From an uncultured Ectothiorhodospiraceae bacterium (GTDB taxonomy: Bacteria; Pseudomonadota; Gammaproteobacteria; UBA6429; Thiohalophilaceae), in contig CAMYJG010000005.1 of the NCBI GenBank assembly GCA_947258695.1, forward strand, positions 1 to 64,000: a stretch of DNA of 64,000 nt. The letters are read 5' to 3'. Of this stretch, positions 1 through 64,000 are shown piece by piece (positions within the stretch are counted from its first letter, which is position 1; each line of letters begins with the position of its first letter). Under the pieces are notes generated by a model. It had not been told where the DNA came from. It searched no databases and saw only the letters and a list, made by a program, of their open reading frames with translations. Both the position numbers and the translations under genes were made by a program.

Positions 1-127
1 CTTCGCGTTGATTAACACAAAAGAAAACATGATGTTTAAAATAAGTCATAGCACATATTCTATATAGAAAAAGAAAAGATCAAAAGAAAAACTGAACTAC
101 AAAGAAGAGCCTGCCCCACGAAGTGTT

Positions 128-1462
128 TTGGGTATACAGAGGTACACAGAGGTACACAGAGGTAGAAGCTTTTATCGACTAGGTTTTAGCGCCTATACCT
201 CTTATAATCCTATCGTGGATTCTTCTAACTATATTCTTTCCTTAGCCGATCAATGTGTGAAATGTGGTTTATGTTTACCGCAATGCCCAACTTATGCACT
301 AAAAGCAAATGAAAATGAATCACCACGCGGTCGTATTGCATTAATTCAGGGCTGGTTAAGCGGTCAACTTGAGCCGTCTGAAATATTAACCCAGCACCTG
401 GATCAATGTTTACTCTGTCGTCGTTGTGAACGCCTTTGTCCATCCCAGGTTGCCTATGGCGAAATAATGGATCAAAGTAAGGCTCTGCTGGCAAAAGAAA
501 CGAAAACGACTTTCTCACTGCAGTCTTTAATTTCAAGTCTTAGCTTAAAATTATTACTCAGCAAAAAACTTTCTGGCGCTTTCATCTCCATCTTACGTCT
601 ATTTCAAAAAACCCGCTTAATCCAGTTAGTCGCCTCGACAGGTTTATTTAAACTGTTAGGTTTACAACGCTTGATGTCTTACTTACCTGAACTCAATAAA
701 GCGATAAAGACCAAACACTTTTACCCTGCATCCACTAGCTCAAAGGGTAATATTGCACTATTCACTGGGTGTATCTCAAAACAACTCGACGCAAAAACGG
801 TGACCGCCAGTATCAATTTGCTTAACCGGTTAGGCTATGGTGTTTATGTGCCGGAACAACAGGTTTGCTGTGGTGCCATGCATTTACATAAAGGGCAAAA
901 AAATGAAGCCAGCCAGTTTGCCAGTAAAAATATCGATGTGTTTAACCAGTTAGATAATATTACTGCCGTGGTGAGCCTGGTAAACGGCTGTACTTTGCAA
1001 TTGCGTGAATATCCACAACTAGAAACAAGCAAACAATTTACCCCTGAAGTAGAAGACATTATCGAATTTTTAGGCGAAGCCGACTGGCCTACGGATATTG
1101 AGTTTACGCCGCTGGATAAAAAAGTGGCGCTACAAATTCCGTGTAGCCTGCAAAACAGTTTACGTGCAGAAGACAAATTAATGACGCTTTTGCAACGAAT
1201 TCCTGACATGAGTTTATCTCCTGACACTATTCACAATAAATGTTGTGGCGCAGCCGGTACCTATTTTCTGCGTTTCCCACAAATATCAGACCAGTTAAAA
1301 GCGGCGGCTATACATACCCTGACTAAATCAAGCCCTGAGCTTATTATCAGTAGTAATATAGGCTGTGCATTGCAGCTCAAAGCCGGTTTAAACCAGCAGA
1401 ACACGAATATTCCAGTCATACACCCAGTTTTATTATTAGAACAACAATTAAAAACTCACTAA
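128..1462 (+). CDS. GlcF-like (Fe-S)-binding protein, glycolate oxidase iron-sulfur subunit type
   Basis: Predicted Fe-S subunit of a glycolate/lactate-type dehydrogenase that passes electrons from a flavoprotein to the respiratory chain. Two ferredoxin-like 4Fe-4S motifs lie near the N-terminus (CVKCGLCLPQCP and CLLCRRCERLCP). Two CCG-type cysteine domains follow (GCIS...VCCGAM around residue 215-250, and KCCGAAGTY around 375). About 440 residues is the usual GlcF length. The partners GlcD/GlcE are not beside it in this window. The start is uncertain: the TTG used by the ORF track lies inside a decamer repeat and has no ribosome-binding site, and a GTG at 215 is an alternative. Family assignment is firm; the substrate is inferred. 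Confidence 0.8.
   Translation: MGIQRYTEVHRGRSFYRLGFSAYTSYNPIVDSSNYILSLADQCVKCGLCLPQCPTYALKANENESPRGRIALIQGWLSGQLEPSEILTQHLDQCLLCRRCERLCPSQVAYGEIMDQSKALLAKETKTTFSLQSLISSLSLKLLLSKKLSGAFISILRLFQKTRLIQLVASTGLFKLLGLQRLMSYLPELNKAIKTKHFYPASTSSKGNIALFTGCISKQLDAKTVTASINLLNRLGYGVYVPEQQVCCGAMHLHKGQKNEASQFASKNIDVFNQLDNITAVVSLVNGCTLQLREYPQLETSKQFTPEVEDIIEFLGEADWPTDIEFTPLDKKVALQIPCSLQNSLRAEDKLMTLLQRIPDMSLSPDTIHNKCCGAAGTYFLRFPQISDQLKAAAIHTLTKSSPELIISSNIGCALQLKAGLNQQNTNIPVIHPVLLLEQQLKTH
131..164 (+). repeat. tandem decamer GGTAYACAGA, 3.4 copies
   Basis: Three consecutive 10-bp units (GGTATACAGA, GGTACACAGA, GGTACACAGA) followed by GGTA. The array overlaps the first codons of the GlcF-like ORF. It resembles the CACAGAGG-type dispersed sequence seen again near 7528, so the true coding start may lie downstream. 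Confidence 0.7.
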
Positions 1463-1521
1463 GTTCTCTTGTGGCACAAGATTTGCTCTTTCTTTGATAG
1501 ATATCTTAAAGGGAGAAAATC

Positions 1522-2025
1522 ATGACACGTTTTTTTATAATTATTAGTCTTTTAACTTCATTTCTGTTCAGCAGCTCATTGCTGGCCGAAGGTTACTGGG
1601 GTGCCAAAGTAACGCAGGTTGAGGTGGATTCACCGGCATATAAAAATGCATACAATGCTGGCCTTATTTTCGGTGCGGAGTTTGGTACTCTTGGAGCAAA
1701 CAATATTGTTTCGCTTGAAGGTGAAATTACAACAACCGTCATTAAAGGTGATGTTCTGACCGCTGAATGGGATATGCAAACCTTCGGTTTATATGCCGCT
1801 TTACGCACCGGCAAAGATGTTTACTTAAAAGCCAAGGCTGGTCTTGCAAACTGGGACCTTACTTTAAGTACAGGGGGAACAGCTGATGACACCGGCTTGT
1901 CTTATGGTTTTGGCGGCGGCTTTAAACTCTCGAATGGGCATACCCTGGAAATTGAATACAGTGTAATCGAAGGAGATACAGGTAACGCTGATATCAGTAT
2001 GCTTGGCGTGAATTACCTTTTTTAA
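1522..2025 (+). CDS. small outer-membrane beta-barrel protein
   Basis: A 167-residue secreted protein with an N-terminal signal peptide (hydrophobic run ending near LLAEG). The remainder alternates polar and hydrophobic residues with many glycines, as in eight-stranded OmpA/opacity-type barrels, and ends in an aromatic residue (GVNYLF), the usual outer-membrane assembly signal. A good ribosome-binding site (AAAGGGAG) precedes the ATG. It matches the general outer-membrane beta-barrel domain family. No ligand or specific function can be read from the sequence. It is transcribed alone, 59 bp after the GlcF-like gene. Confidence 0.65.
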   Translation: MTRFFIIISLLTSFLFSSSLLAEGYWGAKVTQVEVDSPAYKNAYNAGLIFGAEFGTLGANNIVSLEGEITTTVIKGDVLTAEWDMQTFGLYAALRTGKDVYLKAKAGLANWDLTLSTGGTADDTGLSYGFGGGFKLSNGHTLEIEYSVIEGDTGNADISMLGVNYLF

Positions 2026-2387
2026 ATTAACCTAGCTAATCCTGGATAACTATATTCCTCTCATACACTTTGTGTTTTCCACGATACAGCTCCGTTACAA
2101 AATAAAATTTAACCGGGGAATTCCCTTCCTTAGGGAAGCCCCCAATAAGCATCAAACCTTTGTCATACCGGCGAAGGCCGGTATCCAGAAAGCCCGCTAA
2201 ATCACAAAAGATAGTTTATTTTATGACTTAGTAAGTCTTTGCTATGTAAAGCTAGATTCCGGCCTGCGCCGGAACGACATATAAGAAAAATAAGTTAATA
2301 AGTTTTACTGAACAACATCGCCCAGTTTTTCGATATTTTTTTGACATTTTTCTTGCGGCTTTTGTCTTGCTTGAGTATTGTTCAGCT
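2026..2387. other. intergenic stretch carrying a REP-like inverted pair
   Basis: No credible gene. It holds an inverted pair of CCGG-rich palindromes (2162-2280) and a GGGAATTCCC palindrome near 2116. The minus-strand ORF at 2252-2572 ends in VVPAQAGI, the usual artefact of translating such repeats. A TTGACA at 2341-2346 could be a -35 element for coq7, but no convincing -10 follows. Confidence 0.6.
2162..2280. repeat. REP-like palindromic pair in inverted orientation
   Basis: The left unit reads GTCATACCGGCGAAGGCCGG (onward to TATCCAG). The right unit is its near reverse complement (GATTCCGGCCTGCGCCGGAA onward to CGACAT). Each unit is itself a CCGGC-GCCGG hairpin and about 63 bp separate them. 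The layout is that of a miniature REP/MITE-like pair. A related GATTCCGG...CCGGAATGACAT unit occurs at 63108-63139. Confidence 0.7.
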
Positions 2388-3044
2388 ATGACAAAACAAG
2401 CCAGTAATAGACACTTTTCGCCACTTGATAACCTGGTAATGCAGGTTGATACCGGCCTGCGCACTTTGTTTGGTAAACCCAGTATTACTGAACGTGCCAA
2501 CCCGGAAGATAGTGTTAATGAAGGCCAACTCTCTGCCAGCGAAAAAGATCTCGCGGGACGTTTAATGCGCATTAATCACTCCGGCGAAGTGGCTGCACAA
2601 GGCTTATACCAGGGACAAGCACTGACCGCGAAGTTACCTGAAGTCAGGGCAAAAATGGAACGTGCAGCACAAGAAGAAAATGATCATCTAAACTGGTGCG
2701 AGCAACGTATTAACGAACTGGGAACACACACCAGTTATTTAAACCCAGTATGGTATTTTGGTTCAGTCGCGATAGGTGCAACAGCGGGACTCGCGGGTGA
2801 TAAATGGAGCTTGGGATTTGTTGCTGAAACCGAACACCAGGTGGTGCGTCATTTAGATAGTCACTTAAATCAAATTTCTGAAAATGATCATAAGAGCCGT
2901 GCTATCTTAGAACAAATGAAAGAAGATGAAGGCCATCATGCCACCGTGGCACTCAATGCTGGTGGCGCAGAATTACCTGCGCCGATTAAAAAATTTATGT
3001 CACTCTCTTCAAAAGTGATGACTAAATCAGTTTATCGCCTGTAA
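2388..3044 (+). CDS. coq7: 2-polyprenyl-3-methyl-6-methoxy-1,4-benzoquinone monooxygenase (Coq7)
   Basis: Membrane-associated di-iron hydroxylase of aerobic ubiquinone synthesis, converting demethoxyubiquinone to demethylubiquinone. Ferritin-like iron ligands are visible in order: E in NHSGEVAAQ, EExxH in EENDHLNW, E in ETEHQVV, and ExxH in DEGHHA. I start at ATG 2388 ([10 protein letters not shown]) rather than the TTG at 2367, because this gives the usual N-terminus and about 218 residues. It stands alone between a repeat-bearing intergenic region and a convergent oxygenase gene. It implies an aerobic ubiquinone-based respiratory chain. Confidence 0.93.
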
Positions 3045-3047
3045 TTA

Positions 3048-3710
3048 TCAAGCTCCCTCTCTTAATTTAAAATTCCACGCTATTGTTATTCTCGGTTCAT
3101 CCCCGGTATACGGGTGTACATGATGTACCAGCTCAGAGGGAAAAATAATCATTGAGCCTGGGTCCATACTTGGAGAAATTTGTGATGTCACTCGTCCCTC
3201 TTCAACAGTACAACAACCAGGTGCGCGTGGATCTATGATAGCAAAGCGCCCATCTAATCCATTATCATTTTTAGTGTTACCCGGTTCCAACATATAAACC
3301 ACACTGGCAATGCAGTCTGTATGACTATGCGCTGCCAGGTAATCGTGCTTTCTTGATACGCTTGCCCATGAAGTGGTAGCAACAACATCTTCAATGTCCT
3401 TACCCACTGCCTGGCAAAAAAATGCTGCAGCGCGCATATCAATTAATTTTGCTTCCGCTGTTTCCCATTCATGCACGTAACGAACTTTGTTTCCTCCAAT
3501 TCTCACGCGGTGAGTATGTTCTTCAAGCTTTTCTAATTCGAGAATACGCTCTTTTAACTTATCATGATATTTCTCAATATCTGTGAACAGCGCTGTGTAT
3601 GTCATCGGCGAGTCGGTAATTTCAACGACATCTGTGTCAGATGGCCAGATATATAAATTTTTGCCACGCACGTTAATTTTATGTTTATGAATATCAATTT
3701 TTTTAGACAT
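3048..3710 (-). CDS. putative 2OG-Fe(II) oxygenase (TIGR02466 type)
   Basis: Predicted 2-oxoglutarate/Fe(II)-dependent dioxygenase with a double-stranded beta-helix core. The facial triad is visible as HxD in HSHTDC (about residue 135) and a distal H in LVHHVHPYTG, followed by an R (EPRITIAWNF) that should bind 2-oxoglutarate. A 220-residue length suits the TIGR02466/2OG-FeII_Oxy_5 family. The substrate is unknown. It ends 3 bp from the coq7 stop in convergent orientation, and the same-strand DUF885 gene lies upstream. Confidence 0.75.
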   Translation of the reverse strand: MSKKIDIHKHKINVRGKNLYIWPSDTDVVEITDSPMTYTALFTDIEKYHDKLKERILELEKLEEHTHRVRIGGNKVRYVHEWETAEAKLIDMRAAAFFCQAVGKDIEDVVATTSWASVSRKHDYLAAHSHTDCIASVVYMLEPGNTKNDNGLDGRFAIIDPRAPGCCTVEEGRVTSQISPSMDPGSMIIFPSELVHHVHPYTGDEPRITIAWNFKLREGA

Positions 3711-3751
3711 AACCCAATTTAAACCTATAAATTCTTATATTAATTTTTTTA

Positions 3752-5380
3752 CTAGCTATTAAAAACTGAATGGTGAGCCTGTTGCCAGTCAGCCAATCCA
3801 AAGCCTCGAACGATGGCTAATGGTAAAGCGATCGATCCTGATGATAACAGTGTGTCGTGAAATGTTTTGAGATTAAAGTTTTCCTTTTTTTGCTCTTGTT
3901 TCTTCACATCACGTATTAATGACCAACCTGTGGCATAACCCATAGGGACACCCGGGGCATGGGTATACCAGGTTAAATCTCCCATCGCCTGGTTTTTACT
4001 AAATCCTAACTTGTCCTGCATTAACTGGGCGGCATCATCTAAACTTAAACCACGGGTATGTATACCGACATCAATCATTATTCGTAATGCCCGCCACAAA
4101 CGATCTTTTAATAAAACAAAATTGGATTCAGGCTCAGTGATAAAACCCAGTTCATGCATCAATTGTTCACAATATAAGGCCCAACCTTCATACAATGTTG
4201 CCGATGCATTTAATAACCGGGGTAAAGTACTCGAACTGGGCTTAGAATTTGCTTTAACAAATTGTAAATGATGTCCCGGCCATGCTTCATGCACACAGGT
4301 ATGTTTTAAACCTACCGTATTATGTTCACCGAGATCTTCTTCTGTTTTTGCCGGGGTAACATAGTAATAACCTTGTTGTTCGACGTCTGCCGGAGACGGT
4401 TCATAGTAGGCGGCAAAAGGAATCTGATGCTGTAAGAAGCCCGGTGTTTCAATGACTTTTAAGTTTTCTTTTGCTGGCAAACTGACCAGGTCATGTTCTT
4501 CAACAAATTTTCGAGCCGCCAACATTTGTTTTCTGTATTCTTCTAATACATTTTCTTTTGCTGGACGATTTTGTTGAATTTTTTTCATACAGGCATCAAC
4601 ATCATCATTACCCTGTAATACTTGAGTAACCTGCTTTAATTGTTTTTCGGTTTTGATAAACAATTTTTCTCCAAAGGCATATAACTCATCGGCATTAATA
4701 TCCAGGTAATGTCTTTCCTGCAGGATCAAATCGAAGTAAGTGCGACCACAGGCAAAGTCACCTTTAGCCTGCGGCGCAAGGTTGTTTTTTAAATAAGCAG
4801 AAAAATCTTCCAACGCATGCGCGGCATTTTCTAATTCTTCGCTGACTCGAAAATTATTTATTTCGGGATGTTGTTTTAACTCACGGATAAATTCGGCGCC
4901 ACCCTCGGCTTCGGCAACAGCAGACTCGAGCCAGATTAAAGGAATGCTGGCTGGCTCCATATCCAACCAGCTTCGCGCGCCACGCAAGTGAGCTGGTATC
5001 GCTTGTAAACGGGCGCGTAAGGCTTCCCCTTTATTTTCTACTTCATGTATTGTTAACTGGTAAATAGCATGTACCGGTAAAAAACGTGCCGGATCAGTTC
5101 GCCGCCAGTCACGTAAGGCGTGTGACTCAAGTTGCAGTAATGCGGCGCTGCGCATTAACTGTAAATCTATTTGTTGATCCTGGGTTAAGCTATCTAAGTC
5201 CAGTTCATCTAAACTGGAAATGAGTTTTTCGTTTAACACTTTTAAGGCACTGAGTTCATCATCACCATAAGGTTTTAATAAATGAGCATAGCCTGCAACA
5301 CCAACATCAACCGCAACTTCAGGATGAAAACGTAACCAGGTTCGATAGTAACGATCAATAATTGTGGTTAGCTTTGACAT
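3752..5380 (-). CDS. DUF885 family protein, putative metallopeptidase-like
   Basis: A 542-residue protein of the DUF885 family, with the characteristic HEAWPGHHLQF motif (an HExxxGHH pattern) around residue 363 that resembles a zinc site. The family is related by fold to M3/M32-like helical metallopeptidases, but a biochemical role is not established for this member. There is no clear signal peptide, so it is probably cytosolic. Family length is typical and the ATG start looks good. It may be cotranscribed with the downstream 2OG oxygenase (41 bp gap). Confidence 0.75.
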   Translation of the reverse strand: MSKLTTIIDRYYRTWLRFHPEVAVDVGVAGYAHLLKPYGDDELSALKVLNEKLISSLDELDLDSLTQDQQIDLQLMRSAALLQLESHALRDWRRTDPARFLPVHAIYQLTIHEVENKGEALRARLQAIPAHLRGARSWLDMEPASIPLIWLESAVAEAEGGAEFIRELKQHPEINNFRVSEELENAAHALEDFSAYLKNNLAPQAKGDFACGRTYFDLILQERHYLDINADELYAFGEKLFIKTEKQLKQVTQVLQGNDDVDACMKKIQQNRPAKENVLEEYRKQMLAARKFVEEHDLVSLPAKENLKVIETPGFLQHQIPFAAYYEPSPADVEQQGYYYVTPAKTEEDLGEHNTVGLKHTCVHEAWPGHHLQFVKANSKPSSSTLPRLLNASATLYEGWALYCEQLMHELGFITEPESNFVLLKDRLWRALRIMIDVGIHTRGLSLDDAAQLMQDKLGFSKNQAMGDLTWYTHAPGVPMGYATGWSLIRDVKKQEQKKENFNLKTFHDTLLSSGSIALPLAIVRGFGLADWQQAHHSVFNS

Positions 5381-5410
5381 TCGATTAAATAACTCTCTTT
5401 ATTATTTTTA

Positions 5411-5827
5411 TTACGCAGTTACAATTTCATAATCATGTGTTATCTCTACCGACTTACTTAGCATGATAGATGCAGAACAATATTTCTCTGCGGATAACTC
5501 CACTGCTCGTTTAACATGTTTGTCACTTAGCTCTTTACCGCTCACGATAAAATGCACATGAATTTTAGTAAACACTTTAGGATCCGTATCGGCTCTAGTT
5601 GCCTCTAATTCAGCAACACAATCATCTACTTGCTGTCGGGATTTTTTTAGAATGTGTATAACATCAAATGCGGTACAGCCACCCATGCCGAGCAACATCA
5701 TTTCCATCGGACGCACACCCAGATTACGGCCACCATGCTCTTCTGGCCCGTCCATCACCACGGCATGGCCGCTGCCTGACTCGCCGATGAACATGGCATC
5801 TTGTGCCCATTTTATGCGTGCCTTCAT
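5411..5827 (-). CDS. OsmC family protein (YhfA-like)
   Basis: A small OsmC/Ohr-fold protein of about 138 residues. The two characteristic cysteines are present (MGGCTAFD and KYCSAS), so thiol-dependent peroxide reduction is possible, though YhfA-type members are uncharacterised. The ORF track extends to 6010, but the true start is ATG 5827 (MKARIKWAQD), preceded by TAGGAG with normal spacing. The longer version would overlap crp. It is divergent from crp, as in Pseudomonas, where an OsmC-like gene sits next to vfr. Confidence 0.85.
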   Translation of the reverse strand: MKARIKWAQDAMFIGESGSGHAVVMDGPEEHGGRNLGVRPMEMMLLGMGGCTAFDVIHILKKSRQQVDDCVAELEATRADTDPKVFTKIHVHFIVSGKELSDKHVKRAVELSAEKYCSASIMLSKSVEITHDYEIVTA

Positions 5828-6001
5828 ACCACTTTTTCTCCTAAACTGTAGACCTGTTTTTTGACTTACACTTGTTCGCGCAGTAAGCTGATAATTGCTG
5901 AATAATGAATAATCAGCCAGATTAAGATTTTTTAACCAGTTACTTTTATGGATGATATACCATAATACGTAAACATACTTTAGCAATGGATAGGGAATAA
6001 C

Positions 6002-6640
6002 ATGCGTCAATCGCCTTCTGAATCAACGGGCATCCAATCACTGGATAAATTTTTGGAGCATTGCCATAAACGGCATTATCCAGCCAAAAGCACCATTATT
6101 TATGCTGATGATAAGCCCGATGTACTGTATTTTATTCTTGATGGCTCGGTAACTGTACTGATTGAAGACAGTGACGGGCGTGAAATTGTACTGGCCTACC
6201 TGAATAAAGGTGATTTCTTTGGTGAAATGGGCCTGTTTGATGAACAGTTAAACCGTAGTGCCTGGGTTCGTGCGCGTAGTAGCTGCGAAGTAGCCGAAGT
6301 CAGCTATAACAAATTCCGACAAATAGCACAGGAACATTCAGATATCGTTTTTGCCATGGCATCACAAATGGCCGCGCGCTTACGAGTTACCAGCAGAAAA
6401 GTAAGTGATTTGGCCTTTATGGATGTGAGTGGTCGTGTTGCCCGCACTTTACTCGATCTATGTAGTCAACCCGATGCCATGACTCATCCCGATGGAATGC
6501 AAATCCGGATTACCCGTCAGGAAATCGGTAAGATAGTCGGTTGTTCACGTGAAATGGTGGGGCGCGTGCTTAAAAGCATGGAAGAACAAGAACTGATTGA
6601 TGTGAAAGGTAAAACTATCGTGGTGTTTGGCACCCGCTAA
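6002..6640 (+). CDS. crp: cAMP receptor-type global regulator CRP/Vfr
   Basis: A 212-residue CRP. The N-terminal cyclic-nucleotide-binding beta-roll carries [12 protein letters not shown] and RSAWVRARS, the phosphate-binding cassette that contacts cAMP. A dimerisation helix and a C-terminal winged helix follow, with recognition helix [21 protein letters not shown]. Sequence and context match Vfr/CRP rather than FNR: the N-terminal iron-sulfur cysteines are absent. It is divergent from the osmC-like gene and convergent with trpC. An AGGGA ribosome-binding site precedes the ATG. Confidence 0.93.
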
Positions 6641-6652
6641 AACAAATTTCTC

Positions 6653-6678
6653 ACCGCAGAGTCGCAAAGAACGCAAAG
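6653..6678 (+). repeat. solo copy of the 26-bp ACCGCAGAG repeat
   Basis: A 26-bp sequence beginning ACCGCAGAGTCGCAAAG lies in the crp/trpC convergent gap. It is the same length as, and clearly related to, the two inverted copies that bound the GxxExxY element at 9225-9682. It appears to be a solo end or a dispersed member. Confidence 0.75.
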
Positions 6679-6728
6679 TTTTTGATGTTAGTGAAAATGA
6701 GAGAGCAGCATTGTAAGTGCATGCTTTA

Positions 6729-7520
6729 TCAAAATTTTTCACCCGGCTCATCAGCCCGCATAAAGGCTTCACCCACCAGGAAGGCATTCACATTATGTTG
6801 CTGCATTAAGGCAACATCTTCTTTGGCGTGTATGCCACTTTCAGTCACTACAATGCAGTCATCGGGTATCAGTTTCAATAGATCAATGGTTGTCTGTAGT
6901 GAGGTTTCAAAAGTACGTAAGTTACGGTTGTTAATACCGATCATTGGCAAATCTAACGGTAAGGCACGTTTGAGTTCTTCTTCATCATGCACTTCAACCA
7001 GCACATCCATCTCCAGTTCAATCGCGAGATCACTGAGTTCTTTTAATTGTTCATCACTTAAGCAAGCAACAATTAATAAAATACAATCCGCTCCCATACC
7101 GCGGGCTTCATAGACCTGGTAAGGATCGATAATAAATTCTTTACGCAATACCGGTAAGGCACACACTTCGCGAGCCTGCTTTAAGTAAGCATCGCTGCCC
7201 TGAAAAAAATCAACGTCGGTTAAAACCGAAAGACACGCCGCACCACCTTCTTCATAAGATGTTGCAATTTCGGCGGGAACGAAATTTTCCCGTATCACCC
7301 CTTTACTTGGCGAAGCTTTTTTAATTTCGGCAATTACCGCGGGTTGACCGGCCTGTATTTTTCTTTGCAGTGCAAAAACAAAACTACGAGGTGCCAATGC
7401 CAGCTTTGCCCTTTCTGCACGACGTTTAATATCCACTAAAGAAACCAGGGCTCGACGTTCTTCAACTTCTTCAAGTTTACGGTTAATGATTTTTTTTAAA
7501 ATATCAGGGGTGTTACTCAT
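6729..7520 (-). CDS. trpC: indole-3-glycerol phosphate synthase
   Basis: Converts CdRP to indole-3-glycerol phosphate in tryptophan synthesis; a single-domain cytosolic TIM barrel of about 263 residues. Visible motifs are the N-terminal [13 protein letters not shown] helix, [30 protein letters not shown] and VTESGI. I use ATG 7520 ([10 protein letters not shown]). The GTG at 7532 falls in a dispersed CACAGAGG-type repeat. It is the last gene of trpE-(insert)-trpG-trpD-trpC. It is not fused to TrpF. Confidence 0.95.
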
Positions 7521-7527
7521 AATTTTT

Positions 7528-7561
7528 ACCACAGAGGAGACAAAGGTTCACAGAGAAAAAG
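7528..7561. repeat. ACCACAGAGG-type dispersed sequence between trpD and trpC
   Basis: The sequence reads ACCACAGAGGAGACAAAGG followed by TTCACAGAGAAAAAG. It is similar in style to the ACCGCAGAG repeats and to a degenerate GACTCAGAGAAAAATT at about 14190, but it is a distinct subtype. It occupies the trpD-trpC spacer and creates a spurious upstream GTG start for trpC. Confidence 0.5.
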
Positions 7562-7592
7562 AAACTCCTCTTAAACCACTGTTGTTTTATAA

Positions 7593-8609
7593 TTAAAATG
7601 AAGCTGATACCTTAACCAGTTCATCTAACTTGGCTTTTGCCGCACCCGAAGCAATCACTTCTTCTGCTTTATCTATACCTGCTTGTAAGCTATCGGCCAG
7701 GCCCGCGACATAAATGGCTGCACCGGAATTAAACTTAACGATATCTTTTGCAGCGCCCGACTCGTTATTTAAAACCTTTTTAATCACGGCTAATGATTCT
7801 TCTGATCCAGTTACGGCTAACTCAGAAATATTTGTTCTGCTAAAACCAAACTCTTCCGGTGTAATTTGATAACTGGTGACCTTACCCTCTTTTAATTCAG
7901 AGACATTTGTTGGCGCACCAATACTTATTTCATCCATACCATCTTCTGAATGAACCACCATCACATGATGACTGCCTAATTTATTTAATACTTCGGCAAG
8001 TGGTTCAACCAACTCATCAGCAAATACACCAAGCAACTGGTTCGGTGCACCGGCTGGATTGGTTAATGGACCAAGCACATTAAAAATAGTACGTACTGCC
8101 ATTTCTTTTCGAGGGCCAATTGCATGCTTCATTGCGCTATGGTGCATCGGTGCAAACATAAAACCAACACCCACTTCATTAATGCATTTAGCGACCTGAT
8201 CTGCATTAAGATCTAACTTCACACCAGCCGCTTCTAATAAGTCTGCACTACCCGACTTACTTGAGACTGAACGATTACCATGCTTGGCCACCGTGCCACC
8301 TGCAGCAGCAACAACAAAAGTACAGGCCGTAGAAATATTAAAGGTATTTGAACCATCACCACCGGTACCGACAATATCAACAACATGATCACCACTGACT
8401 TTTACACCGGTTGCAAGTTCACGCATCACTTTTGCAGCAGCGGCTATTTCATCAACGGTTTCTCCTTTCATACGTAAGCCAACAAGGAAACCGCCAATTT
8501 GTGCTGGCGTCGCTTCACCTGTCATGATAATTCGCATGACATCATTCATTTCAGCGGCTGTTAAATCCTGACGAGCTAACACTGCTTTAATGGCTGACTG
8601 CATGTCCAT
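7593..8609 (-). CDS. trpD: anthranilate phosphoribosyltransferase
   Basis: Transfers phosphoribosyl from PRPP to anthranilate. 338 residues, the usual length. Signature motifs are [18 protein letters not shown] (PRPP/glycine-rich loop), [19 protein letters not shown] and [26 protein letters not shown] lies ahead of the ATG. The trpG stop is 24 bp upstream, so trpG-trpD are cotranscribed. The second in-frame ATG two codons on is also possible. Confidence 0.96.
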
Positions 8610-8633
8610 AATAACTCTCCCTTAACTCTCTTA

Positions 8634-9218
8634 TTATTTAGCTAAATCTAAAAAGTTTTTTAGCATGGCATGACCATGCTGGGTCAGTATAGATTCCGGA
8701 TGAAACTGTATACCTTCAATTGGATACTGCTTATGTCGTACTCCCATAATTTCATCCATGATACCGCCTTCTTTTTCAGTCCACGCGGTAATCTCGAGGT
8801 AATCCGGTAAGCTATCATTATCAATCACTAAAGAGTGATAGCGAGTTGCTTCCAATGGGCTATACAGGTTTTTAAAAACACCTTCGTTGTTGTGATGAAC
8901 TTCGGAAACTTTTCCATGCATAATTTCTTTAGCATGAACGATCTTTCCACCAAATGCCTGGCCAATACTTTGATGCCCCAGGCACACGCCTAAAATTGGA
9001 ATTTTTCCAGCAAAGTAACGGATCGCATCAATAGAAATACCGGCTTCATTTGGTGTACAGGGTCCGGGTGATATCACCAGCTGATCCGGCATTAATGCTG
9101 CTATCTCTTTAATTGTAATTTCATCATTACGATAAACCTGTACATCAACCTTAAGCTCACCAAAATATTGCACCAGGTTATAAGTAAAGGAATCATAATT
9201 GTCGATCATTAAAAGCAT
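8634..9218 (-). CDS. trpG: anthranilate synthase component II (glutamine amidotransferase)
   Basis: Class I glutamine amidotransferase domain that supplies ammonia to TrpE. 194 residues. The nucleophile cysteine is in [16 protein letters not shown], the His-Glu pair is in [11 protein letters not shown], and the N-terminal [15 protein letters not shown] is diagnostic. It may also serve p-aminobenzoate synthesis, as in many bacteria. It is separated from trpE by a 458-bp repeat-bounded insert on the same strand, so promoter coupling to trpE may be altered. Confidence 0.96.
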
Positions 9219-9224
9219 TTATTC

Positions 9225-9682
9225 ACCGCAAAGACGCAGAGTGCGCAAAGTTTACAAATTATTCACCAACCGCTTAATTCCATGTTTAAGAAGTTTGGTG
9301 TTAAAATTTATCAATAAGCCTAATTTATTATTTCTAATACGTAAATATGATAACAGTTGAGCATCATGAATTGGCAATAAGCTGTCTACTGATTTAAGCT
9401 CAACCACAACGGTATCTTCAACAATAAAATCTAACCGATAACCCACATCCATTTATCACCCTTATAAACAATATCTAAAGGTGCTTCACGAATATAATTA
9501 ATACCTTGAATAGTCAATTCTCTAGCCAGGCAAGATGAATATGCTGACTCTAATAACCCAGGTCCAAGATACCTATGAACTTCAATCGAAGCTCCAATTA
9601 TTTTCTGTGATATATCATTTTCTAACATTATTAACTCTCCTTGTTAATAAAAAAATCTTAGCGTCCTCTGCGTCTCTGCGGT
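9225..9682. mobile_element. candidate 458-bp element with 26-bp inverted ends carrying a GxxExxY gene
   Basis: The left end (9225-9250) starts ACCGCAAAGACGCAGAG. The right end (9657-9682) is its inverted counterpart, starting ACCGCAGAGACGCAGAG on the minus strand. By hand alignment 22 of 26 positions match. The ends bracket one gene of the GxxExxY/PD-(D/E)XK_3 family, in reading direction with the trp genes. No transposase is present, so movement would be in trans or by recombination. No clear target duplication is visible. Confidence 0.6.
9252..9628 (-). pseudogene. GxxExxY family protein (PD-(D/E)XK-like), frameshifted
   Basis: Two overlapping ORFs together form one GxxExxY protein of about 125 residues. 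The N-terminal part (9431-9628) has IIGASIEVHRYLGPGLLESAY, including the name motif. The C-terminal part (9252-9452) has DVGYRLDFIVEDTVVVELKSV, with the D...ExK nuclease-like core, then LLINFN. Frame is lost near 9451-9453, where IVYKGDK should continue into a Leu codon and DVGYRLD. Loss of one T from a TTG codon explains it. It is either a decayed gene or a sequencing error. The family's function is unproven. Confidence 0.85.
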
Positions 9683-9690
9683 TAATATTA

Positions 9691-11163
9691 TTAATGTACC
9701 TTATCCAGCCCGGCTTCTGCCATGGCAACAGCACGAAATACCGCACGCCCTTTGTTCATGGTTTCATCCCATTCATTTTTTGGTACTGAATCATAAACAA
9801 TACCCGCTCCTGCTTGTATATGCAGTGTTTTATCTTTTATAACCGCGGTCCGAATAGCTATCGCGGTATCCATATTGCCATTCCATGAAAGGTAGCCTAC
9901 CGCGCCAGCATAGACGCCTCGTTTTACCGGTTCCAGTTCGTCAATGATTTCCATTGCTCGAATTTTAGGTGCACCGCTCACCGTTCCCGCCGGGAAAGTG
10001 GCGCGTAACACATCCATCGCGCTTAAGCCTTTTTTCAAATTACCGACAACGTTAGATACGATATGCATGACGTGCGAGTAACGTTCTATCAACATATTTT
10101 CCGTTAACTGCACGCTACCAATTTTTGCAATGCGGCCAACATCATTACGCCCGAGATCAATCAGCATTAAATGCTCTGCCAGTTCTTTTGGATCAGCTAA
10201 CAACTCAAGCTCAAGCAATTTATCTTCGCGTGGTGTTTTACCACGTGGTCGGGTACCAGCAATGGGTCTTACCGTCACTTCGCCATCTTCCAGGCGGGTC
10301 AAAATTTCAGGCGAAGAACCGGCAACATGAAAATCACCCAGGTCTAAATAAAACATATAAGGCGATGGATTCAAGCCACGTAAAGCCCGGTATAAATCTA
10401 ACGGCCTGGATAAAAATGGAATCGACAAGCGTTGCGATAAAACAATTTGCATGGCATCGCCATTGGTTATGTATTCTTTCGCCTTTAATACCGCCGCTTC
10501 AAATTCATTCTGACTAAAGCCAGAGACAAAATCATCTTCTTTAACTTTAACCGATTTTTGTTTTGCCGGATGAACAATATGACTATCAAGTTGGTTAGTT
10601 AACCAGTCTAATCGAACCTGGGCATTTTCATACTCGCCTTGTTCTGCATGAACAATGATATAAAGCTTACCGCTTAAATTATCATGCACTATCAATTCAT
10701 CTGAGACCATTAACAGGATATCTGGTAAACCTAATTCATCCTTGTTCGGACAATCTTTCAGACGTGGTTCAATATACCTGACCGTGTCGTAACCAAAATA
10801 ACCAACCAGGCCGCCATTAAATTTTGGCATAGCCTCTATTTCAGGAACTTTATATTCAGACTGGAATTCTTCAATCCATTTTAATGGATCGTCAACCGTC
10901 ATGGTTTGTTTTAATTTTCCACCCTGCAATATCTTGACTTCATAACCGGAAATGCGAATAACTTTACTCGAGGGTAAGCCGATAATAGAGTAACGCCCCC
11001 ATTTCTCACCACCCTGAACCGATTCAAACAGGTAGGAATAAGGTCCATCAGCCAGCTTAAGAAAGGTACTTAACGGGGTGTCGAGATCAGCCAGCACTTC
11101 CCGCATTAAAGGAATGCGGTTGTAACCTTTTGCGATGTACGCGTCGAATTCTTCTTGATTCAT
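9691..11163 (-). CDS. trpE: anthranilate synthase component I
   Basis: Chorismate to anthranilate, with TrpG. 490 residues. The N-terminal feedback region ([17 protein letters not shown]) carries the tryptophan-binding type element. The C-terminal chorismate-binding domain has [45 protein letters not shown] and [13 protein letters not shown]. The 143-bp upstream region to gph was searched for a Trp-rich leader peptide and none was seen, so attenuation is not supported. Gene order rpe-gph-trpE matches Pseudomonas. Confidence 0.96.
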
Positions 11164-11306
11164 TCATTTTGCCTAATAATAAAAAATACACGATAAATAC
11201 AACCCGGTTTTAATTTGAGATAAAACCACTAACAACTCTTTGACTAGTTGCGCCATCGTTTATGTATTTTTCGTTTTATATCCATTATCAAGCCTGTCTT
11301 TTATTA

Positions 11307-11993
11307 TTATGCTGCTTCAGTTTTACCTAAAAGCACAGCTAACTCAGCCATCGAGTCTATAACCGCGTCCGGATTGGCTTCGTGGATATCAACACCGTGA
11401 TTATACCCATAACTCATACACGTTATCTGAAAACCTGCTGCCCGGGAAGCCTTAACGTCACTGATAGAGTCACCCAACATCATTGAGTTTTCAGGTTTAA
11501 CACCTAATTTTTCTGCTGCATGTAGCAATGGCAGAGGATCAGGTTTTTTCTTTTCTAAAGTATCGCCACAAATAATGATCTCAAAATCATCATGAATACC
11601 TAACTCTTTTAATATCGGCAAGGTAAATTGTGAGTCTTTATTCGTTACACAGCCGAGCTTGTAACCTTCTGCTTTTAAATAGGCTAAGCCTTCTTTTACA
11701 CCCGGATATAAACAGCTGCGCTTACAGGTGTTTTCTGAGTAAAGCTGAAGAAAAATGGGATATGCTTTTTCAAATAATACATCATCTGGTTCACCGTCCA
11801 GCTGACCAATTAAAGCACGTCGGGTTAATCGCTCAACACCGTTACCGACCCAGTCGCGTACTTTCGTTTCGCCATGAACCGGCATAGCCAGTTTCTTCAT
11901 CATCTCATCAACGCAATAAGCGAGATCAGGCACGCTGTCGACCAGCGTGCCATCAACATCAATCAGAACCATTTCGGGTTTCTTACTAATCAT
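11307..11993 (-). CDS. gph: phosphoglycolate phosphatase
   Basis: HAD-superfamily hydrolase (228 residues) that dephosphorylates 2-phosphoglycolate from DNA repair or Rubisco oxygenation. Motif I is LIDVDGTLVDSVPDL, motif II VTNKD, motif III K in KKKPDPLPLL, and motif IV MLGDSISDVKASRAAG. Cap-domain length fits Gph. It lies 13 bp from rpe and is probably cotranscribed. Its product glycolate could feed the GlcF-like oxidase at the start of the window. Confidence 0.9.
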   Translation of the reverse strand: MISKKPEMVLIDVDGTLVDSVPDLAYCVDEMMKKLAMPVHGETKVRDWVGNGVERLTRRALIGQLDGEPDDVLFEKAYPIFLQLYSENTCKRSCLYPGVKEGLAYLKAEGYKLGCVTNKDSQFTLPILKELGIHDDFEIIICGDTLEKKKPDPLPLLHAAEKLGVKPENSMMLGDSISDVKASRAAGFQITCMSYGYNHGVDIHEANPDAVIDSMAELAVLLGKTEAA

Positions 11994-12006
11994 GATTCTT
12001 ATATTT

Positions 12007-12696
12007 TTATTTAACTTTCGCTAACTCGTCGCGGAATTGTTTAATCACAGTATCATAAACATTCGCATCACTGTCGTTCTTAGCACCAAAGACAGCAGAG
12101 CCGGCAACAAACATATCTGCGCCCGCTTCAGCGATTTCTTTAATGTTATCCACTTTAACACCACCATCAATTTCTAAAGTGATGTCATAGCCACTTTCAT
12201 CAATCATTTTACGTGCTTCACGCAATTTGTTCAGTGTTTCAGGAATAAAGCTTTGACCACCAAAACCCGGGTTAACCGACATTAATAAAATAATATCCAC
12301 TTTATCCATCACGTGTTTCAGGATGTCGAGTGGTGTTGCCGGGTTAAATACTAAACCAGACTTACAACCACCTTCACGGATCATTTGTAAAGTCCGGTCG
12401 ATATGCTTTGAAGCTTCTGGGTGGAAAGTGATGTAGCTAGCGCCGGCATCGATGAAATCTGGAATAATACGGTCAACCGGCTCAACCATTAAATGCACAT
12501 CAATATCAGCCGTCACACCATGCTTACGTAATGCATCACACACTAAAGGGCCAATTGTCAGGTTCGGTACGTAGTGGTTATCCATAACGTCAAAATGCAC
12601 AACATCTGCACCCGATTTAAGGACGTTATCCACTTCCTGACCTAAACTCGCAAAATCTGCGGATAAAATCGAAGGTGCTATTTTATAATCTGCCAT
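12007..12696 (-). CDS. rpe: ribulose-phosphate 3-epimerase
   Basis: Interconverts ribulose-5-phosphate and xylulose-5-phosphate (pentose phosphate and Calvin cycles). About 229 residues from ATG 12696 ([15 protein letters not shown]); the ORF-track extension to 12735 adds a non-homologous leader. Motifs are [37 protein letters not shown] and LEIDGGV, with metal-binding D and H residues. First gene of an rpe-gph(-trp) run. Confidence 0.95.
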
Positions 12697-12883
12697 GCTG
12701 TAATGCCTCTTGTTATTTTCAGCGTCAAACGCCAAATCTGTTGTTTAGCCAAATATTCGGGGATATCCGAATCGGTAAATAATTTGAAGCGCAGACTTTA
12801 CCCGATCCATGAGGATTTTTCAGCCTTTTGATACGACGATTAGAATCATATACTCTATTTATATATGTTAACCGGAGGTGAAT

Positions 12884-13669
12884 ATGAATCCACGTTATAC
12901 TGTTAAAACCCTATTAATTGTCAGTATTAGTCTTTTTCTATCAAGTACTTATGCCTCGGATATGGCAAAAGAAAAACGCTGGGCCGATCAAATCGTCGAT
13001 AGCATCATGGTCGGGGATGCCGAATGGTTAAAAGCCGGCAAAAATAAAATACTTTCGATCTACACTGAAAACACCACGGAAACAGCCATTGGTGGAGCCA
13101 TCGTTCTGCACGGCAGCGGTGTTCACCCAAACTGGGACCAGGTAGTACGCCCGTTACGCAGCCAATTACCGGATCATGGCTGGTCGACCCTGTCGGTTCA
13201 GTTGCCGGTGTTAGCCAACGATGCCGAATATCAAGACTACATTCCTCTTTTTAAAGAAGTTGCACCGCGCATTAACTCCGGCGTTGCCTTTTTAAAATCA
13301 AAAGGGATTCAAAATATTGCCATCATTGCACATAGCCTGGGTTCATCCATGGCGGCACACTACATGGCAAACAAGCCGGACCCAAGCATTAAGGCATTCG
13401 TTGCGATTGGTGTTTCCGGTAACATGCATAGTGAAGATAAGGTTGGTTACCTGACATCCCTTAAAACAATTAAAGTACCTGTACTCGATATTTTTGGCAG
13501 TAATGATTTAACCCCCGTTTTAGAAAGTGAAAAAGCAAAAGCCGATGTCGCGCGTAAGGCCGGTAATAAAAACTATACCCAGTTAAAAATACCCGGCGCC
13601 AATCATTTCTTTGACAATAAAGATGATGTACTGGTGAAACGTATACGCGGCTGGCTGCTAAAAAATTAA
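12884..13669 (+). CDS. DUF3530 family protein, secreted alpha/beta-hydrolase-like
   Basis: A 261-residue protein with a signal peptide (VKTLLIVSISLFLSSTYAS). It has an alpha/beta-hydrolase core: HGSG turn (VLHGSGVHPNWDQVV), nucleophile elbow IAHSLGSSMA (GxSxG-like AHSLGS), LDIFGSNDLTP for the acid, and GANHFF for the histidine. This matches DUF3530. The substrate is unknown; the location is probably periplasm. ATG 12884 is preferred because GGAGG overlaps the GTG at 12878. It is followed 40 bp later by a CopD-like gene. Confidence 0.75.
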   Translation: MNPRYTVKTLLIVSISLFLSSTYASDMAKEKRWADQIVDSIMVGDAEWLKAGKNKILSIYTENTTETAIGGAIVLHGSGVHPNWDQVVRPLRSQLPDHGWSTLSVQLPVLANDAEYQDYIPLFKEVAPRINSGVAFLKSKGIQNIAIIAHSLGSSMAAHYMANKPDPSIKAFVAIGVSGNMHSEDKVGYLTSLKTIKVPVLDIFGSNDLTPVLESEKAKADVARKAGNKNYTQLKIPGANHFFDNKDDVLVKRIRGWLLKN

Positions 13670-13709
13670 GCAAGCACAGAACTTAGAATTAAATAATAAG
13701 GAAAATAAA

Positions 13710-14171
13710 ATGACACTGACTGTTTCAATCGTATTGCACATACTCGCAGCCGTAGTTTGGGTAGGCGGAATGTTTTTTGCCTATATGTTTTTACGCCCGG
13801 TTGCTGCCTCACAACTTGAACCCCCTGCCCGGCTAACACTTTGGGTTGGTGTGTTTAAAATGTTTTTTCCCTTTGTCTGGCTGTCGGTTTTATTTTTGCC
13901 CTTAACCGGTTACCTGATGATCTTTGATGTCTGGGGTAGTATGGCAGCAACACCATTATACGTGCATATCATGAATGGCTTAGGTATTGTCATGATCTTA
14001 ATTTATATGCATGTCTACTTTGCACCGTTTAAACGCTTTAAAGAAGCTGTGATTAAACAGGACTGGCAAGAAGGTGGGCGTAATTTAAATATTATTCGTA
14101 AGATGGTCGGTATCAATACGATGCTTGGTTTATTAACCATTATCGTTGTTAGTGCAGGTCGAACACTTTAA
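13710..14171 (+). CDS. CopD family integral membrane protein
   Basis: A 153-residue protein with four predicted membrane helices (LHILAAVVWVGGMFFAYMF; MFFPFVWLSVLFLPLTGYLM; YVHIMNGLGIVMILIYMHVYF; MVGINTMLGLLTIIVVSAG). Conserved His residues in helix ends fit the CopD/YczE-like superfamily, in which a role in copper uptake or heme handling is proposed. AAGGA precedes the ATG. It is probably cotranscribed with the DUF3530 gene and convergent with djlA. Function is inferred only at family level. Confidence 0.75.
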   Translation: MTLTVSIVLHILAAVVWVGGMFFAYMFLRPVAASQLEPPARLTLWVGVFKMFFPFVWLSVLFLPLTGYLMIFDVWGSMAATPLYVHIMNGLGIVMILIYMHVYFAPFKRFKEAVIKQDWQEGGRNLNIIRKMVGINTMLGLLTIIVVSAGRTL

Positions 14172-14216
14172 TAAAAAATAATTTCAGCCACACGGGACTC
14201 AGAGAAAAATTATCTT

Positions 14217-15038
14217 TTATTTTTTTCTTTGCGCAACAATTAATTCATAGGCAGATTTAATTTCCTGCGTTTTTTCAGTGGCTATCTTCACCATTTCTTC
14301 AGGCATCCCTTTAGAAACCAGTTTATCCGGATGATGTTGATTCATTTGTCGGCGATAGGCTTTTTTTACTTCACTGTCACTGGCACTTTCTGAAACAGCC
14401 AGAACTGCATAGGCTTCTTTAAGCGCATCTTCTGTAGACTGTTGCTGATAGTGTGCTTGCCCGGATCCTGTTTGATGGAAATGTTGTTGCCCCATCACCA
14501 TTTGTACCAGACGTTGGTAATCCTGTTGTGAATAACCAATTTGTTCACTGATGGTCAGTAAAATGCGTTCTTCATTGTTATCCAGCTTACCATCGGCTAA
14601 TGCAGAAAAAATCAGGATCTCTAATAACATTTGTGACAGGGCACGGTTGTGATGCGATATTTTTTTAAACTCTTCAATACAACGATCCGGATAAAACTCA
14701 ACTTGTTTACCTTCAGCAAAATAACCGATGGCACGTTGTGTTTGCTGCTCATCTAAACGCATTTGCTGCATAATGGTACGGGCAGCCTGTATTTCTTCAC
14801 TGCTGACATGGCCATCTGCTTTAGCAACATGACCCAATAAAGAAAATACGGTTTTGAAAAATACCTGTTGAATTTCAGCACGGTTTTTTGCACTGGTAAA
14901 AGCGGCAGAAAAATCACCTTGCGCTAAACCACGATCAAAAATATGACCGAAGTACGCACCGATAAGTAAGCCCCAAATACTACCGCCACTGATTAAATAG
15001 CCAAAAAAAGCGCCGGCCAATTTCCCCGCTATATTCAT
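14217..15038 (-). CDS. djlA: co-chaperone DjlA
   Basis: Membrane-anchored DnaJ-like co-chaperone, 273 residues. An N-terminal transmembrane segment with GxxxG spacing (AGKLAGAFFGYLISGG) is followed by a central TerB-like helical domain (about 55-175) and a Gln/His-rich linker. The C-terminal J domain (about 205-273) contains the essential HPD in NQHHPDKLV. This architecture is diagnostic for DjlA, which stimulates DnaK and affects envelope stress. It stands convergent to copD. Confidence 0.93.
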   Translation of the reverse strand: MNIAGKLAGAFFGYLISGGSIWGLLIGAYFGHIFDRGLAQGDFSAAFTSAKNRAEIQQVFFKTVFSLLGHVAKADGHVSSEEIQAARTIMQQMRLDEQQTQRAIGYFAEGKQVEFYPDRCIEEFKKISHHNRALSQMLLEILIFSALADGKLDNNEERILLTISEQIGYSQQDYQRLVQMVMGQQHFHQTGSGQAHYQQQSTEDALKEAYAVLAVSESASDSEVKKAYRRQMNQHHPDKLVSKGMPEEMVKIATEKTQEIKSAYELIVAQRKK

Positions 15039-15090
15039 TTTACTGCCTTATTTATATAAAATTTATTATTTATGATTAAATCATAATACT

Positions 15091-15448
15091 TCAATCACTG
15101 ACATTCAAACTACCCATGTACATTTTCATTTGACAGGTAAAGGTAATTTCACCGGCTTTTTCAGGTTTAATTTTAACCGCAACCTTTTTATTAATGGGCA
15201 AGTCAAAACTTAAGTTCAGTTCATCAAACACTACTTTTTCTACACAAGGTGACGGATCTTTTCGTAAAAAAGATAAAGTCACTTCTTCTCCCGCTTTAAC
15301 CTCGATGCGTGATGGTGTGTAAACCCCCGTTATCTACAACTATCTCAACGCTATCAGAAGATGCTTTTAATGATGCCGGTTTTTTAATCCAAAACCACCA
15401 GATCATTAAAACAATAAAAGCTAAACCAATGATGTTTACTGTCAGCAT
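15091..15448 (-). pseudogene. cupredoxin-domain protein, frameshifted
   Basis: The ORF track shows only the C-terminal 63 residues (TLSFLRKDPSPC...FTCQMKMYMG), which match Cupredoxin_1 proteins with the Cys/Met copper ligands. Reading upstream from ATG 15448 gives a membrane anchor (VNIIGLAFIVLMIWWFWIKK) and VEIVVDNG, then frame is lost at a run of five G (CCCCC, 15324-15328 on the plus strand). Removing one G restores VYTPSRIEVKAGEEVTLSF. It lies 22 bp after the copper ATPase remnant, the normal copA-cupredoxin order. Decay or a homopolymer sequencing error are both possible. Confidence 0.8.
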
Positions 15449-15470
15449 ACGGATTGTTCCATTATATTAT

Positions 15471-15728
15471 TTAGATTGACGATTTAAAAAATCGTAAACG
15501 GTTGGCGTTGCTCACTACCGTTACCGATGACATGGCCATCGCGGCGCCCGCTATCATCGGGTTTAATAAAACCCCCATTAACGGGTAAAGAATACCGGCA
15601 CTTCTATAGCAACATCCACTTCTTTACCATCGCGAAGCACACGCGCGGTTTTTGGTTGTAAGCCAATCAACCATTTAATCGCTTCACTGGTTTTACCGCG
15701 CGCTTTCATTTCCAGCGCAGAACCAAAA
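15471..15728 (-). pseudogene. copper P1B-type ATPase remnant with large internal deletion
   Basis: Two pieces of a CopA-like ATPase are joined. The upstream piece has ALEMKARGKTSEAIKWLIGL and [15 protein letters not shown], the start of the actuator domain. The downstream piece, in another frame, has [20 protein letters not shown] and [15 protein letters not shown], the final transmembrane pair and C-terminus. The join is near 15600, so the phosphorylation and ATP-binding domains (some 450 codons by family comparison) are missing, as is the N-terminus. Non-functional. Confidence 0.85.
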
Positions 15729-15944
15729 TTAATTATACTCGCCAGGAATATCGTTTTTCTTAACAGTAACATGGCCGACTTTTTTTCCTGACATTCTCAA
15801 CAACTCATCGCCTGAGAATTCATAACCAAGTTTTAGAGCTATTTTCGCAACATCATCTGCCGTTGATGAAGAGAGTACCTGATTTTTTAGTTCAGGATCA
15901 GACTGCATTTTCATTAAAAATTCCTTGAGTTGATCTAAAGCCAT
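15729..15944 (-). CDS. Nif11-like leader peptide family protein
   Basis: A 71-residue protein whose first ~50 residues fit the Nif11 domain (MALDQLKEFLMKMQSDPELK...ADDVAKIALKLGYEFSGDEL). This domain serves as the leader of many ribosomal natural-product precursors and also occurs in stand-alone proteins. The C-terminal tail (GHVTVKKNDIPGEYN) has no Cys, so a lanthipeptide or thiopeptide core is unlikely. No modifying enzyme is nearby. Its stop abuts the ATPase remnant exactly, so the gene sits on a rearrangement junction. AGGA precedes the ATG. Confidence 0.75.
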   Translation of the reverse strand: MALDQLKEFLMKMQSDPELKNQVLSSSTADDVAKIALKLGYEFSGDELLRMSGKKVGHVTVKKNDIPGEYN

Positions 15945-16109
15945 ATTTGAAATTCCTACTCTCTATCTGTTAAAAATTAAACGGGGAAACCATTACCGGA
16001 TTAATAAAATTTTACTCTTGTTTCAAGCTATCAGCAATGAATGCCGACTCTGAAGAGCAGATATATTGTACTAAAAGTGATATGACTGAAAAAACTGCTT
16101 AAATTACGA

Positions 16110-16115
16110 TATAAT
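16110..16115 (+). promoter_or_regulatory. possible -10 element for cnoX
   Basis: A perfect TATAAT lies about 50 bp ahead of the cnoX start. No strong -35 is seen at 17 bp. Weak evidence only. Confidence 0.3.
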
Positions 16116-16166
16116 GCTGCCCCAGCAACCTTTTATTCCTATTTATCTTTATCGAGGCTATTTATT

Positions 16167-17042
16167 GTGAGCGAACAGGAAGCTTATATATTTGAGGTAA
16201 CTCAAAAAAACTTCACTGCTACTGTCATTTCAAATTCAGACAAGATTCCTGTTTTTGTTTTGTTTATGGGCGTGTGGTCTGAACACTGTTTCAAGTTGGA
16301 ATCGATCCTGGCTGACATGGCAAATGAATTCGCCGGAAAATTCATATTTGCCAAGGCTGATATCGATGAACAACCGGATCTACGCAAAGAATACAAAATA
16401 GAAAATGTGCCAACTCTCAAGGTATTCAGAAATGGAAATGTGGTGCACACTGAAGAAGGCGTACTAGAAGCAGATGAAATCCGTGCTTTACTCAAATCTT
16501 ATGGCATCTTTCGTCAGTCGGACGAATTACGCGAACAGGCTCGCGAGCAACACATGGCAGGAAATGTAGTCGAGGCGATTAGCTTGCTTACTCAGGCAAT
16601 TAAACTCGACCCGAGTAATACTCGAATTGCAATGGACATGGTGCAGATCTTTCTGGATATTAACGAACTTGAACAAGCCAGGGGGTTGTTTAATAAACTG
16701 CCTGAGCAAGATCAAAATAGTGACGCCGGTCGCTCTCTTGCAGGTCAACTCAGTTTTAAAGAACTCGCTGCAAAAACCGCGGGTAAACAAAGCCTGGAAA
16801 ATCAGCTTGCTAATAATCCAGATGATCATGATGCCCTTTTTGACCTTGCAATTTGCCTGGTTGCGGAACACGACTACCAATCGGCAATGGATCATCTGTT
16901 TGAAATTTTTACTAAAGATCAAAATTATAAAGATGGAGCTGCACGGGAAATGATCATTAGCCTTACCAACGTACTGACAGCGAATGAACCAGAAATGGCA
17001 CAGGAATTTAGACGAAGACTGGGAAATATCACAGCCCAATAA
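16167..17042 (+). CDS. cnoX: thioredoxin/TPR co-chaperone CnoX (YbbN)
   Basis: Chaperedoxin that protects substrates from over-oxidation and hands them to GroEL or DnaK. 291 residues. A thioredoxin fold (1-110) carries VWSEHC in place of WCGPC, as in E. coli CnoX (SQHC), so it is not a dithiol reductase. A C-terminal TPR domain follows (about 115-291; IKLDPSNTRIAMDM, NNPDDHDALFDLAICL). The start is GTG 16167 with upstream GAGG. Convergent to rlmG. Confidence 0.88.
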   Translation: MSEQEAYIFEVTQKNFTATVISNSDKIPVFVLFMGVWSEHCFKLESILADMANEFAGKFIFAKADIDEQPDLRKEYKIENVPTLKVFRNGNVVHTEEGVLEADEIRALLKSYGIFRQSDELREQAREQHMAGNVVEAISLLTQAIKLDPSNTRIAMDMVQIFLDINELEQARGLFNKLPEQDQNSDAGRSLAGQLSFKELAAKTAGKQSLENQLANNPDDHDALFDLAICLVAEHDYQSAMDHLFEIFTKDQNYKDGAAREMIISLTNVLTANEPEMAQEFRRRLGNITAQ

Positions 17043-17105
17043 TAATGTATGTTATCACCCTATCTTAATATATTTGTTTCAGATGATCCCTTTGCAGATA
17101 GTTAA

Positions 17106-18239
17106 TTATTTGTTTACTGCTTTTAACACCACAAATTTTTTATTTGTCGCAATGAGTTCACAGTTGCCAAAGAGTTTTTTTAACTTAACATGGTAGCCAA
17201 GATGTCGGTTACCAATCACCCATAACTCACCGCCTTTTTTTAACACTACTTTAGACTGCTTAAACATACGCCAGGCAATATCATCACCTACCGCATTATG
17301 TTGATGAAAAGGTGGATTATTTAAAATCAAATCCGCACTCTCTTTTATAACTGCAGTTAAGCAGTCTCCTGCTTGAAAATGGGCTTTGCGATTAGCTCCC
17401 ATATTGTAACTAAAATTCTCTTTTGCTGAGGTAATCGCCATAAATGATTCATCAATAAACGTTATTTCAGCTGACGGATTTTTTTCTGCCGCAATTAACC
17501 CGAGTAAACCATTGCCACAGCCCAAATCAATAATCTGACTATATTTTTCATTGGACGGAATGTGCTGTAAAAAAAAGCGTGTACCAATATCCAGACTTCC
17601 CCGCGAAAATACGTTGGCGTGATTAATAATTTTATAATCGGTGCCTTCTAATAGATACGAAGCCGGGTATGGACTTTTTTCTGCTGTGATGCTTTTATCA
17701 ACCCGGGAGAAAATTAAGCGCGCCTTCTTTTTAGCCAGTGATGTTTTCGTACTACCAATATACTTTTCAAATAAATCAAGCGTTGAAGTGTGGATGGATT
17801 TCACCATACCTGCCGCGACAATGGTTGTCGCTGATGTAATAAATGCTTGAATGCGGATTAGCTGATCTTCTAATAAGGCTAAACTTTTTGGGATTTTTAT
17901 CAGTATAATTGAGTATTCTCCCTCAGGAGATTCAATACTTTTTATGATAGATAAATTTGTTGCCGGTAGTTTATTATTCTGAAAATTTTGTAGAGTAGCT
18001 TGTTGAGCGTTCCATGAATCTGTCCAGCTGGTTATTGGGTAGATCGCTAACGAGCTTGCCAAAGCACCAAAACCATCATTAATAATGAGCAGACTGGCGT
18101 TTTCGTCAACTATCTTCCCTTCAGCAAGATAATTTAACAGGTATTCATCTGCCGCATCCCACGCCCGTAATAATTCTTTTTTACGTAGCGGGTACCTATC
18201 TAATTTAAATGTACCTTGCGGTACCTGAAGCATTTCCAT
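17106..18239 (-). CDS. rlmG: 23S rRNA (guanine(1835)-N(2))-methyltransferase RlmG
   Basis: SAM-dependent methyltransferase of 377 residues with the RsmC/RlmG tandem architecture. The N-terminal half is a degenerate methyltransferase fold. The catalytic C-terminal half has DLGCGNGLLGL (SAM motif I) and LNNPPFHQHNAVGDDIAW (N2-guanine NPPF motif), then GNRHLGYHVKLKKLFGN, which is typical of RlmG rather than RsmC. Cytosolic, acting on 23S rRNA. It is transcribed toward cnoX. Confidence 0.88.
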   Translation of the reverse strand: MEMLQVPQGTFKLDRYPLRKKELLRAWDAADEYLLNYLAEGKIVDENASLLIINDGFGALASSLAIYPITSWTDSWNAQQATLQNFQNNKLPATNLSIIKSIESPEGEYSIILIKIPKSLALLEDQLIRIQAFITSATTIVAAGMVKSIHTSTLDLFEKYIGSTKTSLAKKKARLIFSRVDKSITAEKSPYPASYLLEGTDYKIINHANVFSRGSLDIGTRFFLQHIPSNEKYSQIIDLGCGNGLLGLIAAEKNPSAEITFIDESFMAITSAKENFSYNMGANRKAHFQAGDCLTAVIKESADLILNNPPFHQHNAVGDDIAWRMFKQSKVVLKKGGELWVIGNRHLGYHVKLKKLFGNCELIATNKKFVVLKAVNK

Positions 18240-18287
18240 AAGGACATTGTATTTGAAAATACTGGCTAGAGTAATATATAAATTCGT

Positions 18288-18731
18288 TTAGTACGATTCA
18301 CCCCATGAAATATCTTTTTCAAGTTGTTCAATTTTTGATTTTTGCTCAGAGATAATATATCCCACCACATCACCTACTGAAATCATGCCAGTGAGTTTAC
18401 TCTCGTTGACAACGGGTAAATGGCGAATGTGATGTTCAGTCATGATTTTCATACACTCATCAATCTTTTGCCCGGGGGAAACATGGAAAACCTTTTCAGT
18501 CATAATTTCCTTAACCAAGGTATCTTTTGAACGCCGGTCTTCCAGGATAACCTTCCTGGCATAATCTCGCTCAGAAATGATGCCCACTAATTTGTCAGCG
18601 CTCATAACAGGCAAAGCACCAACTGACTTTTCATTCATCATCTTAATTGCATCAAATACTGTGTCATCAGGTGATACCGTCCAGACAGTCATATTGTTGT
18701 TAGCTAATAATTTTTCAATCGTACTCATCAT
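18288..18731 (-). CDS. CBS-domain pair protein
   Basis: A 147-residue stand-alone Bateman module of two CBS domains (about 5-60 and 72-125), with repeats ALPVMSADKLVGIISERDY and HLPVVNESKLTGMISVGDV. Such modules usually bind adenine nucleotides and act as energy or redox sensors. It starts immediately at the end of the upstream hybrid kinase gene (no gap), so the two are translationally coupled. A role in modulating that kinase is inferred from position only. Confidence 0.85.
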   Translation of the reverse strand: MMSTIEKLLANNNMTVWTVSPDDTVFDAIKMMNEKSVGALPVMSADKLVGIISERDYARKVILEDRRSKDTLVKEIMTEKVFHVSPGQKIDECMKIMTEHHIRHLPVVNESKLTGMISVGDVVGYIISEQKSKIEQLEKDISWGESY

Positions 18732-20936
18732 TTACTCCTTGCTTACGCTTATTAAATCCGGAATACTTTTTTCAATTCGTTGACATATTATTCGCATTTC
18801 TATTAACAGCTTATCTACTTCTACTTCATTTTCTCGCATTGTTTCATATTCAAGTCCACGGGCAATTTCTGTAATTATGGGATAACCCATGGAAGTACCC
18901 ACTCCTTTTATTTTATGCAGAATATCCTTCATTCTTCCCCAATTTTTTTCTGCCTTATATTTTTCTACTGCCTCTATTCGCTCCGGCAGAGCTTTAATAA
19001 ATTTTAATATTACTGCCTGCATTCTCTGGTTACGTTTAGAAAATATATCTGAAGATATTTTTTCATCGTTTATTTCTTTATTTTCTATCCTCAGGTACTT
19101 ATAAATCTCCTGGTATATTTCTTCTTTATTCACTGGCTTAGTTAAAAAGCCATCACATCCGGCAGCAATACACATATCATAATCACTTTTCATTGCATTC
19201 GCGGTTAAAGCAACAATCGGCTTTTTATAGTTTTCTTGTCGCAATATTTTCGTTGCTTCGATACCACCCATAACAGGCATTTGCATATCCATAAATATCA
19301 GGTCAAATTCTTTATTTAATGCTTTATCAACTGCTTGCCGCCCATTTTCCACATAGGTAATTTCCGCGCCAATATCAAGAAGCAGTATGGAAAGTAATTG
19401 CTGGTTATCATAATTATCTTCGACAATAAGAATATTTCCTTTTACATCATAAGAATAATCATATTGGTATTTTATATAATTCGTTTTTTCTGGCAATTCA
19501 GGTTCACCAACAATAAGCTGTTGTTGATCTATTTTACCTGTCGCTATGCTTAAACAAAACTGACTGCCAATTCCAAGCAGGCTCTCAACCGTTATGGTCC
19601 CTCCCATTTTTTCAGCAAACCGTTTAGATAGTGATAAACCTAAGCCAGTACCACCAAATTCACGTGTAGTAGATGAATCTGCCTGAATAAAAGCATCAAA
19701 TATTTTTTTACTCTGGTCAATTGTCAGGCCAATACCTGAATCACTGACATTAAAATACATTTTTTCATTTTCAATATCGGCTTTTAGTTTTATTACGACT
19801 TTTCCTGCCTTAGTAAATTTTAGTGCATTACTGCATAAATTCAGGATAATTTGTTTTGTTCTTAAAGGATCATTGCATATGAGATTTGGTAACGGGAACT
19901 CATATTCAATGTAAAATTGAATCCCTTTTTCAATAAACTGGCCTTTTATAATTTCCTCTACTTCAGTGACCAGTTCTACAGGTGAGAAGTAGGTTTTCTC
20001 AAAATCCATTTTATTGGCTTCAACCTTAGATATATCTAAAATGTCATTAATAATCGTTAACAGGTGTTTTCCATTTTTAATGATGGTTTTAGTCAGGCTA
20101 ATTCGGTCACTTATTTGTGTTGAACGTTCAGAGAGAGCTTCAGCAAAGCCAATAATTGATGTAAGTGGGGTACGAATTTCATGACTCATAATCGCCAGGA
20201 ACTCTGATTTTGTCCTTGTTGCTTCAAGTGCCTGATTAGAAACATCCTGAAGTTGTTTATTTTTTGCTACCAACTGCTGATTTTTTTCATTTATCATTTT
20301 CGACATAATACGAGTTATCAGCCAGGCAAGTAAAAAGATAATACTGCCAAAAATGATCGACAAAGAAACCGTCGTTTTGTATTCTGCCTTACTTTTTTCT
20401 ACAAACTTATTCGTATTTTCATTTTGCAGGTTTATAAGATCAGCCAATAAACTATATAATCTTTTTTGTGATGTCTGGGCCCGCAAAATTAAATTTCGCC
20501 CTTCAGCAGAGCTTTGTTCTTCAAAAATAATCTCTACCGCTTTGGTATTTATGTCTTCAGCAAATTGAACATGATTTACTATTGCATCCAGCATTAATTT
20601 TTCTTGTTTATTTATTGGGTATTTTAGTAACTTCTCGCGTTCTTCGCGAAATATGCCTGCCAACTCAAAAAAACGTAGTCTGCTTTCTTCTCGTTCGAAA
20701 TCATCTTCCATCGACATCATTTCAGACATTAGAATTTGACGTTGCCTGATAGAGTCACGCATAAGAACAACATGAACTATTTTTTTACTGTTTATTGCCA
20801 TCGCATCTGTCATGCTGAATGTGACATTGCGTAATTGATACAACGAAAAAAGGCCAAATAACAGCACCAGCAAAAGCATGCTGGTAAAACCGGCTTTTAC
20901 AGCGACATTGGTATTTTTTAATTCTTTTTTATTCAT
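18732..20936 (-). CDS. hybrid sensor histidine kinase with REC and HPt domains
   Basis: A 734-residue membrane phosphorelay kinase. It has TM1 (about 14-35), a helical extracytoplasmic sensor (about 36-185), TM2 (about 188-210), a coiled coil, HisKA with SHEIRTPLTSIIGFAE (about 250), and HATPase with N box (LRTKQIILNLCSNALKFT), DSGIG and GGTGLGLS. A receiver domain with phospho-Asp in FMDMQMPVMGG (about 560) and a C-terminal HPt with HKIKGVGTSMG (about 690) follow. The full His-Asp-His chain is intact. No DNA-binding output is fused, so a downstream regulator is needed. The sensor ligand is unknown. Confidence 0.9.
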   Translation of the reverse strand: MNKKELKNTNVAVKAGFTSMLLLVLLFGLFSLYQLRNVTFSMTDAMAINSKKIVHVVLMRDSIRQRQILMSEMMSMEDDFEREESRLRFFELAGIFREEREKLLKYPINKQEKLMLDAIVNHVQFAEDINTKAVEIIFEEQSSAEGRNLILRAQTSQKRLYSLLADLINLQNENTNKFVEKSKAEYKTTVSLSIIFGSIIFLLAWLITRIMSKMINEKNQQLVAKNKQLQDVSNQALEATRTKSEFLAIMSHEIRTPLTSIIGFAEALSERSTQISDRISLTKTIIKNGKHLLTIINDILDISKVEANKMDFEKTYFSPVELVTEVEEIIKGQFIEKGIQFYIEYEFPLPNLICNDPLRTKQIILNLCSNALKFTKAGKVVIKLKADIENEKMYFNVSDSGIGLTIDQSKKIFDAFIQADSSTTREFGGTGLGLSLSKRFAEKMGGTITVESLLGIGSQFCLSIATGKIDQQQLIVGEPELPEKTNYIKYQYDYSYDVKGNILIVEDNYDNQQLLSILLLDIGAEITYVENGRQAVDKALNKEFDLIFMDMQMPVMGGIEATKILRQENYKKPIVALTANAMKSDYDMCIAAGCDGFLTKPVNKEEIYQEIYKYLRIENKEINDEKISSDIFSKRNQRMQAVILKFIKALPERIEAVEKYKAEKNWGRMKDILHKIKGVGTSMGYPIITEIARGLEYETMRENEVEVDKLLIEMRIICQRIEKSIPDLISVSKE

Positions 20937-21117
20937 ACACCATAGTCCAAATGTTATACCTTATATATATCATCTTTTTCGGCATAAAAAACATAAACTT
21001 AAATATAGCCGGATAAAAAGTAGATACTAATGTTAACAATAATTAAAAATTAACACCCTTATGATATTTATGCTTTTTCCTGTGATAATCTGCTACCTGT
21101 AACTATGGAGTTAGAAC

Positions 21118-21492
21118 ATGAATAGCAGCAAAAATATTCTAATTATTGATGATATCGAAGAAAATATTGATATTCTTGAGCGCCAGTTAAAAGCGGAAGG
21201 TTTTAATGTTTTAAGCGCCAATGAAGCACCTAAAGGCTTACATATTTTAAAAAATCAACACATTGATTTACTGTTACTGGATATTAATATGCCGGTGCTG
21301 GATGGGATTACCTTATTGGGAAATATCCGGGAAGATAAATCACTCGAACATGTTGCAATTATTATGGTTACCGCTCTGGATGACGTCAAAACCGCACTTG
21401 ACTGCCTTAAAAAAGGAGCTTGTGGCTATATCACCAAACCGTACAGTATGAGCCAGATAAACCAGCAGATTGAACACTGCTTTAACCGATAA
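21118..21492 (+). CDS. single-domain response regulator (CheY-like receiver)
   Basis: A 124-residue stand-alone receiver. The acidic pair is in ILIIDDIEENI, the phospho-Asp in LLLLDINMPVLDG, the conserved Thr in MVTALD and the Lys in YITKPYS. No output domain. It is divergent from the hybrid kinase (181 bp apart) and is a plausible acceptor from its HPt domain. It could also serve another kinase. GGAG lies ahead of the ATG. Confidence 0.9.
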   Translation: MNSSKNILIIDDIEENIDILERQLKAEGFNVLSANEAPKGLHILKNQHIDLLLLDINMPVLDGITLLGNIREDKSLEHVAIIMVTALDDVKTALDCLKKGACGYITKPYSMSQINQQIEHCFNR

Positions 21493-21510
21493 ATTTTGCT
21501 TGAGGATAAT

Positions 21511-21717
21511 ATGTAGCAGGGACGTTGTTTATGTGGAAAAGTAAAATTCACTATTACTGGAAACATCAATAATATCGTTCATTGTCATTGCTCCCGTTGC
21601 AGAAAATTTCAGGGAAGCGCCTTTGCTACCAATGGAAATACTGAAACAGCAGACTTTAGCTTTTTATATGGTGAGGATAATCTCAGCGAATATAAAAAAT
21701 ATGTCAGCAATAAATAA
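21511..21717 (+). pseudogene. GFA/CENP-V family remnant with stop at codon 2
   Basis: The reading frame ATG-TAG-CAG-GGA then encodes GRCLCGKVKFTITGNI and VHCHCSRCRKFQGSAF, the zinc-binding start of GFA (S-(hydroxymethyl)glutathione synthase-like) proteins. The expected codon 2 is Tyr (MYQG), so TAT to TAG is the simplest change. The frame ends after about 68 codons, roughly half the family length, where the region also serves antisense as the tail of the sulfotransferase ORF. Dead gene at a rearrangement junction. Confidence 0.8.
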
Positions 21718-22490
21718 TTAAAGTTATCCACATTAGCAGGAATCGGGGATGAATTATTTGAAGACCACAAAGCTGAACGTGTCGAGATTGATTTTGCTTC
21801 TAGTGAATGTTTTATATCCAACATGTTATCTGTAAATTCAATACTAAAAAAATCACAAATTGTTTGAATTGTTTCTGTTTCGTTAACAACAAAGTCTTCA
21901 AAACGAATTGTTAATACCTTAGCAGGATGTTGAACCATTATCTCGTTTGCTTTATTACATGAATCAATCCATGACTCTGTATTTAACATGGTATCAAAAT
22001 CATGAATAATGGCTTTGTTCATACTTGCGATTTGGGCTCGCGGATCACGAACGACATTAAGAAACTTCATTTCCGGAAATATTTTAAGCAAATCATCTGC
22101 GTAATAAACACTATCGAGTGATTTATCCATTACTACAGATGCATTTTTCGTACGTCCTGCTTCAAATAACATTTCCCATACAATGCGATGAATGCTTCTC
22201 GGCTCTTCTTTAATATTTTCAAAAATTTCAACGGGATCAAGAGAAATCTCTGGCCATTTAACCATTAAACCTGCCTGCAAACCGATAACATCGACGGTTA
22301 ACTGGAAATAATTATTATCGTTTGAGAGATCACCATAAAGCTCCAGTAGTGGCATAAAATCAACGATGTGTAACGGGTAAGGTGCATAGAAATCCGGGTT
22401 CTTATTTAAACGAAGTCGTAATGCATGGCTACCACAACGTCGGAGCGGGATCATTAAAACCGGGCGGGGCTTTACTTCAGGCTGTGTCAT
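21609..22490 (-). CDS. sulfotransferase family protein, 3' end probably replaced
   Basis: A 293-residue PAPS-dependent sulfotransferase-like protein. The 5'-phosphosulfate loop is visible in MIPLRRCGSHALRLRL and the 3'-phosphate motif in VVRDPRAQIASMNK. LWSSNNSSPIPANVDNF fits the usual region before the C-terminal helix. The last ~36 residues (NYLLLTYFLYSLRL onward) are translated from the antisense of the GFA remnant and look non-native, so the enzyme is probably truncated. AAGGA precedes the ATG. The acceptor is unknown. Confidence 0.75.
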   Translation of the reverse strand: MTQPEVKPRPVLMIPLRRCGSHALRLRLNKNPDFYAPYPLHIVDFMPLLELYGDLSNDNNYFQLTVDVIGLQAGLMVKWPEISLDPVEIFENIKEEPRSIHRIVWEMLFEAGRTKNASVVMDKSLDSVYYADDLLKIFPEMKFLNVVRDPRAQIASMNKAIIHDFDTMLNTESWIDSCNKANEIMVQHPAKVLTIRFEDFVVNETETIQTICDFFSIEFTDNMLDIKHSLEAKSISTRSALWSSNNSSPIPANVDNFNYLLLTYFLYSLRLSSPYKKLKSAVSVFPLVAKALP

Positions 22491-22686
22491 TGAGATATCC
22501 TTCTTGATTATCCATCGAGCGTGTTTAAAGATGGACTATGAATAAGGAGGTTTCAAATCTATAAAATGATATTTGTGATCTCTACAGCAAAATTACATCA
22601 GCACTTAGTGTGTGAAAAATATTTATTCAAGTATTACAAAAAAATTTGTGACGAATTGTTATAAATTACATATCAACATTGAAATC

Positions 22687-22715
22687 TAGCTGCCTTGTAT
22701 ATAACAAGGCAGCTA
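22687..22715 (-). terminator. 12-bp perfect hairpin after DUF302
   Basis: TAGCTGCCTTGT and its exact reverse complement around a 5-nt loop lie just downstream of the DUF302 stop. The U-tract on the minus strand is weak, so termination strength is uncertain. Confidence 0.6.
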
Positions 22716-22719
22716 AAAG

Positions 22720-23106
22720 TTATTTTAATGCATCACGAACTTTTTCTAATTTACTACGTACTTCTGCAGCAAGTTCTTTTACCCCGTCTTGTTCAACCAG
22801 GGTCAATACTGCCGAAGGATCCATAAATGCAACCGTAACGCTACCGTCTTCTTCTTCACGAACAAGAACGTTACATGGCAGTAATAAACCAATGTCCGGT
22901 TCAGCTGTAATTGCCTGGTTAGCTAATACAGGATTGCACGCACCTAAAATAGTATAAGGGCGTTTATCAAGATCCAGTTTTTTCTTCATAACCGCTTTAA
23001 CATTAATTTCAGTTAAAACACCAAAACCTTCTTTCGATAATTCTTCCGTTACTTTTGCGATAGCATCATCAAAGCTACCTGAAAATGTTGTACTGAATCC
23101 GTACAT
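22720..23106 (-). CDS. DUF302 domain protein
   Basis: A 128-residue protein of the DUF302 family ([28 protein letters not shown]...; [21 protein letters not shown]). Two conserved Cys are present. No signal peptide, so probably cytosolic. Family members often sit among sulfur, copper or stress genes, but no activity is established. It is last in a minus-strand run with two cytochromes c, a TVP38 protein and a porin, and is followed by a hairpin. GGAG precedes the ATG. Confidence 0.85.
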
Positions 23107-23142
23107 AACTGTCTCCTAAATCATGTATTTATAAGGGTGAAA

Positions 23143-23610
23143 TTATTTCTCCTGATGAAACCGATTATACCATGTAGCATAAATTTCATCAGGCCACAGG
23201 GCTTTAACCCAGGTTAAAATATCATTTATTTCCTGGTTAGATAGCTTATCTTTCCAGGCCGGCATATTCCCACCTATCTTTGCAGTGCCATTTTTAATCG
23301 TATCCACAAGCACCTTTGTTGAGTGATGCCATGTGTGCCCTGTTCCATTTAACGGCGGTGCCGGAAATTTGCCATCCTCATCTACTTTTCTCCAATCAGG
23401 ATTACCTTCCCCATTTTTTCCATGGCATACAGCACAATTTTTCTGATACAGTTTTTGCCCACGTGAAAACTCCCGCAGATTAACATCTCGTTTTATCTCT
23501 AACTCTGGAGCTGGAACTGGAACTATTACTTCTAATTCTTTGACGTCATCATTACAGGCTATTAAAAAAAATGAACTTGATAATATCATCGCGAATAATC
23601 TTATTTTCAT
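23143..23610 (-). CDS. class I cytochrome c lipoprotein
   Basis: A 155-residue monoheme cytochrome c. The signal peptide ends in a lipobox (FFLIAC), so it is probably lipid-anchored. The heme site is CAVCH with a following GKNGEGNPDW, and the distal Met is likely in GGNMPAWKD. A WxHHST segment (HTWHHST) is also conserved in this subgroup. A periplasmic electron carrier; the partner is unknown. It lies 3 bp from the TVP38 gene and is cotranscribed. Confidence 0.85.
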   Translation of the reverse strand: MKIRLFAMILSSSFFLIACNDDVKELEVIVPVPAPELEIKRDVNLREFSRGQKLYQKNCAVCHGKNGEGNPDWRKVDEDGKFPAPPLNGTGHTWHHSTKVLVDTIKNGTAKIGGNMPAWKDKLSNQEINDILTWVKALWPDEIYATWYNRFHQEK

Positions 23611-23613
23611 TAT

Positions 23614-24306
23614 TTAACTACTTTCATAAGAATTTGTTGTTAATTTCTTGATTAATATTGGAATAAGTGTAATAAACCCTAAAAGAAAGAGCGCTATTGC
23701 AATACTTTCCAACTCACCATCTTGAACTTCACTACCAAGATGAGCAAGAATAAAACTAATTGGAATTATCCCCATCAAAGTCGCGAGTAAAAACCGCCAA
23801 AAAGTTAGCTGCGTTAAACCAGCAGCGTAACTAATCACATCAAATGAAATAAAAGGAGCCAGTCGTGTTACAAAGACAATCATCATTAATGTATTTTGTG
23901 ACCCTATGATTTTTACAGGGAAGTGTGAATGTAATTTTCTGCTAACATAATCATAACCAAGTTTCCTTGCAACGATAAATGCGATTAATGCTCCTAAGAC
24001 AGCGCCAAAAACAACATAAATTGTGCCTAGCGTATGTCCATATAATGCACCAGAAACAAGTGCAATTGGTGCACTAGGTATCGGGCTAATTATAATTGCA
24101 CTGGCAAGTAAAAAAATAATAATAAATGGACCAAACAATCCGAGTTGTTGGATAACAACCTGGGTTTTATCTCGGTTTTCAAAAACCTCTAACCATCCTA
24201 TTTCAGATGCCAGAAAAAACAATAATATTGTAGATAGTAAAAAGCAGATGAAAAATAGTAATTTTTTTATTTCGTCATTATTTGTAATTTTAAAGTTATT
24301 TTTCAT
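23614..24306 (-). CDS. TVP38/TMEM64 family membrane protein (VTT domain)
   Basis: A 230-residue polytopic protein with about five to six hydrophobic segments and the DedA/VTT core (SAPIALVSGALYGHTLGTIY; GAVLGALIAFIVARKLGYDY; ITRLAPF-type segment FVTRLAPFISFDVISYAAG). VTT proteins are linked to lipid scrambling or transport. It is adjacent to the cytochrome c gene. In such neighbourhoods TVP38 often accompanies metal or mercury genes; the role here is inferred. Confidence 0.85.
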   Translation of the reverse strand: MKNNFKITNNDEIKKLLFFICFLLSTILLFFLASEIGWLEVFENRDKTQVVIQQLGLFGPFIIIFLLASAIIISPIPSAPIALVSGALYGHTLGTIYVVFGAVLGALIAFIVARKLGYDYVSRKLHSHFPVKIIGSQNTLMMIVFVTRLAPFISFDVISYAAGLTQLTFWRFLLATLMGIIPISFILAHLGSEVQDGELESIAIALFLLGFITLIPILIKKLTTNSYESS

Positions 24307-24450
24307 CTCGCTTACTTTAATTTACATCTAATCATTACAACTCAGAGCATTAATCATATTCATTATAGTGCCATGTTGAATAAAAAAATATCTTAATCTT
24401 AATAGAATATTTATGAATAGGATAAATGAATGAAAATTCCAATAATATTA

Positions 24451-24485
24451 CCGCTATAAACCATGCATAACATGACTTATAGCGG
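24451..24485. other. 9-bp hairpin downstream of the 98-aa cytochrome gene
   Basis: CCGCTATAA and TTATAGCGG are perfect inverted arms with a 17-nt loop. It lies in the 204-bp gap between the cytochrome and TVP38 genes. There is no U-tract, so it may be a processing or attenuating hairpin rather than a terminator. Confidence 0.5.
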
Positions 24486-24510
24486 CTGGAGCAATTTACG
24501 ATTAATAATA

Positions 24511-24807
24511 CTAATTACTCATTTGCAGGAAGGCAATAATATCCCGGGTTTCCTGCCCCGTCAGTCCTGCCCGGATTCGCATGTGATAAGTTGTAGTTAT
24601 CCACTGATCATCACGTAACTCCTTTGGATCACGTGCATTATGACAGCGCATACAATTATCAACCCATGATTTAGCTCCACGTGCAGCATCGCCCCCTTCT
24701 GTATTTGGTTTTTCTGCTGCGAATCCAGTGTTAAGCAACGTTGTAGTTGCCAGCAAAAATACTGCCGCAACGATGGATTTAACTGTATTGTGTGATTGTT
24801 TTTTCAT
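24511..24807 (-). CDS. small cytochrome c
   Basis: A 98-residue periplasmic monoheme cytochrome with a cleavable signal (FLLATTTLLNTGFAAE) and heme site CMRCHNARDP. Distal Met candidates lie in YHMRIRAGL or LQMSN. The C-terminal TRDIIAFLQ helix matches short class I cytochromes. It lies 11 bp from the upstream porin gene, so it is in the same transcript. The presence of porin plus cytochromes suggests an outer-membrane or periplasm redox or respiratory function, unproven. Confidence 0.85.
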   Translation of the reverse strand: MKKQSHNTVKSIVAAVFLLATTTLLNTGFAAEKPNTEGGDAARGAKSWVDNCMRCHNARDPKELRDDQWITTTYHMRIRAGLTGQETRDIIAFLQMSN

Positions 24808-24818
24808 TTGACTACTCC

Positions 24819-25961
24819 TTAGAAACCGTACGCAAGTTGAACCAAGGTGCGATCACTTGCTGTTAGGCCAGCATTTGGGTTTTCGTTAATTTCAAAATTC
24901 AATTTGCCAATAAAGTTACTTGAAAAGACATAGTTAACTCCGATAGCAGTTTGATTACGATCTTGACTTGCATGTGGGGTATCATAATCACTGAGTCGCA
25001 GAGCTGCTTCCCAGTTGGAATTATTGAATTTATATGCAGCTTGTACATACCATGCAACCCATTCACCGCCTGTTGGCGCTACACTTGTTACATCGTCACC
25101 GACTTCCTGCTTGATATATTCACCACGGATATCAAACCCCACTACTCGCCATGCAAAATCAAAACCAAGCGCATCATAACTTCTACCTGGTTCATAAGTA
25201 TAACTACCGGAACTTCCCTGTCTGATTGAGGTTTCACCGCTAGCCGCAGATAAGCCGATATCTAGTTGCTGTTCAGGGAAAAATAATCCATAACGTCCTC
25301 CCACAACTTTTTTACCTTCACCATCCTTGTTTAATCCCGGTGTTTCAATCATTTCTATTTCATCTGGGGCTTCCAATTCCAAGGTTGGACCATTTCCCAC
25401 GTATAACGCGTAATTGCTGGTACCGTTACCTGTTTTAAACCCTCCTTTCACCATAATGCCAACTTCAGCATTCGGTGCAGCCTGATCATGACCAAAGCCG
25501 ACAGGGGCTGATGCCATTTTGTTAATCCATGAGGGATGCAGGTTTTGACGGAATTGTCCCAGTGGGCTAAGGAACTTGCCCACAATTAATGCAGCATAAT
25601 CATTCATGAAGTAGTCAATTGTCAGGTAGTCAACGCCAACTTCAGATTTACCCCCCTCATCAATGCCAATTTCAAGCTCAGCTTCGAGCATAACCATATC
25701 TGAAAACTGGTAATGAAAGATGGGGGAGAATGTTCCAACATTAAATGAACCTGACTCGGCTTCTGTATCGACATAACCAACGTCCGCATAGCCTGCCAGA
25801 TGGACTAATGTTTTGGGTGCTTTCCACTCTTCCCATTCTTTTGCTTTTGTGTTTAATGCATCTACTTCGGATCTTAATTTTTCTAACTCACTCGCTGCCG
25901 TGGCAGAGGTGCTTACCGCTAAGCCCAGCATACACGCCAGTGTTATTAATTTAATTTTCAT
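24819..25961 (-). CDS. porin (phosphate-selective porin O/P-like)
   Basis: A 380-residue outer-membrane protein. A signal peptide (LITLACMLGLAVSTSATA) is followed by a short coiled coil (ELEKLRSEVDALNTKAKEWEEW) and then a 16-18-stranded-type barrel ending in an aromatic residue (LVQLAYGF). The coiled coil ahead of the barrel is usual in this trimeric family. GAGG lies ahead of the ATG. The substrate is unknown. It shares an operon with the upstream small Cys/His-rich protein and the downstream cytochromes. Confidence 0.8.
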   Translation of the reverse strand: MKIKLITLACMLGLAVSTSATAASELEKLRSEVDALNTKAKEWEEWKAPKTLVHLAGYADVGYVDTEAESGSFNVGTFSPIFHYQFSDMVMLEAELEIGIDEGGKSEVGVDYLTIDYFMNDYAALIVGKFLSPLGQFRQNLHPSWINKMASAPVGFGHDQAAPNAEVGIMVKGGFKTGNGTSNYALYVGNGPTLELEAPDEIEMIETPGLNKDGEGKKVVGGRYGLFFPEQQLDIGLSAASGETSIRQGSSGSYTYEPGRSYDALGFDFAWRVVGFDIRGEYIKQEVGDDVTSVAPTGGEWVAWYVQAAYKFNNSNWEAALRLSDYDTPHASQDRNQTAIGVNYVFSSNFIGKLNFEINENPNAGLTASDRTLVQLAYGF

Positions 25962-26053
25962 GACGAAAACCTCACAGTTAAGTTTACTGAAATCTTTTTA
26001 TTGCTATTTGTCTGGTATTTCCTGGCATACATGCATGCCACTAAATTTTGAAA

Positions 26054-26458
26054 TTAAACAATCAGTAATCGAGGAGGTCTAATCGAGGGTTGCTGTGAGA
26101 CAGCAATAAATGTTTTGAGATTTGCAGGAGAAAGGGAATTACGCTGGTTTATTAAATCCAGAGATATATCAAATGAAAGAGTGAACAAACCGGCTGTATA
26201 GCAGCTATTATGGCAGTCAAGATTGACATCTTTACAATGCGAACATGATGTTGCTTGTACCTCATCTTCTATTATTGAATCTGTTTTGTGGGAATGCTCA
26301 TGATGGCTCATTACCATTTCACTACATGGTACATGATTCATTGAAACCGGCATAGTCAGTGCTTTAACTTGTAACACAACAAGCTGTAATCCAATAATCA
26401 GCAAAAGCGATTTTAGGATTCTTGAATGCTGCCAGTTTTTATTATTTATTAAACCCAT
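26054..26458 (-). CDS. small Cys/His/Met-rich secreted protein, paralogue of the 45766-46131 gene
   Basis: 134 residues; not recognised as a named family. An N-terminal hydrophobic segment (SLLLIIGLQLVVLQVKA) looks like a signal or anchor. The mature part holds MSHHEHSH and CSHCKDVNLDCHNSC, likely metal ligands. The C-terminus ends SIRPPRLLIV. A similar layout ending LLRPPRV occurs in the gene at the head of the cus operon. It is first in its operon, behind an FNR-type box. A role in metal sensing or delivery is inference. Confidence 0.6.
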   Translation of the reverse strand: MGLINNKNWQHSRILKSLLLIIGLQLVVLQVKALTMPVSMNHVPCSEMVMSHHEHSHKTDSIIEDEVQATSCSHCKDVNLDCHNSCYTAGLFTLSFDISLDLINQRNSLSPANLKTFIAVSQQPSIRPPRLLIV

Positions 26459-26485
26459 GATATGTATGTCTGTTAGTGTAGGTTA

Positions 26486-26491
26486 ATTATA
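26486..26491 (-). promoter_or_regulatory. -10 element (TATAAT) for the 26458 operon
   Basis: A perfect TATAAT on the minus strand. It puts transcription start near 26479, about 20 nt ahead of the ATG at 26458, and places the FNR-type box centre at about -42. Confidence 0.55.
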
Positions 26492-26514
26492 ATATTAGTA
26501 TTTACTTGTTTCCA

Positions 26515-26528
26515 TTGATCCAGATCAA
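26515..26528 (-). promoter_or_regulatory. FNR/ANR-type binding site TTGATCCAGATCAA
   Basis: A perfect TTGAT-N4-ATCAA palindrome, the FNR-family consensus. Its centre lies about 42 bp upstream of the start site predicted from the TATAAT, the class II activator position. It suggests oxygen-limited activation of the small metal-protein/porin/cytochrome operon. CRP-family cross-recognition cannot be excluded. Confidence 0.7.
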
Positions 26529-26617
26529 TTAATATATAGATTTTAAAAATAACATATAACCTACTGATTTTGTAAGTTTTTTTAAGGCGATGATCCTGAC
26601 TTACAAGATAATATTAT

Positions 26618-26767
26618 TTAGTGGTGGTGGTGGCCATGACTCGATTGTTGACGTTCCAGATTATCCAGTTCAGTTTCTTCAAGATAATGTATAAAAGCCC
26701 GCTTTAACTTCTCACCCCAGCCAGCAACCAGCTTTTCATCTGTGCCTTCAATGGTTGTTTTAATTTG
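26618..26767 (-). pseudogene. duplicated 3' end of the YHS/HMA-like gene
   Basis: The minus strand encodes AGWGEKLKRAFIHYLEETEL, then DNLERQQ, and ends in GHHHH-stop. This closely matches the C-terminus of the intact gene at 28529-29050 (TGWGEKLKRAFIHYFEETEL). Similarity stops abruptly at 26767. The upstream frame continues without a plausible start. It forms a direct repeat, with the 3' end of the intact copy, around the APC permease gene. Confidence 0.75.
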
Positions 26768-27033
26768 TGTTTGAAATAAATTTTGGTAAGCATCTGTCTC
26801 TCTTTGTTCGTTTTTCCTAATTATTGATACAATAAATGAGGTATAAGCAATGAGCCTTCTTTACTGATAGCATTGCTACGGTAACTTGACTATATATATT
26901 CAATCGAGTCAGCCCCTGAGATATACCGCTTTCGGTCATTGGCAGGCGGTGAGGATGTTGACTCAATCTTCTTCAAATTACGAAAAGTAGACAATCAACG
27001 CCATGTATCTCTTTGTCTGCATAGAAGAAGTTG
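26768..27033. other. intergenic, no gene recognised
   Basis: No ORF with family features. One short inverted motif (ACCGC...GCGGT, about 26926-26951) is present, but no transposase or integrase. The base composition looks mixed. It separates the duplicated fragment from the permease stop. Confidence 0.4.
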
Positions 27034-28347
27034 TTAGTCCTGCTTCCTGAGGAATACTGTTTCGACTATCGCGATGAGTGCCATGCCGGTTATCGCCACA
27101 CCTACTACCAGCGGGTCAGAAATTACTTTGACCCAGAGAAATCCGCCAAGCACCAATAAGTCAAGCATAATTGCTATGACCAGAATAAATAAATTTGCAT
27201 GAATGTCTTTGCGTAAATAGCGCAGTATTCCCCAGTGTACAGCTATATCCATGATCAAATAGAAAATAATCCCCAATGCGGCAATTCGCGACAAGTCAAA
27301 AAATGCTGTCAATATCAGACCAAGAACAACCGTGTAGACAAGTGTATGTTTCTGGATGCTGCCCCGCATTCCGAAATGGCTGTGAGGCACCAGTTTCATT
27401 TCAGTGAGCATGGCGAGCATTCTCGATACTGCAAATATACTGGCAATAATACCGCCAGCTGTGGCCAGCATCGCCAGAATTACCGTAAACCAGAGGCCAT
27501 AATCACCAAGTGCCGGTTTCGCAGCGGCAGCCAGGGAGTAATTTTTCGTTTCAATAATCTCACTCAGTGACAAATTGCTGGCCACTGCAAATCCGACTAA
27601 GGTATAAATCACAACACAAAAGGCAATGGAAATAGTAATGGCTCGGCCAACATTTCGATGCGGGTTTATTAGTTCCGAGCCACTATTGGTGATGGTAGTA
27701 AAACCTTTGAATGCAAGAATTCCTAATGCTGTAGCGGCAAGAAAGCCACTCAACGTAGAGCCAGAACCAGGTATTGGCTGGTTAAAATCTACCGCAATAT
27801 TATCCGCAACCCATATGCCGGCCACACCAAAAATTAAGATGCCGCCTATTTTCAGAAAGCCGATAAAAGACGCCACACTTTGGATTAAGCTATTTGCAGA
27901 TAAATTAATCAGGAAGGCGGCCAATAACAGGCCAACACCTAATACTGGAACCATTATCCCATAGTCGCCTGCATCAAAAAGCTGCAGCGTGTATGAACCA
28001 AAGGTTCGAGCCAGAAAGCTTTGTGCAATCACCATAGAGAAATACATCAGCAGCGCATTAAATGCTGTTGGGAGAGAGCTACCATAGGCTTTGTAGAGGT
28101 ACATGCCAATTCCACCTGCCGAGGGGTAGGCATTAGACATTTTCACATAAGAGTAGGCGCTGAATGAAACAATAAGTGCGGCCGAGAGAAACGCCAGGGG
28201 GAAGAGCACCCCAGTCATTTCAGCCATTTGTCCGGTCAAGGCGAAAATACCGGCCCCAATCATCACGCCAGTTCCTAGAGCGATGGCGCCAATCAGTGTC
28301 AGGCTGTTTTCATGATATTTTGGTACTCTATCTTCTGAATGCTCCAT
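27034..28347 (-). CDS. APC superfamily amino acid permease
   Basis: A 437-residue transporter with about 12 membrane helices. It has the APC signature in helix 1 (GAIALGTGVMIGAGIFALTG) and the helix 3/4 region YLYKAYGSSLPTAFNALLMY. ATG 28347 is preferred over 28359 because GGAG inside the first in-frame codons gives correct spacing. Substrate unknown. It is bracketed by direct repeats of the YHS/HMA-like gene end, and by eye it is richer in G+C than its neighbours, suggesting separate acquisition. A palindrome lies upstream. Confidence 0.85.
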   Translation of the reverse strand: MEHSEDRVPKYHENSLTLIGAIALGTGVMIGAGIFALTGQMAEMTGVLFPLAFLSAALIVSFSAYSYVKMSNAYPSAGGIGMYLYKAYGSSLPTAFNALLMYFSMVIAQSFLARTFGSYTLQLFDAGDYGIMVPVLGVGLLLAAFLINLSANSLIQSVASFIGFLKIGGILIFGVAGIWVADNIAVDFNQPIPGSGSTLSGFLAATALGILAFKGFTTITNSGSELINPHRNVGRAITISIAFCVVIYTLVGFAVASNLSLSEIIETKNYSLAAAAKPALGDYGLWFTVILAMLATAGGIIASIFAVSRMLAMLTEMKLVPHSHFGMRGSIQKHTLVYTVVLGLILTAFFDLSRIAALGIIFYLIMDIAVHWGILRYLRKDIHANLFILVIAIMLDLLVLGGFLWVKVISDPLVVGVAITGMALIAIVETVFLRKQD

Positions 28348-28412
28348 AAAAATCTCCATTTAGTGGCAAACTTATCTTAACGCGCTTTATCGCTTGTTAA
28401 GAACTTATACTA

Positions 28413-28428
28413 TGCAATACATATTGCA
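28413..28428. promoter_or_regulatory. palindrome TGCAATACATATTGCA upstream of the permease
   Basis: A perfect inverted repeat of 7-bp arms with a 2-bp centre. A TATAAG-like -10 on the minus strand lies just downstream (about 28404-28409), so the palindrome covers the -35 area. It is a plausible operator for the permease; the regulator is unknown. Confidence 0.45.
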
Positions 28429-28528
28429 CGAAAACACAATGGAAAAACGGTTATAAATTAATGTAATAAAGTAGTTATCAGTATCTTAATTTTTCTCAGA
28501 ACAAAATACTGTAGCGCGCAATGTTTTT

Positions 28529-29050
28529 TTACTCATGGCATGATCTATTATTCTTATGCTGCTGTTCCAGAGTATCAAGTTCAGTTTCTTCAAAATAATG
28601 TATAAAAGCCCGTTTGAGCTTCTCACCCCAGCCAGTAGCCAGATTTTCACCTGTATTTTCAATGGTTGTTTCAATTTGCTCTATTGTTGCCTCTAATAAA
28701 TCATACGTTATACGAATAGTATTCTTATCAAGAATAACTTCTTTGATGCCCATCATTTTTTTAAGAACAGCATGAATTTTTGTCGCAACATCATCGGGAA
28801 TTGAGGCATCCAGTTTCAAAACTCGGCACCTGATAATACTATTCCCACTCTGTTTCGGAGAAGATTTTCCTGGCAAGCCAGTATATAAATGTGGATTCGC
28901 AGAAAAACGATCCTGACATTGTTGCGAACAAAACGAATATTCAATACCCAGGTATGAAAAAGCGAGCTGACCAATTTCGACTTCCATTTTACAAACAGGA
29001 TCATGCACTGTATTTTTCTGATTCATATCACACCCACAATTCAAGTTCAT
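28529..29050 (-). CDS. YHS-domain protein with HMA-like C-terminal half
   Basis: 173 residues. An N-terminal YHS domain (DPVCKMEVEIGQLAFSYLG; YSFCSQQCQDRF) with metal-binding Cys is followed by a ferredoxin-fold, heavy-metal-associated-like part (VLKLDASIPDDVATKIHAVL...ITYDLLEATIEQIE). The tail is amphipathic and ends NNRSCHE. It overlaps the upstream CBS gene: a start at 29050 overlaps it, while ATG 29026 follows the CBS stop by one base. A metal chaperone or sensor role is inferred. Confidence 0.7.
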   Translation of the reverse strand: MNLNCGCDMNQKNTVHDPVCKMEVEIGQLAFSYLGIEYSFCSQQCQDRFSANPHLYTGLPGKSSPKQSGNSIIRCRVLKLDASIPDDVATKIHAVLKKMMGIKEVILDKNTIRITYDLLEATIEQIETTIENTGENLATGWGEKLKRAFIHYFEETELDTLEQQHKNNRSCHE

Positions 29051-29636
29051 AATGATTCAAAATAGCATTCAATATGTCACTCCGCGTAATCATACCAACT
29101 AATTTTCGTTCATCCATTACTGGCATTGAGCCAATGCGATCTTCAACAAAAAGCCGGGTTATATATCGAATATCTGTTTTACGACTTGCTGTTAATACCT
29201 GCGAAATCATAACATCACTGATTTTACTAGTTGAATTTTCTTCACTCGTACTACCTAATGTTCTGAGAACATCCCGATCAGAAATAATTCCCTGTAATTT
29301 ATACTCCCGGTTAACAACTGGAACATGCCTGAATTTATGTTCATCAAATAATTTAAAAGCCTGTGCAATAGAATTCTCTGGCGATAAAGTAACAACGGGG
29401 GATGACATAATTTGCTCTGCAAAAACAACAGGTTTGTCAGCTTCAACAAAATGCTCGACTTGCTGGTATGAATGTTTAGCCAGTTTAGCATTATTATTTT
29501 CGGTCAGATTTATTCTTTTTTGAATGGCTTTATGTGCTGAATCTATCTCTTCAGTTTTATCGACACGACGTTTTTTAAACAGTTTGTCTGTTGTCATCAG
29601 TTCATGTGCTGTTCGTCCTTCAACGTAAAAAGTCAT
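29028..29636 (-). CDS. CBS-domain pair protein with N-terminal extension
   Basis: A 202-residue protein. The first ~70 residues are charged and helical with no recognised fold. Two CBS domains follow (about 75-130 and 140-195; HVPVVNREYKLQGIISDRDV and SMPVMDERKLVGMITRSDI). It is the second stand-alone CBS protein in this window, and CBS modules recur in such metal/redox islands. It overlaps the downstream YHS gene and follows the patatin gene by 13 bp. Confidence 0.85.
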   Translation of the reverse strand: MTFYVEGRTAHELMTTDKLFKKRRVDKTEEIDSAHKAIQKRINLTENNNAKLAKHSYQQVEHFVEADKPVVFAEQIMSSPVVTLSPENSIAQAFKLFDEHKFRHVPVVNREYKLQGIISDRDVLRTLGSTSEENSTSKISDVMISQVLTASRKTDIRYITRLFVEDRIGSMPVMDERKLVGMITRSDILNAILNHYELELWV

Positions 29637-29649
29637 ACCTGTCTACCAT

Positions 29650-30627
29650 TTAATTTAAATTTTCATACCTGATACCGCATTCTAAATCGCTATTTGAACT
29701 GGCCGGGGACTTTTTAACTTCTTTTATCAGGCTTGTCTTATCATATCTTATAGAATCCAGATAAGGTTCCAACAACTTCATTGTTTGTTGCGAGGTGTTG
29801 TCCAATACCTTCAGGCCGCTATCCGTTGCAGGCCATAATATTTCAGGTAAATCCGGTTCAATGACAACAATAATCGCGTCACAACCACAGGGACATTGCC
29901 TAAAACTAATGGGATCATCTGATAAATACCAGGGACGTTGTTGATAAAGCAACATATTCAACACTTCAATCAAGCTCCATGGCTGCTGTAGTAGTTGTTT
30001 AATTCCTATATTGCCTTTATTGTGTCTGGCAACATGATGAATAATCAGAATATCAAGCTGATGTTTACAGCAAATAGCATCGGTTGGTGAAAGTTCAAGC
30101 AAGGCACCATCACAATATAGTTCATTATTAATTTGCACAGGCTCGTATAACAACGGCGCTGCCGCGCTCGCCACAATGCGTGGTGCAAGTTCACCCCGTT
30201 CAAAAAGAGTCTTGCAACCATGAAGTAAGTTTTTTGCCAGGGTATAAAAGGGAATTTTACAGTCTTCAAACTTTTTAACTTTAAGATGCTGGTAACAAAA
30301 TGCCATGGCCATTCTGGTAGAGGACATTCCACTATAACCGCGGCCTTTACGGAAAAAAAATGAATAACCCATGCGTAAAAATGAAGGAGACCAAAATTGT
30401 TTTGGTGTGATTTTAGATAAGGCCGCTACCCATTCCTGAATAGAAGTCCCACTGGCATAGATGCCACCAACTACCGCGCCGGCACTACATCCCGCCATGG
30501 CTTTTACATTGACGCCCATTTTTTCAAGTGCCAGTAAGAAACCCGTGTGTGCATAAACACCGCGAACACCACCAGAACTCAATACCACGCCGACACGTAG
30601 TTTTGTTAATTTACTTTGTACAGACAT
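29650..30627 (-). CDS. patatin-like phospholipase
   Basis: A 325-residue patatin/RssA-type lipid acyl hydrolase. The oxyanion loop is SSGGVRGVYAHTG, the Ser nucleophile is in GCSAGAVVGG (GxSxG), and the catalytic Asp is in DGALLE (DGA/G). Both dyad residues are present, so activity is likely. ATG 30627 (MSVQSKLTKL) avoids the overlap given by the ORF-track start at 30660. It stands next to lipid and isoprenoid enzymes, consistent with membrane lipid turnover. Confidence 0.88.
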   Translation of the reverse strand: MSVQSKLTKLRVGVVLSSGGVRGVYAHTGFLLALEKMGVNVKAMAGCSAGAVVGGIYASGTSIQEWVAALSKITPKQFWSPSFLRMGYSFFFRKGRGYSGMSSTRMAMAFCYQHLKVKKFEDCKIPFYTLAKNLLHGCKTLFERGELAPRIVASAAAPLLYEPVQINNELYCDGALLELSPTDAICCKHQLDILIIHHVARHNKGNIGIKQLLQQPWSLIEVLNMLLYQQRPWYLSDDPISFRQCPCGCDAIIVVIEPDLPEILWPATDSGLKVLDNTSQQTMKLLEPYLDSIRYDKTSLIKEVKKSPASSNSDLECGIRYENLN

Positions 30628-30637
30628 ATCATCTCTT

Positions 30638-31786
30638 TTATCCACAACGACACCATACACAACTACAGTTTATATGGTTACAACTTTTATCTTTACGTTG
30701 ACTGCGATAACGCCACTTTGCTAACGGTAATAACAAATATTTAACACCACTTAAACCATAATGTTTTTGTAGCGCAGTGTGTGAATCTTTACTTGTCGAC
30801 AATATATCTAAAAATAAACGATAACCCCGGTTACCTAACAAACTAAATAATGCTCGATTCACAATTGAAGCTTTTAATTGATCAGAAAATTCAGTCTGCC
30901 ATAGCGTATTATAGTTCTCACCGTTTAATATACTTTGAGCCGCTAACATCCCGGATGTCATTGCATGACGCATACCAAAACCCCACAGAGTATCCTGAAA
31001 ACCAGCTTGTTCTCCTGCTATTGGATGACCACCATGAACTGCCGATACAGGAATATGGAAATTTCCAGCGCCGCCATGCGATTGTGGGTTAATCATTTTT
31101 AAACCAACTAATCGTTCAAACGCAGCAACAGTACGCTTTACATAAAGCTGTTCATCTTTAAAACCAGAGAACATACAACTTTTTACCGTGCCTCGCCCAT
31201 TCATAATCAACAAATAGGCATATCCTTTGGGTGCAATATGGTCATCACAGATTACCCAAAAACCATCTTCCCTGTCTGTTTCAAAATGATAACCTACCGC
31301 AATAGCATCGGCGGCTTTGGGGCCGATCGCAAGAATACCCGATCCCTTAATGTGTTTAAGTCGGCTATTAAAAATAACTTCAACGCCGAGTTCACGAGCC
31401 TGGTTAAGTAATGCTGTATCCAGACTACCCGGCCCCGGGCCACGTTCAAGAAGATAAAAAAAAGGCTTTTTTTCACTGGAAAGCTTGTAAGCTTTAGCTC
31501 TGTCATCAAAGGCAGTACCCTCATAACAGGGGAGATTTTCAAAATCTACGGATAAGCCATTCCCCTGCATCCATTGCAGTACATCCTGTTCGGTTGTCCA
31601 GTTTTCCAGTCCCTGAAAGTCGCCCTGAAACCGATAACCCACTTCTTTTCGTGCTTCATGCACTTGCACAGGAACCCCCTCTTTTGCCAATGTTATGGCT
31701 GCAGCCAAACCAGATGGCCCGGCACCTGCAATTTGAACAGGTTCTCCGGCTTGAAGTTTTTTTACGCTGTCAGTATTGTTTTTCAT
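30638..31786 (-). CDS. FAD-dependent geranylgeranyl reductase-like oxidoreductase
   Basis: 382 residues. An N-terminal FAD-binding Rossmann motif (VQIAGAGPSGLAAAITLAKEG) is followed by the KxVGxRFxGDFQGLENW segment and GPKAADAIAVGYHFE. A later GEQAGFQDTLWGFGMRHAMTSG matches the GGR family's second FAD motif. Homologues reduce isoprenoid double bonds or act as related lipid hydroxylases. The Cys-rich tail (CNHINCSCVWCRCG) is unusual. It neighbours a lycopene-cyclase-domain gene. Exact substrate unknown. Confidence 0.72.
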   Translation of the reverse strand: MKNNTDSVKKLQAGEPVQIAGAGPSGLAAAITLAKEGVPVQVHEARKEVGYRFQGDFQGLENWTTEQDVLQWMQGNGLSVDFENLPCYEGTAFDDRAKAYKLSSEKKPFFYLLERGPGPGSLDTALLNQARELGVEVIFNSRLKHIKGSGILAIGPKAADAIAVGYHFETDREDGFWVICDDHIAPKGYAYLLIMNGRGTVKSCMFSGFKDEQLYVKRTVAAFERLVGLKMINPQSHGGAGNFHIPVSAVHGGHPIAGEQAGFQDTLWGFGMRHAMTSGMLAAQSILNGENYNTLWQTEFSDQLKASIVNRALFSLLGNRGYRLFLDILSTSKDSHTALQKHYGLSGVKYLLLPLAKWRYRSQRKDKSCNHINCSCVWCRCG

Positions 31787-31826
31787 GATTCATTTATCCG
31801 AAATCAAGTTCGAAATCAAATTCTAT

Positions 31827-32519
31827 CTAATGTGTCTTTCTCCATGTAAAATGCTCATAAACACCCGCCCAGTACATGCCAAACATAATCGCAAACAATA
31901 ATTCCTCCAATGGCATGAATCCAATCATGGCACCGGATAGCGCAGACAAGTTCCACACTTTTTCAATGTATCCCGGTGCGCTCCATTCAAGGCCGAGTAA
32001 AAATATTACATAAAAAAACAGAAATATAATGCCACCTAACCATGTCTTGCGTTTTAAATCGGGGCGACACCAGACATTGGCAAGTGAGCCAATTGCCATT
32101 GCGATGATTGACGGATAAATTGGATTCCAGGGAAAAAAATACAAAAGTGGGAAGCTAACAAATGGTGCAGCAAGCGCTTTATAATGATGGCGATGCAGCG
32201 GTTGCTGACGCTCATGCTCCATCACCTTAACAGGAACCTGTTTATTTAACAGGTTATAAAATACGGCACCCAAACCTCCAATAGCAAAACAAAATATCAG
32301 GCTTTCAATATCAAAGCCGGTGCTTAAAGCAAGATCAAATAAACTGGGCGGACTCCAGTATTCCGGTACAAAAAGCGGCTCAGTCAAACCAAACGGTGTA
32401 GTAAACAGACTAGTCCACAGCATGGTATGTCGATATTGCGGGAAAGCTAAGTAGATCACCAGCCAGGGGATTAAAAAGGCACTCGCCCATAACAACCAGA
32501 TGTACTGTTCATTTATCAT
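31827..32519 (-). CDS. lycopene cyclase domain-containing membrane protein
   Basis: A 230-residue polytopic protein with about six to seven helices. The PLEELLFAIMFGMYWAGVYE segment near the C-terminus and the YxxWL...FLIPWLVIYL start resemble the CrtYc/CrtYd (CarR-type) lycopene cyclase domain. No crtB, crtI or other carotenoid gene lies in the window, so carotene cyclisation is not established and another isoprenoid substrate is possible. 40 bp upstream of the GGR-like gene. Confidence 0.65.
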   Translation of the reverse strand: MINEQYIWLLWASAFLIPWLVIYLAFPQYRHTMLWTSLFTTPFGLTEPLFVPEYWSPPSLFDLALSTGFDIESLIFCFAIGGLGAVFYNLLNKQVPVKVMEHERQQPLHRHHYKALAAPFVSFPLLYFFPWNPIYPSIIAMAIGSLANVWCRPDLKRKTWLGGIIFLFFYVIFLLGLEWSAPGYIEKVWNLSALSGAMIGFMPLEELLFAIMFGMYWAGVYEHFTWRKTH

Positions 32520-32571
32520 TATGTAACAAAACCTCTATTATGTTTATGTTTTAACTTACTATAAACTATGC

Positions 32572-33759
32572 TTACAAATACTTAAGGTAATACAAATACA
32601 ATTTTTCAAACATATTTTTAACCGAGATTAATTTTTTCGAGCGACGGGGGAAAATATTCCAGAAAGGTTGTTTGTCATCGTCGAACATATGTAACCACAT
32701 TGCATCATTTTCCAGGTTCATAATACAGGAAAGTTCATGCCGGTAAGTATGTGTTGGCAGTTTTCCGTTTAACAATGCTTTTATATTTTTTGCCGCTGCT
32801 TGCGATCTCAATTGTGCCATGTGTGCCTGATGCGGCACCCACGGTGGTGGGTTTTCATGGCTTGCGCAATCGCCCGCGGCAAAAACATTTTGCAGACCTT
32901 TGGCTTGCCCAAATTTATCGACATCAATTTGTCCACCTTTTGACACCGGTAAACAGGAATTATGAACCAGCTCAGAACCCGTAATCCCAGGTGAAAAAAG
33001 CACTAAATCGGCTTTACGAAAAGCTCCATCTTGGTCAAGCATACCACCTTTAACAAACTCAACCGGCTCATACCCATAGTCAAGAATAAGCCCTCGTTCC
33101 TGAAGTCTGTCTGTAATTGCGCCTTTCTCATCAGGATCTATATTAGATGAGAAAAAATGAATTTCAAATTTGTCTCTTATCCCTTTCTCTTTCAATGCAT
33201 GATCCAGCAGTCCCGCAGATTCATACATTTGCCCTGCACGGCCAGCAACAAAACCATCCTGCTTATTTATCTTGAATCCAAGATAAATAATAGCCGAGTC
33301 AAACTTTTCTAATTCTGAAACAAATCCTTCCATTGCATCAGGCCCGTCACAAGGTGAGAAAGTATGTTCTTCGGTTCCGGGAATATCATTTTTTAAAAAT
33401 GCAGGACCTGTACCTAAAAATAACACATCATTTTTATAACTTGCATTACGCGATATAACAGTGCGTCCACCATCCTGAATATCAGTCACCACATCATCGA
33501 TGAAATGAATATTTCGTCGTCTCAGAAATGGCCGGATATCAATTGTTATTTGTTTTTTATTTTTTTTGCCTGTAATAAATTCCGGCAGAGCAGGAAAATA
33601 AACAAACTGACCATTACCAATAACTGTAATCTCATAGCGAGAATACAGCCTGCGAAAGAAATACGCAAAAAAAGGAAACATTGGTAAAGTCAGAAAGTAT
33701 TGTATTAAAAATAATGATGCAAAACCGTTACCGACAATAATTATTTTTTTCTTTTTCAT
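32572..33759 (-). CDS. NDH-2-like NAD(P)/FAD-dependent oxidoreductase
   Basis: 395 residues with a two-dinucleotide-fold layout. It opens with IIIVGNGFASLFLIQYF, has LFLGTGPAF in the middle and ends with NVFAAGDCASHENPPP...QAAAKNIKALLNG, the pattern of type II NADH dehydrogenases and sulfide:quinone reductases. The N-terminal GxGxAS and a hydrophobic insert (LTLPMFPFFAYFFRRLY) are atypical. The paired cysteines of sulfide:quinone reductase are not evident, so an NDH-2/ferredoxin-reductase role is more likely. Peripheral membrane. Confidence 0.7.
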   Translation of the reverse strand: MKKKKIIIVGNGFASLFLIQYFLTLPMFPFFAYFFRRLYSRYEITVIGNGQFVYFPALPEFITGKKNKKQITIDIRPFLRRRNIHFIDDVVTDIQDGGRTVISRNASYKNDVLFLGTGPAFLKNDIPGTEEHTFSPCDGPDAMEGFVSELEKFDSAIIYLGFKINKQDGFVAGRAGQMYESAGLLDHALKEKGIRDKFEIHFFSSNIDPDEKGAITDRLQERGLILDYGYEPVEFVKGGMLDQDGAFRKADLVLFSPGITGSELVHNSCLPVSKGGQIDVDKFGQAKGLQNVFAAGDCASHENPPPWVPHQAHMAQLRSQAAAKNIKALLNGKLPTHTYRHELSCIMNLENDAMWLHMFDDDKQPFWNIFPRRSKKLISVKNMFEKLYLYYLKYL

Positions 33760-33829
33760 TATTTTGTTCCGTTATAAATTTTTTAATACACGCAATTTGT
33801 TAGCTCAAAGTAACATTTGTATTTATGAG

Positions 33830-33861
33830 ATTGCTTCACCCTGAAAAACAGGGTTTGCAAT
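33830..33861. terminator. hairpin ATTGC..ACCCTG/CAGGGT..GCAAT
   Basis: Nested arms (ATTGC/GCAAT outside, ACCCTG/CAGGGT inside) around an A-rich loop, in the 153-bp gap between the DUF5676 gene and the NDH-2-like gene. It could terminate the upstream unit or be a regulatory stem. Confidence 0.45.
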
Positions 33862-33912
33862 GATAATGTAATCTCTTTTTTATATCGTTATTTCTTTACG
33901 CTGTTAATATTG

Positions 33913-34179
33913 CTAATCTTTAGCACATTTAACGACACAGACGTTATATATCGATACCCAGATTAAGGCGAAGTACCAGCCATAGGCATAGCTTTCGATC
34001 ACACCAAGAAAGAAACTTTTCCAGCTCAACCAGACAAAACCCGGTAAAAGTTTTTGCCATGCCTGAAACATGGCATGTTCAGGAAATAGCAGGTCAAAAC
34101 CAACACACAATGAAAAAGAAATGGCTAAAAACAGACTTGTGGCATGTCCCACAGCGATAAGTGAAATTCGTTGATTCAT
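33913..34179 (-). CDS. DUF5676 family small membrane protein
   Basis: 88 residues with two strong hydrophobic segments (VGHATSLFLAISFSLCVGFDLLF; WYFALIWVSIYNVCVV) and the family spacing WLSWKSFFLGVIESYAYGWY...YN. DUF5676 proteins commonly accompany YHS and heavy-metal efflux genes. Its start overlaps the preceding YHS gene by 4 bp (translational coupling). Function unknown. Confidence 0.75.
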   Translation of the reverse strand: MNQRISLIAVGHATSLFLAISFSLCVGFDLLFPEHAMFQAWQKLLPGFVWLSWKSFFLGVIESYAYGWYFALIWVSIYNVCVVKCAKD

Positions 34180-34475
34180 GATGACTCTCCTTGTTGTTGT
34201 GAATGTAAAAAATTTTGCGGACTGGCTTCAAATTTATCCAGACAATTTCGGGAACAAAAACGATACAGTGATCCTTCATGCATCATCCCGTAACCTTTGT
34301 CTGTATCAACTTTCATTCCACAAACAGGATCAATGTGATTAGGAGTGGTGTTGTCTGTTTTATTTTTTTCAGCATCGTGATCATGGCTTCCATGAATCAT
34401 ATGTGCACCACAACCGTAACGCATCATAAAATAAAACAATCCCGCAAATATCAATAATGAGAGTAGTCCATCCAT
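34176..34475 (-). CDS. membrane-anchored YHS-domain protein
   Basis: 99 residues: one N-terminal helix (LLSLLIFAGLFYFMMRYG), a His-rich linker (HMIHGSHDHD), then a YHS domain (DPVCGMKVDTDKGYGMMHEG; YRFCSRNCLDKFEA). Cysteines suit metal binding. It overlaps the DUF5676 gene by 4 bp. A second YHS protein is encoded at 28529. A metal-handling role is inferred from family and context. Confidence 0.82.
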   Translation of the reverse strand: MDGLLSLLIFAGLFYFMMRYGCGAHMIHGSHDHDAEKNKTDNTTPNHIDPVCGMKVDTDKGYGMMHEGSLYRFCSRNCLDKFEASPQNFLHSQQQGESS

Positions 34476-34512
34476 ATTATTTACCTCCTATATATTTGGT
34501 TTTAATCAATTA

Positions 34513-35178
34513 TCAAAGTTCCCCTTCGACCTTCACATAAAGAAAATTTTTCCATTGGTTCATCGGTGGAAAAAACATGGGTGTCCGAGATGCATACTCC
34601 TGATAAGATTGGTTAAATTTTTGTTTCACAGCAGCTTCTTCGGAACGAGATAAATGCACATACGCATAGATCAGAATCGGCGCCATAATAACCGTAAGCA
34701 ATGTCGGCCATTGAATCAGAAAACCCGTGATAATCAGAAACAAGCCCGTGTATTGCGGATGTCTCGCATACGCATAAACGCCATCGGTCACAAGTTTGTC
34801 ATGTGCGCCGTGAATCTGTCGCCAGCCTTTGGACATTAATGTATAGCCTGCTATTAGAAATAATAAACTTAGACCCATAACAATTATCCAGGCAAGAGTT
34901 GACCCACCAAATACAACAACCCATAAATGTCCGTACATATGGCTAAATGGTTGCAATACCGGATATGCTTCACCTAACCAGCCGGTTAATAAATATATTG
35001 TCAACGGGAAGCCATACATCTCGGTAAACAAGGCAACCAGAAAAGCAGTCACAACACCCATATTTCGCCATTCTTTTATTTTTTTAGGTTTTATAAAACT
35101 TAAAATAAAGAACAAAAACAATCCTATATTAAAAGCAGCGATAACCCACATTCCATACGCATATTCTTCTGACATCAC
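34513..35178 (-). CDS. isoprenylcysteine carboxyl methyltransferase (ICMT/PEMT-like) family protein
   Basis: 221 residues with five to six membrane helices. The C-terminal catalytic signature is RHPQYTGLFLIITGFLIQWP followed by SRSEEAAVKQKFNQSYQEYASRTPMFFP. This SAM-dependent family methylates lipids or membrane thiols. In bacteria, members act on isoprenoid or phospholipid head groups, but this one is uncharacterised. It sits 6 bp upstream of the CFA synthase start on the same strand. Confidence 0.82.
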   Translation of the reverse strand: MMSEEYAYGMWVIAAFNIGLFLFFILSFIKPKKIKEWRNMGVVTAFLVALFTEMYGFPLTIYLLTGWLGEAYPVLQPFSHMYGHLWVVVFGGSTLAWIIVMGLSLLFLIAGYTLMSKGWRQIHGAHDKLVTDGVYAYARHPQYTGLFLIITGFLIQWPTLLTVIMAPILIYAYVHLSRSEEAAVKQKFNQSYQEYASRTPMFFPPMNQWKNFLYVKVEGEL

Positions 35179-35184
35179 ATTCTC

Positions 35185-36492
35185 CTAATGTTGGTAAATA
35201 TCATCCCGACGCAAAGGGATACTCAATGCCTGGTGGGCATGCCCCGTGAGTAACTGGTAAACATTAATGCTGCCTTGATTAAAATAGTAGGCAGAACCTG
35301 CCATATACAAACGCCATAATCGATATGTCGCTTCCGAAGATTCGGCTATCGCCGACTCACGATTTTGTTCCAGCGCACGCACCCAGTGACGCAGGGTCAT
35401 GGCATAGTGGCGCCGCAAACTCTCAACATCGAGCACTTCAAAACCCGCCTCTTCCATCGCCCGGCTAACATCGCTAATGCGGGCCAGTTCACCATCCGGA
35501 AACACGTAATGATTAATAAAGCGGGTAAGATCAGTTTTTTGCCAACCCGTGTCATTGGTAATGCCATGATTAAGGAATAAGCCACCGGGTTTGAGCAATG
35601 ACTTGACGGTGCCAAAATAAACTGGGAAATTTTTCACTCCGACATGCTCAAACATACCCACGCTAACAATACGATCGTACTGAATATCCATCGGCATATC
35701 ACGATAGTCACGCAACTCAACCGTCACCTGATCCTGTAGTCCCAGCTCTCGAATACGTTGTTGCGCATATTCATATTGCTGCTGACTCAGGGTGATGCCA
35801 TGACTCGTCACGCCATAATGTTTTGCTGCCCAACATACCAACGCACCCCAGCCACAGCCAATATCAAGTAAGTGTTGCCCCGCTTGCAACCGCAGCTTGC
35901 GACAAATGTGATCAAGTTTATCGCTCTGTGCATCTGCCAGTGACTGCTGTTCATCACTGAAATAGGCGCAGGAATAAATCATCTGTGGATCTAACCAGAG
36001 TTTGTAAAAATCATTGCTGACATCGTAATGATGGGAAATACTGGCCTGGCTGTTGCGGTGGGCTTCTTGACTCGCTCGCTTCTGTCTTGCCTCGTCATAT
36101 TCAACAGTGCCGCGCAAACGAAGCACATTGAATAACAACGACAACTGTGTACGAAGTGGTATATGTAATTTCTGCATCCATGGAGCCAGATCAAACAGGG
36201 CTTCCAGCTCACCATCAATGTCAATGCCACCACTGAGATAGGCTTCACCGAGTTTTACCATATCCCGTTTCAGTAACAGTTCACGCAATACAGCTGCTTG
36301 CCTGAACACCAGGGAGCATTTAGTTTGCGGGCCATCATTCAACATCCAGTCATCCCACAAACGTATACTCGTGGAACCTCGGTAACTTTCAAGCAGTGTA
36401 GAGATCATGTGCTGAGCCAGTTTTGCTGAAACATGATTCGCTTGCTTTGTAGCAGGGACTTTGTTGATATTTTGCATCTTTAAATAATGCAT
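35185..36492 (-). CDS. cyclopropane-fatty-acyl-phospholipid synthase
   Basis: 435 residues. Methylates cis-unsaturated acyl chains of membrane phospholipids using SAM. Signatures are SISHHYDVSNDFYKLWLD, YSCAYF, LLDIGCGWGALVCWAAKHYG (SAM site), GITLSQQQYEYA, MFEHVG and NHGIT. The start at 36492 gives the usual N-terminal lipid-binding domain. By eye the gene is richer in G+C than its flanks, suggesting a different origin. It follows a small glutaredoxin-like gene. Confidence 0.93.
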   Translation of the reverse strand: MHYLKMQNINKVPATKQANHVSAKLAQHMISTLLESYRGSTSIRLWDDWMLNDGPQTKCSLVFRQAAVLRELLLKRDMVKLGEAYLSGGIDIDGELEALFDLAPWMQKLHIPLRTQLSLLFNVLRLRGTVEYDEARQKRASQEAHRNSQASISHHYDVSNDFYKLWLDPQMIYSCAYFSDEQQSLADAQSDKLDHICRKLRLQAGQHLLDIGCGWGALVCWAAKHYGVTSHGITLSQQQYEYAQQRIRELGLQDQVTVELRDYRDMPMDIQYDRIVSVGMFEHVGVKNFPVYFGTVKSLLKPGGLFLNHGITNDTGWQKTDLTRFINHYVFPDGELARISDVSRAMEEAGFEVLDVESLRRHYAMTLRHWVRALEQNRESAIAESSEATYRLWRLYMAGSAYYFNQGSINVYQLLTGHAHQALSIPLRRDDIYQH

Positions 36493-36523
36493 AATCTGCC
36501 TCCTAATCTAAAGCTCTACCCTA

Positions 36524-36754
36524 TTAATTTATTGTTGCAGACGTGCTAGTGGAGCCATTAAAAAAGGACCCACCAATGCCATCGCTATCGCCATTAACAA
36601 TCAAATTAGGTGAATGTCTAATCTGATATTGTTCAACGAGCTCAGGGTTTTCTTCTGCAAATTTAACTTCACAATCAATGCCCAGGTCTGATAGCTCTTG
36701 TTTTAAATTTGTGCAATGGCTACAACCTTGAGTGGCAATAATGAATATATCCAT
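36524..36754 (-). CDS. glutaredoxin/thioredoxin-like small protein with odd C-terminus
   Basis: 76 residues. The beta-alpha-beta start with CSHC (MDIFIIATQGCSHCTNLKQE) and the cis-Pro region RHSPNLIVNG fit the glutaredoxin-like fold. After NG the sequence becomes DSDGIGGSFFNGSTSTSATIN, unlike the expected final strand and helix, so a 3' frameshift or replacement is possible. It could be a periplasmic or cytosolic thiol protein. Moderate confidence in the fold, low in function. Confidence 0.6.
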   Translation of the reverse strand: MDIFIIATQGCSHCTNLKQELSDLGIDCEVKFAEENPELVEQYQIRHSPNLIVNGDSDGIGGSFFNGSTSTSATIN

Positions 36755-36848
36755 TGGTTTTCTCCTTACATTTATACAATTAGTCTGTTAAATACGTGAA
36801 TTCAGATCGCACTTAGAACCTGAATTTACGATATTTTTTATTTACACA

Positions 36849-37496
36849 TTAATGTGTATGTGGCGTCTTATCATGATCACTTATAGTTTCCCTGGAGCTT
36901 TTCGGGCCTGGCATGTCAATGCTAGAATGGTTGTCCTCATTTTTACTTACTTCATGAGTATCTTCATGGTCATCACCTTTGTGCGTATGTTTACCACTCG
37001 CAACGAGTTTCTGATACTGCGTAACGGTCATCGTATCCAAAGCAGAAACAAGCGCTATCATGTCCCAGATTTGTTCGTCACTATTATTGTGTCCCCACCC
37101 TGGCATACCTGTCATTTTTATACCGTTTTTTATCACCCAGAAAGTTTCATTTGGTTTATCCGCAAAATCGGCATTTTTATACAGTACAGGTGGTTTTGGA
37201 TTTAAACCTTCATACAACTCGGAGGAATCAACACCCGGAGCCAGGTGGCACTGCGTGCACATCGCGTCATAATTAGCAGCACCACGATTAATACGTGCAG
37301 TATCAGCAAGGTTTGGTGTTTTCAACGTTTCTGCTCGCACACTAATGGAACGGTTACGTACTAACTCAAGAAAGGCGTTGGTTATCGCCCAATGTTTGTC
37401 ACTTGCAGAAACATTAAAAACACCAAACCAGATAAATATAAATCCAGCAACTATTACAACCACAGCCAGACTCAATATCTTTTTAATACCAGACAT
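36849..37496 (-). CDS. membrane-anchored cytochrome c
   Basis: 215 residues. An N-terminal uncleaved helix (IKKILSLAVVVIVAGFIFIWFGVF) anchors a periplasmic class I cytochrome with heme site CTQCH (MCTQCHLAPG) and distal Met in MTGMPGWGH. The C-terminal tail is rich in His and Asp (HTHKGDDHEDTHE), possibly metal binding. It is downstream of a YVTN/cytochrome pair on the same strand. Its redox partner is unknown. Confidence 0.85.
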   Translation of the reverse strand: MSGIKKILSLAVVVIVAGFIFIWFGVFNVSASDKHWAITNAFLELVRNRSISVRAETLKTPNLADTARINRGAANYDAMCTQCHLAPGVDSSELYEGLNPKPPVLYKNADFADKPNETFWVIKNGIKMTGMPGWGHNNSDEQIWDMIALVSALDTMTVTQYQKLVASGKHTHKGDDHEDTHEVSKNEDNHSSIDMPGPKSSRETISDHDKTPHTH

Positions 37497-37562
37497 ACTT
37501 GTTACTCCTTACGTTTTTTTATTAAATTAAACTCAAACTACTCAAGCCGCTTTCGCAGCATA

Positions 37563-38534
37563 TTATTCGTTAACGATGGCCATTTGGTGTGCTTCACCCG
37601 CTGGCAACTTAATAGTATTAATTACTTTTAATGTTTTTTGATCTACAACCCAGATAATCGGTTTTTTACGGCTTGAGACATAAACTTTTCCTGCCCCTTT
37701 AATTGTATTCAGATGGTAAGGGGCCGGTGATAGCTGAAGTTCTTTTTTTGTACCTGAAACCGTGTCGATAGCAACCAGTTTATTTTCTTTCTTGCTACTC
37801 ACAAATAATGTTTTTCCATCATCACCGATATCAAGACCATGAACTGCTTTACCTATCTTGTAAGTTTTAATAATTTTTCCTGAAGCTACTGATACGACAG
37901 ACACTTTACCCGCTCTTGGATTACTAACATAAATTGTTTTTTGATCACCGGAAAATGCAATATGTTCTGGCGCAGCACCTGATTCTATTTTTCGTTTTAC
38001 TTTCCAGGTTGTTAAATCAATTTCACTTATCGAGTTGTTACCTGTATTACTCACATAAGCAGTTTTGTTATCTTTTGTAATTAATGTGTAATTAGGAACA
38101 GGACCAGTTTTCACCGTCTTAATCACTTTATTTTCTTCTAAATCAACAACACTGATTGAACCGTGCATACCATGGGTCGATAAAACATATTTCCCATCAG
38201 AGGTAATCGCCTGGTGATGTGTCCAGCCCGCCACGGGAATAGTTGACATTACATGACCGTGTGCCGGGTGAATAAAAAATAATTTACTATTTGGCGCATC
38301 TTTAGCTTCACCTTTTTTAAGCGGTGTTTCCTTTAAGCTGCCTGCAATCAAGTACTCACCATCAGGCGTTGCTACTAAGCCATGAGGATTATCCACACCA
38401 GTATAAGTGGCTGTAATTTCATCTGTTGCGGCATCCACTTTTATTACCTGGTTAGCTGAACCTAAGGGGATATAAACACTAGGGCCAGCTAATAAAGTAC
38501 CTGTAAAAAACATACTTACACTAGTTATAATCAT
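37563..38534 (-). CDS. YVTN/cytochrome D1-type beta-propeller protein
   Basis: 323 residues. A signal-like N-terminus is followed by about seven beta-propeller blades with YVTN-style repeats (TAYVSNTGNNSISEIDL; TIYVSNPRAGKVSVVSV; TLFVSSKKENKLVAIDT). No heme CXXCH of its own. Such propellers are found in periplasmic proteins that accompany c-type cytochromes or bind ligands. It is 48 bp downstream of a cytochrome c gene. Function unknown. Confidence 0.82.
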   Translation of the reverse strand: MIITSVSMFFTGTLLAGPSVYIPLGSANQVIKVDAATDEITATYTGVDNPHGLVATPDGEYLIAGSLKETPLKKGEAKDAPNSKLFFIHPAHGHVMSTIPVAGWTHHQAITSDGKYVLSTHGMHGSISVVDLEENKVIKTVKTGPVPNYTLITKDNKTAYVSNTGNNSISEIDLTTWKVKRKIESGAAPEHIAFSGDQKTIYVSNPRAGKVSVVSVASGKIIKTYKIGKAVHGLDIGDDGKTLFVSSKKENKLVAIDTVSGTKKELQLSPAPYHLNTIKGAGKVYVSSRKKPIIWVVDQKTLKVINTIKLPAGEAHQMAIVNE

Positions 38535-38582
38535 AAAAATGTTTTTATTTTTTATTTCAATTACTCCTTGTATTAATTTAAC

Positions 38583-38903
38583 TTACTTAGTAAACGTTTT
38601 AAGCATATAACGAATAATTTCAAGTAAATCATCATCCGTCAGGTTAGGGTTACCACCTTTAGCTGGCATACTCACTCCAGTTTTTTGTATACCAAGCTTT
38701 AATCGTGTCAATAATTTTGATTCCTCAATCTTTGACCATTGCAGGTTTTCCTGCAGATCTGAAACGCCTGGCATAGTTCCACTTCCATCCTCTGCATGAC
38801 AAACCATGCAATTTTTCAGATATAAATCTTCAGCTGAAACTGACGCATAGGAAAATGATGGAAATAATAAAACTAAATATAGTGATATAATTTTCCTCAT
38901 CAT
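38583..38903 (-). CDS. small class I cytochrome c
   Basis: 106 residues with a signal peptide (ISLYLVLLFPSFSYAS), heme motif CMVCHAEDGSG and a distal Met in GVSMPAKGG, followed by the C-terminal helix LLEIIRYMLK. A typical soluble periplasmic electron carrier. It is 17 bp from the SHOCT gene and part of the same minus-strand run. Confidence 0.88.
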   Translation of the reverse strand: MMRKIISLYLVLLFPSFSYASVSAEDLYLKNCMVCHAEDGSGTMPGVSDLQENLQWSKIEESKLLTRLKLGIQKTGVSMPAKGGNPNLTDDDLLEIIRYMLKTFTK

Positions 38904-38920
38904 ATTAGCTCCTGAACAAT

Positions 38921-39145
38921 TTAATTCTCAAGCTCTTTACGACGACGTTCATATTCTTCTTCATCGATCTCACCACGCGCATAGCGTTTTTTTAGAATTT
39001 CAAGTGGACTCTCATTTGCTGAAGATGAGTTTCCTGAACTTCCACCGATGATGTTCTGAAATAAAAAAAACAATCCAGCGATGATTAATATCCAGAAAAT
39101 CCACATAAAACCACCTCCAAAAAAATGTCCTTCTCCACTCATCAT
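38921..39145 (-). CDS. membrane protein with SHOCT domain
   Basis: 74 residues: one transmembrane helix (FMWIFWILIIAGLFFLF), a Ser/Asn-rich linker, then a C-terminal SHOCT motif (SPLEILKKRYARGEIDEEEYERR). Such proteins are frequent companions of copper and silver resistance genes and are thought to mediate oligomerisation. Function unknown. It is followed by a cytochrome gene. Confidence 0.85.
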   Translation of the reverse strand: MMSGEGHFFGGGFMWIFWILIIAGLFFLFQNIIGGSSGNSSSANESPLEILKKRYARGEIDEEEYERRRKELEN

Positions 39146-39177
39146 AACTTCCTCCTTTTCGTAAATTGTTCTAATTA

Positions 39178-39639
39178 TTAATAGCTTGTGTAAACAGTTG
39201 CACGGTTATTTTTATCTATTGCCAGAACGTTATATTTATCTTTTCTATGTCCTTCCATACCAGGAGAGCCCATTGGCATACCGGGAACGGATAAACCTTT
39301 AATATCGGGTTTATCTTTGAGCAGCTTTTTAATATCAGAAGCAGAAACATGCCCCTCGATAAAATAATTACCAACCTTTCCTGTATGGCATGACTGGAAT
39401 TGACGTTTAACACCAAATGTTTTTTTAATGGGTTTCATATTTCGATAATCTTTGGTTTTAACGTTAAAACCTTCTTTTTTTAAATGATCAACCCATTTTT
39501 TACAGCAGCCACAAGTTGGGCTTTTGTAAACCATAATATCTTTTGCTTGTGCAGTTTGACTCATAATACCAAAGCCAGCATAAATGCTGATTGCAAAAAC
39601 TGCGATAACATATGAAATCATTCTTGATTGTCTCTTCAT
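39178..39639 (-). CDS. DUF411 (CopG-like) metal-binding protein
   Basis: 153 residues, periplasmic (signal peptide IAVFAISIYAGFGIMSQTAQA). The DUF411 core has CXXC within SPTCGCCKKWVDHLK, then CHTGKVGNYFIEGHV and a Met-rich end VPGMPMGSPGMEGH. CopG/DUF411 proteins in copper islands are thioredoxin-like and bind copper. It is 38 bp downstream of cusA and cotranscribed. A role in periplasmic copper handling is likely. Confidence 0.85.
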   Translation of the reverse strand: MKRQSRMISYVIAVFAISIYAGFGIMSQTAQAKDIMVYKSPTCGCCKKWVDHLKKEGFNVKTKDYRNMKPIKKTFGVKRQFQSCHTGKVGNYFIEGHVSASDIKKLLKDKPDIKGLSVPGMPMGSPGMEGHRKDKYNVLAIDKNNRATVYTSY

Positions 39640-39677
39640 AATATAATTCCTGATTAAATTAATTTGTTAGTTTTATT

Positions 39678-42600
39678 TTAATTTTCCTTTAAAATACTTT
39701 GCTGTTTCCACAACAAGAATACAGCCGGAAGTACAACCAATGTTAGTAATGTTGCACTCACCATTCCACCTACCATAGGAGCTGCAATGCGACGCATCAC
39801 CTCTGAACCCGTACCACTCCCAAGCATAATAGGTAATAAACCCGAGATGATTGCAGCAACGGTCATCATGATAGGACGAACTCTTAATAATGCACCTTCG
39901 ATAACTGCATTGCGTAACTCTTCAATAGTTAAAGAATGTCGACCTTCGATCTTATTCTGCAATCTTTTATAAGCCTGGTTTAAATACACCAGCATTATCA
40001 CACCAATTTCCACGGCGACACCTGCTAGTGCAATAAAACCAACACCAACAGCAACCGACATGTTGTAATCGAGGATATAAAGTAACCAAAAGCCACCGAC
40101 CAATGCTAATGGCAAGGTGCCCATAATAATTAACACTTCAACCATATTGCGGAAGTTTAAATACAGTAACAACACAATAATGACTAAGGTAAATGGTACA
40201 ACGATGGAAAGACGCTCTTTGGCGCGAACAAGGTATTCATACTGCCCCGACCATGAAATAGAATAACCCGCGGGTAATTTTACTTCTTCACTAACTACCC
40301 GTTGTGCTTCTTCGACATAAGATCCTAAATCTCGCCCATCGATATCGACAAAGGTCCAACCATTGGGTCGTGCATCTTCACTTTTGATCATGGCAGGGCC
40401 CAGTTCTGTTTTCACATCTGCCACTTCACTTAAAGGTATGCGTGATCCAGTATTAGTGACAATGGGCAAGTTACGTAAGTCTTCAACTGAATCACGCAAA
40501 TCCCGAGGATAGCGAACATTAATCGGGTAACGTTCCAGACCTTCTACGCTTTGAGCCACGACCATACCGCCAACCGCCGTTTTTACCACGGCATGTACAT
40601 CTGCAATATTAAGCCCAAAGCGTGATGCTGCTACACGATCGACATCAACCGTGACATATCGTCCACCGGCAACACGTTCTGAAAACGCTGAAACTGTACC
40701 GGGAACTTTAACTACCACCTCTTCAATACGCTTACCGATATCTTGTAAAACTTTCAAATCTGGCCCGGCGACTTTAATGCCAACCGGCGTTTTTATACCG
40801 GTTGCCAACATATCAATACGTGTTTTAATCGGCATGACCCAGGCATTGGTTAATCCCGGGAATTGTATTAAGCGATTAAACTCTTCGCGTAATTTTTCCC
40901 GTGTCATTCCTTCACGCCATTCACTTTTCGGTTTAAATTGAATGGTTGTCTCGATCATTGTTAACGGCGCAGGATCAGTTGCCGTATCGGCTCGACCAAT
41001 TTTTCCGAACACACGTTTTACCTCGGGTACCGTTTTAATTAACTTATCCGTTTGTTGTAATAACTCCTGAGCTTTACCGACAGATACTCCCGGAAAAGTT
41101 GTTGGCATATACATTAGATCGCCTTCATCCAGATCTGGCATAAACTCTGAACCAATGTTCATCATTGGCCAAATACCAGCCATCACTAATACCAACGCAG
41201 CAGCCAAAACCGTTTTTGGTTTATCCAGAACATAATGAATAAATGGACGATAAACTTTAACTAAAAACACATTAACCGGGTTTTCATGTTCAGGTTTAAT
41301 TTTTCCCCGAATAAAATACCCCATTAAAACAGGCACCAGGGTAATCGCTAAACCTGCTGCTGCTGCCATGGCAAACGTCTTTGTAAAGGCCAATGGTGCA
41401 AACAGTTTTCCTTCTTGTGCTTCTAAGGTAAACACCGGTAAAAAACTCAATGTAATAATCAGTAACGAGAAAAAGAGAGGCGGCCCTACTTCCATGGTAG
41501 CCTCTCGCATAATGCGCCACCTGTTTTCATCAGTCAGCGCCTCTTTCTCAATATGTTTATGTACGTTTTCTATCATTACGATAGCAGCATCAACCATTGC
41601 GCCGATCGCAATTGCTATCCCGCCTAATGACATAATATTCGCATTCATACCTTGCTGATACATAATCATGAAAGCAACCAGGATACCAATGGGCAAACTT
41701 ACGATAGCAACCAGTGCAGAACGTATATGAAAAAGAAAAACCATACACACCAGGGCAACAACAATAAATTCTTCAACCAGCTTTGAGTTTAAATTATCAA
41801 CGGCGCGATTAATTAATTGCGAACGGTCATAGGTTTCAACAATTTCTACACCTTTTGGCAAACCATTCTTTAACTCTTCAAGTTTTTCTTTAACATGTTT
41901 TATTGTTTTTAAGGCATTTTCACCGTAGCGCATAACAACTATGCCACCCACCACTTCACCTTCACCATCAAGCTCTGCCATACCACGGCGCATTTGTGGC
42001 CCAAAGCGAATATCAGCAACATCTTTTAGTAAAATAGGAGTACCGCGTTTATTAACACCGATAGGTATGCGACGCAGATCATCCAGTTCATCGATATAGC
42101 CAGTTGCCCGGATCATATACTCTGCTTCCGCCATTTCAATAACGGAACCACCCGTTTCCTGATTTGCATTTTTTATTGCCATGCGAACCTTATGTAACGG
42201 AATGTTATAAGCACGTAAGCGATCCGGATTGAGTACAACCTGGTATTGCTTAACCATACCACCCAATGTTGCAACTTCTGACACACCAGGAACGGTTTGC
42301 AATTCATATTTTAAAAACCAGTCTTGCAAGCTACGTAACTGTGCCAGGTCAGTTTTGCCGGTCGGATCTTTTAACGCATATTCATAAACCCAACCGACTC
42401 CTGTCGCATCGGGGCCAAGTGCAGGACGTGCTTCGGGTGGTAAACGGCTTGCCACCTGGCTTAAATATTCAAGTACACGTGAACGTGCCCAGTATATATC
42501 TGTACCATCTTCAAAAATGACATAGACATATGAGTCATTAAAAAAAGAATAACCCCGAACGGTTACCGCACCGGGAACCGATAACATTGCCGTAGTTAAA

Positions 42601-42803
42601 GGATAGGTCACCTGATCTTCGACAACACGTGGCGACTGGCCGGGATAGGTTGTTTTAATAATTACCTGGACATCAGATAAATCAGGAATAGCATCAAGCG
42701 GGGTATTTTTTACCGCAAAGATACCCCCGACAAGTAATATAACGGTCATCAACAAAACCAGGAAACGATTTGTTAGTGACCAGTCAATAATTTTTGCAAT
42801 CAT
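39678..42803 (-). CDS. cusA: heavy-metal efflux RND transporter CusA-like
   Basis: A 1041-residue inner-membrane HME-RND pump with 12 membrane helices and two large periplasmic loops. Family motifs are NTPLDAIPDLSDVQVII, GGIAIAIGAMVDAAIVMIEN (TM4 proton-relay region) and GRADTATDPAPL. The Met-containing segments DLMYMPTTFPG, RIDMLATGIKTP and AVGGMVVAQ match where E. coli CusA holds its Cu/Ag methionines, from memory. It is in a cusC-cusB-cusA order, 12 bp after cusB. Copper/silver is the likely substrate; zinc/cobalt is less likely. Confidence 0.9.
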   Translation of the reverse strand: MIAKIIDWSLTNRFLVLLMTVILLVGGIFAVKNTPLDAIPDLSDVQVIIKTTYPGQSPRVVEDQVTYPLTTAMLSVPGAVTVRGYSFFNDSYVYVIFEDGTDIYWARSRVLEYLSQVASRLPPEARPALGPDATGVGWVYEYALKDPTGKTDLAQLRSLQDWFLKYELQTVPGVSEVATLGGMVKQYQVVLNPDRLRAYNIPLHKVRMAIKNANQETGGSVIEMAEAEYMIRATGYIDELDDLRRIPIGVNKRGTPILLKDVADIRFGPQMRRGMAELDGEGEVVGGIVVMRYGENALKTIKHVKEKLEELKNGLPKGVEIVETYDRSQLINRAVDNLNSKLVEEFIVVALVCMVFLFHIRSALVAIVSLPIGILVAFMIMYQQGMNANIMSLGGIAIAIGAMVDAAIVMIENVHKHIEKEALTDENRWRIMREATMEVGPPLFFSLLIITLSFLPVFTLEAQEGKLFAPLAFTKTFAMAAAAGLAITLVPVLMGYFIRGKIKPEHENPVNVFLVKVYRPFIHYVLDKPKTVLAAALVLVMAGIWPMMNIGSEFMPDLDEGDLMYMPTTFPGVSVGKAQELLQQTDKLIKTVPEVKRVFGKIGRADTATDPAPLTMIETTIQFKPKSEWREGMTREKLREEFNRLIQFPGLTNAWVMPIKTRIDMLATGIKTPVGIKVAGPDLKVLQDIGKRIEEVVVKVPGTVSAFSERVAGGRYVTVDVDRVAASRFGLNIADVHAVVKTAVGGMVVAQSVEGLERYPINVRYPRDLRDSVEDLRNLPIVTNTGSRIPLSEVADVKTELGPAMIKSEDARPNGWTFVDIDGRDLGSYVEEAQRVVSEEVKLPAGYSISWSGQYEYLVRAKERLSIVVPFTLVIIVLLLYLNFRNMVEVLIIMGTLPLALVGGFWLLYILDYNMSVAVGVGFIALAGVAVEIGVIMLVYLNQAYKRLQNKIEGRHSLTIEELRNAVIEGALLRVRPIMMTVAAIISGLLPIMLGSGTGSEVMRRIAAPMVGGMVSATLLTLVVLPAVFLLWKQQSILKEN

Positions 42804-42815
42804 TTTCAGTCACTC

Positions 42816-44429
42816 CTACATTTTTGCTTTCGTTATAGATTTAACAATGTAGCCGTTTTTACTTTTTTCCAGTTCAAACTCAACCTTGTCGCCTTTATTT
42901 AAACCTTTAAGAGATAAATTTTCTTTTATCTCAAAATCCATCACCATGTCAGGCCAATCCAGGGCGGGAATAGGATCATGCGCCATATTTATTTTGTTCT
43001 CCCCGGGCATGAGTTCTTTTAATATGCCTGTACCCATGATCTTTTCAGACTTAACCAAATCTGCTTTCATATCTGCCATTCCGTCATTCATTATGGGATC
43101 ATTTGCAGATGACATTCTTGCAATGCTGGCTTTTAAACTGGCTTCTGAATCAATCAGGAACTGGCCGGAAGTAACGACCTTTTCGCCTACCTTCAAGCCA
43201 TCTATAATTTCAATAAACTCACCTGATTCAATTCCTGCGGTTACTTCTCGTGGTTGAAAACGTCCTTTACCAACCGAGAGAATAACGCGTTGATCATTCC
43301 CGCTACGAATCAATGCTTCACGAGGAATGACCATTACCTCACGTTTGGCACCACCGTATATTGTAACGTCTGCGAACATGTTTGGTTTTAATGCTTCATC
43401 TTTATTATCGAATCGTAAACGAACTTTTAGTGTTCTGGTTTTTGGATCAAGACTTGGATAAATATATTCAACTTCACCTTCCCAGTTACGGCCAGGTAAA
43501 TAAGATAAAGAAACTTCTGCCGATTGACCCAGCTTCACCCAATCTGCCTGACTTTCAAATACCTCGGCTAGTAACCAGACACTCGATAAATCAGCCAGGC
43601 TCATAACAAGCTTGGCTGGCATAACAAACATACCCTCACGAATATTCAGTTTTGCAATAATGCCATCCTGCTTTGCATATACTTTGACATATTGGTTTGC
43701 TTTTCGAATTTTATTCAAGCGGGTTATTTGAGAATTGGAAATACCTAGCGCGATTAAGCGTTCTCGTGATGCACTTGTAAGCCCCTTATGGCCGCTACGT
43801 AATGCTTGCAAGTATTCTTCTTGTGCATTCACCAGCTCTGGTGCATAAACTTCAAATAATAATTGACCTTTTTTTACACGTTCACCTTCTGACTTAACAT
43901 AGAGTTTTTCTATCCAACCTTTAGTGCGCAAATGCAGATGGGAAATTTTGTTCTCGTCAAAACCTACATAACCAACCGTATCAATACGGCGCCACAATTT
44001 ATCTCTTTGTACGTAGGCAGTGCGCACACCCATGTTATTTTCAACTGCAGCCGATATTTTCACGGTAATACCATCTTCACCATCATCATAAACAGGCACT
44101 AAGTCCATTCCCATCGGTGACTTACCGGGTTCATCACGACGATAATTAGCATCCATCGGTGCAACCCAGTAGAGAATTTTCTTCTCCTTCTTTTCTTCAG
44201 CTTCTTTTTTAATTAAATCCATCCCACATATTGGACAATTCCCTGGTTTGTCTCGAATAATTTGTGGATGCATTGGGCATACATAAGTTGGATCAAGATG
44301 CTTACTTGCATGCTCAACGGCCGTTTCTTTTTTATCCGCTTCCACCATATCCATGTTTTCATCTTGCTCACTGCATGCGGTTACAAAAATAGCCATCAGC
44401 GATATTAAAATGATATTTAGCTTATTCAT
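42816..44429 (-). CDS. cusB: RND periplasmic adaptor CusB with heavy-metal-binding and CusF domains
   Basis: A 537-residue membrane-fusion lipoprotein (lipobox FVTACSEQ). N-terminal heavy-metal-binding modules YVCPMHPQIIRDKPGNCPIC and YWVAPMDANYRRDEPGKSPM are followed by the barrel-sandwich/alpha-hairpin adaptor core. A C-terminal CusF-like domain has AHDPIPALDWPDMVMDF, retaining the His, Trp and two Met that bind Cu(I) in CusF. So chaperone and adaptor are one polypeptide. Its start overlaps cusC by 4 bp. Confidence 0.9.
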   Translation of the reverse strand: MNKLNIILISLMAIFVTACSEQDENMDMVEADKKETAVEHASKHLDPTYVCPMHPQIIRDKPGNCPICGMDLIKKEAEEKKEKKILYWVAPMDANYRRDEPGKSPMGMDLVPVYDDGEDGITVKISAAVENNMGVRTAYVQRDKLWRRIDTVGYVGFDENKISHLHLRTKGWIEKLYVKSEGERVKKGQLLFEVYAPELVNAQEEYLQALRSGHKGLTSASRERLIALGISNSQITRLNKIRKANQYVKVYAKQDGIIAKLNIREGMFVMPAKLVMSLADLSSVWLLAEVFESQADWVKLGQSAEVSLSYLPGRNWEGEVEYIYPSLDPKTRTLKVRLRFDNKDEALKPNMFADVTIYGGAKREVMVIPREALIRSGNDQRVILSVGKGRFQPREVTAGIESGEFIEIIDGLKVGEKVVTSGQFLIDSEASLKASIARMSSANDPIMNDGMADMKADLVKSEKIMGTGILKELMPGENKINMAHDPIPALDWPDMVMDFEIKENLSLKGLNKGDKVEFELEKSKNGYIVKSITKAKM

Positions 44430-45679
44430 GAAACTTCTCCACTAAAATAAAGTAGTTGTGCCTGTGTTTTTTTATGATCAACATCCAAACGTAATGCACG
44501 TAATTGTGTTTCTAACTCTATAATCTGCGCTCGCATTAACGAGCTAAAATCACCTCGCCCACTCTGGTATGAATATAAAGCCGCCTTGGTGTTTTCAATG
44601 GCCTTAGGAACCAATATGGTTTTATACTTTTGTAAGCGCAAAGAGAGTTTATTTACTTTTGCTATGTTTGATTGCCACATTTTATTTAATTCGCGCATAC
44701 GTTCTTGACGAGAAGACAAGGCACCGTTTAATCTAGATTTACTTGCGGCAACTTTTTTGTCCTGCTTATCTGCGGTAAATAAAGGTAAATCAAAAAGCAC
44801 CATTGCAGAGACAAAATCTGCTCTTTCCGTTCCGTTTATTGCTGCTTCACGTTTGCCGTAAGTTAAATCAAGCATCCAGGAAGGCTTATAACTTTGCTTA
44901 GCGAGTTCAACATTTTTTTCACTCGCCTTAATCATAGCCTGTTCCATTCCCATCAAAGGGTGAGTTTCAAGCCAGGTGTTGTCATTTTTGTTTATAGTAA
45001 ATAACGGTAATGTTTCATTAAGAGCAGTATTATAAAAATCATCACCCAGATACTTAGCCAGTTTTGCCCGGGTAATTTCAAGTTGAGTTTTAATTTTTAA
45101 TTCACGGTCATCTAGCATGCCTAGTTCAAGTTCAGAACGAATTACATCCTGTTGCTTTTGCCTGCCGGCGGCATATTGTTGTTTAGTCACTAAAACGAGT
45201 TTACTAAACAATCCCCGGTTCTTACTTACTACTCTTTCTGCATTTAGCCAGTAATAAAGTTCAAGCCAGGTTTGCCGCACATCCCGGATTACCTTGCGAC
45301 GCTGGTTTTCAGTCTTCGCTTTCTCAGCCGCAGACATACTAATGGCGCGTTGTGATTTTATTTCCAGGCTATTTCCCCGTGGAAACATTTGCTGAATACC
45401 CAGTTGTAGCTGGGTCATTGGCTCCTGGTTTCGCTTAAAGGTATCCGTTGGAAAATTCATCATTCCTAGCTTGATCCTCGGATCAGGCAAGGTATCTGCT
45501 GCTATCGACTGATCTCGATAGGCATCACTACGCGATTGGTATAGATTAATTAATGCATCACGTTCAAGCGCAGTTTCTACCGCATGCTCTATGGTTAATA
45601 ATTTTTCGGCATGAACAGTAAAACTACTAAGCAGCATGACACTTGTTATTAATTTAACTAACTTGGCAAAAGTCGCCAT
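44426..45679 (-). CDS. cusC: TolC-family outer-membrane efflux protein CusC-like
   Basis: 417 residues. Signal peptide (LITSVMLLSSFTVHAE), then TolC/OEP repeats with long coiled-coil helices (AVETALERDALINLYQSRSDAYRDQS; SELELGMLDDRELKIKTQLE). It forms the outer-membrane channel of the cusCBA system. There is no N-terminal lipobox. It is upstream of cusB and 86 bp downstream of the small Cys/His-rich gene. Confidence 0.88.
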   Translation of the reverse strand: MATFAKLVKLITSVMLLSSFTVHAEKLLTIEHAVETALERDALINLYQSRSDAYRDQSIAADTLPDPRIKLGMMNFPTDTFKRNQEPMTQLQLGIQQMFPRGNSLEIKSQRAISMSAAEKAKTENQRRKVIRDVRQTWLELYYWLNAERVVSKNRGLFSKLVLVTKQQYAAGRQKQQDVIRSELELGMLDDRELKIKTQLEITRAKLAKYLGDDFYNTALNETLPLFTINKNDNTWLETHPLMGMEQAMIKASEKNVELAKQSYKPSWMLDLTYGKREAAINGTERADFVSAMVLFDLPLFTADKQDKKVAASKSRLNGALSSRQERMRELNKMWQSNIAKVNKLSLRLQKYKTILVPKAIENTKAALYSYQSGRGDFSSLMRAQIIELETQLRALRLDVDHKKTQAQLLYFSGEVS

Positions 45680-45765
45680 GGGGTATTCCTCAAAAAATGT
45701 TCCGGTCGATAGTCGACCAATAACTAAACAATTAATAGCTTCGACAATTTCCGAAGCAATGAGGA

Positions 45766-46131
45766 TTAAACGCGGGGAGGTCTTAAGAGATTATTTTGTG
45801 ATATGCCACTTAACGTTAAATGGCTTGAATGAAAAACAGGTGGCTGAGAAAAAAAGTTCTTTTCAAAATTCTGGCTTGGTAAAATGCTTATGCTTAGCGC
45901 TTGCGGACAATCACTGCAATTTTGGCAATTATGTGCATCTAAACTTTGCTCGGCACAACAATCCTTTTCAACAAGCTGCTTGTCCATTGCATGCATACAA
46001 CCATTTTCAGCCTTTTCAGCTTGTTGCATGCTCATCTGCATTTGTGCACTTTCTACATTGGCACTGATCAACTGCACTGGTAACAGGGTAATCGCCATTA
46101 TAGTGAGGTATGTCAGTGCTTTTTTCTTCAT
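45766..46131 (-). CDS. small Cys/His/Met-rich secreted protein heading the cus operon
   Basis: About 121 residues from ATG 46131 (MKKKALTYLTI); the track start at 46167 adds a poor leader. Signal peptide (TIMAITLLPVQLISA), then a Met/Gln segment (QMQMSMQQ), a Cys/His cluster (CCAEQSLDAHNCQNCSDC) and the C-terminus LLRPPRV. The same layout (signal, metal-ligand cluster, RPPR end) is in the gene at 26054-26458. Not a named family to my knowledge. A role in copper binding is inferred. Confidence 0.6.
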   Translation of the reverse strand: MKKKALTYLTIMAITLLPVQLISANVESAQMQMSMQQAEKAENGCMHAMDKQLVEKDCCAEQSLDAHNCQNCSDCPQALSISILPSQNFEKNFFSQPPVFHSSHLTLSGISQNNLLRPPRV

Positions 46132-46430
46132 AGTTCTGAGCTTAATTGAATATTTAGCTGTCTGCAATGTTATAGTTTGACAAGATTTTAGTAAAAAGTT
46201 CTCTTATATCCAGCGTTTTCATTAATTTTTAAAACTTTTCTGCCTGCTATCAAAGCTGGCAGTTCATATCTATATGCCCTTGACCATTAAAAATCCGTGT
46301 AAGGACAGCTAATTCACGGGCCTTTGTTCACTCTAAAATTAGCTAAACAAGGTATGAATCTCCTCTAATTAACTGGTAAAATTGCCGATTCCCTTTTGTT
46401 AAAATAGCAAGATATATAAGGTTTTAAATA
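46132..46430. other. intergenic region between the cus operon and purE
   Basis: A divergent promoter region with no gene recognised. It holds an imperfect hairpin at 46240-46262 (CTGCC..GGCAG) and A/T-rich tracts. It should hold both promoters, but no strong -35/-10 pair or clear metal-regulator operator is seen. Confidence 0.4.
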
Positions 46431-46922
46431 ATGAAAAAGCCAATCGTCGGCGTAGTGATGGGCAGCAACAGTGACTGGAAAGTAATGAGCCAGGCCTGCG
46501 AAGTCCTTAAAGATTTTGGTGTTCCTTTTGAGTCAAAAGTTGTATCCGCTCATCGTACACCGGACTTGTTATTCGAATATGCAGAAACGGCCGCTGAGCG
46601 TGGAATCCAGGTGATTATCGCGGGTGCTGGTGGCGCTGCACATTTACCGGGTATGTTGGCTTCTAAAACTATTGTGCCTATTCTAGGTGTTCCAGTGACA
46701 TCACGGGCGCTAAAAGGGCTGGACTCTCTTTTATCGATAGCGCAAATGCCCAAGGGTATTCCTGTGGCCACTTTTGCCATCGGTGAGCCTGGCGCAGCCA
46801 ATGCAGGCTTATTTGCCGTGTCGATGTTGGCCAATATGGAAGAAAAATACGCGAAAAAGCTCAATACCTTCCGTAAAAAGCAGCGTACCAAAGTTCGCGC
46901 CATGAAACTGCCAAAAGTATGA
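46431..46922 (+). CDS. purE: N5-carboxyaminoimidazole ribonucleotide mutase
   Basis: Purine synthesis step converting N5-CAIR to CAIR. 163 residues. Signatures are [24 protein letters not shown] (active-site His) and [14 protein letters not shown]. Cytosolic octamer in the family. The stop overlaps the purK start by 4 bp (ATGA), so the two are translationally coupled. Confidence 0.96.
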
Positions 46923-48055
46923 AAATCCTGCCTGGCAGCACTCTAGGAATGCTCGGTGGCGGCCAGTTAGGCCGTATGTTTACCGTTGCTGCCCGCACCA
47001 TGGGCTATGAGGTCGTGGTGCTTGATCCAGATAAAGAGAGCCTAGCGGGTAAGTTAGCGACTACTCACTTACATGCAGATTATTCTGATCAAACCGCGCT
47101 CGATCAAATGGCAAAAAGCTGCGACGTGGTCACCACCGAATTTGAAAATGTCCCGGCCTCGATACTCGAAACACTCGCCAAAAACAGCCCGGTACGTCCG
47201 AGTGCGCAAGCCCTGAGCATCACCCAGGATCGCATCCACGAAAAATCGTTTTTAAAAGACAACGGCTTTCCGACCGCAGCTTTTGCCATTATCCACTCAC
47301 TCGAAGAGCTAAACGAACAGATTAGCTCTATCGGAGCGCCGGCAATCTTAAAAGTCTCCCGTTTTGGTTATGATGGCAAGGGGCAGTTCAGCATTAAAAA
47401 TGAAGCAGAAACTGAACAAGCCTGGCAAACCCTGCAAGGTGAAGCCTGTGTTTTAGAGCAACGTGTGCCGTTAGACATTGAACTATCCGTGGTACTTGCG
47501 CGTGGCTTTAATGGCGAAGTGGTCACCTACCCTGTTGCAGAAAATATTCATGAAGGCGGTATTCTTGATACCAGCGTGGTTCCGGCGCGCATTGATGCTG
47601 TTCTGGAAGGCAAGGTCATTTCAATGGCAAAAGACATTGCCAGCGCGTTGGATTACGTTGGTGTCATGGCCGTTGAGTTCTTTATTTCTGATGGCCAGTT
47701 ACTGGTTAATGAAATTGCACCACGACCTCATAATAGTGGTCATTACACCTTGGATGCCTGTGTCACCAACCAGTTTGAACAACAGGTACGTGCGGTATGT
47801 GGCTTGCCACTCGGTGATACCACGCTGTTATCACCGGTTGTGATGATTAATATGCTGGGTGATATCTGGCATGATGGAAAAGAGCCTAAATGGCACAAAC
47901 TGTTAGATCACTCTAACGTGAAACTCCATTTGTACGGTAAACGTGAAGCACGCCCTGGAAGAAAAATGGGACACTTTAACGTGCTCGCCAGTAATATAGA
48001 GGATGCCTTAAAGCTGGCTGAAAATATTAAACAGCAATTAAGTGAAGCAGAATAA
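46919..48055 (+). CDS. purK: 5-(carboxyamino)imidazole ribonucleotide synthase
   Basis: ATP-grasp enzyme making N5-CAIR from AIR, bicarbonate and ATP. 378 residues. The N-terminal [33 protein letters not shown] (ATP-grasp loop), [20 protein letters not shown] and [17 protein letters not shown] are diagnostic. Coupled to purE. Followed by a 95-bp terminal-inverted-repeat element. Confidence 0.96.
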
Positions 48056-48062
48056 AAAACAA

Positions 48063-48157
48063 GCTGTCATTGCGAGGAGGCACGACGAAGCAATCTCCTG
48101 CAAAATCATATTAACATTGAGATTGCCACGTTCACTTTGTTTACTCGCAATGACAGC
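48063..48157. repeat. 95-bp palindromic miniature element
   Basis: Terminal inverted repeats GCTGTCATTGCGAG and CTCGCAATGACAGC are a perfect 14-bp match. Inside, GCAATCTC (48090-48097) faces GAGATTGC (48119-48126). It resembles widespread CATTGCGAGG...GCAATCTC bacterial repeats. It lies between purK and the phosphatase gene. No coding content. Confidence 0.8.
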
Positions 48158-48191
48158 ATTCTCTAAATATTACTGAGTTTTCATATACAAG

Positions 48192-48809
48192 ATGCAACAA
48201 CCAGAAACCATTATTGATCTGATTCGCCACGGTGAACCTGAAGGTGGTCGCGCCTATCGCGGGCATTCTATTAATGATCCATTAACTGAAAATGGCTGGC
48301 AGCAAATGTGGGACGCAGTTGGTGAAGATGCACCCTGGGATCAAATCGTCACCTCGCCTCTAGAACGCTGCCAGGCGTTTGCCGAAGCATTAATGGATGT
48401 CTATAGCATTCCCTGTGAAACAGAAGATAACTTTAAGGAAGTAGGCTTTGGCAGCTGGGAAGGAAAAACCCCGGATGAAATCAAAGAAAAAAATTTGAAA
48501 GAATACCAGGATTTTTATAACGACCCGGTAAAATGCAGGCCGAAAGGATCTGAACCGTTAAAACAATTTATTAAGCGGGTAACAACGGCTTACGATAAAG
48601 TCATTGAAAAACATCAGGGCAAACATATATTAATCGTGGCACATGCCGGGGTAAATCGTGCCATTATTGCAAATGCACTACATGCAGCCCCGATTGGGCT
48701 TTATAGAATTAAGGTTAACAACGCAGGGATCTCAAGACTGAAGAATGATCAGCTAGGTAACCACCTGCTTTACCATAATGTGCAATTGGCCGATATGGCG
48801 GCAAAATAA
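48192..48809 (+). CDS. histidine phosphatase family protein
   Basis: 205 residues of the phosphoglycerate-mutase-like superfamily. The phospho-His is in IDLIRHGEPEGG (RHG motif), then TSPLERCQAFAEA, FGSWEG and IVAHAGVNRAII (second His). The layout fits CobC-like alpha-ribazole phosphatases, but no cobalamin genes are nearby, so the substrate is unknown. It is 25 bp ahead of a methyltransferase gene. Confidence 0.85.
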   Translation: MQQPETIIDLIRHGEPEGGRAYRGHSINDPLTENGWQQMWDAVGEDAPWDQIVTSPLERCQAFAEALMDVYSIPCETEDNFKEVGFGSWEGKTPDEIKEKNLKEYQDFYNDPVKCRPKGSEPLKQFIKRVTTAYDKVIEKHQGKHILIVAHAGVNRAIIANALHAAPIGLYRIKVNNAGISRLKNDQLGNHLLYHNVQLADMAAK

Positions 48810-48834
48810 AGATTAGCTAAATAAGAACGCAACG

Positions 48835-49419
48835 ATGTTAACCGATAAAGAAATTAAAAAACTACGCGAAGATATTGTTTTTAACGAAACCTTATCTGGT
48901 ATTCCTTTCGTGTTTCATAGCACCTGGGGCATTTTTTCACCGCGTAATATTGATGAAGGTACTTTAATGTTATTAAAGTATCTTGAAATCAAGGAGACTG
49001 ACGACTGTCTCGATTTAGGTTGTGGCTATGGCCCTATTGGTTTAACCATGGCAAAGCTTGCGCCTAAAGGGTCAACCACGCTGGTAGATAAAGATTTTAA
49101 GGCCGTTGAGTACAGTAATAAAAATGCTGAACTTAACCAGGTGAAAAATGCTGAAGCCTTGTTAAGCAATGGTTTTGATCAAATTAGTAAACGAAAATTT
49201 GATATCGTGGTTTCTAATATCCCGGCAAAAGTAGGCAATGAAATGTTAAGTTTATTTTTACATGATGCTTACCAACAAATGAAACCGGGTGGAAAAATTT
49301 ATGTCGTCACTATTACCGGTTTACGCAAATATATTAAACGTAATTTTGAAGAAGTTTTTGGTAATTATAAAAAACTTAAACAAGGTCCAAACTATACCGT
49401 TGCCATGGCAACAAAATAA
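48835..49419 (+). CDS. class I SAM-dependent methyltransferase, RsmC-like small domain
   Basis: 194 residues. SAM motif I is CLDLGCGYGPIGLTMA, then TLVDKDFKAVEYS. The post-catalytic motif reads VVSNIPAKVG, so it has NIPA instead of the NPP[F/Y] of N2-guanine or glutamine methyltransferases. That suggests a different acceptor. The fold and length match the MTS family. It probably forms an operon with the preceding phosphatase and the following UPF0114 gene. Confidence 0.8.
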   Translation: MLTDKEIKKLREDIVFNETLSGIPFVFHSTWGIFSPRNIDEGTLMLLKYLEIKETDDCLDLGCGYGPIGLTMAKLAPKGSTTLVDKDFKAVEYSNKNAELNQVKNAEALLSNGFDQISKRKFDIVVSNIPAKVGNEMLSLFLHDAYQQMKPGGKIYVVTITGLRKYIKRNFEEVFGNYKKLKQGPNYTVAMATK

Positions 49420-49452
49420 TTTTTATGCAATTTGAAATACAAGAGGTTCACA

Positions 49453-50004
49453 GTGAATAGCTTAGAAAATACGGTACGTGAAAAATCATTATCAGTTATG
49501 GGACAGATGATATTCTGGAGTAGGTGGTTACAGGCACCACTTTATCTGGGGCTTATCGTTGCTCAAGGTGTATACGTTTACCTGTTTATGGTTGAGCTAA
49601 CGCACCTGGTTACGGGTGCAGATGAGCTCGGGGAAACGGGCATCATGTTAATGGTGCTCGGCCTAATCGATGTAGTGATGATTGCAAACTTATTGATTAT
49701 GGTTATTATTGGTGGTTATGAAACGTTTGTTTCCCGGTTAAACCTTAAAGAACATCCTGATCAACCCGAGTGGTTATCACACGTTAATGCTGCCACCATG
49801 AAAATTAAATTGGCTATGGCTTTAATTGGTATTTCTTCAATTCATTTATTGAAAACATTTATCAATGCTGAAAATATGACTGAAGCAACTATGAAATGGC
49901 AGGTCATTATCCACATGGTCTTTATTATCTCGGCTATTGCTATGGCGTACACCGATCGCATAATGACTAAAACTCTCTTAGATGCACATGGTAAAGAGCA
50001 CTAA
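49453..50004 (+). CDS. UPF0114/TIGR00645 membrane protein (YqhA-like)
   Basis: About 183 residues with three to four helices (WLQAPLYLGLIVAQGVYVYL; GETGIMLMVLGLIDVVMIANLLIMVIIGGYETF; VIIHMVFIISAIAMAYT). The family signature SRWLQAPLYLGLIV is present. The GTG at 49453 with AGAGG is preferred over the TTG at 49432. Function unknown. A strong bidirectional terminator follows. Confidence 0.88.
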   Translation: MNSLENTVREKSLSVMGQMIFWSRWLQAPLYLGLIVAQGVYVYLFMVELTHLVTGADELGETGIMLMVLGLIDVVMIANLLIMVIIGGYETFVSRLNLKEHPDQPEWLSHVNAATMKIKLAMALIGISSIHLLKTFINAENMTEATMKWQVIIHMVFIISAIAMAYTDRIMTKTLLDAHGKEH

Positions 50005-50030
50005 TAAATTATTCCATCTAACAGATACAA

Positions 50031-50058
50031 AAAAAGCCCGGTTTACACCGGGCTTTTT
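50031..50058. terminator. bidirectional Rho-independent terminator
   Basis: AAAAAGCCCGGT and ACCGGGCTTTTTT form a GC-rich stem with a TTAC loop, with a U-tract on each strand. It separates the UPF0114 gene from the convergent SEL1 gene. Confidence 0.92.
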
Positions 50059-50079
50059 TATAAATTAAATACTTTTTTG

Positions 50080-50907
50080 TTACTTACAAATTGCATAATC
50101 GTTCTTTGTCTCCAATACAGCTAATGCCATTTCTGCCTGGACAAAACCATTAGCCGCTGATTTTTTCCACCAGCGAGAAGCTTCACAGGTCCGGCTGGAC
50201 ATACCGATACCATTAGCATACAAGGCACCTAAATTAAATTGCGCCACGGCATCGCCTCCGATGGCTGCCATACGCCACCATTTCAAGGCTTTTTCCAGGT
50301 CAGGCTTAATTGAACCCCGGCCCGATGCATAAACAATACCCAGGTTATACTGTGAATCTGTGTTGCCCGCGTTCGCCGCACGTTTCCACCAGGTAATGGC
50401 TTTGGCTATATCAGCCTTTACGCCGTTGCCCTGTGCATAAGCGACTGCCACGTTGTGTTGCGCAATATCAATGCCTGCGCTGGCTGCCTTTTTGTACCAG
50501 TGAAAAGAAACATTCTCGTTCTTAGCCACTCCCAGTCCAGCATCATACTGTGTCGCTAATAAATACTGCGCTTGTACATGCCCATTCTCTGCCAAAACAG
50601 CCAGCAAACGGGCAGAATAAGCGTAATCCTGGTTATCAAAAGCAATCTTTGCTTGAGAGAAATTGGCTTGCTGATACTGATAAGAATACCCGACTTCATG
50701 AGAATACGATGCTTTAAAACTCGCACCCGAGGCGAATATATTTTGTGATGCAAATAAGCTACTTAAGAAAAGCAAGACAAGAAATGCAAAATAATAGTCT
50801 CGATATAAGTTCGATTTTTTTAAGGTTTTAACCTTAGTTACTGCTCTATGTGTCTTTGGCACAGACATTGAGATTTCCCCCATATTGGAAGAATTCCATT
50901 TCAACAA
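50080..50907 (-). CDS. Sel1-repeat (TPR-like) protein
   Basis: 275 residues with a hydrophobic N-terminal segment (YYFAFLVLLFLSSLFASQ), then about five SEL1 repeats (AQYLLATQYDAGLGVAKNEN; AITWWKRAANAGNTDSQYNL; ALKWWRMAAIGGDAVAQFNL), probably an envelope scaffold. The first ATG or the one at residue 14 (MSVPKTHRAV) may be the true start. It is divergent from the next locus. Partner unknown. Confidence 0.8.
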   Translation of the reverse strand: MLKWNSSNMGEISMSVPKTHRAVTKVKTLKKSNLYRDYYFAFLVLLFLSSLFASQNIFASGASFKASYSHEVGYSYQYQQANFSQAKIAFDNQDYAYSARLLAVLAENGHVQAQYLLATQYDAGLGVAKNENVSFHWYKKAASAGIDIAQHNVAVAYAQGNGVKADIAKAITWWKRAANAGNTDSQYNLGIVYASGRGSIKPDLEKALKWWRMAAIGGDAVAQFNLGALYANGIGMSSRTCEASRWWKKSAANGFVQAEMALAVLETKNDYAICK

Positions 50908-51053
50908 ATCCTCTTCAGAGCCTTAAATTGCATCACTTAAGAATCGCTCTATTAAAATTATCGACCCGATGTCGGCAGTCTTTAACGAATTTATTTGCCT
51001 TTTAAAATCATAGAGTTAAAATGAATTATTCACCTTAAGAATTAATAAATAAT

Positions 51054-52505
51054 ATGACAAAATCTGACCCAGAAACAGTTGGTAACACTTCACTGCCACT
51101 TTGTGTGGATCTGGATGGCACCCTCATCCAAACCGACTCACTCTGGGAGTCTTGCCTTCGTTTAATTAGCCAGAAACCTTTTATGCTTTTGTTATTACCT
51201 TTCTGGTTACTCCTCGGCAAAGCCGGCTTCAAACAAAAAGTCAGCGAATATGCCGAATTAGCCGCTGATTCACTACCATACAATACGGCGTTATTAAAAT
51301 ACCTGACCCAGCAACGACTCCACAACCGTCACCTTGTTTTAGTCACCGCCGCTAACAAAAAAATTGCAGAATCCATAGCGGAGCACCTCAATATTTTCGA
51401 TGAGATCCTTGCCAGTGATGAATCTCATAATTTATCAGGAAAAAACAAAGCTAAGGTGTTAACAGACAAGTTTGGTGAGAAAGGATTTGTGTATGCCGGT
51501 AATGCGACGATTGATTTAGGCGTCTGGCAACATGCGGCTGCGGCTATTGTGGTAAATGCATCTCAAACAGTATTAACTAAAGCTAAGCAGATCTGTCCGG
51601 TCGAAGAAATTTTTACGGCGTCGCAATCACTATCATTAAAACTCATTTTAAGAGCGATACGTATTCACCAATGGGCAAAAAACATTCTGATTTTTACTGC
51701 GCTTATTCTTTCTCACAGTTGGTTTAATACTGAAGCACTCACTTCGATCATCTTTGCCTTTTTCTCATTTAGCTTTGCGGCTTCGTCAATTTATATCATC
51801 AATGACCTTATTGATCTTGAAGCTGACAGGAAGCATGCCACTAAGAAAAATCGCCCTCTTGCAGCAGGTCATTTATCAATACCACTGGCATTAATGATTG
51901 TCCCTGTTTTATTGTTGCTGTCTTTTGGATTAGCCAGTCAAATAAATGAAAATTTTATTTCTATTCTGATCATTTACCTCGTTCTGACTATCACTTATTC
52001 ATTGATACTCAAACCCATTGCATTACTCGATGTGATTACTTTAACCAGTTTGTACACTATTCGAATTATTGCGGGCGCTATTGCTATTGCTGTTCCTCTA
52101 TCATACTGGCTACTGGCATTTTCTATGTTTATATTTTTATCACTCGCGCTCATCAAACGTTTTTCAGAATTAAAGAACTTGTCGCAGCTCGGAGAAACAT
52201 CCGCCGCTTCGCGTGGCTATCATGTCAATGACTTACCCGCGGTGAGTTTGTTCGGTATCAGTAGCGGCTATATATCTACCCTTATTCTTGTATTATATAC
52301 ACATGATTTACAGGCGAGCACTTTATATACTCAGCCCGATTGGCTGTGGTTTGTTGCTATTGCCGTTCTCTACTGGATAAGTCGTATGTGGTTACTTGCC
52401 TTTCGTGGACAAATGAACGAAGACCCGGTGTTGTTTGCAATACACGACCGAACCAGTTATTTCGTCACTCTTTTTATTGCTATCAGTTTATTTTTAGCGT
52501 TGTAA
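51054..52505 (+). CDS. HAD phosphatase-UbiA prenyltransferase fusion (DPPR synthase + phosphatase type)
   Basis: 483 residues. The N-terminal HAD domain (about 1-190) has LCVDLDGTLIQTD (motif I), LVTAANKKIA (II) and YAGNATIDLGVW (a degenerate IV). The C-terminal UbiA domain has about eight to nine helices, with the DPPR-synthase signature NDLIDLEADRKHATKKNRPL and the KRFSEL motif. It is predicted to move 5-phosphoribose from PRPP to a polyprenyl phosphate, and the HAD domain to remove the 5-phosphate. First gene of the locus. Confidence 0.8.
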   Translation: MTKSDPETVGNTSLPLCVDLDGTLIQTDSLWESCLRLISQKPFMLLLLPFWLLLGKAGFKQKVSEYAELAADSLPYNTALLKYLTQQRLHNRHLVLVTAANKKIAESIAEHLNIFDEILASDESHNLSGKNKAKVLTDKFGEKGFVYAGNATIDLGVWQHAAAAIVVNASQTVLTKAKQICPVEEIFTASQSLSLKLILRAIRIHQWAKNILIFTALILSHSWFNTEALTSIIFAFFSFSFAASSIYIINDLIDLEADRKHATKKNRPLAAGHLSIPLALMIVPVLLLLSFGLASQINENFISILIIYLVLTITYSLILKPIALLDVITLTSLYTIRIIAGAIAIAVPLSYWLLAFSMFIFLSLALIKRFSELKNLSQLGETSAASRGYHVNDLPAVSLFGISSGYISTLILVLYTHDLQASTLYTQPDWLWFVAIAVLYWISRMWLLAFRGQMNEDPVLFAIHDRTSYFVTLFIAISLFLAL

Positions 52506-52511
52506 TTTTAA

Positions 52512-53831
52512 ATGAAAAATTATCAATCATGGGGATGTTACCCAAAAGTCGATAGTAATAAACAGGAGGTCTATCATGTTTATCCGGATTCATTTTCATT
52601 TCCAGAATCAGATAAAACAGATGCCGATGCCCCCTCTTTTTTAGCCTATGCACAGGGACGGAGTTACGGCGATGTATGCATGAATCAAGATGGAATCCTG
52701 CTCGACACTCAACACCTTGACCACTTCATCCAATATGATAAGGAAAAAGGTATCTTACGTTGTGAAGCCGGGGTGACCTTTGAAAATATTCTACAGCTTA
52801 TTATTCCACATAACTGGTTCTTACCGGTTACTCCGGGAACAAAATACATCAGCGTTGGTGGCGCGATTGCAAATGATGTACACGGAAAAAACCATCATAA
52901 AGCCGGTACATTTGGTCGCTACGTACAAAAACTTGAACTACTACGCTCTAATGGCGAGCGACTGATTTGTAGCCCCAGCGAAAATACCGAGTTATTTAAT
53001 GCCACGATTGGCGGACTTGGCTTAACCGGGCTGATTAACTGGGTTGAGTTTTCATTAAAAAAAATACCCGGCAACAAAATCGAACAGGAAACCCTGCGTT
53101 TTAATAATCTCAATGAATTTTTTAAATTATCCGATGATTCAGATAAAGACTGGGAATATACCGTTGCCTGGATAGACTGTCTTGCTAACGGTGATGATTT
53201 AGGTCGGGGATTGTTTATGCGCGGCAACCATTGTGAGTCAAAGAAAAAGTACAAATTCAAGAGTTCCAAGCTATCGGTTCCATTTAATGTCCCGGGCTTT
53301 TTGTTAAACAAATATACGGTTAATGCGTTTAACAATGTATATTTTAAAAGACCCGTTAAACAATACGCTAAAATAAATTTTGATCCGTTTTTCTACCCGC
53401 TTGATGCCATAGCGCATTGGAACAGGCTTTACGGTAAAAAAGGCTTTATGCAGTACCAATGTGTTATCCCAAAACAACACCGTGAAACAGCCATACATGA
53501 GATGTTATCCATTATATCTGCAAGTGGACAGGGATCATTTCTTAGCGTATTGAAAGAATTTGGCGATATAAAATCGCCAGGCTTACTTTCTTTTCCGCGC
53601 CAGGGAACCACCTTAGCATTAGATTTTCCAAATCGCGGTAAGAAAACATTAGAACTATTAGATAACCTGGATGCCATAACTCTAAAATATAATGGTTCAG
53701 TCTACCCGGCAAAAGATGCCCGCATGAGTCCACAGGCATTTGCCCAGTATTATCCAAACTGGAATGAATTTGAAAAATATATTGATCCGCACTTTTCATC
53801 AGATTTCAAACGTCGGGTAAGCGGAAAATAA
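52512..53831 (+). CDS. DprE1-like FAD-binding oxidoreductase (polyprenyl-phospho-ribose 2-oxidase)
   Basis: 439 residues with an N-terminal FAD-binding domain (AQGRSYGDVCMNQDG; PGTKYISVGGAIANDVHGKN then HHKAGTFG). The VHGKNHH/GTFG signature is that of DprE1. The catalytic Lys region VYPAKDARMSP is present. At the position of the mycobacterial BTZ-target Cys387 (WNVCVDFP) this protein has an Ala (TTLALDFP). It should oxidise the 2'-OH of polyprenyl-phospho-ribose. It is 6 bp after the UbiA fusion. Confidence 0.85.
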   Translation: MKNYQSWGCYPKVDSNKQEVYHVYPDSFSFPESDKTDADAPSFLAYAQGRSYGDVCMNQDGILLDTQHLDHFIQYDKEKGILRCEAGVTFENILQLIIPHNWFLPVTPGTKYISVGGAIANDVHGKNHHKAGTFGRYVQKLELLRSNGERLICSPSENTELFNATIGGLGLTGLINWVEFSLKKIPGNKIEQETLRFNNLNEFFKLSDDSDKDWEYTVAWIDCLANGDDLGRGLFMRGNHCESKKKYKFKSSKLSVPFNVPGFLLNKYTVNAFNNVYFKRPVKQYAKINFDPFFYPLDAIAHWNRLYGKKGFMQYQCVIPKQHRETAIHEMLSIISASGQGSFLSVLKEFGDIKSPGLLSFPRQGTTLALDFPNRGKKTLELLDNLDAITLKYNGSVYPAKDARMSPQAFAQYYPNWNEFEKYIDPHFSSDFKRRVSGK

Positions 53832-53869
53832 GTGAATAGTACTTTGAAGATGAATTCAGGAACAACACC

Positions 53870-54607
53870 ATGTCAAACATTTTAATATTAGGCGCAACCT
53901 CAGCGATTGCAAAACAGACTACCCGACTATTTGCAGCTGATGAACATAACCTCTACCTGGTTGCCCGCAACGAAGAAAAATTATCCTCAATAAAGCAAGA
54001 CATGCTGGTCCGTGGCGCGACAGATGTTCATTATGAATCGCTAGACATCGCTGATGACAAACAGCATGAAGACTTAATTCAACGGGCAACCGAAGCAATG
54101 GGCTCGATTGATACGGTTTTAATTGCATACGGAACGTTAGGCGATCAAAAGCAATGTGAAGAAAATTATAAAAATACACTCGATGAGTTACAAACAAATT
54201 GCTTAAGTGTTATCTCCTTATTAACCCTGCTAGCAAACCAGTTAGAACAACAAAAATCCGGCACTATCGCTGTCATCTCATCCCCTTCCGGAGACCGTGG
54301 TCGACAAAGTAATTACATCTATGGCACTGCAAAAGGTGCGTTAACGATTTTTCTGCAGGGATTACGTAATCGTTTGGCTAAATCTAAAGTTCATGTAGTA
54401 ACGATTAAACCCGGTTTTGTCGATACCCCGATGACCAGGGACTTTAAAAAAGGCCTTTTATGGGTGGGCCCGGAAGTTATTAGTGAAGGTATATACAAAG
54501 CAATTAAAAAGAAGAAAGAAACCGTTTACCTGCCATTTTTCTGGCGCTATATCATGCTAATTATTAAATTGATCCCTGAAAAATTATTTAAACATTTATC
54601 ACTATGA
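53870..54607 (+). CDS. DprE2-like short-chain dehydrogenase/reductase
   Basis: 245 residues of the SDR family. Nucleotide site NILILGATSAIAKQTTRLFA, catalytic Ser in VISSPSGDRGR, YxxxK in YIYGTAKGAL, and KPGFVDTPMT. The C-terminal hydrophobic tail (FFWRYIMLIIKLIPEK) suits membrane association. Next to the DprE1-like gene it is predicted to reduce the 2-keto intermediate to the arabino form. Its stop overlaps the next start by 4 bp (translational coupling). Confidence 0.82.
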   Translation: MSNILILGATSAIAKQTTRLFAADEHNLYLVARNEEKLSSIKQDMLVRGATDVHYESLDIADDKQHEDLIQRATEAMGSIDTVLIAYGTLGDQKQCEENYKNTLDELQTNCLSVISLLTLLANQLEQQKSGTIAVISSPSGDRGRQSNYIYGTAKGALTIFLQGLRNRLAKSKVHVVTIKPGFVDTPMTRDFKKGLLWVGPEVISEGIYKAIKKKKETVYLPFFWRYIMLIIKLIPEKLFKHLSL

Positions 54608-55563
54608 ATTCACCTGTCCAAATATCTAAAAGCAGTAAAATCATTATTCCCGGAGCTGCAGGCCTGGTAGGTCAAAACTTAATCGTCTTTTTGTTAAAGG
54701 CGGGTTATAGCAACCTGGTGGCTATTGATAAGCATAAACATAACACCCAAATGCTGGCCGAGCTGCATCCCGGCATCACCGTAATTGAAGCAGACCTGGC
54801 TGAAGACGGTGACTGGCAAGCAAGCCTTGAAGGCTCTGACATGATTATTATGTTACAGGCTCAAATAGGTGGCTTAACCATAGAACCCTTTATTCGCAAC
54901 AACGTAACCTCAACAGAAAAAGTGTTGCATGCAGCTAAAAAATACCAGACACCCTATATCGTACATATTAGCTCTTCTGTTTTAGAATCTGAAGCAGATG
55001 ATTTTTATACCAAGACTAAAGAAGAACAGGAAAATTTAATTATTAACAGCGGCATAGCATACTGTATTTTACGGCCAACACTGATGTTTGGCTGGTTTGA
55101 TCGCAAACATCTTGGTTGGTTATCCCGCTTTATGGCAAAAATACCTGTCTTCCCTATTCCTTCACATGGTCGCTTTATGCGGCAACCACTTTATGTCGGT
55201 GACTTTTGTAATATGATTATCAGTGCCATGCATAAGCAACCGAAAAATGAAGTATATAATATTACTGGCCGTGAAAAGATAGATTATGTTGATATTATAC
55301 AAGGCATAAAGAAAACATTAGGACTGCGAACCTGGATTGTACATATACCGTATTGGTTATTCTGGTCACTATTAAAAATATACGCCATTTTTGACCGCGA
55401 CCCACCTTTTACAACATCACAACTCCAGGCGCTGGTTATTAAAGAAGAGTTTGAACTCATACCCTGGTGGAATATATTTGATATAGAACCCACTTCATTC
55501 GAAGAAGCATTAAAAGAAACTTACCTTGATGAAACATATAGTAAATATGTTTTAAAATTTTAG
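54604..55563 (+). CDS. NAD-dependent epimerase/dehydratase family protein
   Basis: 319 residues. Extended-SDR nucleotide motif IIPGAAGLVGQNLIV, active-site YTKTK (YxxxK), ISSS (catalytic Ser) and ILRPTLMFGWFDRKH. A late hydrophobic part (IPYWLFWSLLKIYAIF) may touch the membrane. Coupled to DprE2-like and followed 9 bp later by a FAD oxidoreductase. The substrate is a nucleotide- or lipid-linked sugar by family, but the exact reaction is unknown. It is an addition to the four-gene DprE pathway. Confidence 0.75.
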   Translation: MNSPVQISKSSKIIIPGAAGLVGQNLIVFLLKAGYSNLVAIDKHKHNTQMLAELHPGITVIEADLAEDGDWQASLEGSDMIIMLQAQIGGLTIEPFIRNNVTSTEKVLHAAKKYQTPYIVHISSSVLESEADDFYTKTKEEQENLIINSGIAYCILRPTLMFGWFDRKHLGWLSRFMAKIPVFPIPSHGRFMRQPLYVGDFCNMIISAMHKQPKNEVYNITGREKIDYVDIIQGIKKTLGLRTWIVHIPYWLFWSLLKIYAIFDRDPPFTTSQLQALVIKEEFELIPWWNIFDIEPTSFEEALKETYLDETYSKYVLKF

Positions 55564-55572
55564 GAACGAGTC

Positions 55573-56862
55573 ATGACAAAAATCGCTGTAATTGGTGCGG
55601 GTCCTATGGGACTTGCAGCAGCCTATGAACTTTCTAAACAAGGCAAGCAGGTTGATCTGTATGAATTTGATGATCGTATAGGTGGTATGTCTGCCCATTT
55701 TGATTTCAATGGAATGAATATTGAACGTTATTATCATTTTGTCTGTGGCAAAGATCACGCACTGTTTGAATTAATGGACGAACTTAATATTCGTGACAAG
55801 TTGCATTGGGTTGATACTAAAATGGGCTACTTCTATAACGGCCAGCTACATAAATGGGGCGATCCCTTTTCATTACTCAAATTTCCTCATCTCGATTTAA
55901 TTTCGAAACTGCGTTACGGCGCCCACATGTTCCTTTCATCTAAACGAAAAAAAGAACAATGGAAGGATCTGGATTCTATCGATGCCGTTAACTGGTTAAA
56001 AAAAGGCGGCGGACATAAGTCATATAAAATTTTATGGGAACGCCTTTTTAAATTAAAATTTCATCACTATACCGATAACCTTTCTGCCGCCTGGATATGG
56101 GCACGCATCCGTCGCATGGGGGAATCTCGTCGCAGCATATTTCAGGAACAACTCGGTTATATTGAAGATGGCTCAGAAACCCTGTTAAACCGGCTACAAC
56201 AAGAAATTGAAAACCGTGGCGGTCGTGTATTACTTAATACCCCGGTTAGCCAGGTTATCACTAATGATGAGACTGTGTCAGGAATAAAAGTGGCGGATAG
56301 TGAAATAGCCTATGACAAAGTTATTAGTACTATCCCGTTACAATATGTACCGAAATTGATTCCACAACTCCCTTCGGAACATCTCACTCAGTATAACCAG
56401 GTACAAAATATTGGCGTGGTCTGTTTATTGTTCAAGCTTAAAAAAGCCGTCACTACAAATTTCTGGCTTAACATCAGTGATGAAAACTTTGAAATTCCCG
56501 GCGTGATTGAAATGAGTAACTTACGTCCGCTATCTGCACATACTGTTTACGTGCCCTATTATATGCCGCAGTCACTTGATAAGTTTAAATGGTCAGATCA
56601 GCAGTTTATTGATGAGGCTCAAAACTATCTTAAAAAGCTTAACCCGGCACTGACCGATTCAGATTTTATTGATACTAATGTTTCACGCTATGCCTTTGCT
56701 CAACCTATATGCCAGCCTGATTTCGCACACCACTTACCTCCGATGCGCTCTGAGATTAAAGGTTTATTTATCGCGGATACCTCGTATTATTATCCTGAAG
56801 ATCGCTCAATTTCCGAAAGTATACATCTTGGTAAACAACTTGCTGAGATGTCTAGTCTATGA
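55573..56862 (+). CDS. FAD-dependent amine oxidoreductase-like protein
   Basis: 429 residues. FAD motif IAVIGAGPMGLAAAYELSKQG with DRIGGMSAHFDFNG, then GYIEDGSETLLNRLQQEIEN and a C-terminal LFIADTSYYYPEDRSISES. It resembles protoporphyrinogen oxidase/flavin amine oxidase-type proteins found in glycan clusters. UDP-galactopyranose mutase was considered but its signatures are absent. Coupled by 4 bp to the GtrA gene. Its step in the pathway is unknown. Confidence 0.75.
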   Translation: MTKIAVIGAGPMGLAAAYELSKQGKQVDLYEFDDRIGGMSAHFDFNGMNIERYYHFVCGKDHALFELMDELNIRDKLHWVDTKMGYFYNGQLHKWGDPFSLLKFPHLDLISKLRYGAHMFLSSKRKKEQWKDLDSIDAVNWLKKGGGHKSYKILWERLFKLKFHHYTDNLSAAWIWARIRRMGESRRSIFQEQLGYIEDGSETLLNRLQQEIENRGGRVLLNTPVSQVITNDETVSGIKVADSEIAYDKVISTIPLQYVPKLIPQLPSEHLTQYNQVQNIGVVCLLFKLKKAVTTNFWLNISDENFEIPGVIEMSNLRPLSAHTVYVPYYMPQSLDKFKWSDQQFIDEAQNYLKKLNPALTDSDFIDTNVSRYAFAQPICQPDFAHHLPPMRSEIKGLFIADTSYYYPEDRSISESIHLGKQLAEMSSL

Positions 56863-57263
56863 GCAAATCAGCCCACAGTGAATTTATTCAATTCCTGTTA
56901 GTCGGTGGTTTTGCTGCTCTCGTCAATTTTCTTAGCCGGATAGAGTTCAGTGATTTTGTTTCATATCGTGTAGCAGTTATTCTTGCTTACCTGGTAGGTA
57001 TGTTAACTGCCTTTTTATTATCAAAGCATTATGTCTTTGAGAAAAGTGGTCGTCCATTTAAAGATGAACTACGCGATTTTACCATCGTTAATATCTTTGC
57101 GGTTATCCAGGTATGGTTAATCAGTGTTGGATTAGCGGAGTATTTCTTCCCTTATATCTCTTTTTCTTTTTACCCTGAAGAAGTGGCGCATTTAATTGGC
57201 CTGGGCATACCTGCCGTGACCAGTTATTTTGGACACAAGCATTTTTCATTTAGAAAAATATGA
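56859..57263 (+). CDS. GtrA family flippase
   Basis: 134 residues with four membrane helices (IQFLLVGGFAALVNFLSRI; VAVILAYLVGMLTAFLLSKHYVF; IVNIFAVIQVWLISVGLA; IGLGIPAVTSYFGHKHFSF). GtrA proteins are thought to move polyprenyl-phospho-sugars across the inner membrane; the mycobacterial homologue Rv3789 sits by dprE1/dprE2. The location at the end of this operon fits flipping of the product. Confidence 0.85.
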   Translation: MSKSAHSEFIQFLLVGGFAALVNFLSRIEFSDFVSYRVAVILAYLVGMLTAFLLSKHYVFEKSGRPFKDELRDFTIVNIFAVIQVWLISVGLAEYFFPYISFSFYPEEVAHLIGLGIPAVTSYFGHKHFSFRKI

Positions 57264-57295
57264 GCGATTAAACACCTTATTATTAGAAGACACAC

Positions 57296-58852
57296 CTACT
57301 TGTTTTTAAAGCCGTACTTATATTTAAACTCACATTGCCCAACGGGGAGCCAATCAGGTATAGCGTAAAAATCACGGTTTATTTCTTTTAATACTTCTTC
57401 TCGATATAGCGTGTAATTAAATTTATCGCCAATTAAAAGTTCAAAGCTTGCGCCTTTTATTACAAATGTTTTACGTTCACTGGACGAAAAATAGCGACTA
57501 TATTTATCAAGATTAATCGGAGTACGCTTAAATATCAGAATATTTTTGCCATCGAGTTTTTTATAATCAACCAATCGCTCATCTTCACGCGCATGGAATG
57601 ATGCTTTATCAAAAACGATAAAATGTCTTCTGGAGTAATACGACGCAACTGATGACATACCGTAACTAATTGTGGCAAAGGTATAATTTTTTTCATATGG
57701 TGTTAGCTCAGCTAATACTTGCTCTGAATATTTACCAAACACTAAATTTTGCATGGCTTCTTTCTTATTGGCGAATGTTTCAATAGGCAGGGTCAAGATA
57801 GCGATGATCGCAGCCAGGTGGACTGCACCAAAAAGCCACATAAAATGAAATGTCCAGCGCCACTGTTTTATATTTAAAACTCCGGCCAAGGCAATAAAGG
57901 CAAATGGGTAAAAACTAAACAGCCAATGTAAGCCTACTTCTTTTCTTGCAAGCAAGAGAAAGAAAAGAAATAGTGGTATAGCCACAAGCCATAGATATGT
58001 TTTTGCAAACATATCCGTTGTTTGGTTTTTTAGTGATTTTCTATTTTTAAAAAGGAAGTACAGTAATAGCGGTGAATAGAGGTAAATTAATGTTCCAATG
58101 TACTTAAATAAACTATTGATGGGTTCATCTGTGCTTGCAGTTCGGTTAAACAAGTTAAATAAAATATTATTCCAGCAATGGTTGTAATTCCAAACAAGGT
58201 TTACAAAAACAAACGGGGTAACCATTAATAAAATGAGGCCGAGTCCGATTAAGTCTCTTTTATTTCGATGAAATAAAACAATATATATCCCGTATGCAAC
58301 ACCTAAAAATACAGCAAAATACTTAGAAAAGAAGGCTAAGCCTAAGAACAATCCTGCCGCGATAAAACTTTGATATGATTTTGTTTCATATAAGGCATTA
58401 TAAAAAAACCATGCAGAAACAAAGCTGAAAAATATCAATGGTGTATCAGTTGTAATTAATACATTAATTAAGTTTACCGGGGCAACCAGGAAAACCAGTG
58501 CCACCCATGCAGCTGTTTGTGGTTGGCGAGGTAATAAAAGACGATATATAAAATAAGATAAAGCAACGGGTAATAAAACTGATGGTAATCGTAGCCACCA
58601 GCTAGCATCAGAAACTGACAGCAAAAGAGTTAATAACCAGCCTACAACAGGTGTATGATCATAAAAACCATAACTTGGATTCTTACCCCAGACAATAAAG
58701 TAGGCTTCATCTCCGGTCATGGGTACCCAGGCCGCGAGTACAATGCGAAGCGTTAATATTGCAAATAAGACTTTATAAAAAAATGACTGGATATTATTAT
58801 CTACTTGAGAACGCAAAGTCTTAACCCCGGATAGCCTCTTCCATCGTAGCAT
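57296..58852 (-). CDS. GT-C family glycosyltransferase (ArnT/PMT_2-like)
   Basis: About 518 residues with 10-12 helices and a short soluble C-terminal part. The acidic loop is MTGDEAYFIVWGKNPSYGFYDH, the GT-C DE motif, with YDHTPVVGWLL as in ArnT/GT39/GT83 enzymes. These use polyprenyl-phospho-sugars on the periplasmic face. It is convergent with the GtrA gene and the likely user of the pathway product. The start is uncertain (58879, 58852 or TTG 58816), because the preceding gene ends at 58821. Confidence 0.8.
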   Translation of the reverse strand: MLRWKRLSGVKTLRSQVDNNIQSFFYKVLFAILTLRIVLAAWVPMTGDEAYFIVWGKNPSYGFYDHTPVVGWLLTLLLSVSDASWWLRLPSVLLPVALSYFIYRLLLPRQPQTAAWVALVFLVAPVNLINVLITTDTPLIFFSFVSAWFFYNALYETKSYQSFIAAGLFLGLAFFSKYFAVFLGVAYGIYIVLFHRNKRDLIGLGLILLMVTPFVFVNLVWNYNHCWNNILFNLFNRTASTDEPINSLFKYIGTLIYLYSPLLLYFLFKNRKSLKNQTTDMFAKTYLWLVAIPLFLFFLLLARKEVGLHWLFSFYPFAFIALAGVLNIKQWRWTFHFMWLFGAVHLAAIIAILTLPIETFANKKEAMQNLVFGKYSEQVLAELTPYEKNYTFATISYGMSSVASYYSRRHFIVFDKASFHAREDERLVDYKKLDGKNILIFKRTPINLDKYSRYFSSSERKTFVIKGASFELLIGDKFNYTLYREEVLKEINRDFYAIPDWLPVGQCEFKYKYGFKNK

Positions 58853-59087
58853 AGGCTTTATGCCAGTTTTCATCACCAATTTTATTCTCAGCCATTAGCT
58901 CAATAACCGCATAGGCCAACTGCCTGTTTTCTGGAGTAAATTCTTTTAATTTACTCAACATATACATATGACCGGTTTTTTCGACATTGAGTGTTGCCAG
59001 CAATGCAAATAATAATAACGATTGGCCCGAACGGGGATCATTAACAATTTGCTCTGTTATTTTTTCAAGTACTGAATCCATTTTCAT
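58821..59087 (-). CDS. small helical protein of unknown function
   Basis: 88 residues, all-helical in appearance (VLEKITEQIVNDPRSGQSLL; LFALLATLNVEKTGHMY; NRQLAYAVIELMAE), with no signal or membrane segment. I do not recognise a named family. It starts at ATG 59087, or at the second ATG (MDSVLEKI) two codons on. It lies between the fba terminator and the GT-C gene, whose start it overlaps or nearly abuts, so the two may be cotranscribed. Confidence 0.6.
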   Translation of the reverse strand: MKMDSVLEKITEQIVNDPRSGQSLLLFALLATLNVEKTGHMYMLSKLKEFTPENRQLAYAVIELMAENKIGDENWHKAYATMEEAIRG

Positions 59088-59156
59088 TTACTCATAATAA
59101 TTAATACCTATTAAGGATAATATGAAGTTATATATCTTCATATTTCATTGAAAATC

Positions 59157-59206
59157 GCCGCTCCAGTGCATCCCTGCACTCGCGGCATATGTACATCCTG
59201 TACATA
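59157..59206. repeat. two tandem hairpins with CATCC loops
   Basis: GCCGC..GTGCA-tccc-TGCAC..GCGGC (59157-59186) and TATGTAC-atcct-GTACATA (59188-59206) are adjacent hairpins ahead of the fba terminator. They resemble dispersed palindromes seen in many proteobacterial intergenic regions. Confidence 0.6.
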
Positions 59207-59210
59207 AAAA

Positions 59211-59234
59211 AGGCGGGTTATTACCCGCCTTTTT
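59211..59234 (-). terminator. Rho-independent terminator of the gap-pgk-pyk-fba operon
   Basis: AGGCGGGT / ACCCGCCT stem, 4-nt loop, followed by T-runs on both sides, just downstream of the fba stop. Confidence 0.88.
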
Positions 59235-59256
59235 AAAACTACATTTAAGAATAAAC

Positions 59257-60294
59257 TTACTTGTAGAAACCAACCATTGTTTCTAATGATTTAACCTTGA
59301 TTTTATCTGCATTACCAGCACAACCGAAAGCTTCGAAACGTGCTTTACAAATATCTTTCATTGCCGCAGTAGATTCTTTTAAGAATTTACGTGGATCAAA
59401 GTTAGATGGGTTTTCAGCAAGGTGTTTACGAACTGAACCTGTTGATGCCATACGCAAGTCAGTATCGATGTTAACTTTACGAACACCTGACTTGATACCA
59501 GCCTGAATTTCTTCTACTGGTACACCGTAAGTTTGACCCATATCACCACCGTAGTTGTTGATGATTTCTAACCAGTCTTGTGGCACTGAAGAAGAACCGT
59601 GCATTACAAGGTGAGTGTTAGGTAATTTAGCGTGAATTTCTTCGATACGATCGATACGTAAAATGTCACCCGTTGGTTCTTTAGTGAATTTGTAAGCACC
59701 ATGTGAAGTACCGATAGCGATAGCTAATGCATCAACGTTAGTTGCTTCTACGAAGTCAGCGGCTTCATCAACACCAGTCAGTAATTGGTCCATATCCAAT
59801 TTACCTTCTGCGCCGTGACCGTCTTCTTCACCCATTTCGCCAGTTTCTAATGAACCTAAGCAACCGAGTTCACCTTCAACTGACACACCACCAGCGTGCG
59901 CCATTTTTACTACTTCTTTAGTTACATCAACGTTGTACTCAAAAGAAGCCGGTGTTTTCATGTCTGCCATTAAAGAACCGTCCATCATAACTGATGAGAA
60001 ACCAGACTGGATTGAACGTAAGCATACTGCTGGTTCTGATCCGTGATCCTGGTGCATAACAACCGGAATGTGTGGATACATTTCAATTGCCGCAGAAATT
60101 AAGTGACGTAAGAATGGTTCGCCCGCGTAAGAACGTGCACCTGCAGAACCTTGCATAATAACAGGACTGTTACATTCATCAGCAGCTTGCATGATTGAAT
60201 GAACTTGTTCCATGTTGTTTACATTAAATGCTGGCATGCCGTAGCTGTTTTCAGCTGCATGATCCAGTAATTGGCGAAGTGATATAAGGGCCAT
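59257..60294 (-). CDS. fba: class II fructose-bisphosphate aldolase (Calvin/CbbA type)
   Basis: 345 residues. Zn-binding motif in [44 protein letters not shown] and [13 protein letters not shown]. This subtype (CbbA/Fba with the GxxEDGHG insert) is common in autotrophs and methylotrophs, but also in others. It cleaves FBP, or condenses GAP and DHAP in the Calvin cycle or gluconeogenesis. Last gene of gap-pgk-pyk-fba. An AAGGA is ahead of the ATG. Confidence 0.95.
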
Positions 60295-60345
60295 TGTGAT
60301 CTCCTTAGGATTTCAGTTTTTAAAAGTTTAGTTTTATATTAATAA

Positions 60346-61809
60346 TTAATGTGTTTTTTCCGGATCAACCGATTGTTCTAAATCACCACCAACACGAACA
60401 ATAGACATTGTGTTTGTGCCACCGGCATCACCCATGGTTTCACCACGTGTAACAAGTATTAAATCTCCATCACGAACGGAGCCTCGACGTAATAATTCAT
60501 CAACGGCTTCTTTCATAATGGTTGCGCGATCTTCATCTTCTGCAACTTCAAAACTCACCGGGTAAACACCTCTGAACAAGGTAACTTTACGGCGGGTTTC
60601 AACATATTTAGTTAATGCAAAAATTGGTATACCCGAGCTGATACGTGACATCCAACGTGGGGTTGAGCCTGACTCAGTCAAAGCTGCAATTGCTTTTACA
60701 CCGAGATGATTAGCGGTATACATTGAAGCCATCGCAATAGCTTCATCGATACGATTAAAATGTGAATCAATGCGGTGATCAGATCGTTTAGCGATACGTT
60801 CTTTTTCAGCAACCAGACAAATTCTATCCATTGCTTCGATAGCTTTATCCGGATACTTACCGCTCGCTGTTTCAGCTGACAACATAACTGCATCTGTGCC
60901 ATCTAACACAGCATTGGCAACGTCAAAAACCTCGGCACGGGTAGGAATATGACTGGTAATCATTGATTCCATCATTTGTGTTGCCGTGATAACAATACGG
61001 TTCATTTTACGTGCTTTTTGAATCAGCATTTTCTGTACTGGTGGTAATGCAGCATCACCAATTTCAACACCCAAATCACCACGAGCAACCATGATGACAT
61101 CCGATGCCTCAATAATTTCTTCTACATTATCCAGCGCATCAGCTCGTTCTACTTTAGCAACGATATCAGCATGACCACCCGCCGCTGTCATTAAATTACG
61201 CGCATCGTGTAAGTCTTGACCCGTAACCGGAAAAGAGACCGCTAAATAATCGGCTTCCATTTTCGCAGCTGTTTTAATGTCTTCTTTATCTTTTTCAGTT
61301 AATGCCGGCGCAGATAAACCGCCACCCATTTTATTTAAGCCTTTACGATCAGACAATTCACCACCGATTGCCACCTTACAGCGAACCTCGGTACCATGAA
61401 CTTCATCAACCCAAAGACTGATACGTCCGTCATCAAGCAATAAAGTATCTCCACGCGATACATCCTCCGGTAAGGCTTTATAAGCCATGCCGACACGTTC
61501 TACCGTACCCGCGTTGGGGTCCATTGCTGTATCTAAAATAAATGAATCGCCATCATTTAGCATTATTTTAGTATCTTTGAATTTTTCAATTCGAATTTTT
61601 GGACCTTGAAGATCACACAGCACACCTACCTGGCGGCCATGTGCACGAGCGCGATTACGTAATTTTTCAGCACGCTCTATGTGTTCTTCCGGGTTACCAT
61701 GCGAGAAATTAATACGGACAACATCAACACCCGCTTCAATAATTCGATCCAACATTTTTGCATCGTTTGTTGCAGGGCCTAATGTGGCTATAATTTTAGT
61801 ACGTCTCAT
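60346..61809 (-). CDS. pyk: pyruvate kinase
   Basis: 487 residues. RTKIIATLGPATND start, FSHGNPEEH, KVERADALDN, MVARGDLGVEIG (catalytic), MMESMITSHIPTRAEVFDVA and MLSAETASGKYP are diagnostic. Domain order N, A, B, A, C. It makes pyruvate and ATP from PEP. Part of the glycolytic run with pgk 24 bp upstream. Confidence 0.96.
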   Translation of the reverse strand: MRRTKIIATLGPATNDAKMLDRIIEAGVDVVRINFSHGNPEEHIERAEKLRNRARAHGRQVGVLCDLQGPKIRIEKFKDTKIMLNDGDSFILDTAMDPNAGTVERVGMAYKALPEDVSRGDTLLLDDGRISLWVDEVHGTEVRCKVAIGGELSDRKGLNKMGGGLSAPALTEKDKEDIKTAAKMEADYLAVSFPVTGQDLHDARNLMTAAGGHADIVAKVERADALDNVEEIIEASDVIMVARGDLGVEIGDAALPPVQKMLIQKARKMNRIVITATQMMESMITSHIPTRAEVFDVANAVLDGTDAVMLSAETASGKYPDKAIEAMDRICLVAEKERIAKRSDHRIDSHFNRIDEAIAMASMYTANHLGVKAIAALTESGSTPRWMSRISSGIPIFALTKYVETRRKVTLFRGVYPVSFEVAEDEDRATIMKEAVDELLRRGSVRDGDLILVTRGETMGDAGGTNTMSIVRVGGDLEQSVDPEKTH

Positions 61810-61833
61810 ATTTTTTAAATTTTTCTCGTTTAA

Positions 61834-63012
61834 TTATTTTGCTTGTTCTTCTAACATGGCAACGGCTGGTAATACTTTACCTTCTAAATATTCTAAGAAA
61901 GCACCACCCGCTGTAGAGATATAAGACACTTTGTCGAAAATATCATATTTTTGGATTGCAGCAATTGTGTCACCACCGCCCGCTAAACTGAAACCAGCAG
62001 AATTCGCAATTGCCATTGAAACAGTCTTAGTACCTTCACCAAACTGATCAAATTCAAATACACCAACAGGACCATTCCAAACAATTGTGCCTGCTTTAGC
62101 AATGATGTCTGCTAGTACTTTTGCTGAGTCTGGGCCGATATCAAAGATCATATCATCGTCAGCACACTCATCAGCCGCTTTTAATGTTGCTTCTGCTGTT
62201 TCTGCAAATTCTTTTGCGCATACAATGTCAGTTGCAATTGGAATACTCGCACCACGTGCTTCCATTTTTTTGATTAATGCTTTTGCAGTATCAACTAAAT
62301 CTTCTTCATATAAAGATTTACCTACGTTATAACCTTTCGCTGCTAAAAACGTATTTGCAATACCACCACCAACAACGAGTTGGTCAACTTTTTCTGATAA
62401 TGCTTCTAATACTGTTAATTTAGTAGACACTTTTGAACCACCAACGATAGCTACCATTGGACGAGCAGGCTCTGCTAATGCTTTAGCAAGGCTGTCTAAT
62501 TCTTCTGATAATAAGATACCCGCGCAAGCTGTCGGCGCCTGGACACCTACGCCGTGTGTTGAAGCTTGAGCACGGTGAGCTGTACCAAATGCATCCATAA
62601 CAAATACATCACAAAGTGCAGCGTATTTTTTCGCTAATGCTTCGTCGTCTTTCTTTTCACCGGCATTAAAACGAACGTTTTCTAAAAGAACACAATCGCC
62701 AGCAGCAACTTCAAAACCACCATCTAAGTAATCTTTGATTAACTTAACCTCTTTACCAAGCTTTTCTGTCATTACAGTTGCGATAGGTGCCATTGAGTTT
62801 TCTTCGTCAACTTTACCTTCTTCAGGACGACCACGGTGAGACATCACCATAACCTTAGCACCTGCTTTCATGCAGTGCTCAACAGTTGGCATTGATGCGG
62901 TGATACGCGCATCAGATGTTACAACACCATCTTTAACCGGTACGTTTAAGTCAGCACGAATTAAAACGCGCTTACCAGCAAGATCAAGATCAGTTAATTT
63001 AATAAAAGACAT
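61834..63012 (-). CDS. pgk: phosphoglycerate kinase
   Basis: 392 residues. [15 protein letters not shown] (N-lobe signature), [47 protein letters not shown] and [17 protein letters not shown], with the [17 protein letters not shown] loop. It interconverts 1,3-BPG and 3-PG. The gap gene is upstream, across a 289-bp hairpin-rich spacer. Confidence 0.96.
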
Positions 63013-63035
63013 TTATTAGAACTCCTAAATTTTTA

Positions 63036-63086
63036 AAATATTTAACGCAAAGACACTTCTTTAAAATATCCATGCGTTAAATATTT
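63036..63086. repeat. 14-bp perfect inverted repeat
   Basis: AAATATTTAACGCA and TGCGTTAAATATTT separated by 23 nt, just upstream of pgk. Confidence 0.75.
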
Positions 63087-63107
63087 GAATCCATTGTTTA
63101 AAAATGG

Positions 63108-63139
63108 ATTCCGGAGAAGCATTACATGCTTTCCGGAAT
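63108..63139. repeat. REP-like hairpin ATTCCGG...CCGGAAT
   Basis: Arms ATTCCGG/CCGGAAT with an inner AGCAT/ATGCT stem. Followed by GACAT, as in the 2162-2280 copies, so it is probably the same dispersed family. Confidence 0.6.
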
Positions 63140-63188
63140 GACATCTTCTTCCAATTAATTAAATATCTAATTGGAAATAAGCGAGAGA

Positions 63189-63290
63189 TTTTGTTCACTG
63201 GGTAGGCGCGGTTTGAATTTAAAAGCGGAGCGTACAATAAGGTACGTGAGCATTTTAAATTTAGACCGCAACGCCCCCAGGGGACAAAAG
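63189..63290. repeat. ~100-bp imperfect palindrome
   Basis: Centred near 63238. Outer arms TTTTGTTCACTGGG / CCCAGGGGACAAAA, middle GCGGTTTGAATTTAAAA / TTTTAAATTTAGACCGC, inner CGTAC-aataag-GTACG. It may fold as a long hairpin or extrude as a cruciform. Confidence 0.7.
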
Positions 63291-63301
63291 ATCCGCTTAT
63301 T

Positions 63302-64000
<699 letters not shown>

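Follow-up and report, generated by a model that had tools for sequence, protein, structure and literature searches.

The gap between trpE and trpG in the window, the whole 64,000-nt stretch of DNA analysed here, is occupied by a cassette in which a single PD-(D/E)XK gene of the GxxExxY family lies between two inverted arms composed of iterated heptamers. Arms of this plan accompany GxxExxY genes in many phyla, their sequence type is matched to that of the gene-less arm pairs dispersed in the same genome, and the cassettes turn over at fixed intergenic sites. These results suggest a mobile element, selfish or domesticated, of a kind not previously recognised, and we consider it somewhat probable that the whole represents a nuclease element that carries its own recognition arms and has gene-less dependents. 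The gene-arm system is apparently widespread in bacteria and undescribed; a search of open-licence PMC papers returned no description of GxxExxY arms or of the repeat. The features of the window that are relevant here are as follows.

6655..6678, plus strand: solo arm of the same type as the cassette arms, CGCAGAG-T-CGCAAAG-AA-CGCAAAG, after a Crp/Fnr-type gene
7530..7555, plus strand: solo arm of a related type, CACAGAG-GA-GACAAAG-GTT-CACAGAG, in the trpD/trpC gap
8634..9218, minus strand: trpG, the host gene downstream; the occupied site is its upstream junction
9220..9253, plus strand: trpG-side inverted arm, heptamers CGCAAAG-A-CGCAGAG-TG-CGCAAAG at 9227-9250
9252..9452, minus strand: C-terminal part of GxxExxY in a different frame, with the PD-(D/E)XK residues GYRLDF...VVELKS
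9431..9628, minus strand: N-terminal part of GxxExxY with the G-x-x-E-x-x-Y motif GPGLLESAY; the frame stops early at 9431
9654..9687, minus strand: trpE-side inverted arm, heptamers CGCAGAG-A-CGCAGAG-GA-CGCTAAG at 9657-9680
9691..11163, minus strand: trpE, the host gene upstream, co-directional

The cassette takes up the trpE-trpG gap (9219-9690, 472 bp) entirely and has no transposase between its ends. The sequence-only reading had claimed that inverted ends bracket the GxxExxY gene and that a solo end-like copy lies at 6653. The bracketing is real, with inverted arms of 34 nt that are 82% complementary and spaced 400 nt apart, and the solo copy is one of the three matches to the 17-mer end (9225, 9666 and 6653) found in the 64-kb window with up to 3 mismatches, where 0.03 are expected. 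This match count, together with a survey of arms at 80 genes described below, rules out a chance inverted repeat. With the CACAGAG-type solo arm in the trpD/trpC gap, which the sequence-only reading did not list, there are three traces of such elements in the trp cluster of the window. No known RNA family in Rfam matched the region.

The trpG-side arm lies 2 bases off the trpG start codon and shares the stop codon of the C-terminal part of GxxExxY, and it can be seen directly in the sequence that the region of the trpG ribosome-binding site has been replaced by the arm. In relatives with an empty junction, GGAGG precedes trpG; in the window the arm takes its place (9219-9240), and the outward end of the arm reads GCGGTGAATAAATG. 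The GGTGA within this end is a candidate ribosome-binding site that could serve trpG. Many arms open with TTCACC, which reads GGTGAA outward.

The GxxExxY open reading frame of the window is not intact, as it is frameshifted around 9446-9452. Since the N- and C-terminal parts lie in two frames, the window copy is a pseudogene unless the frameshift is a sequencing error (the assembly has 164 contigs). Both halves score above the TIGR04256 cut-off of 35 bits (59.8 and 75.4 bits), and PF13366 was also matched. The family (GxxExxY / PDDEXK_3) is widespread, and its description gives neither a function nor repeats. Two other GxxExxY genes of the same genome are intact (C40, in the thiG/trmB gap, and C30, in the pth/ychF gap), and both have inverted arms on either side, of a sequence type particular to each gene (ACCACAGAGGTCACTGAG... 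and AGCCACGAAGGACACAAAG..., respectively). Most copies among the relatives have an open frame with the active site intact, and the GxxExxY residues as well as D67, E77, and K79 are invariant across 54 relatives, so that conservation extends to both the motif and the PD-(D/E)XK site. The predicted structure of the protein is confident (mean pLDDT of 96). Among solved folds it comes closest to the Cas4 protein SSO0001 and to lambda-type exonucleases, although these matches are weak (best E of 0.001, TM of 0.56), and a search of solved structures by sequence gave no match to the protein. GxxExxY genes are rare on plasmids (8/72,556), which counters plasmid-borne spread.

The association between the arms and the gene was examined by aligning the 300 bp before each gene to the reverse complement of the 300 bp after it, with a local score of at least 18 taken as the threshold. 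Among 80 GxxExxY genes found in many phyla, 80% reached this score, versus 3.5% of 144 other ORFs of the same loci and 8.5% when partners were swapped, so the proposal that such ends co-occur with GxxExxY genes is borne out.

The arms are also a genome-wide repeat. The arm end occurs in 23 copies with up to 2 mismatches in the whole genome of the window, mostly as gene-less inverted pairs 50-170 bp apart. The ends had been regarded as the gene's own; they do bracket it, but they are not private to it. Likewise, ACCGCAGAGACGCAGAG, which had been put forward as the end, is an end in this genome but merely its variant of a general iterated-heptamer end. The plan common to all arm types is 3-4 iterated heptamers of the form CRC-NN-AG with spacers of 1-3 nt. 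The arm ends read ACCRC or AACGC and have no GTAG or CGTC tag. The letters vary among genomes, yet they agree between the two arms of a gene and the dispersed copies.

Dispersed arms were counted in 58 relatives by pattern searches with two arm patterns, and TIGR04256 was sought in the same genomes. The median was 56 dispersed arms in genomes with the gene versus 1 in genomes without it, with a p of 2.5e-9 that disregards phylogeny because the genomes are related. At least 5 dispersed arms were present in 20/23 carriers versus 2/35 non-carriers. The carriers with few arms (G020, G031, and G035) all belong to one genus, and in two of these (G020 and G031) the arm units at the ychF site end in CG (CACAGCG, CACAACG) and fall outside the counted patterns. 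Two incomplete genomes, G009 and G018, have 20-22 dispersed arms and no detected GxxExxY gene, which has been lost or is absent from the assembly only.

Within the genus of the window, the type of the dispersed arms goes with that of the arms on the resident trp-site gene. Where the trp-site gene has ACC arms, the dispersed ACC/ACGC counts are 26/2 (G000) and 45/3 (G003); where it has ACGC arms they are 4/57 (G001), 1/26 (G002), and 1/78 (G006); and in three species without the gene they are 0/0, 0/4, and 1/1. When the arms of the gene were compared with the dispersed arms of its own genome in seven genomes, just 4 of 5040 permutations fit as well. The arms also match better within one cassette (22) than against cassettes of relatives at the same site (about 11), and arm similarity correlates with protein similarity (Mantel rho of 0.37, p=0.001), a correlation to which shared descent contributes. 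An exception is G028, which has 61 dispersed ACGC arms, yet its sole detected gene has ACAC arms.

The main rival to a nuclease element places the arms at the level of RNA. As an intervening sequence, the arms would pair in the polycistronic transcript and RNase III or a similar enzyme would cut the stem, leaving the operon unharmed, as with the 23S rRNA intervening sequence (IVS) that carries S23p; the arms would then match through RNA pairing and the nuclease gene would be cargo. The upstream neighbour is co-directional in 75 of 77 GxxExxY loci, in comparison to 71% of control pairs, and the complementarity of the arms persists while they drift, both of which are consistent with this explanation. 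The Coxiella rRNA IVS offers a precedent: besides its inverted ends it carries tandem heptamers and an ORF, and RNase III cuts it (PMC4990558). However, heptamer variants follow only weakly the same order in both arms of a cassette (28 positive, 19 negative, p=0.002), which is expected of recognition iterons and not of a strict stem; this weak register signal makes strict stem pairing a less likely cause of arm similarity. The explanation also leaves the many gene-less pairs of the gene-matching type, and the frequency of arms in convergent gaps, unaccounted for. We regard it as unlikely, though it is the alternative to be taken most seriously.

The gene-less pairs were compared in 400 kb each from two relatives, G008 and G025, which hold 25 and 22 arm pairs, respectively, against 0 in the shuffle. 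For 12 of the 22 syntenic G008 pairs, G025 has a pair at the corresponding position; 4 of these 12 differ in arm class, with both arms changed. At two places CGAAG-type arms in G008 correspond to CCAAG-type arms in G025, and the CusA-site genes carry those same types. The sample is small, and it suggests in-place replacement or conversion of the gene-less pairs. Some of the remaining places are occupied by other repeat families (GACGAG, TTGAATG, CAGCACT). The arm pairs are intergenic and rarely lie in divergent gaps (3/46). A target-site duplication was sought in this comparison and none was readable, as the intergenic DNA of the compared species is too diverged.

Cassettes recur at a small number of sites, among them trpE|trpG, ychF|pth, and a position preceding a CusA-like gene, and in 94% of bootstrap trees the 12 trp-site proteins group apart from those at the remaining sites. 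The empty trpE|trpG junctions that the sequence-only reading led one to look for in relatives were found; they measure 11-26 bp and occur in the same genus (G005 and G007) as well as in the family. The landing of a cassette inside the trp cluster stands as an occupied site, but not as a fresh, private insertion: a recent insertion confined to this genome is rejected because relatives in the family carry cassettes at the same site, and what the window shows is a broken copy at a location used family-wide. The genome G021 carries a broken copy like the window, and at the trp junction of G019 decayed arm remains are all that is left of a cassette.

On the TrpE/TrpG host tree the filled and empty states need at least 7 changes, which is about equal to the number for shuffled labels. 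The genus forms one clade on this tree with full support (100/100), whereas genus monophyly of the trp-site cassette proteins is rejected (AU p=0.0005). Within the genus the cassette proteins are 55-68% identical and TrpG is 84-93% identical. From the state changes and the diverged, non-monophyletic cassette proteins it follows that cassettes have been lost and regained, or exchanged, at the exact site. An old tandem pair followed by differential loss is a possible alternative that needs more steps. The mobile cassette suggested in the sequence-only reading is supported by the co-occurrence of the arms, the empty sites, the many gains and losses, and the lineages that cross genera, from which we infer mobility. 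Two other arrangements were observed at this junction. In G006 (L018) a gene-less arm pair abuts the GxxExxY cassette upstream of trpG, forming a composite of two elements. The junction of G030 (L210) contains an insertion of another kind, 198 bp long and lacking heptamer arms, so that the trpE|trpG gap accepts other DNA too.

Persistence at the same sites across a family, the rarity on plasmids, and the intergenic position of the arms, seldom in divergent gaps, would also be consistent with a domesticated host regulator, in which the protein binds the dispersed arms and marks or processes gene ends, the flanking arms are autoregulatory, and the role is in chromosome structure or transcript ends. 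A host function fits poorly with a gene that is so often lost (it is absent from 35 of the 58 relatives), with filled and empty states that are scattered over the host tree, with lineages swapped among genera, and with invariant nuclease residues. This explanation appears less likely than the RNA-level one.

A slightly lower probability still is given to an old vertical insertion, that is, a single entry in the ancestor of the family that has since been decaying and immobile, with gene conversion keeping the arms alike. The grouping of the trp-site proteins in the bootstrap trees, the broken copies, and the decayed arm in G019 agree with a single entry. The trp-site proteins of the genus, however, do not form the one clade that their hosts form, and most copies retain an open frame and an intact active site. 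Finally, it is very improbable that GxxExxY genes and heptamer repeats accumulate independently in the same tolerated gaps without a causal link, since, although other repeat families do occupy these gaps, inverted arms flank both sides of the gene far more often than those of other ORFs, the arm type matches per gene and per genome, and dispersed arms are predicted by the presence of the gene.

The nuclease element that we favour would work in the following manner. The cassette would be a minimal element of one PD-(D/E)XK gene between two inverted heptamer-array arms, lodged among host genes and read together with its upstream neighbour. The GxxExxY protein would recognise its own arm type and act on the DNA there, whereby cassettes may come to be copied, or exchanged, at the fixed sites between genes; we infer arm recognition, cutting, and copying by the protein from the patterns described above. 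Gene-less arm pairs, as REPIN- or MITE-like dependents, would spread genome-wide and be kept in step with the arms of the gene, so that every protein lineage would have an arm type, and often a site, to itself. In this scheme, the trpE|trpG site of the window is occupied by a frameshifted copy. Points against this reading are that no insertion with a readable target-site duplication turned up, that the gene is rare on plasmids, that G028, G009, and G018 depart from the gene-arm pattern, and that the fold match is weak.

The closest known parallel is RAYT/REPIN, in which REP-associated tyrosine transposases are accompanied by paired inverted repeats (PMC3116915, PMC2817692, PMC8049555). In both systems repeats flank the gene, gene-less inverted pairs of the same repeat are dispersed between genes, more pairs are present where the gene is present, the genes are rare or absent on plasmids, and persistence is long. 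Unlike RAYT, the GxxExxY enzyme is a PD-(D/E)XK nuclease (PF13366) and not a tyrosine (HUH) transposase, its arms consist of iterated heptamers and lack the GTAG/CGTC tag, and the cassette turns over at fixed sites, has lineages that cross genera, and is found in many phyla. By analogy, the GxxExxY system probably works like RAYT/REPIN but is not a member of it, as both the enzyme and the repeat ends differ.

Other systems share fewer features with the cassette. The 23S rRNA IVS with S23p, for example that of Coxiella burnetii (PMC4990558), is likewise selfish and has a small decaying ORF, inverted ends, and tandem heptamers near one end, whereas the GxxExxY cassette lies between protein genes, encodes a nuclease of another fold, and has many gene-less copies. 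Homing endonuclease genes, including free-standing intergenic ones, are also fixed-site nucleases with mixed filled and empty states and exchange between lineages, but the GxxExxY gene has its own inverted arms and gene-less dependents, and sequence comparison of the protein matched no known homing family. In IS elements and MITEs a coding copy and shorter non-coding copies share inverted ends, as they do here; the GxxExxY cassette differs in the lack of a transposase and in its arrays of iterated heptamers, the letters of which drift in step.

The present analysis links the GxxExxY family, to which no function has so far been assigned, to matched arms. The arms and the gene-less pairs provide a concrete hypothesis, namely a nuclease with its own recognition repeats, as well as substrates with which to test it. 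If this hypothesis is true, it would account for a class of intergenic repeats of the CACAGAG, CGCAGAG, and CACGAAG types in many phyla, and it would mean that gene-repeat partnerships of the REPIN kind arose on more than one occasion with unrelated enzymes.

A broader, and more tentative, proposal is that there is a major unrecognised paired-iteron class, characterized by short inverted arrays of 7-9-mers around one small protein, fast drift of the arm sequence that stays in step between the two arms and with many gene-less copies, and in-place change of type; we consider this somewhat less likely than not to be correct. The one protein would be the GxxExxY nuclease in one branch and, in another, the four-helix protein TIGR02436, which is unrelated to it. 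Such a class, if real, would constitute a new genome-wide molecular drive, with the PD-(D/E)XK nuclease as its engine in the GxxExxY branch. TIGR02436, taken together with the Coxiella IVS, hints at this broader class. The TIGR02436 protein, which is of the S23p type and of another fold, is found in the same architecture, with its own inverted 7-9-mer arrays as arms, and 22 of 28 of its genes across the class reach the score of 18 that 3.5% of ordinary ORFs reach. Its arm units include GACGAGG, TTGAATTT, CAGTTGG, TAGGGAG, and others (loci L260-L268 in G008, G025, and G034, and loci L269-L296).
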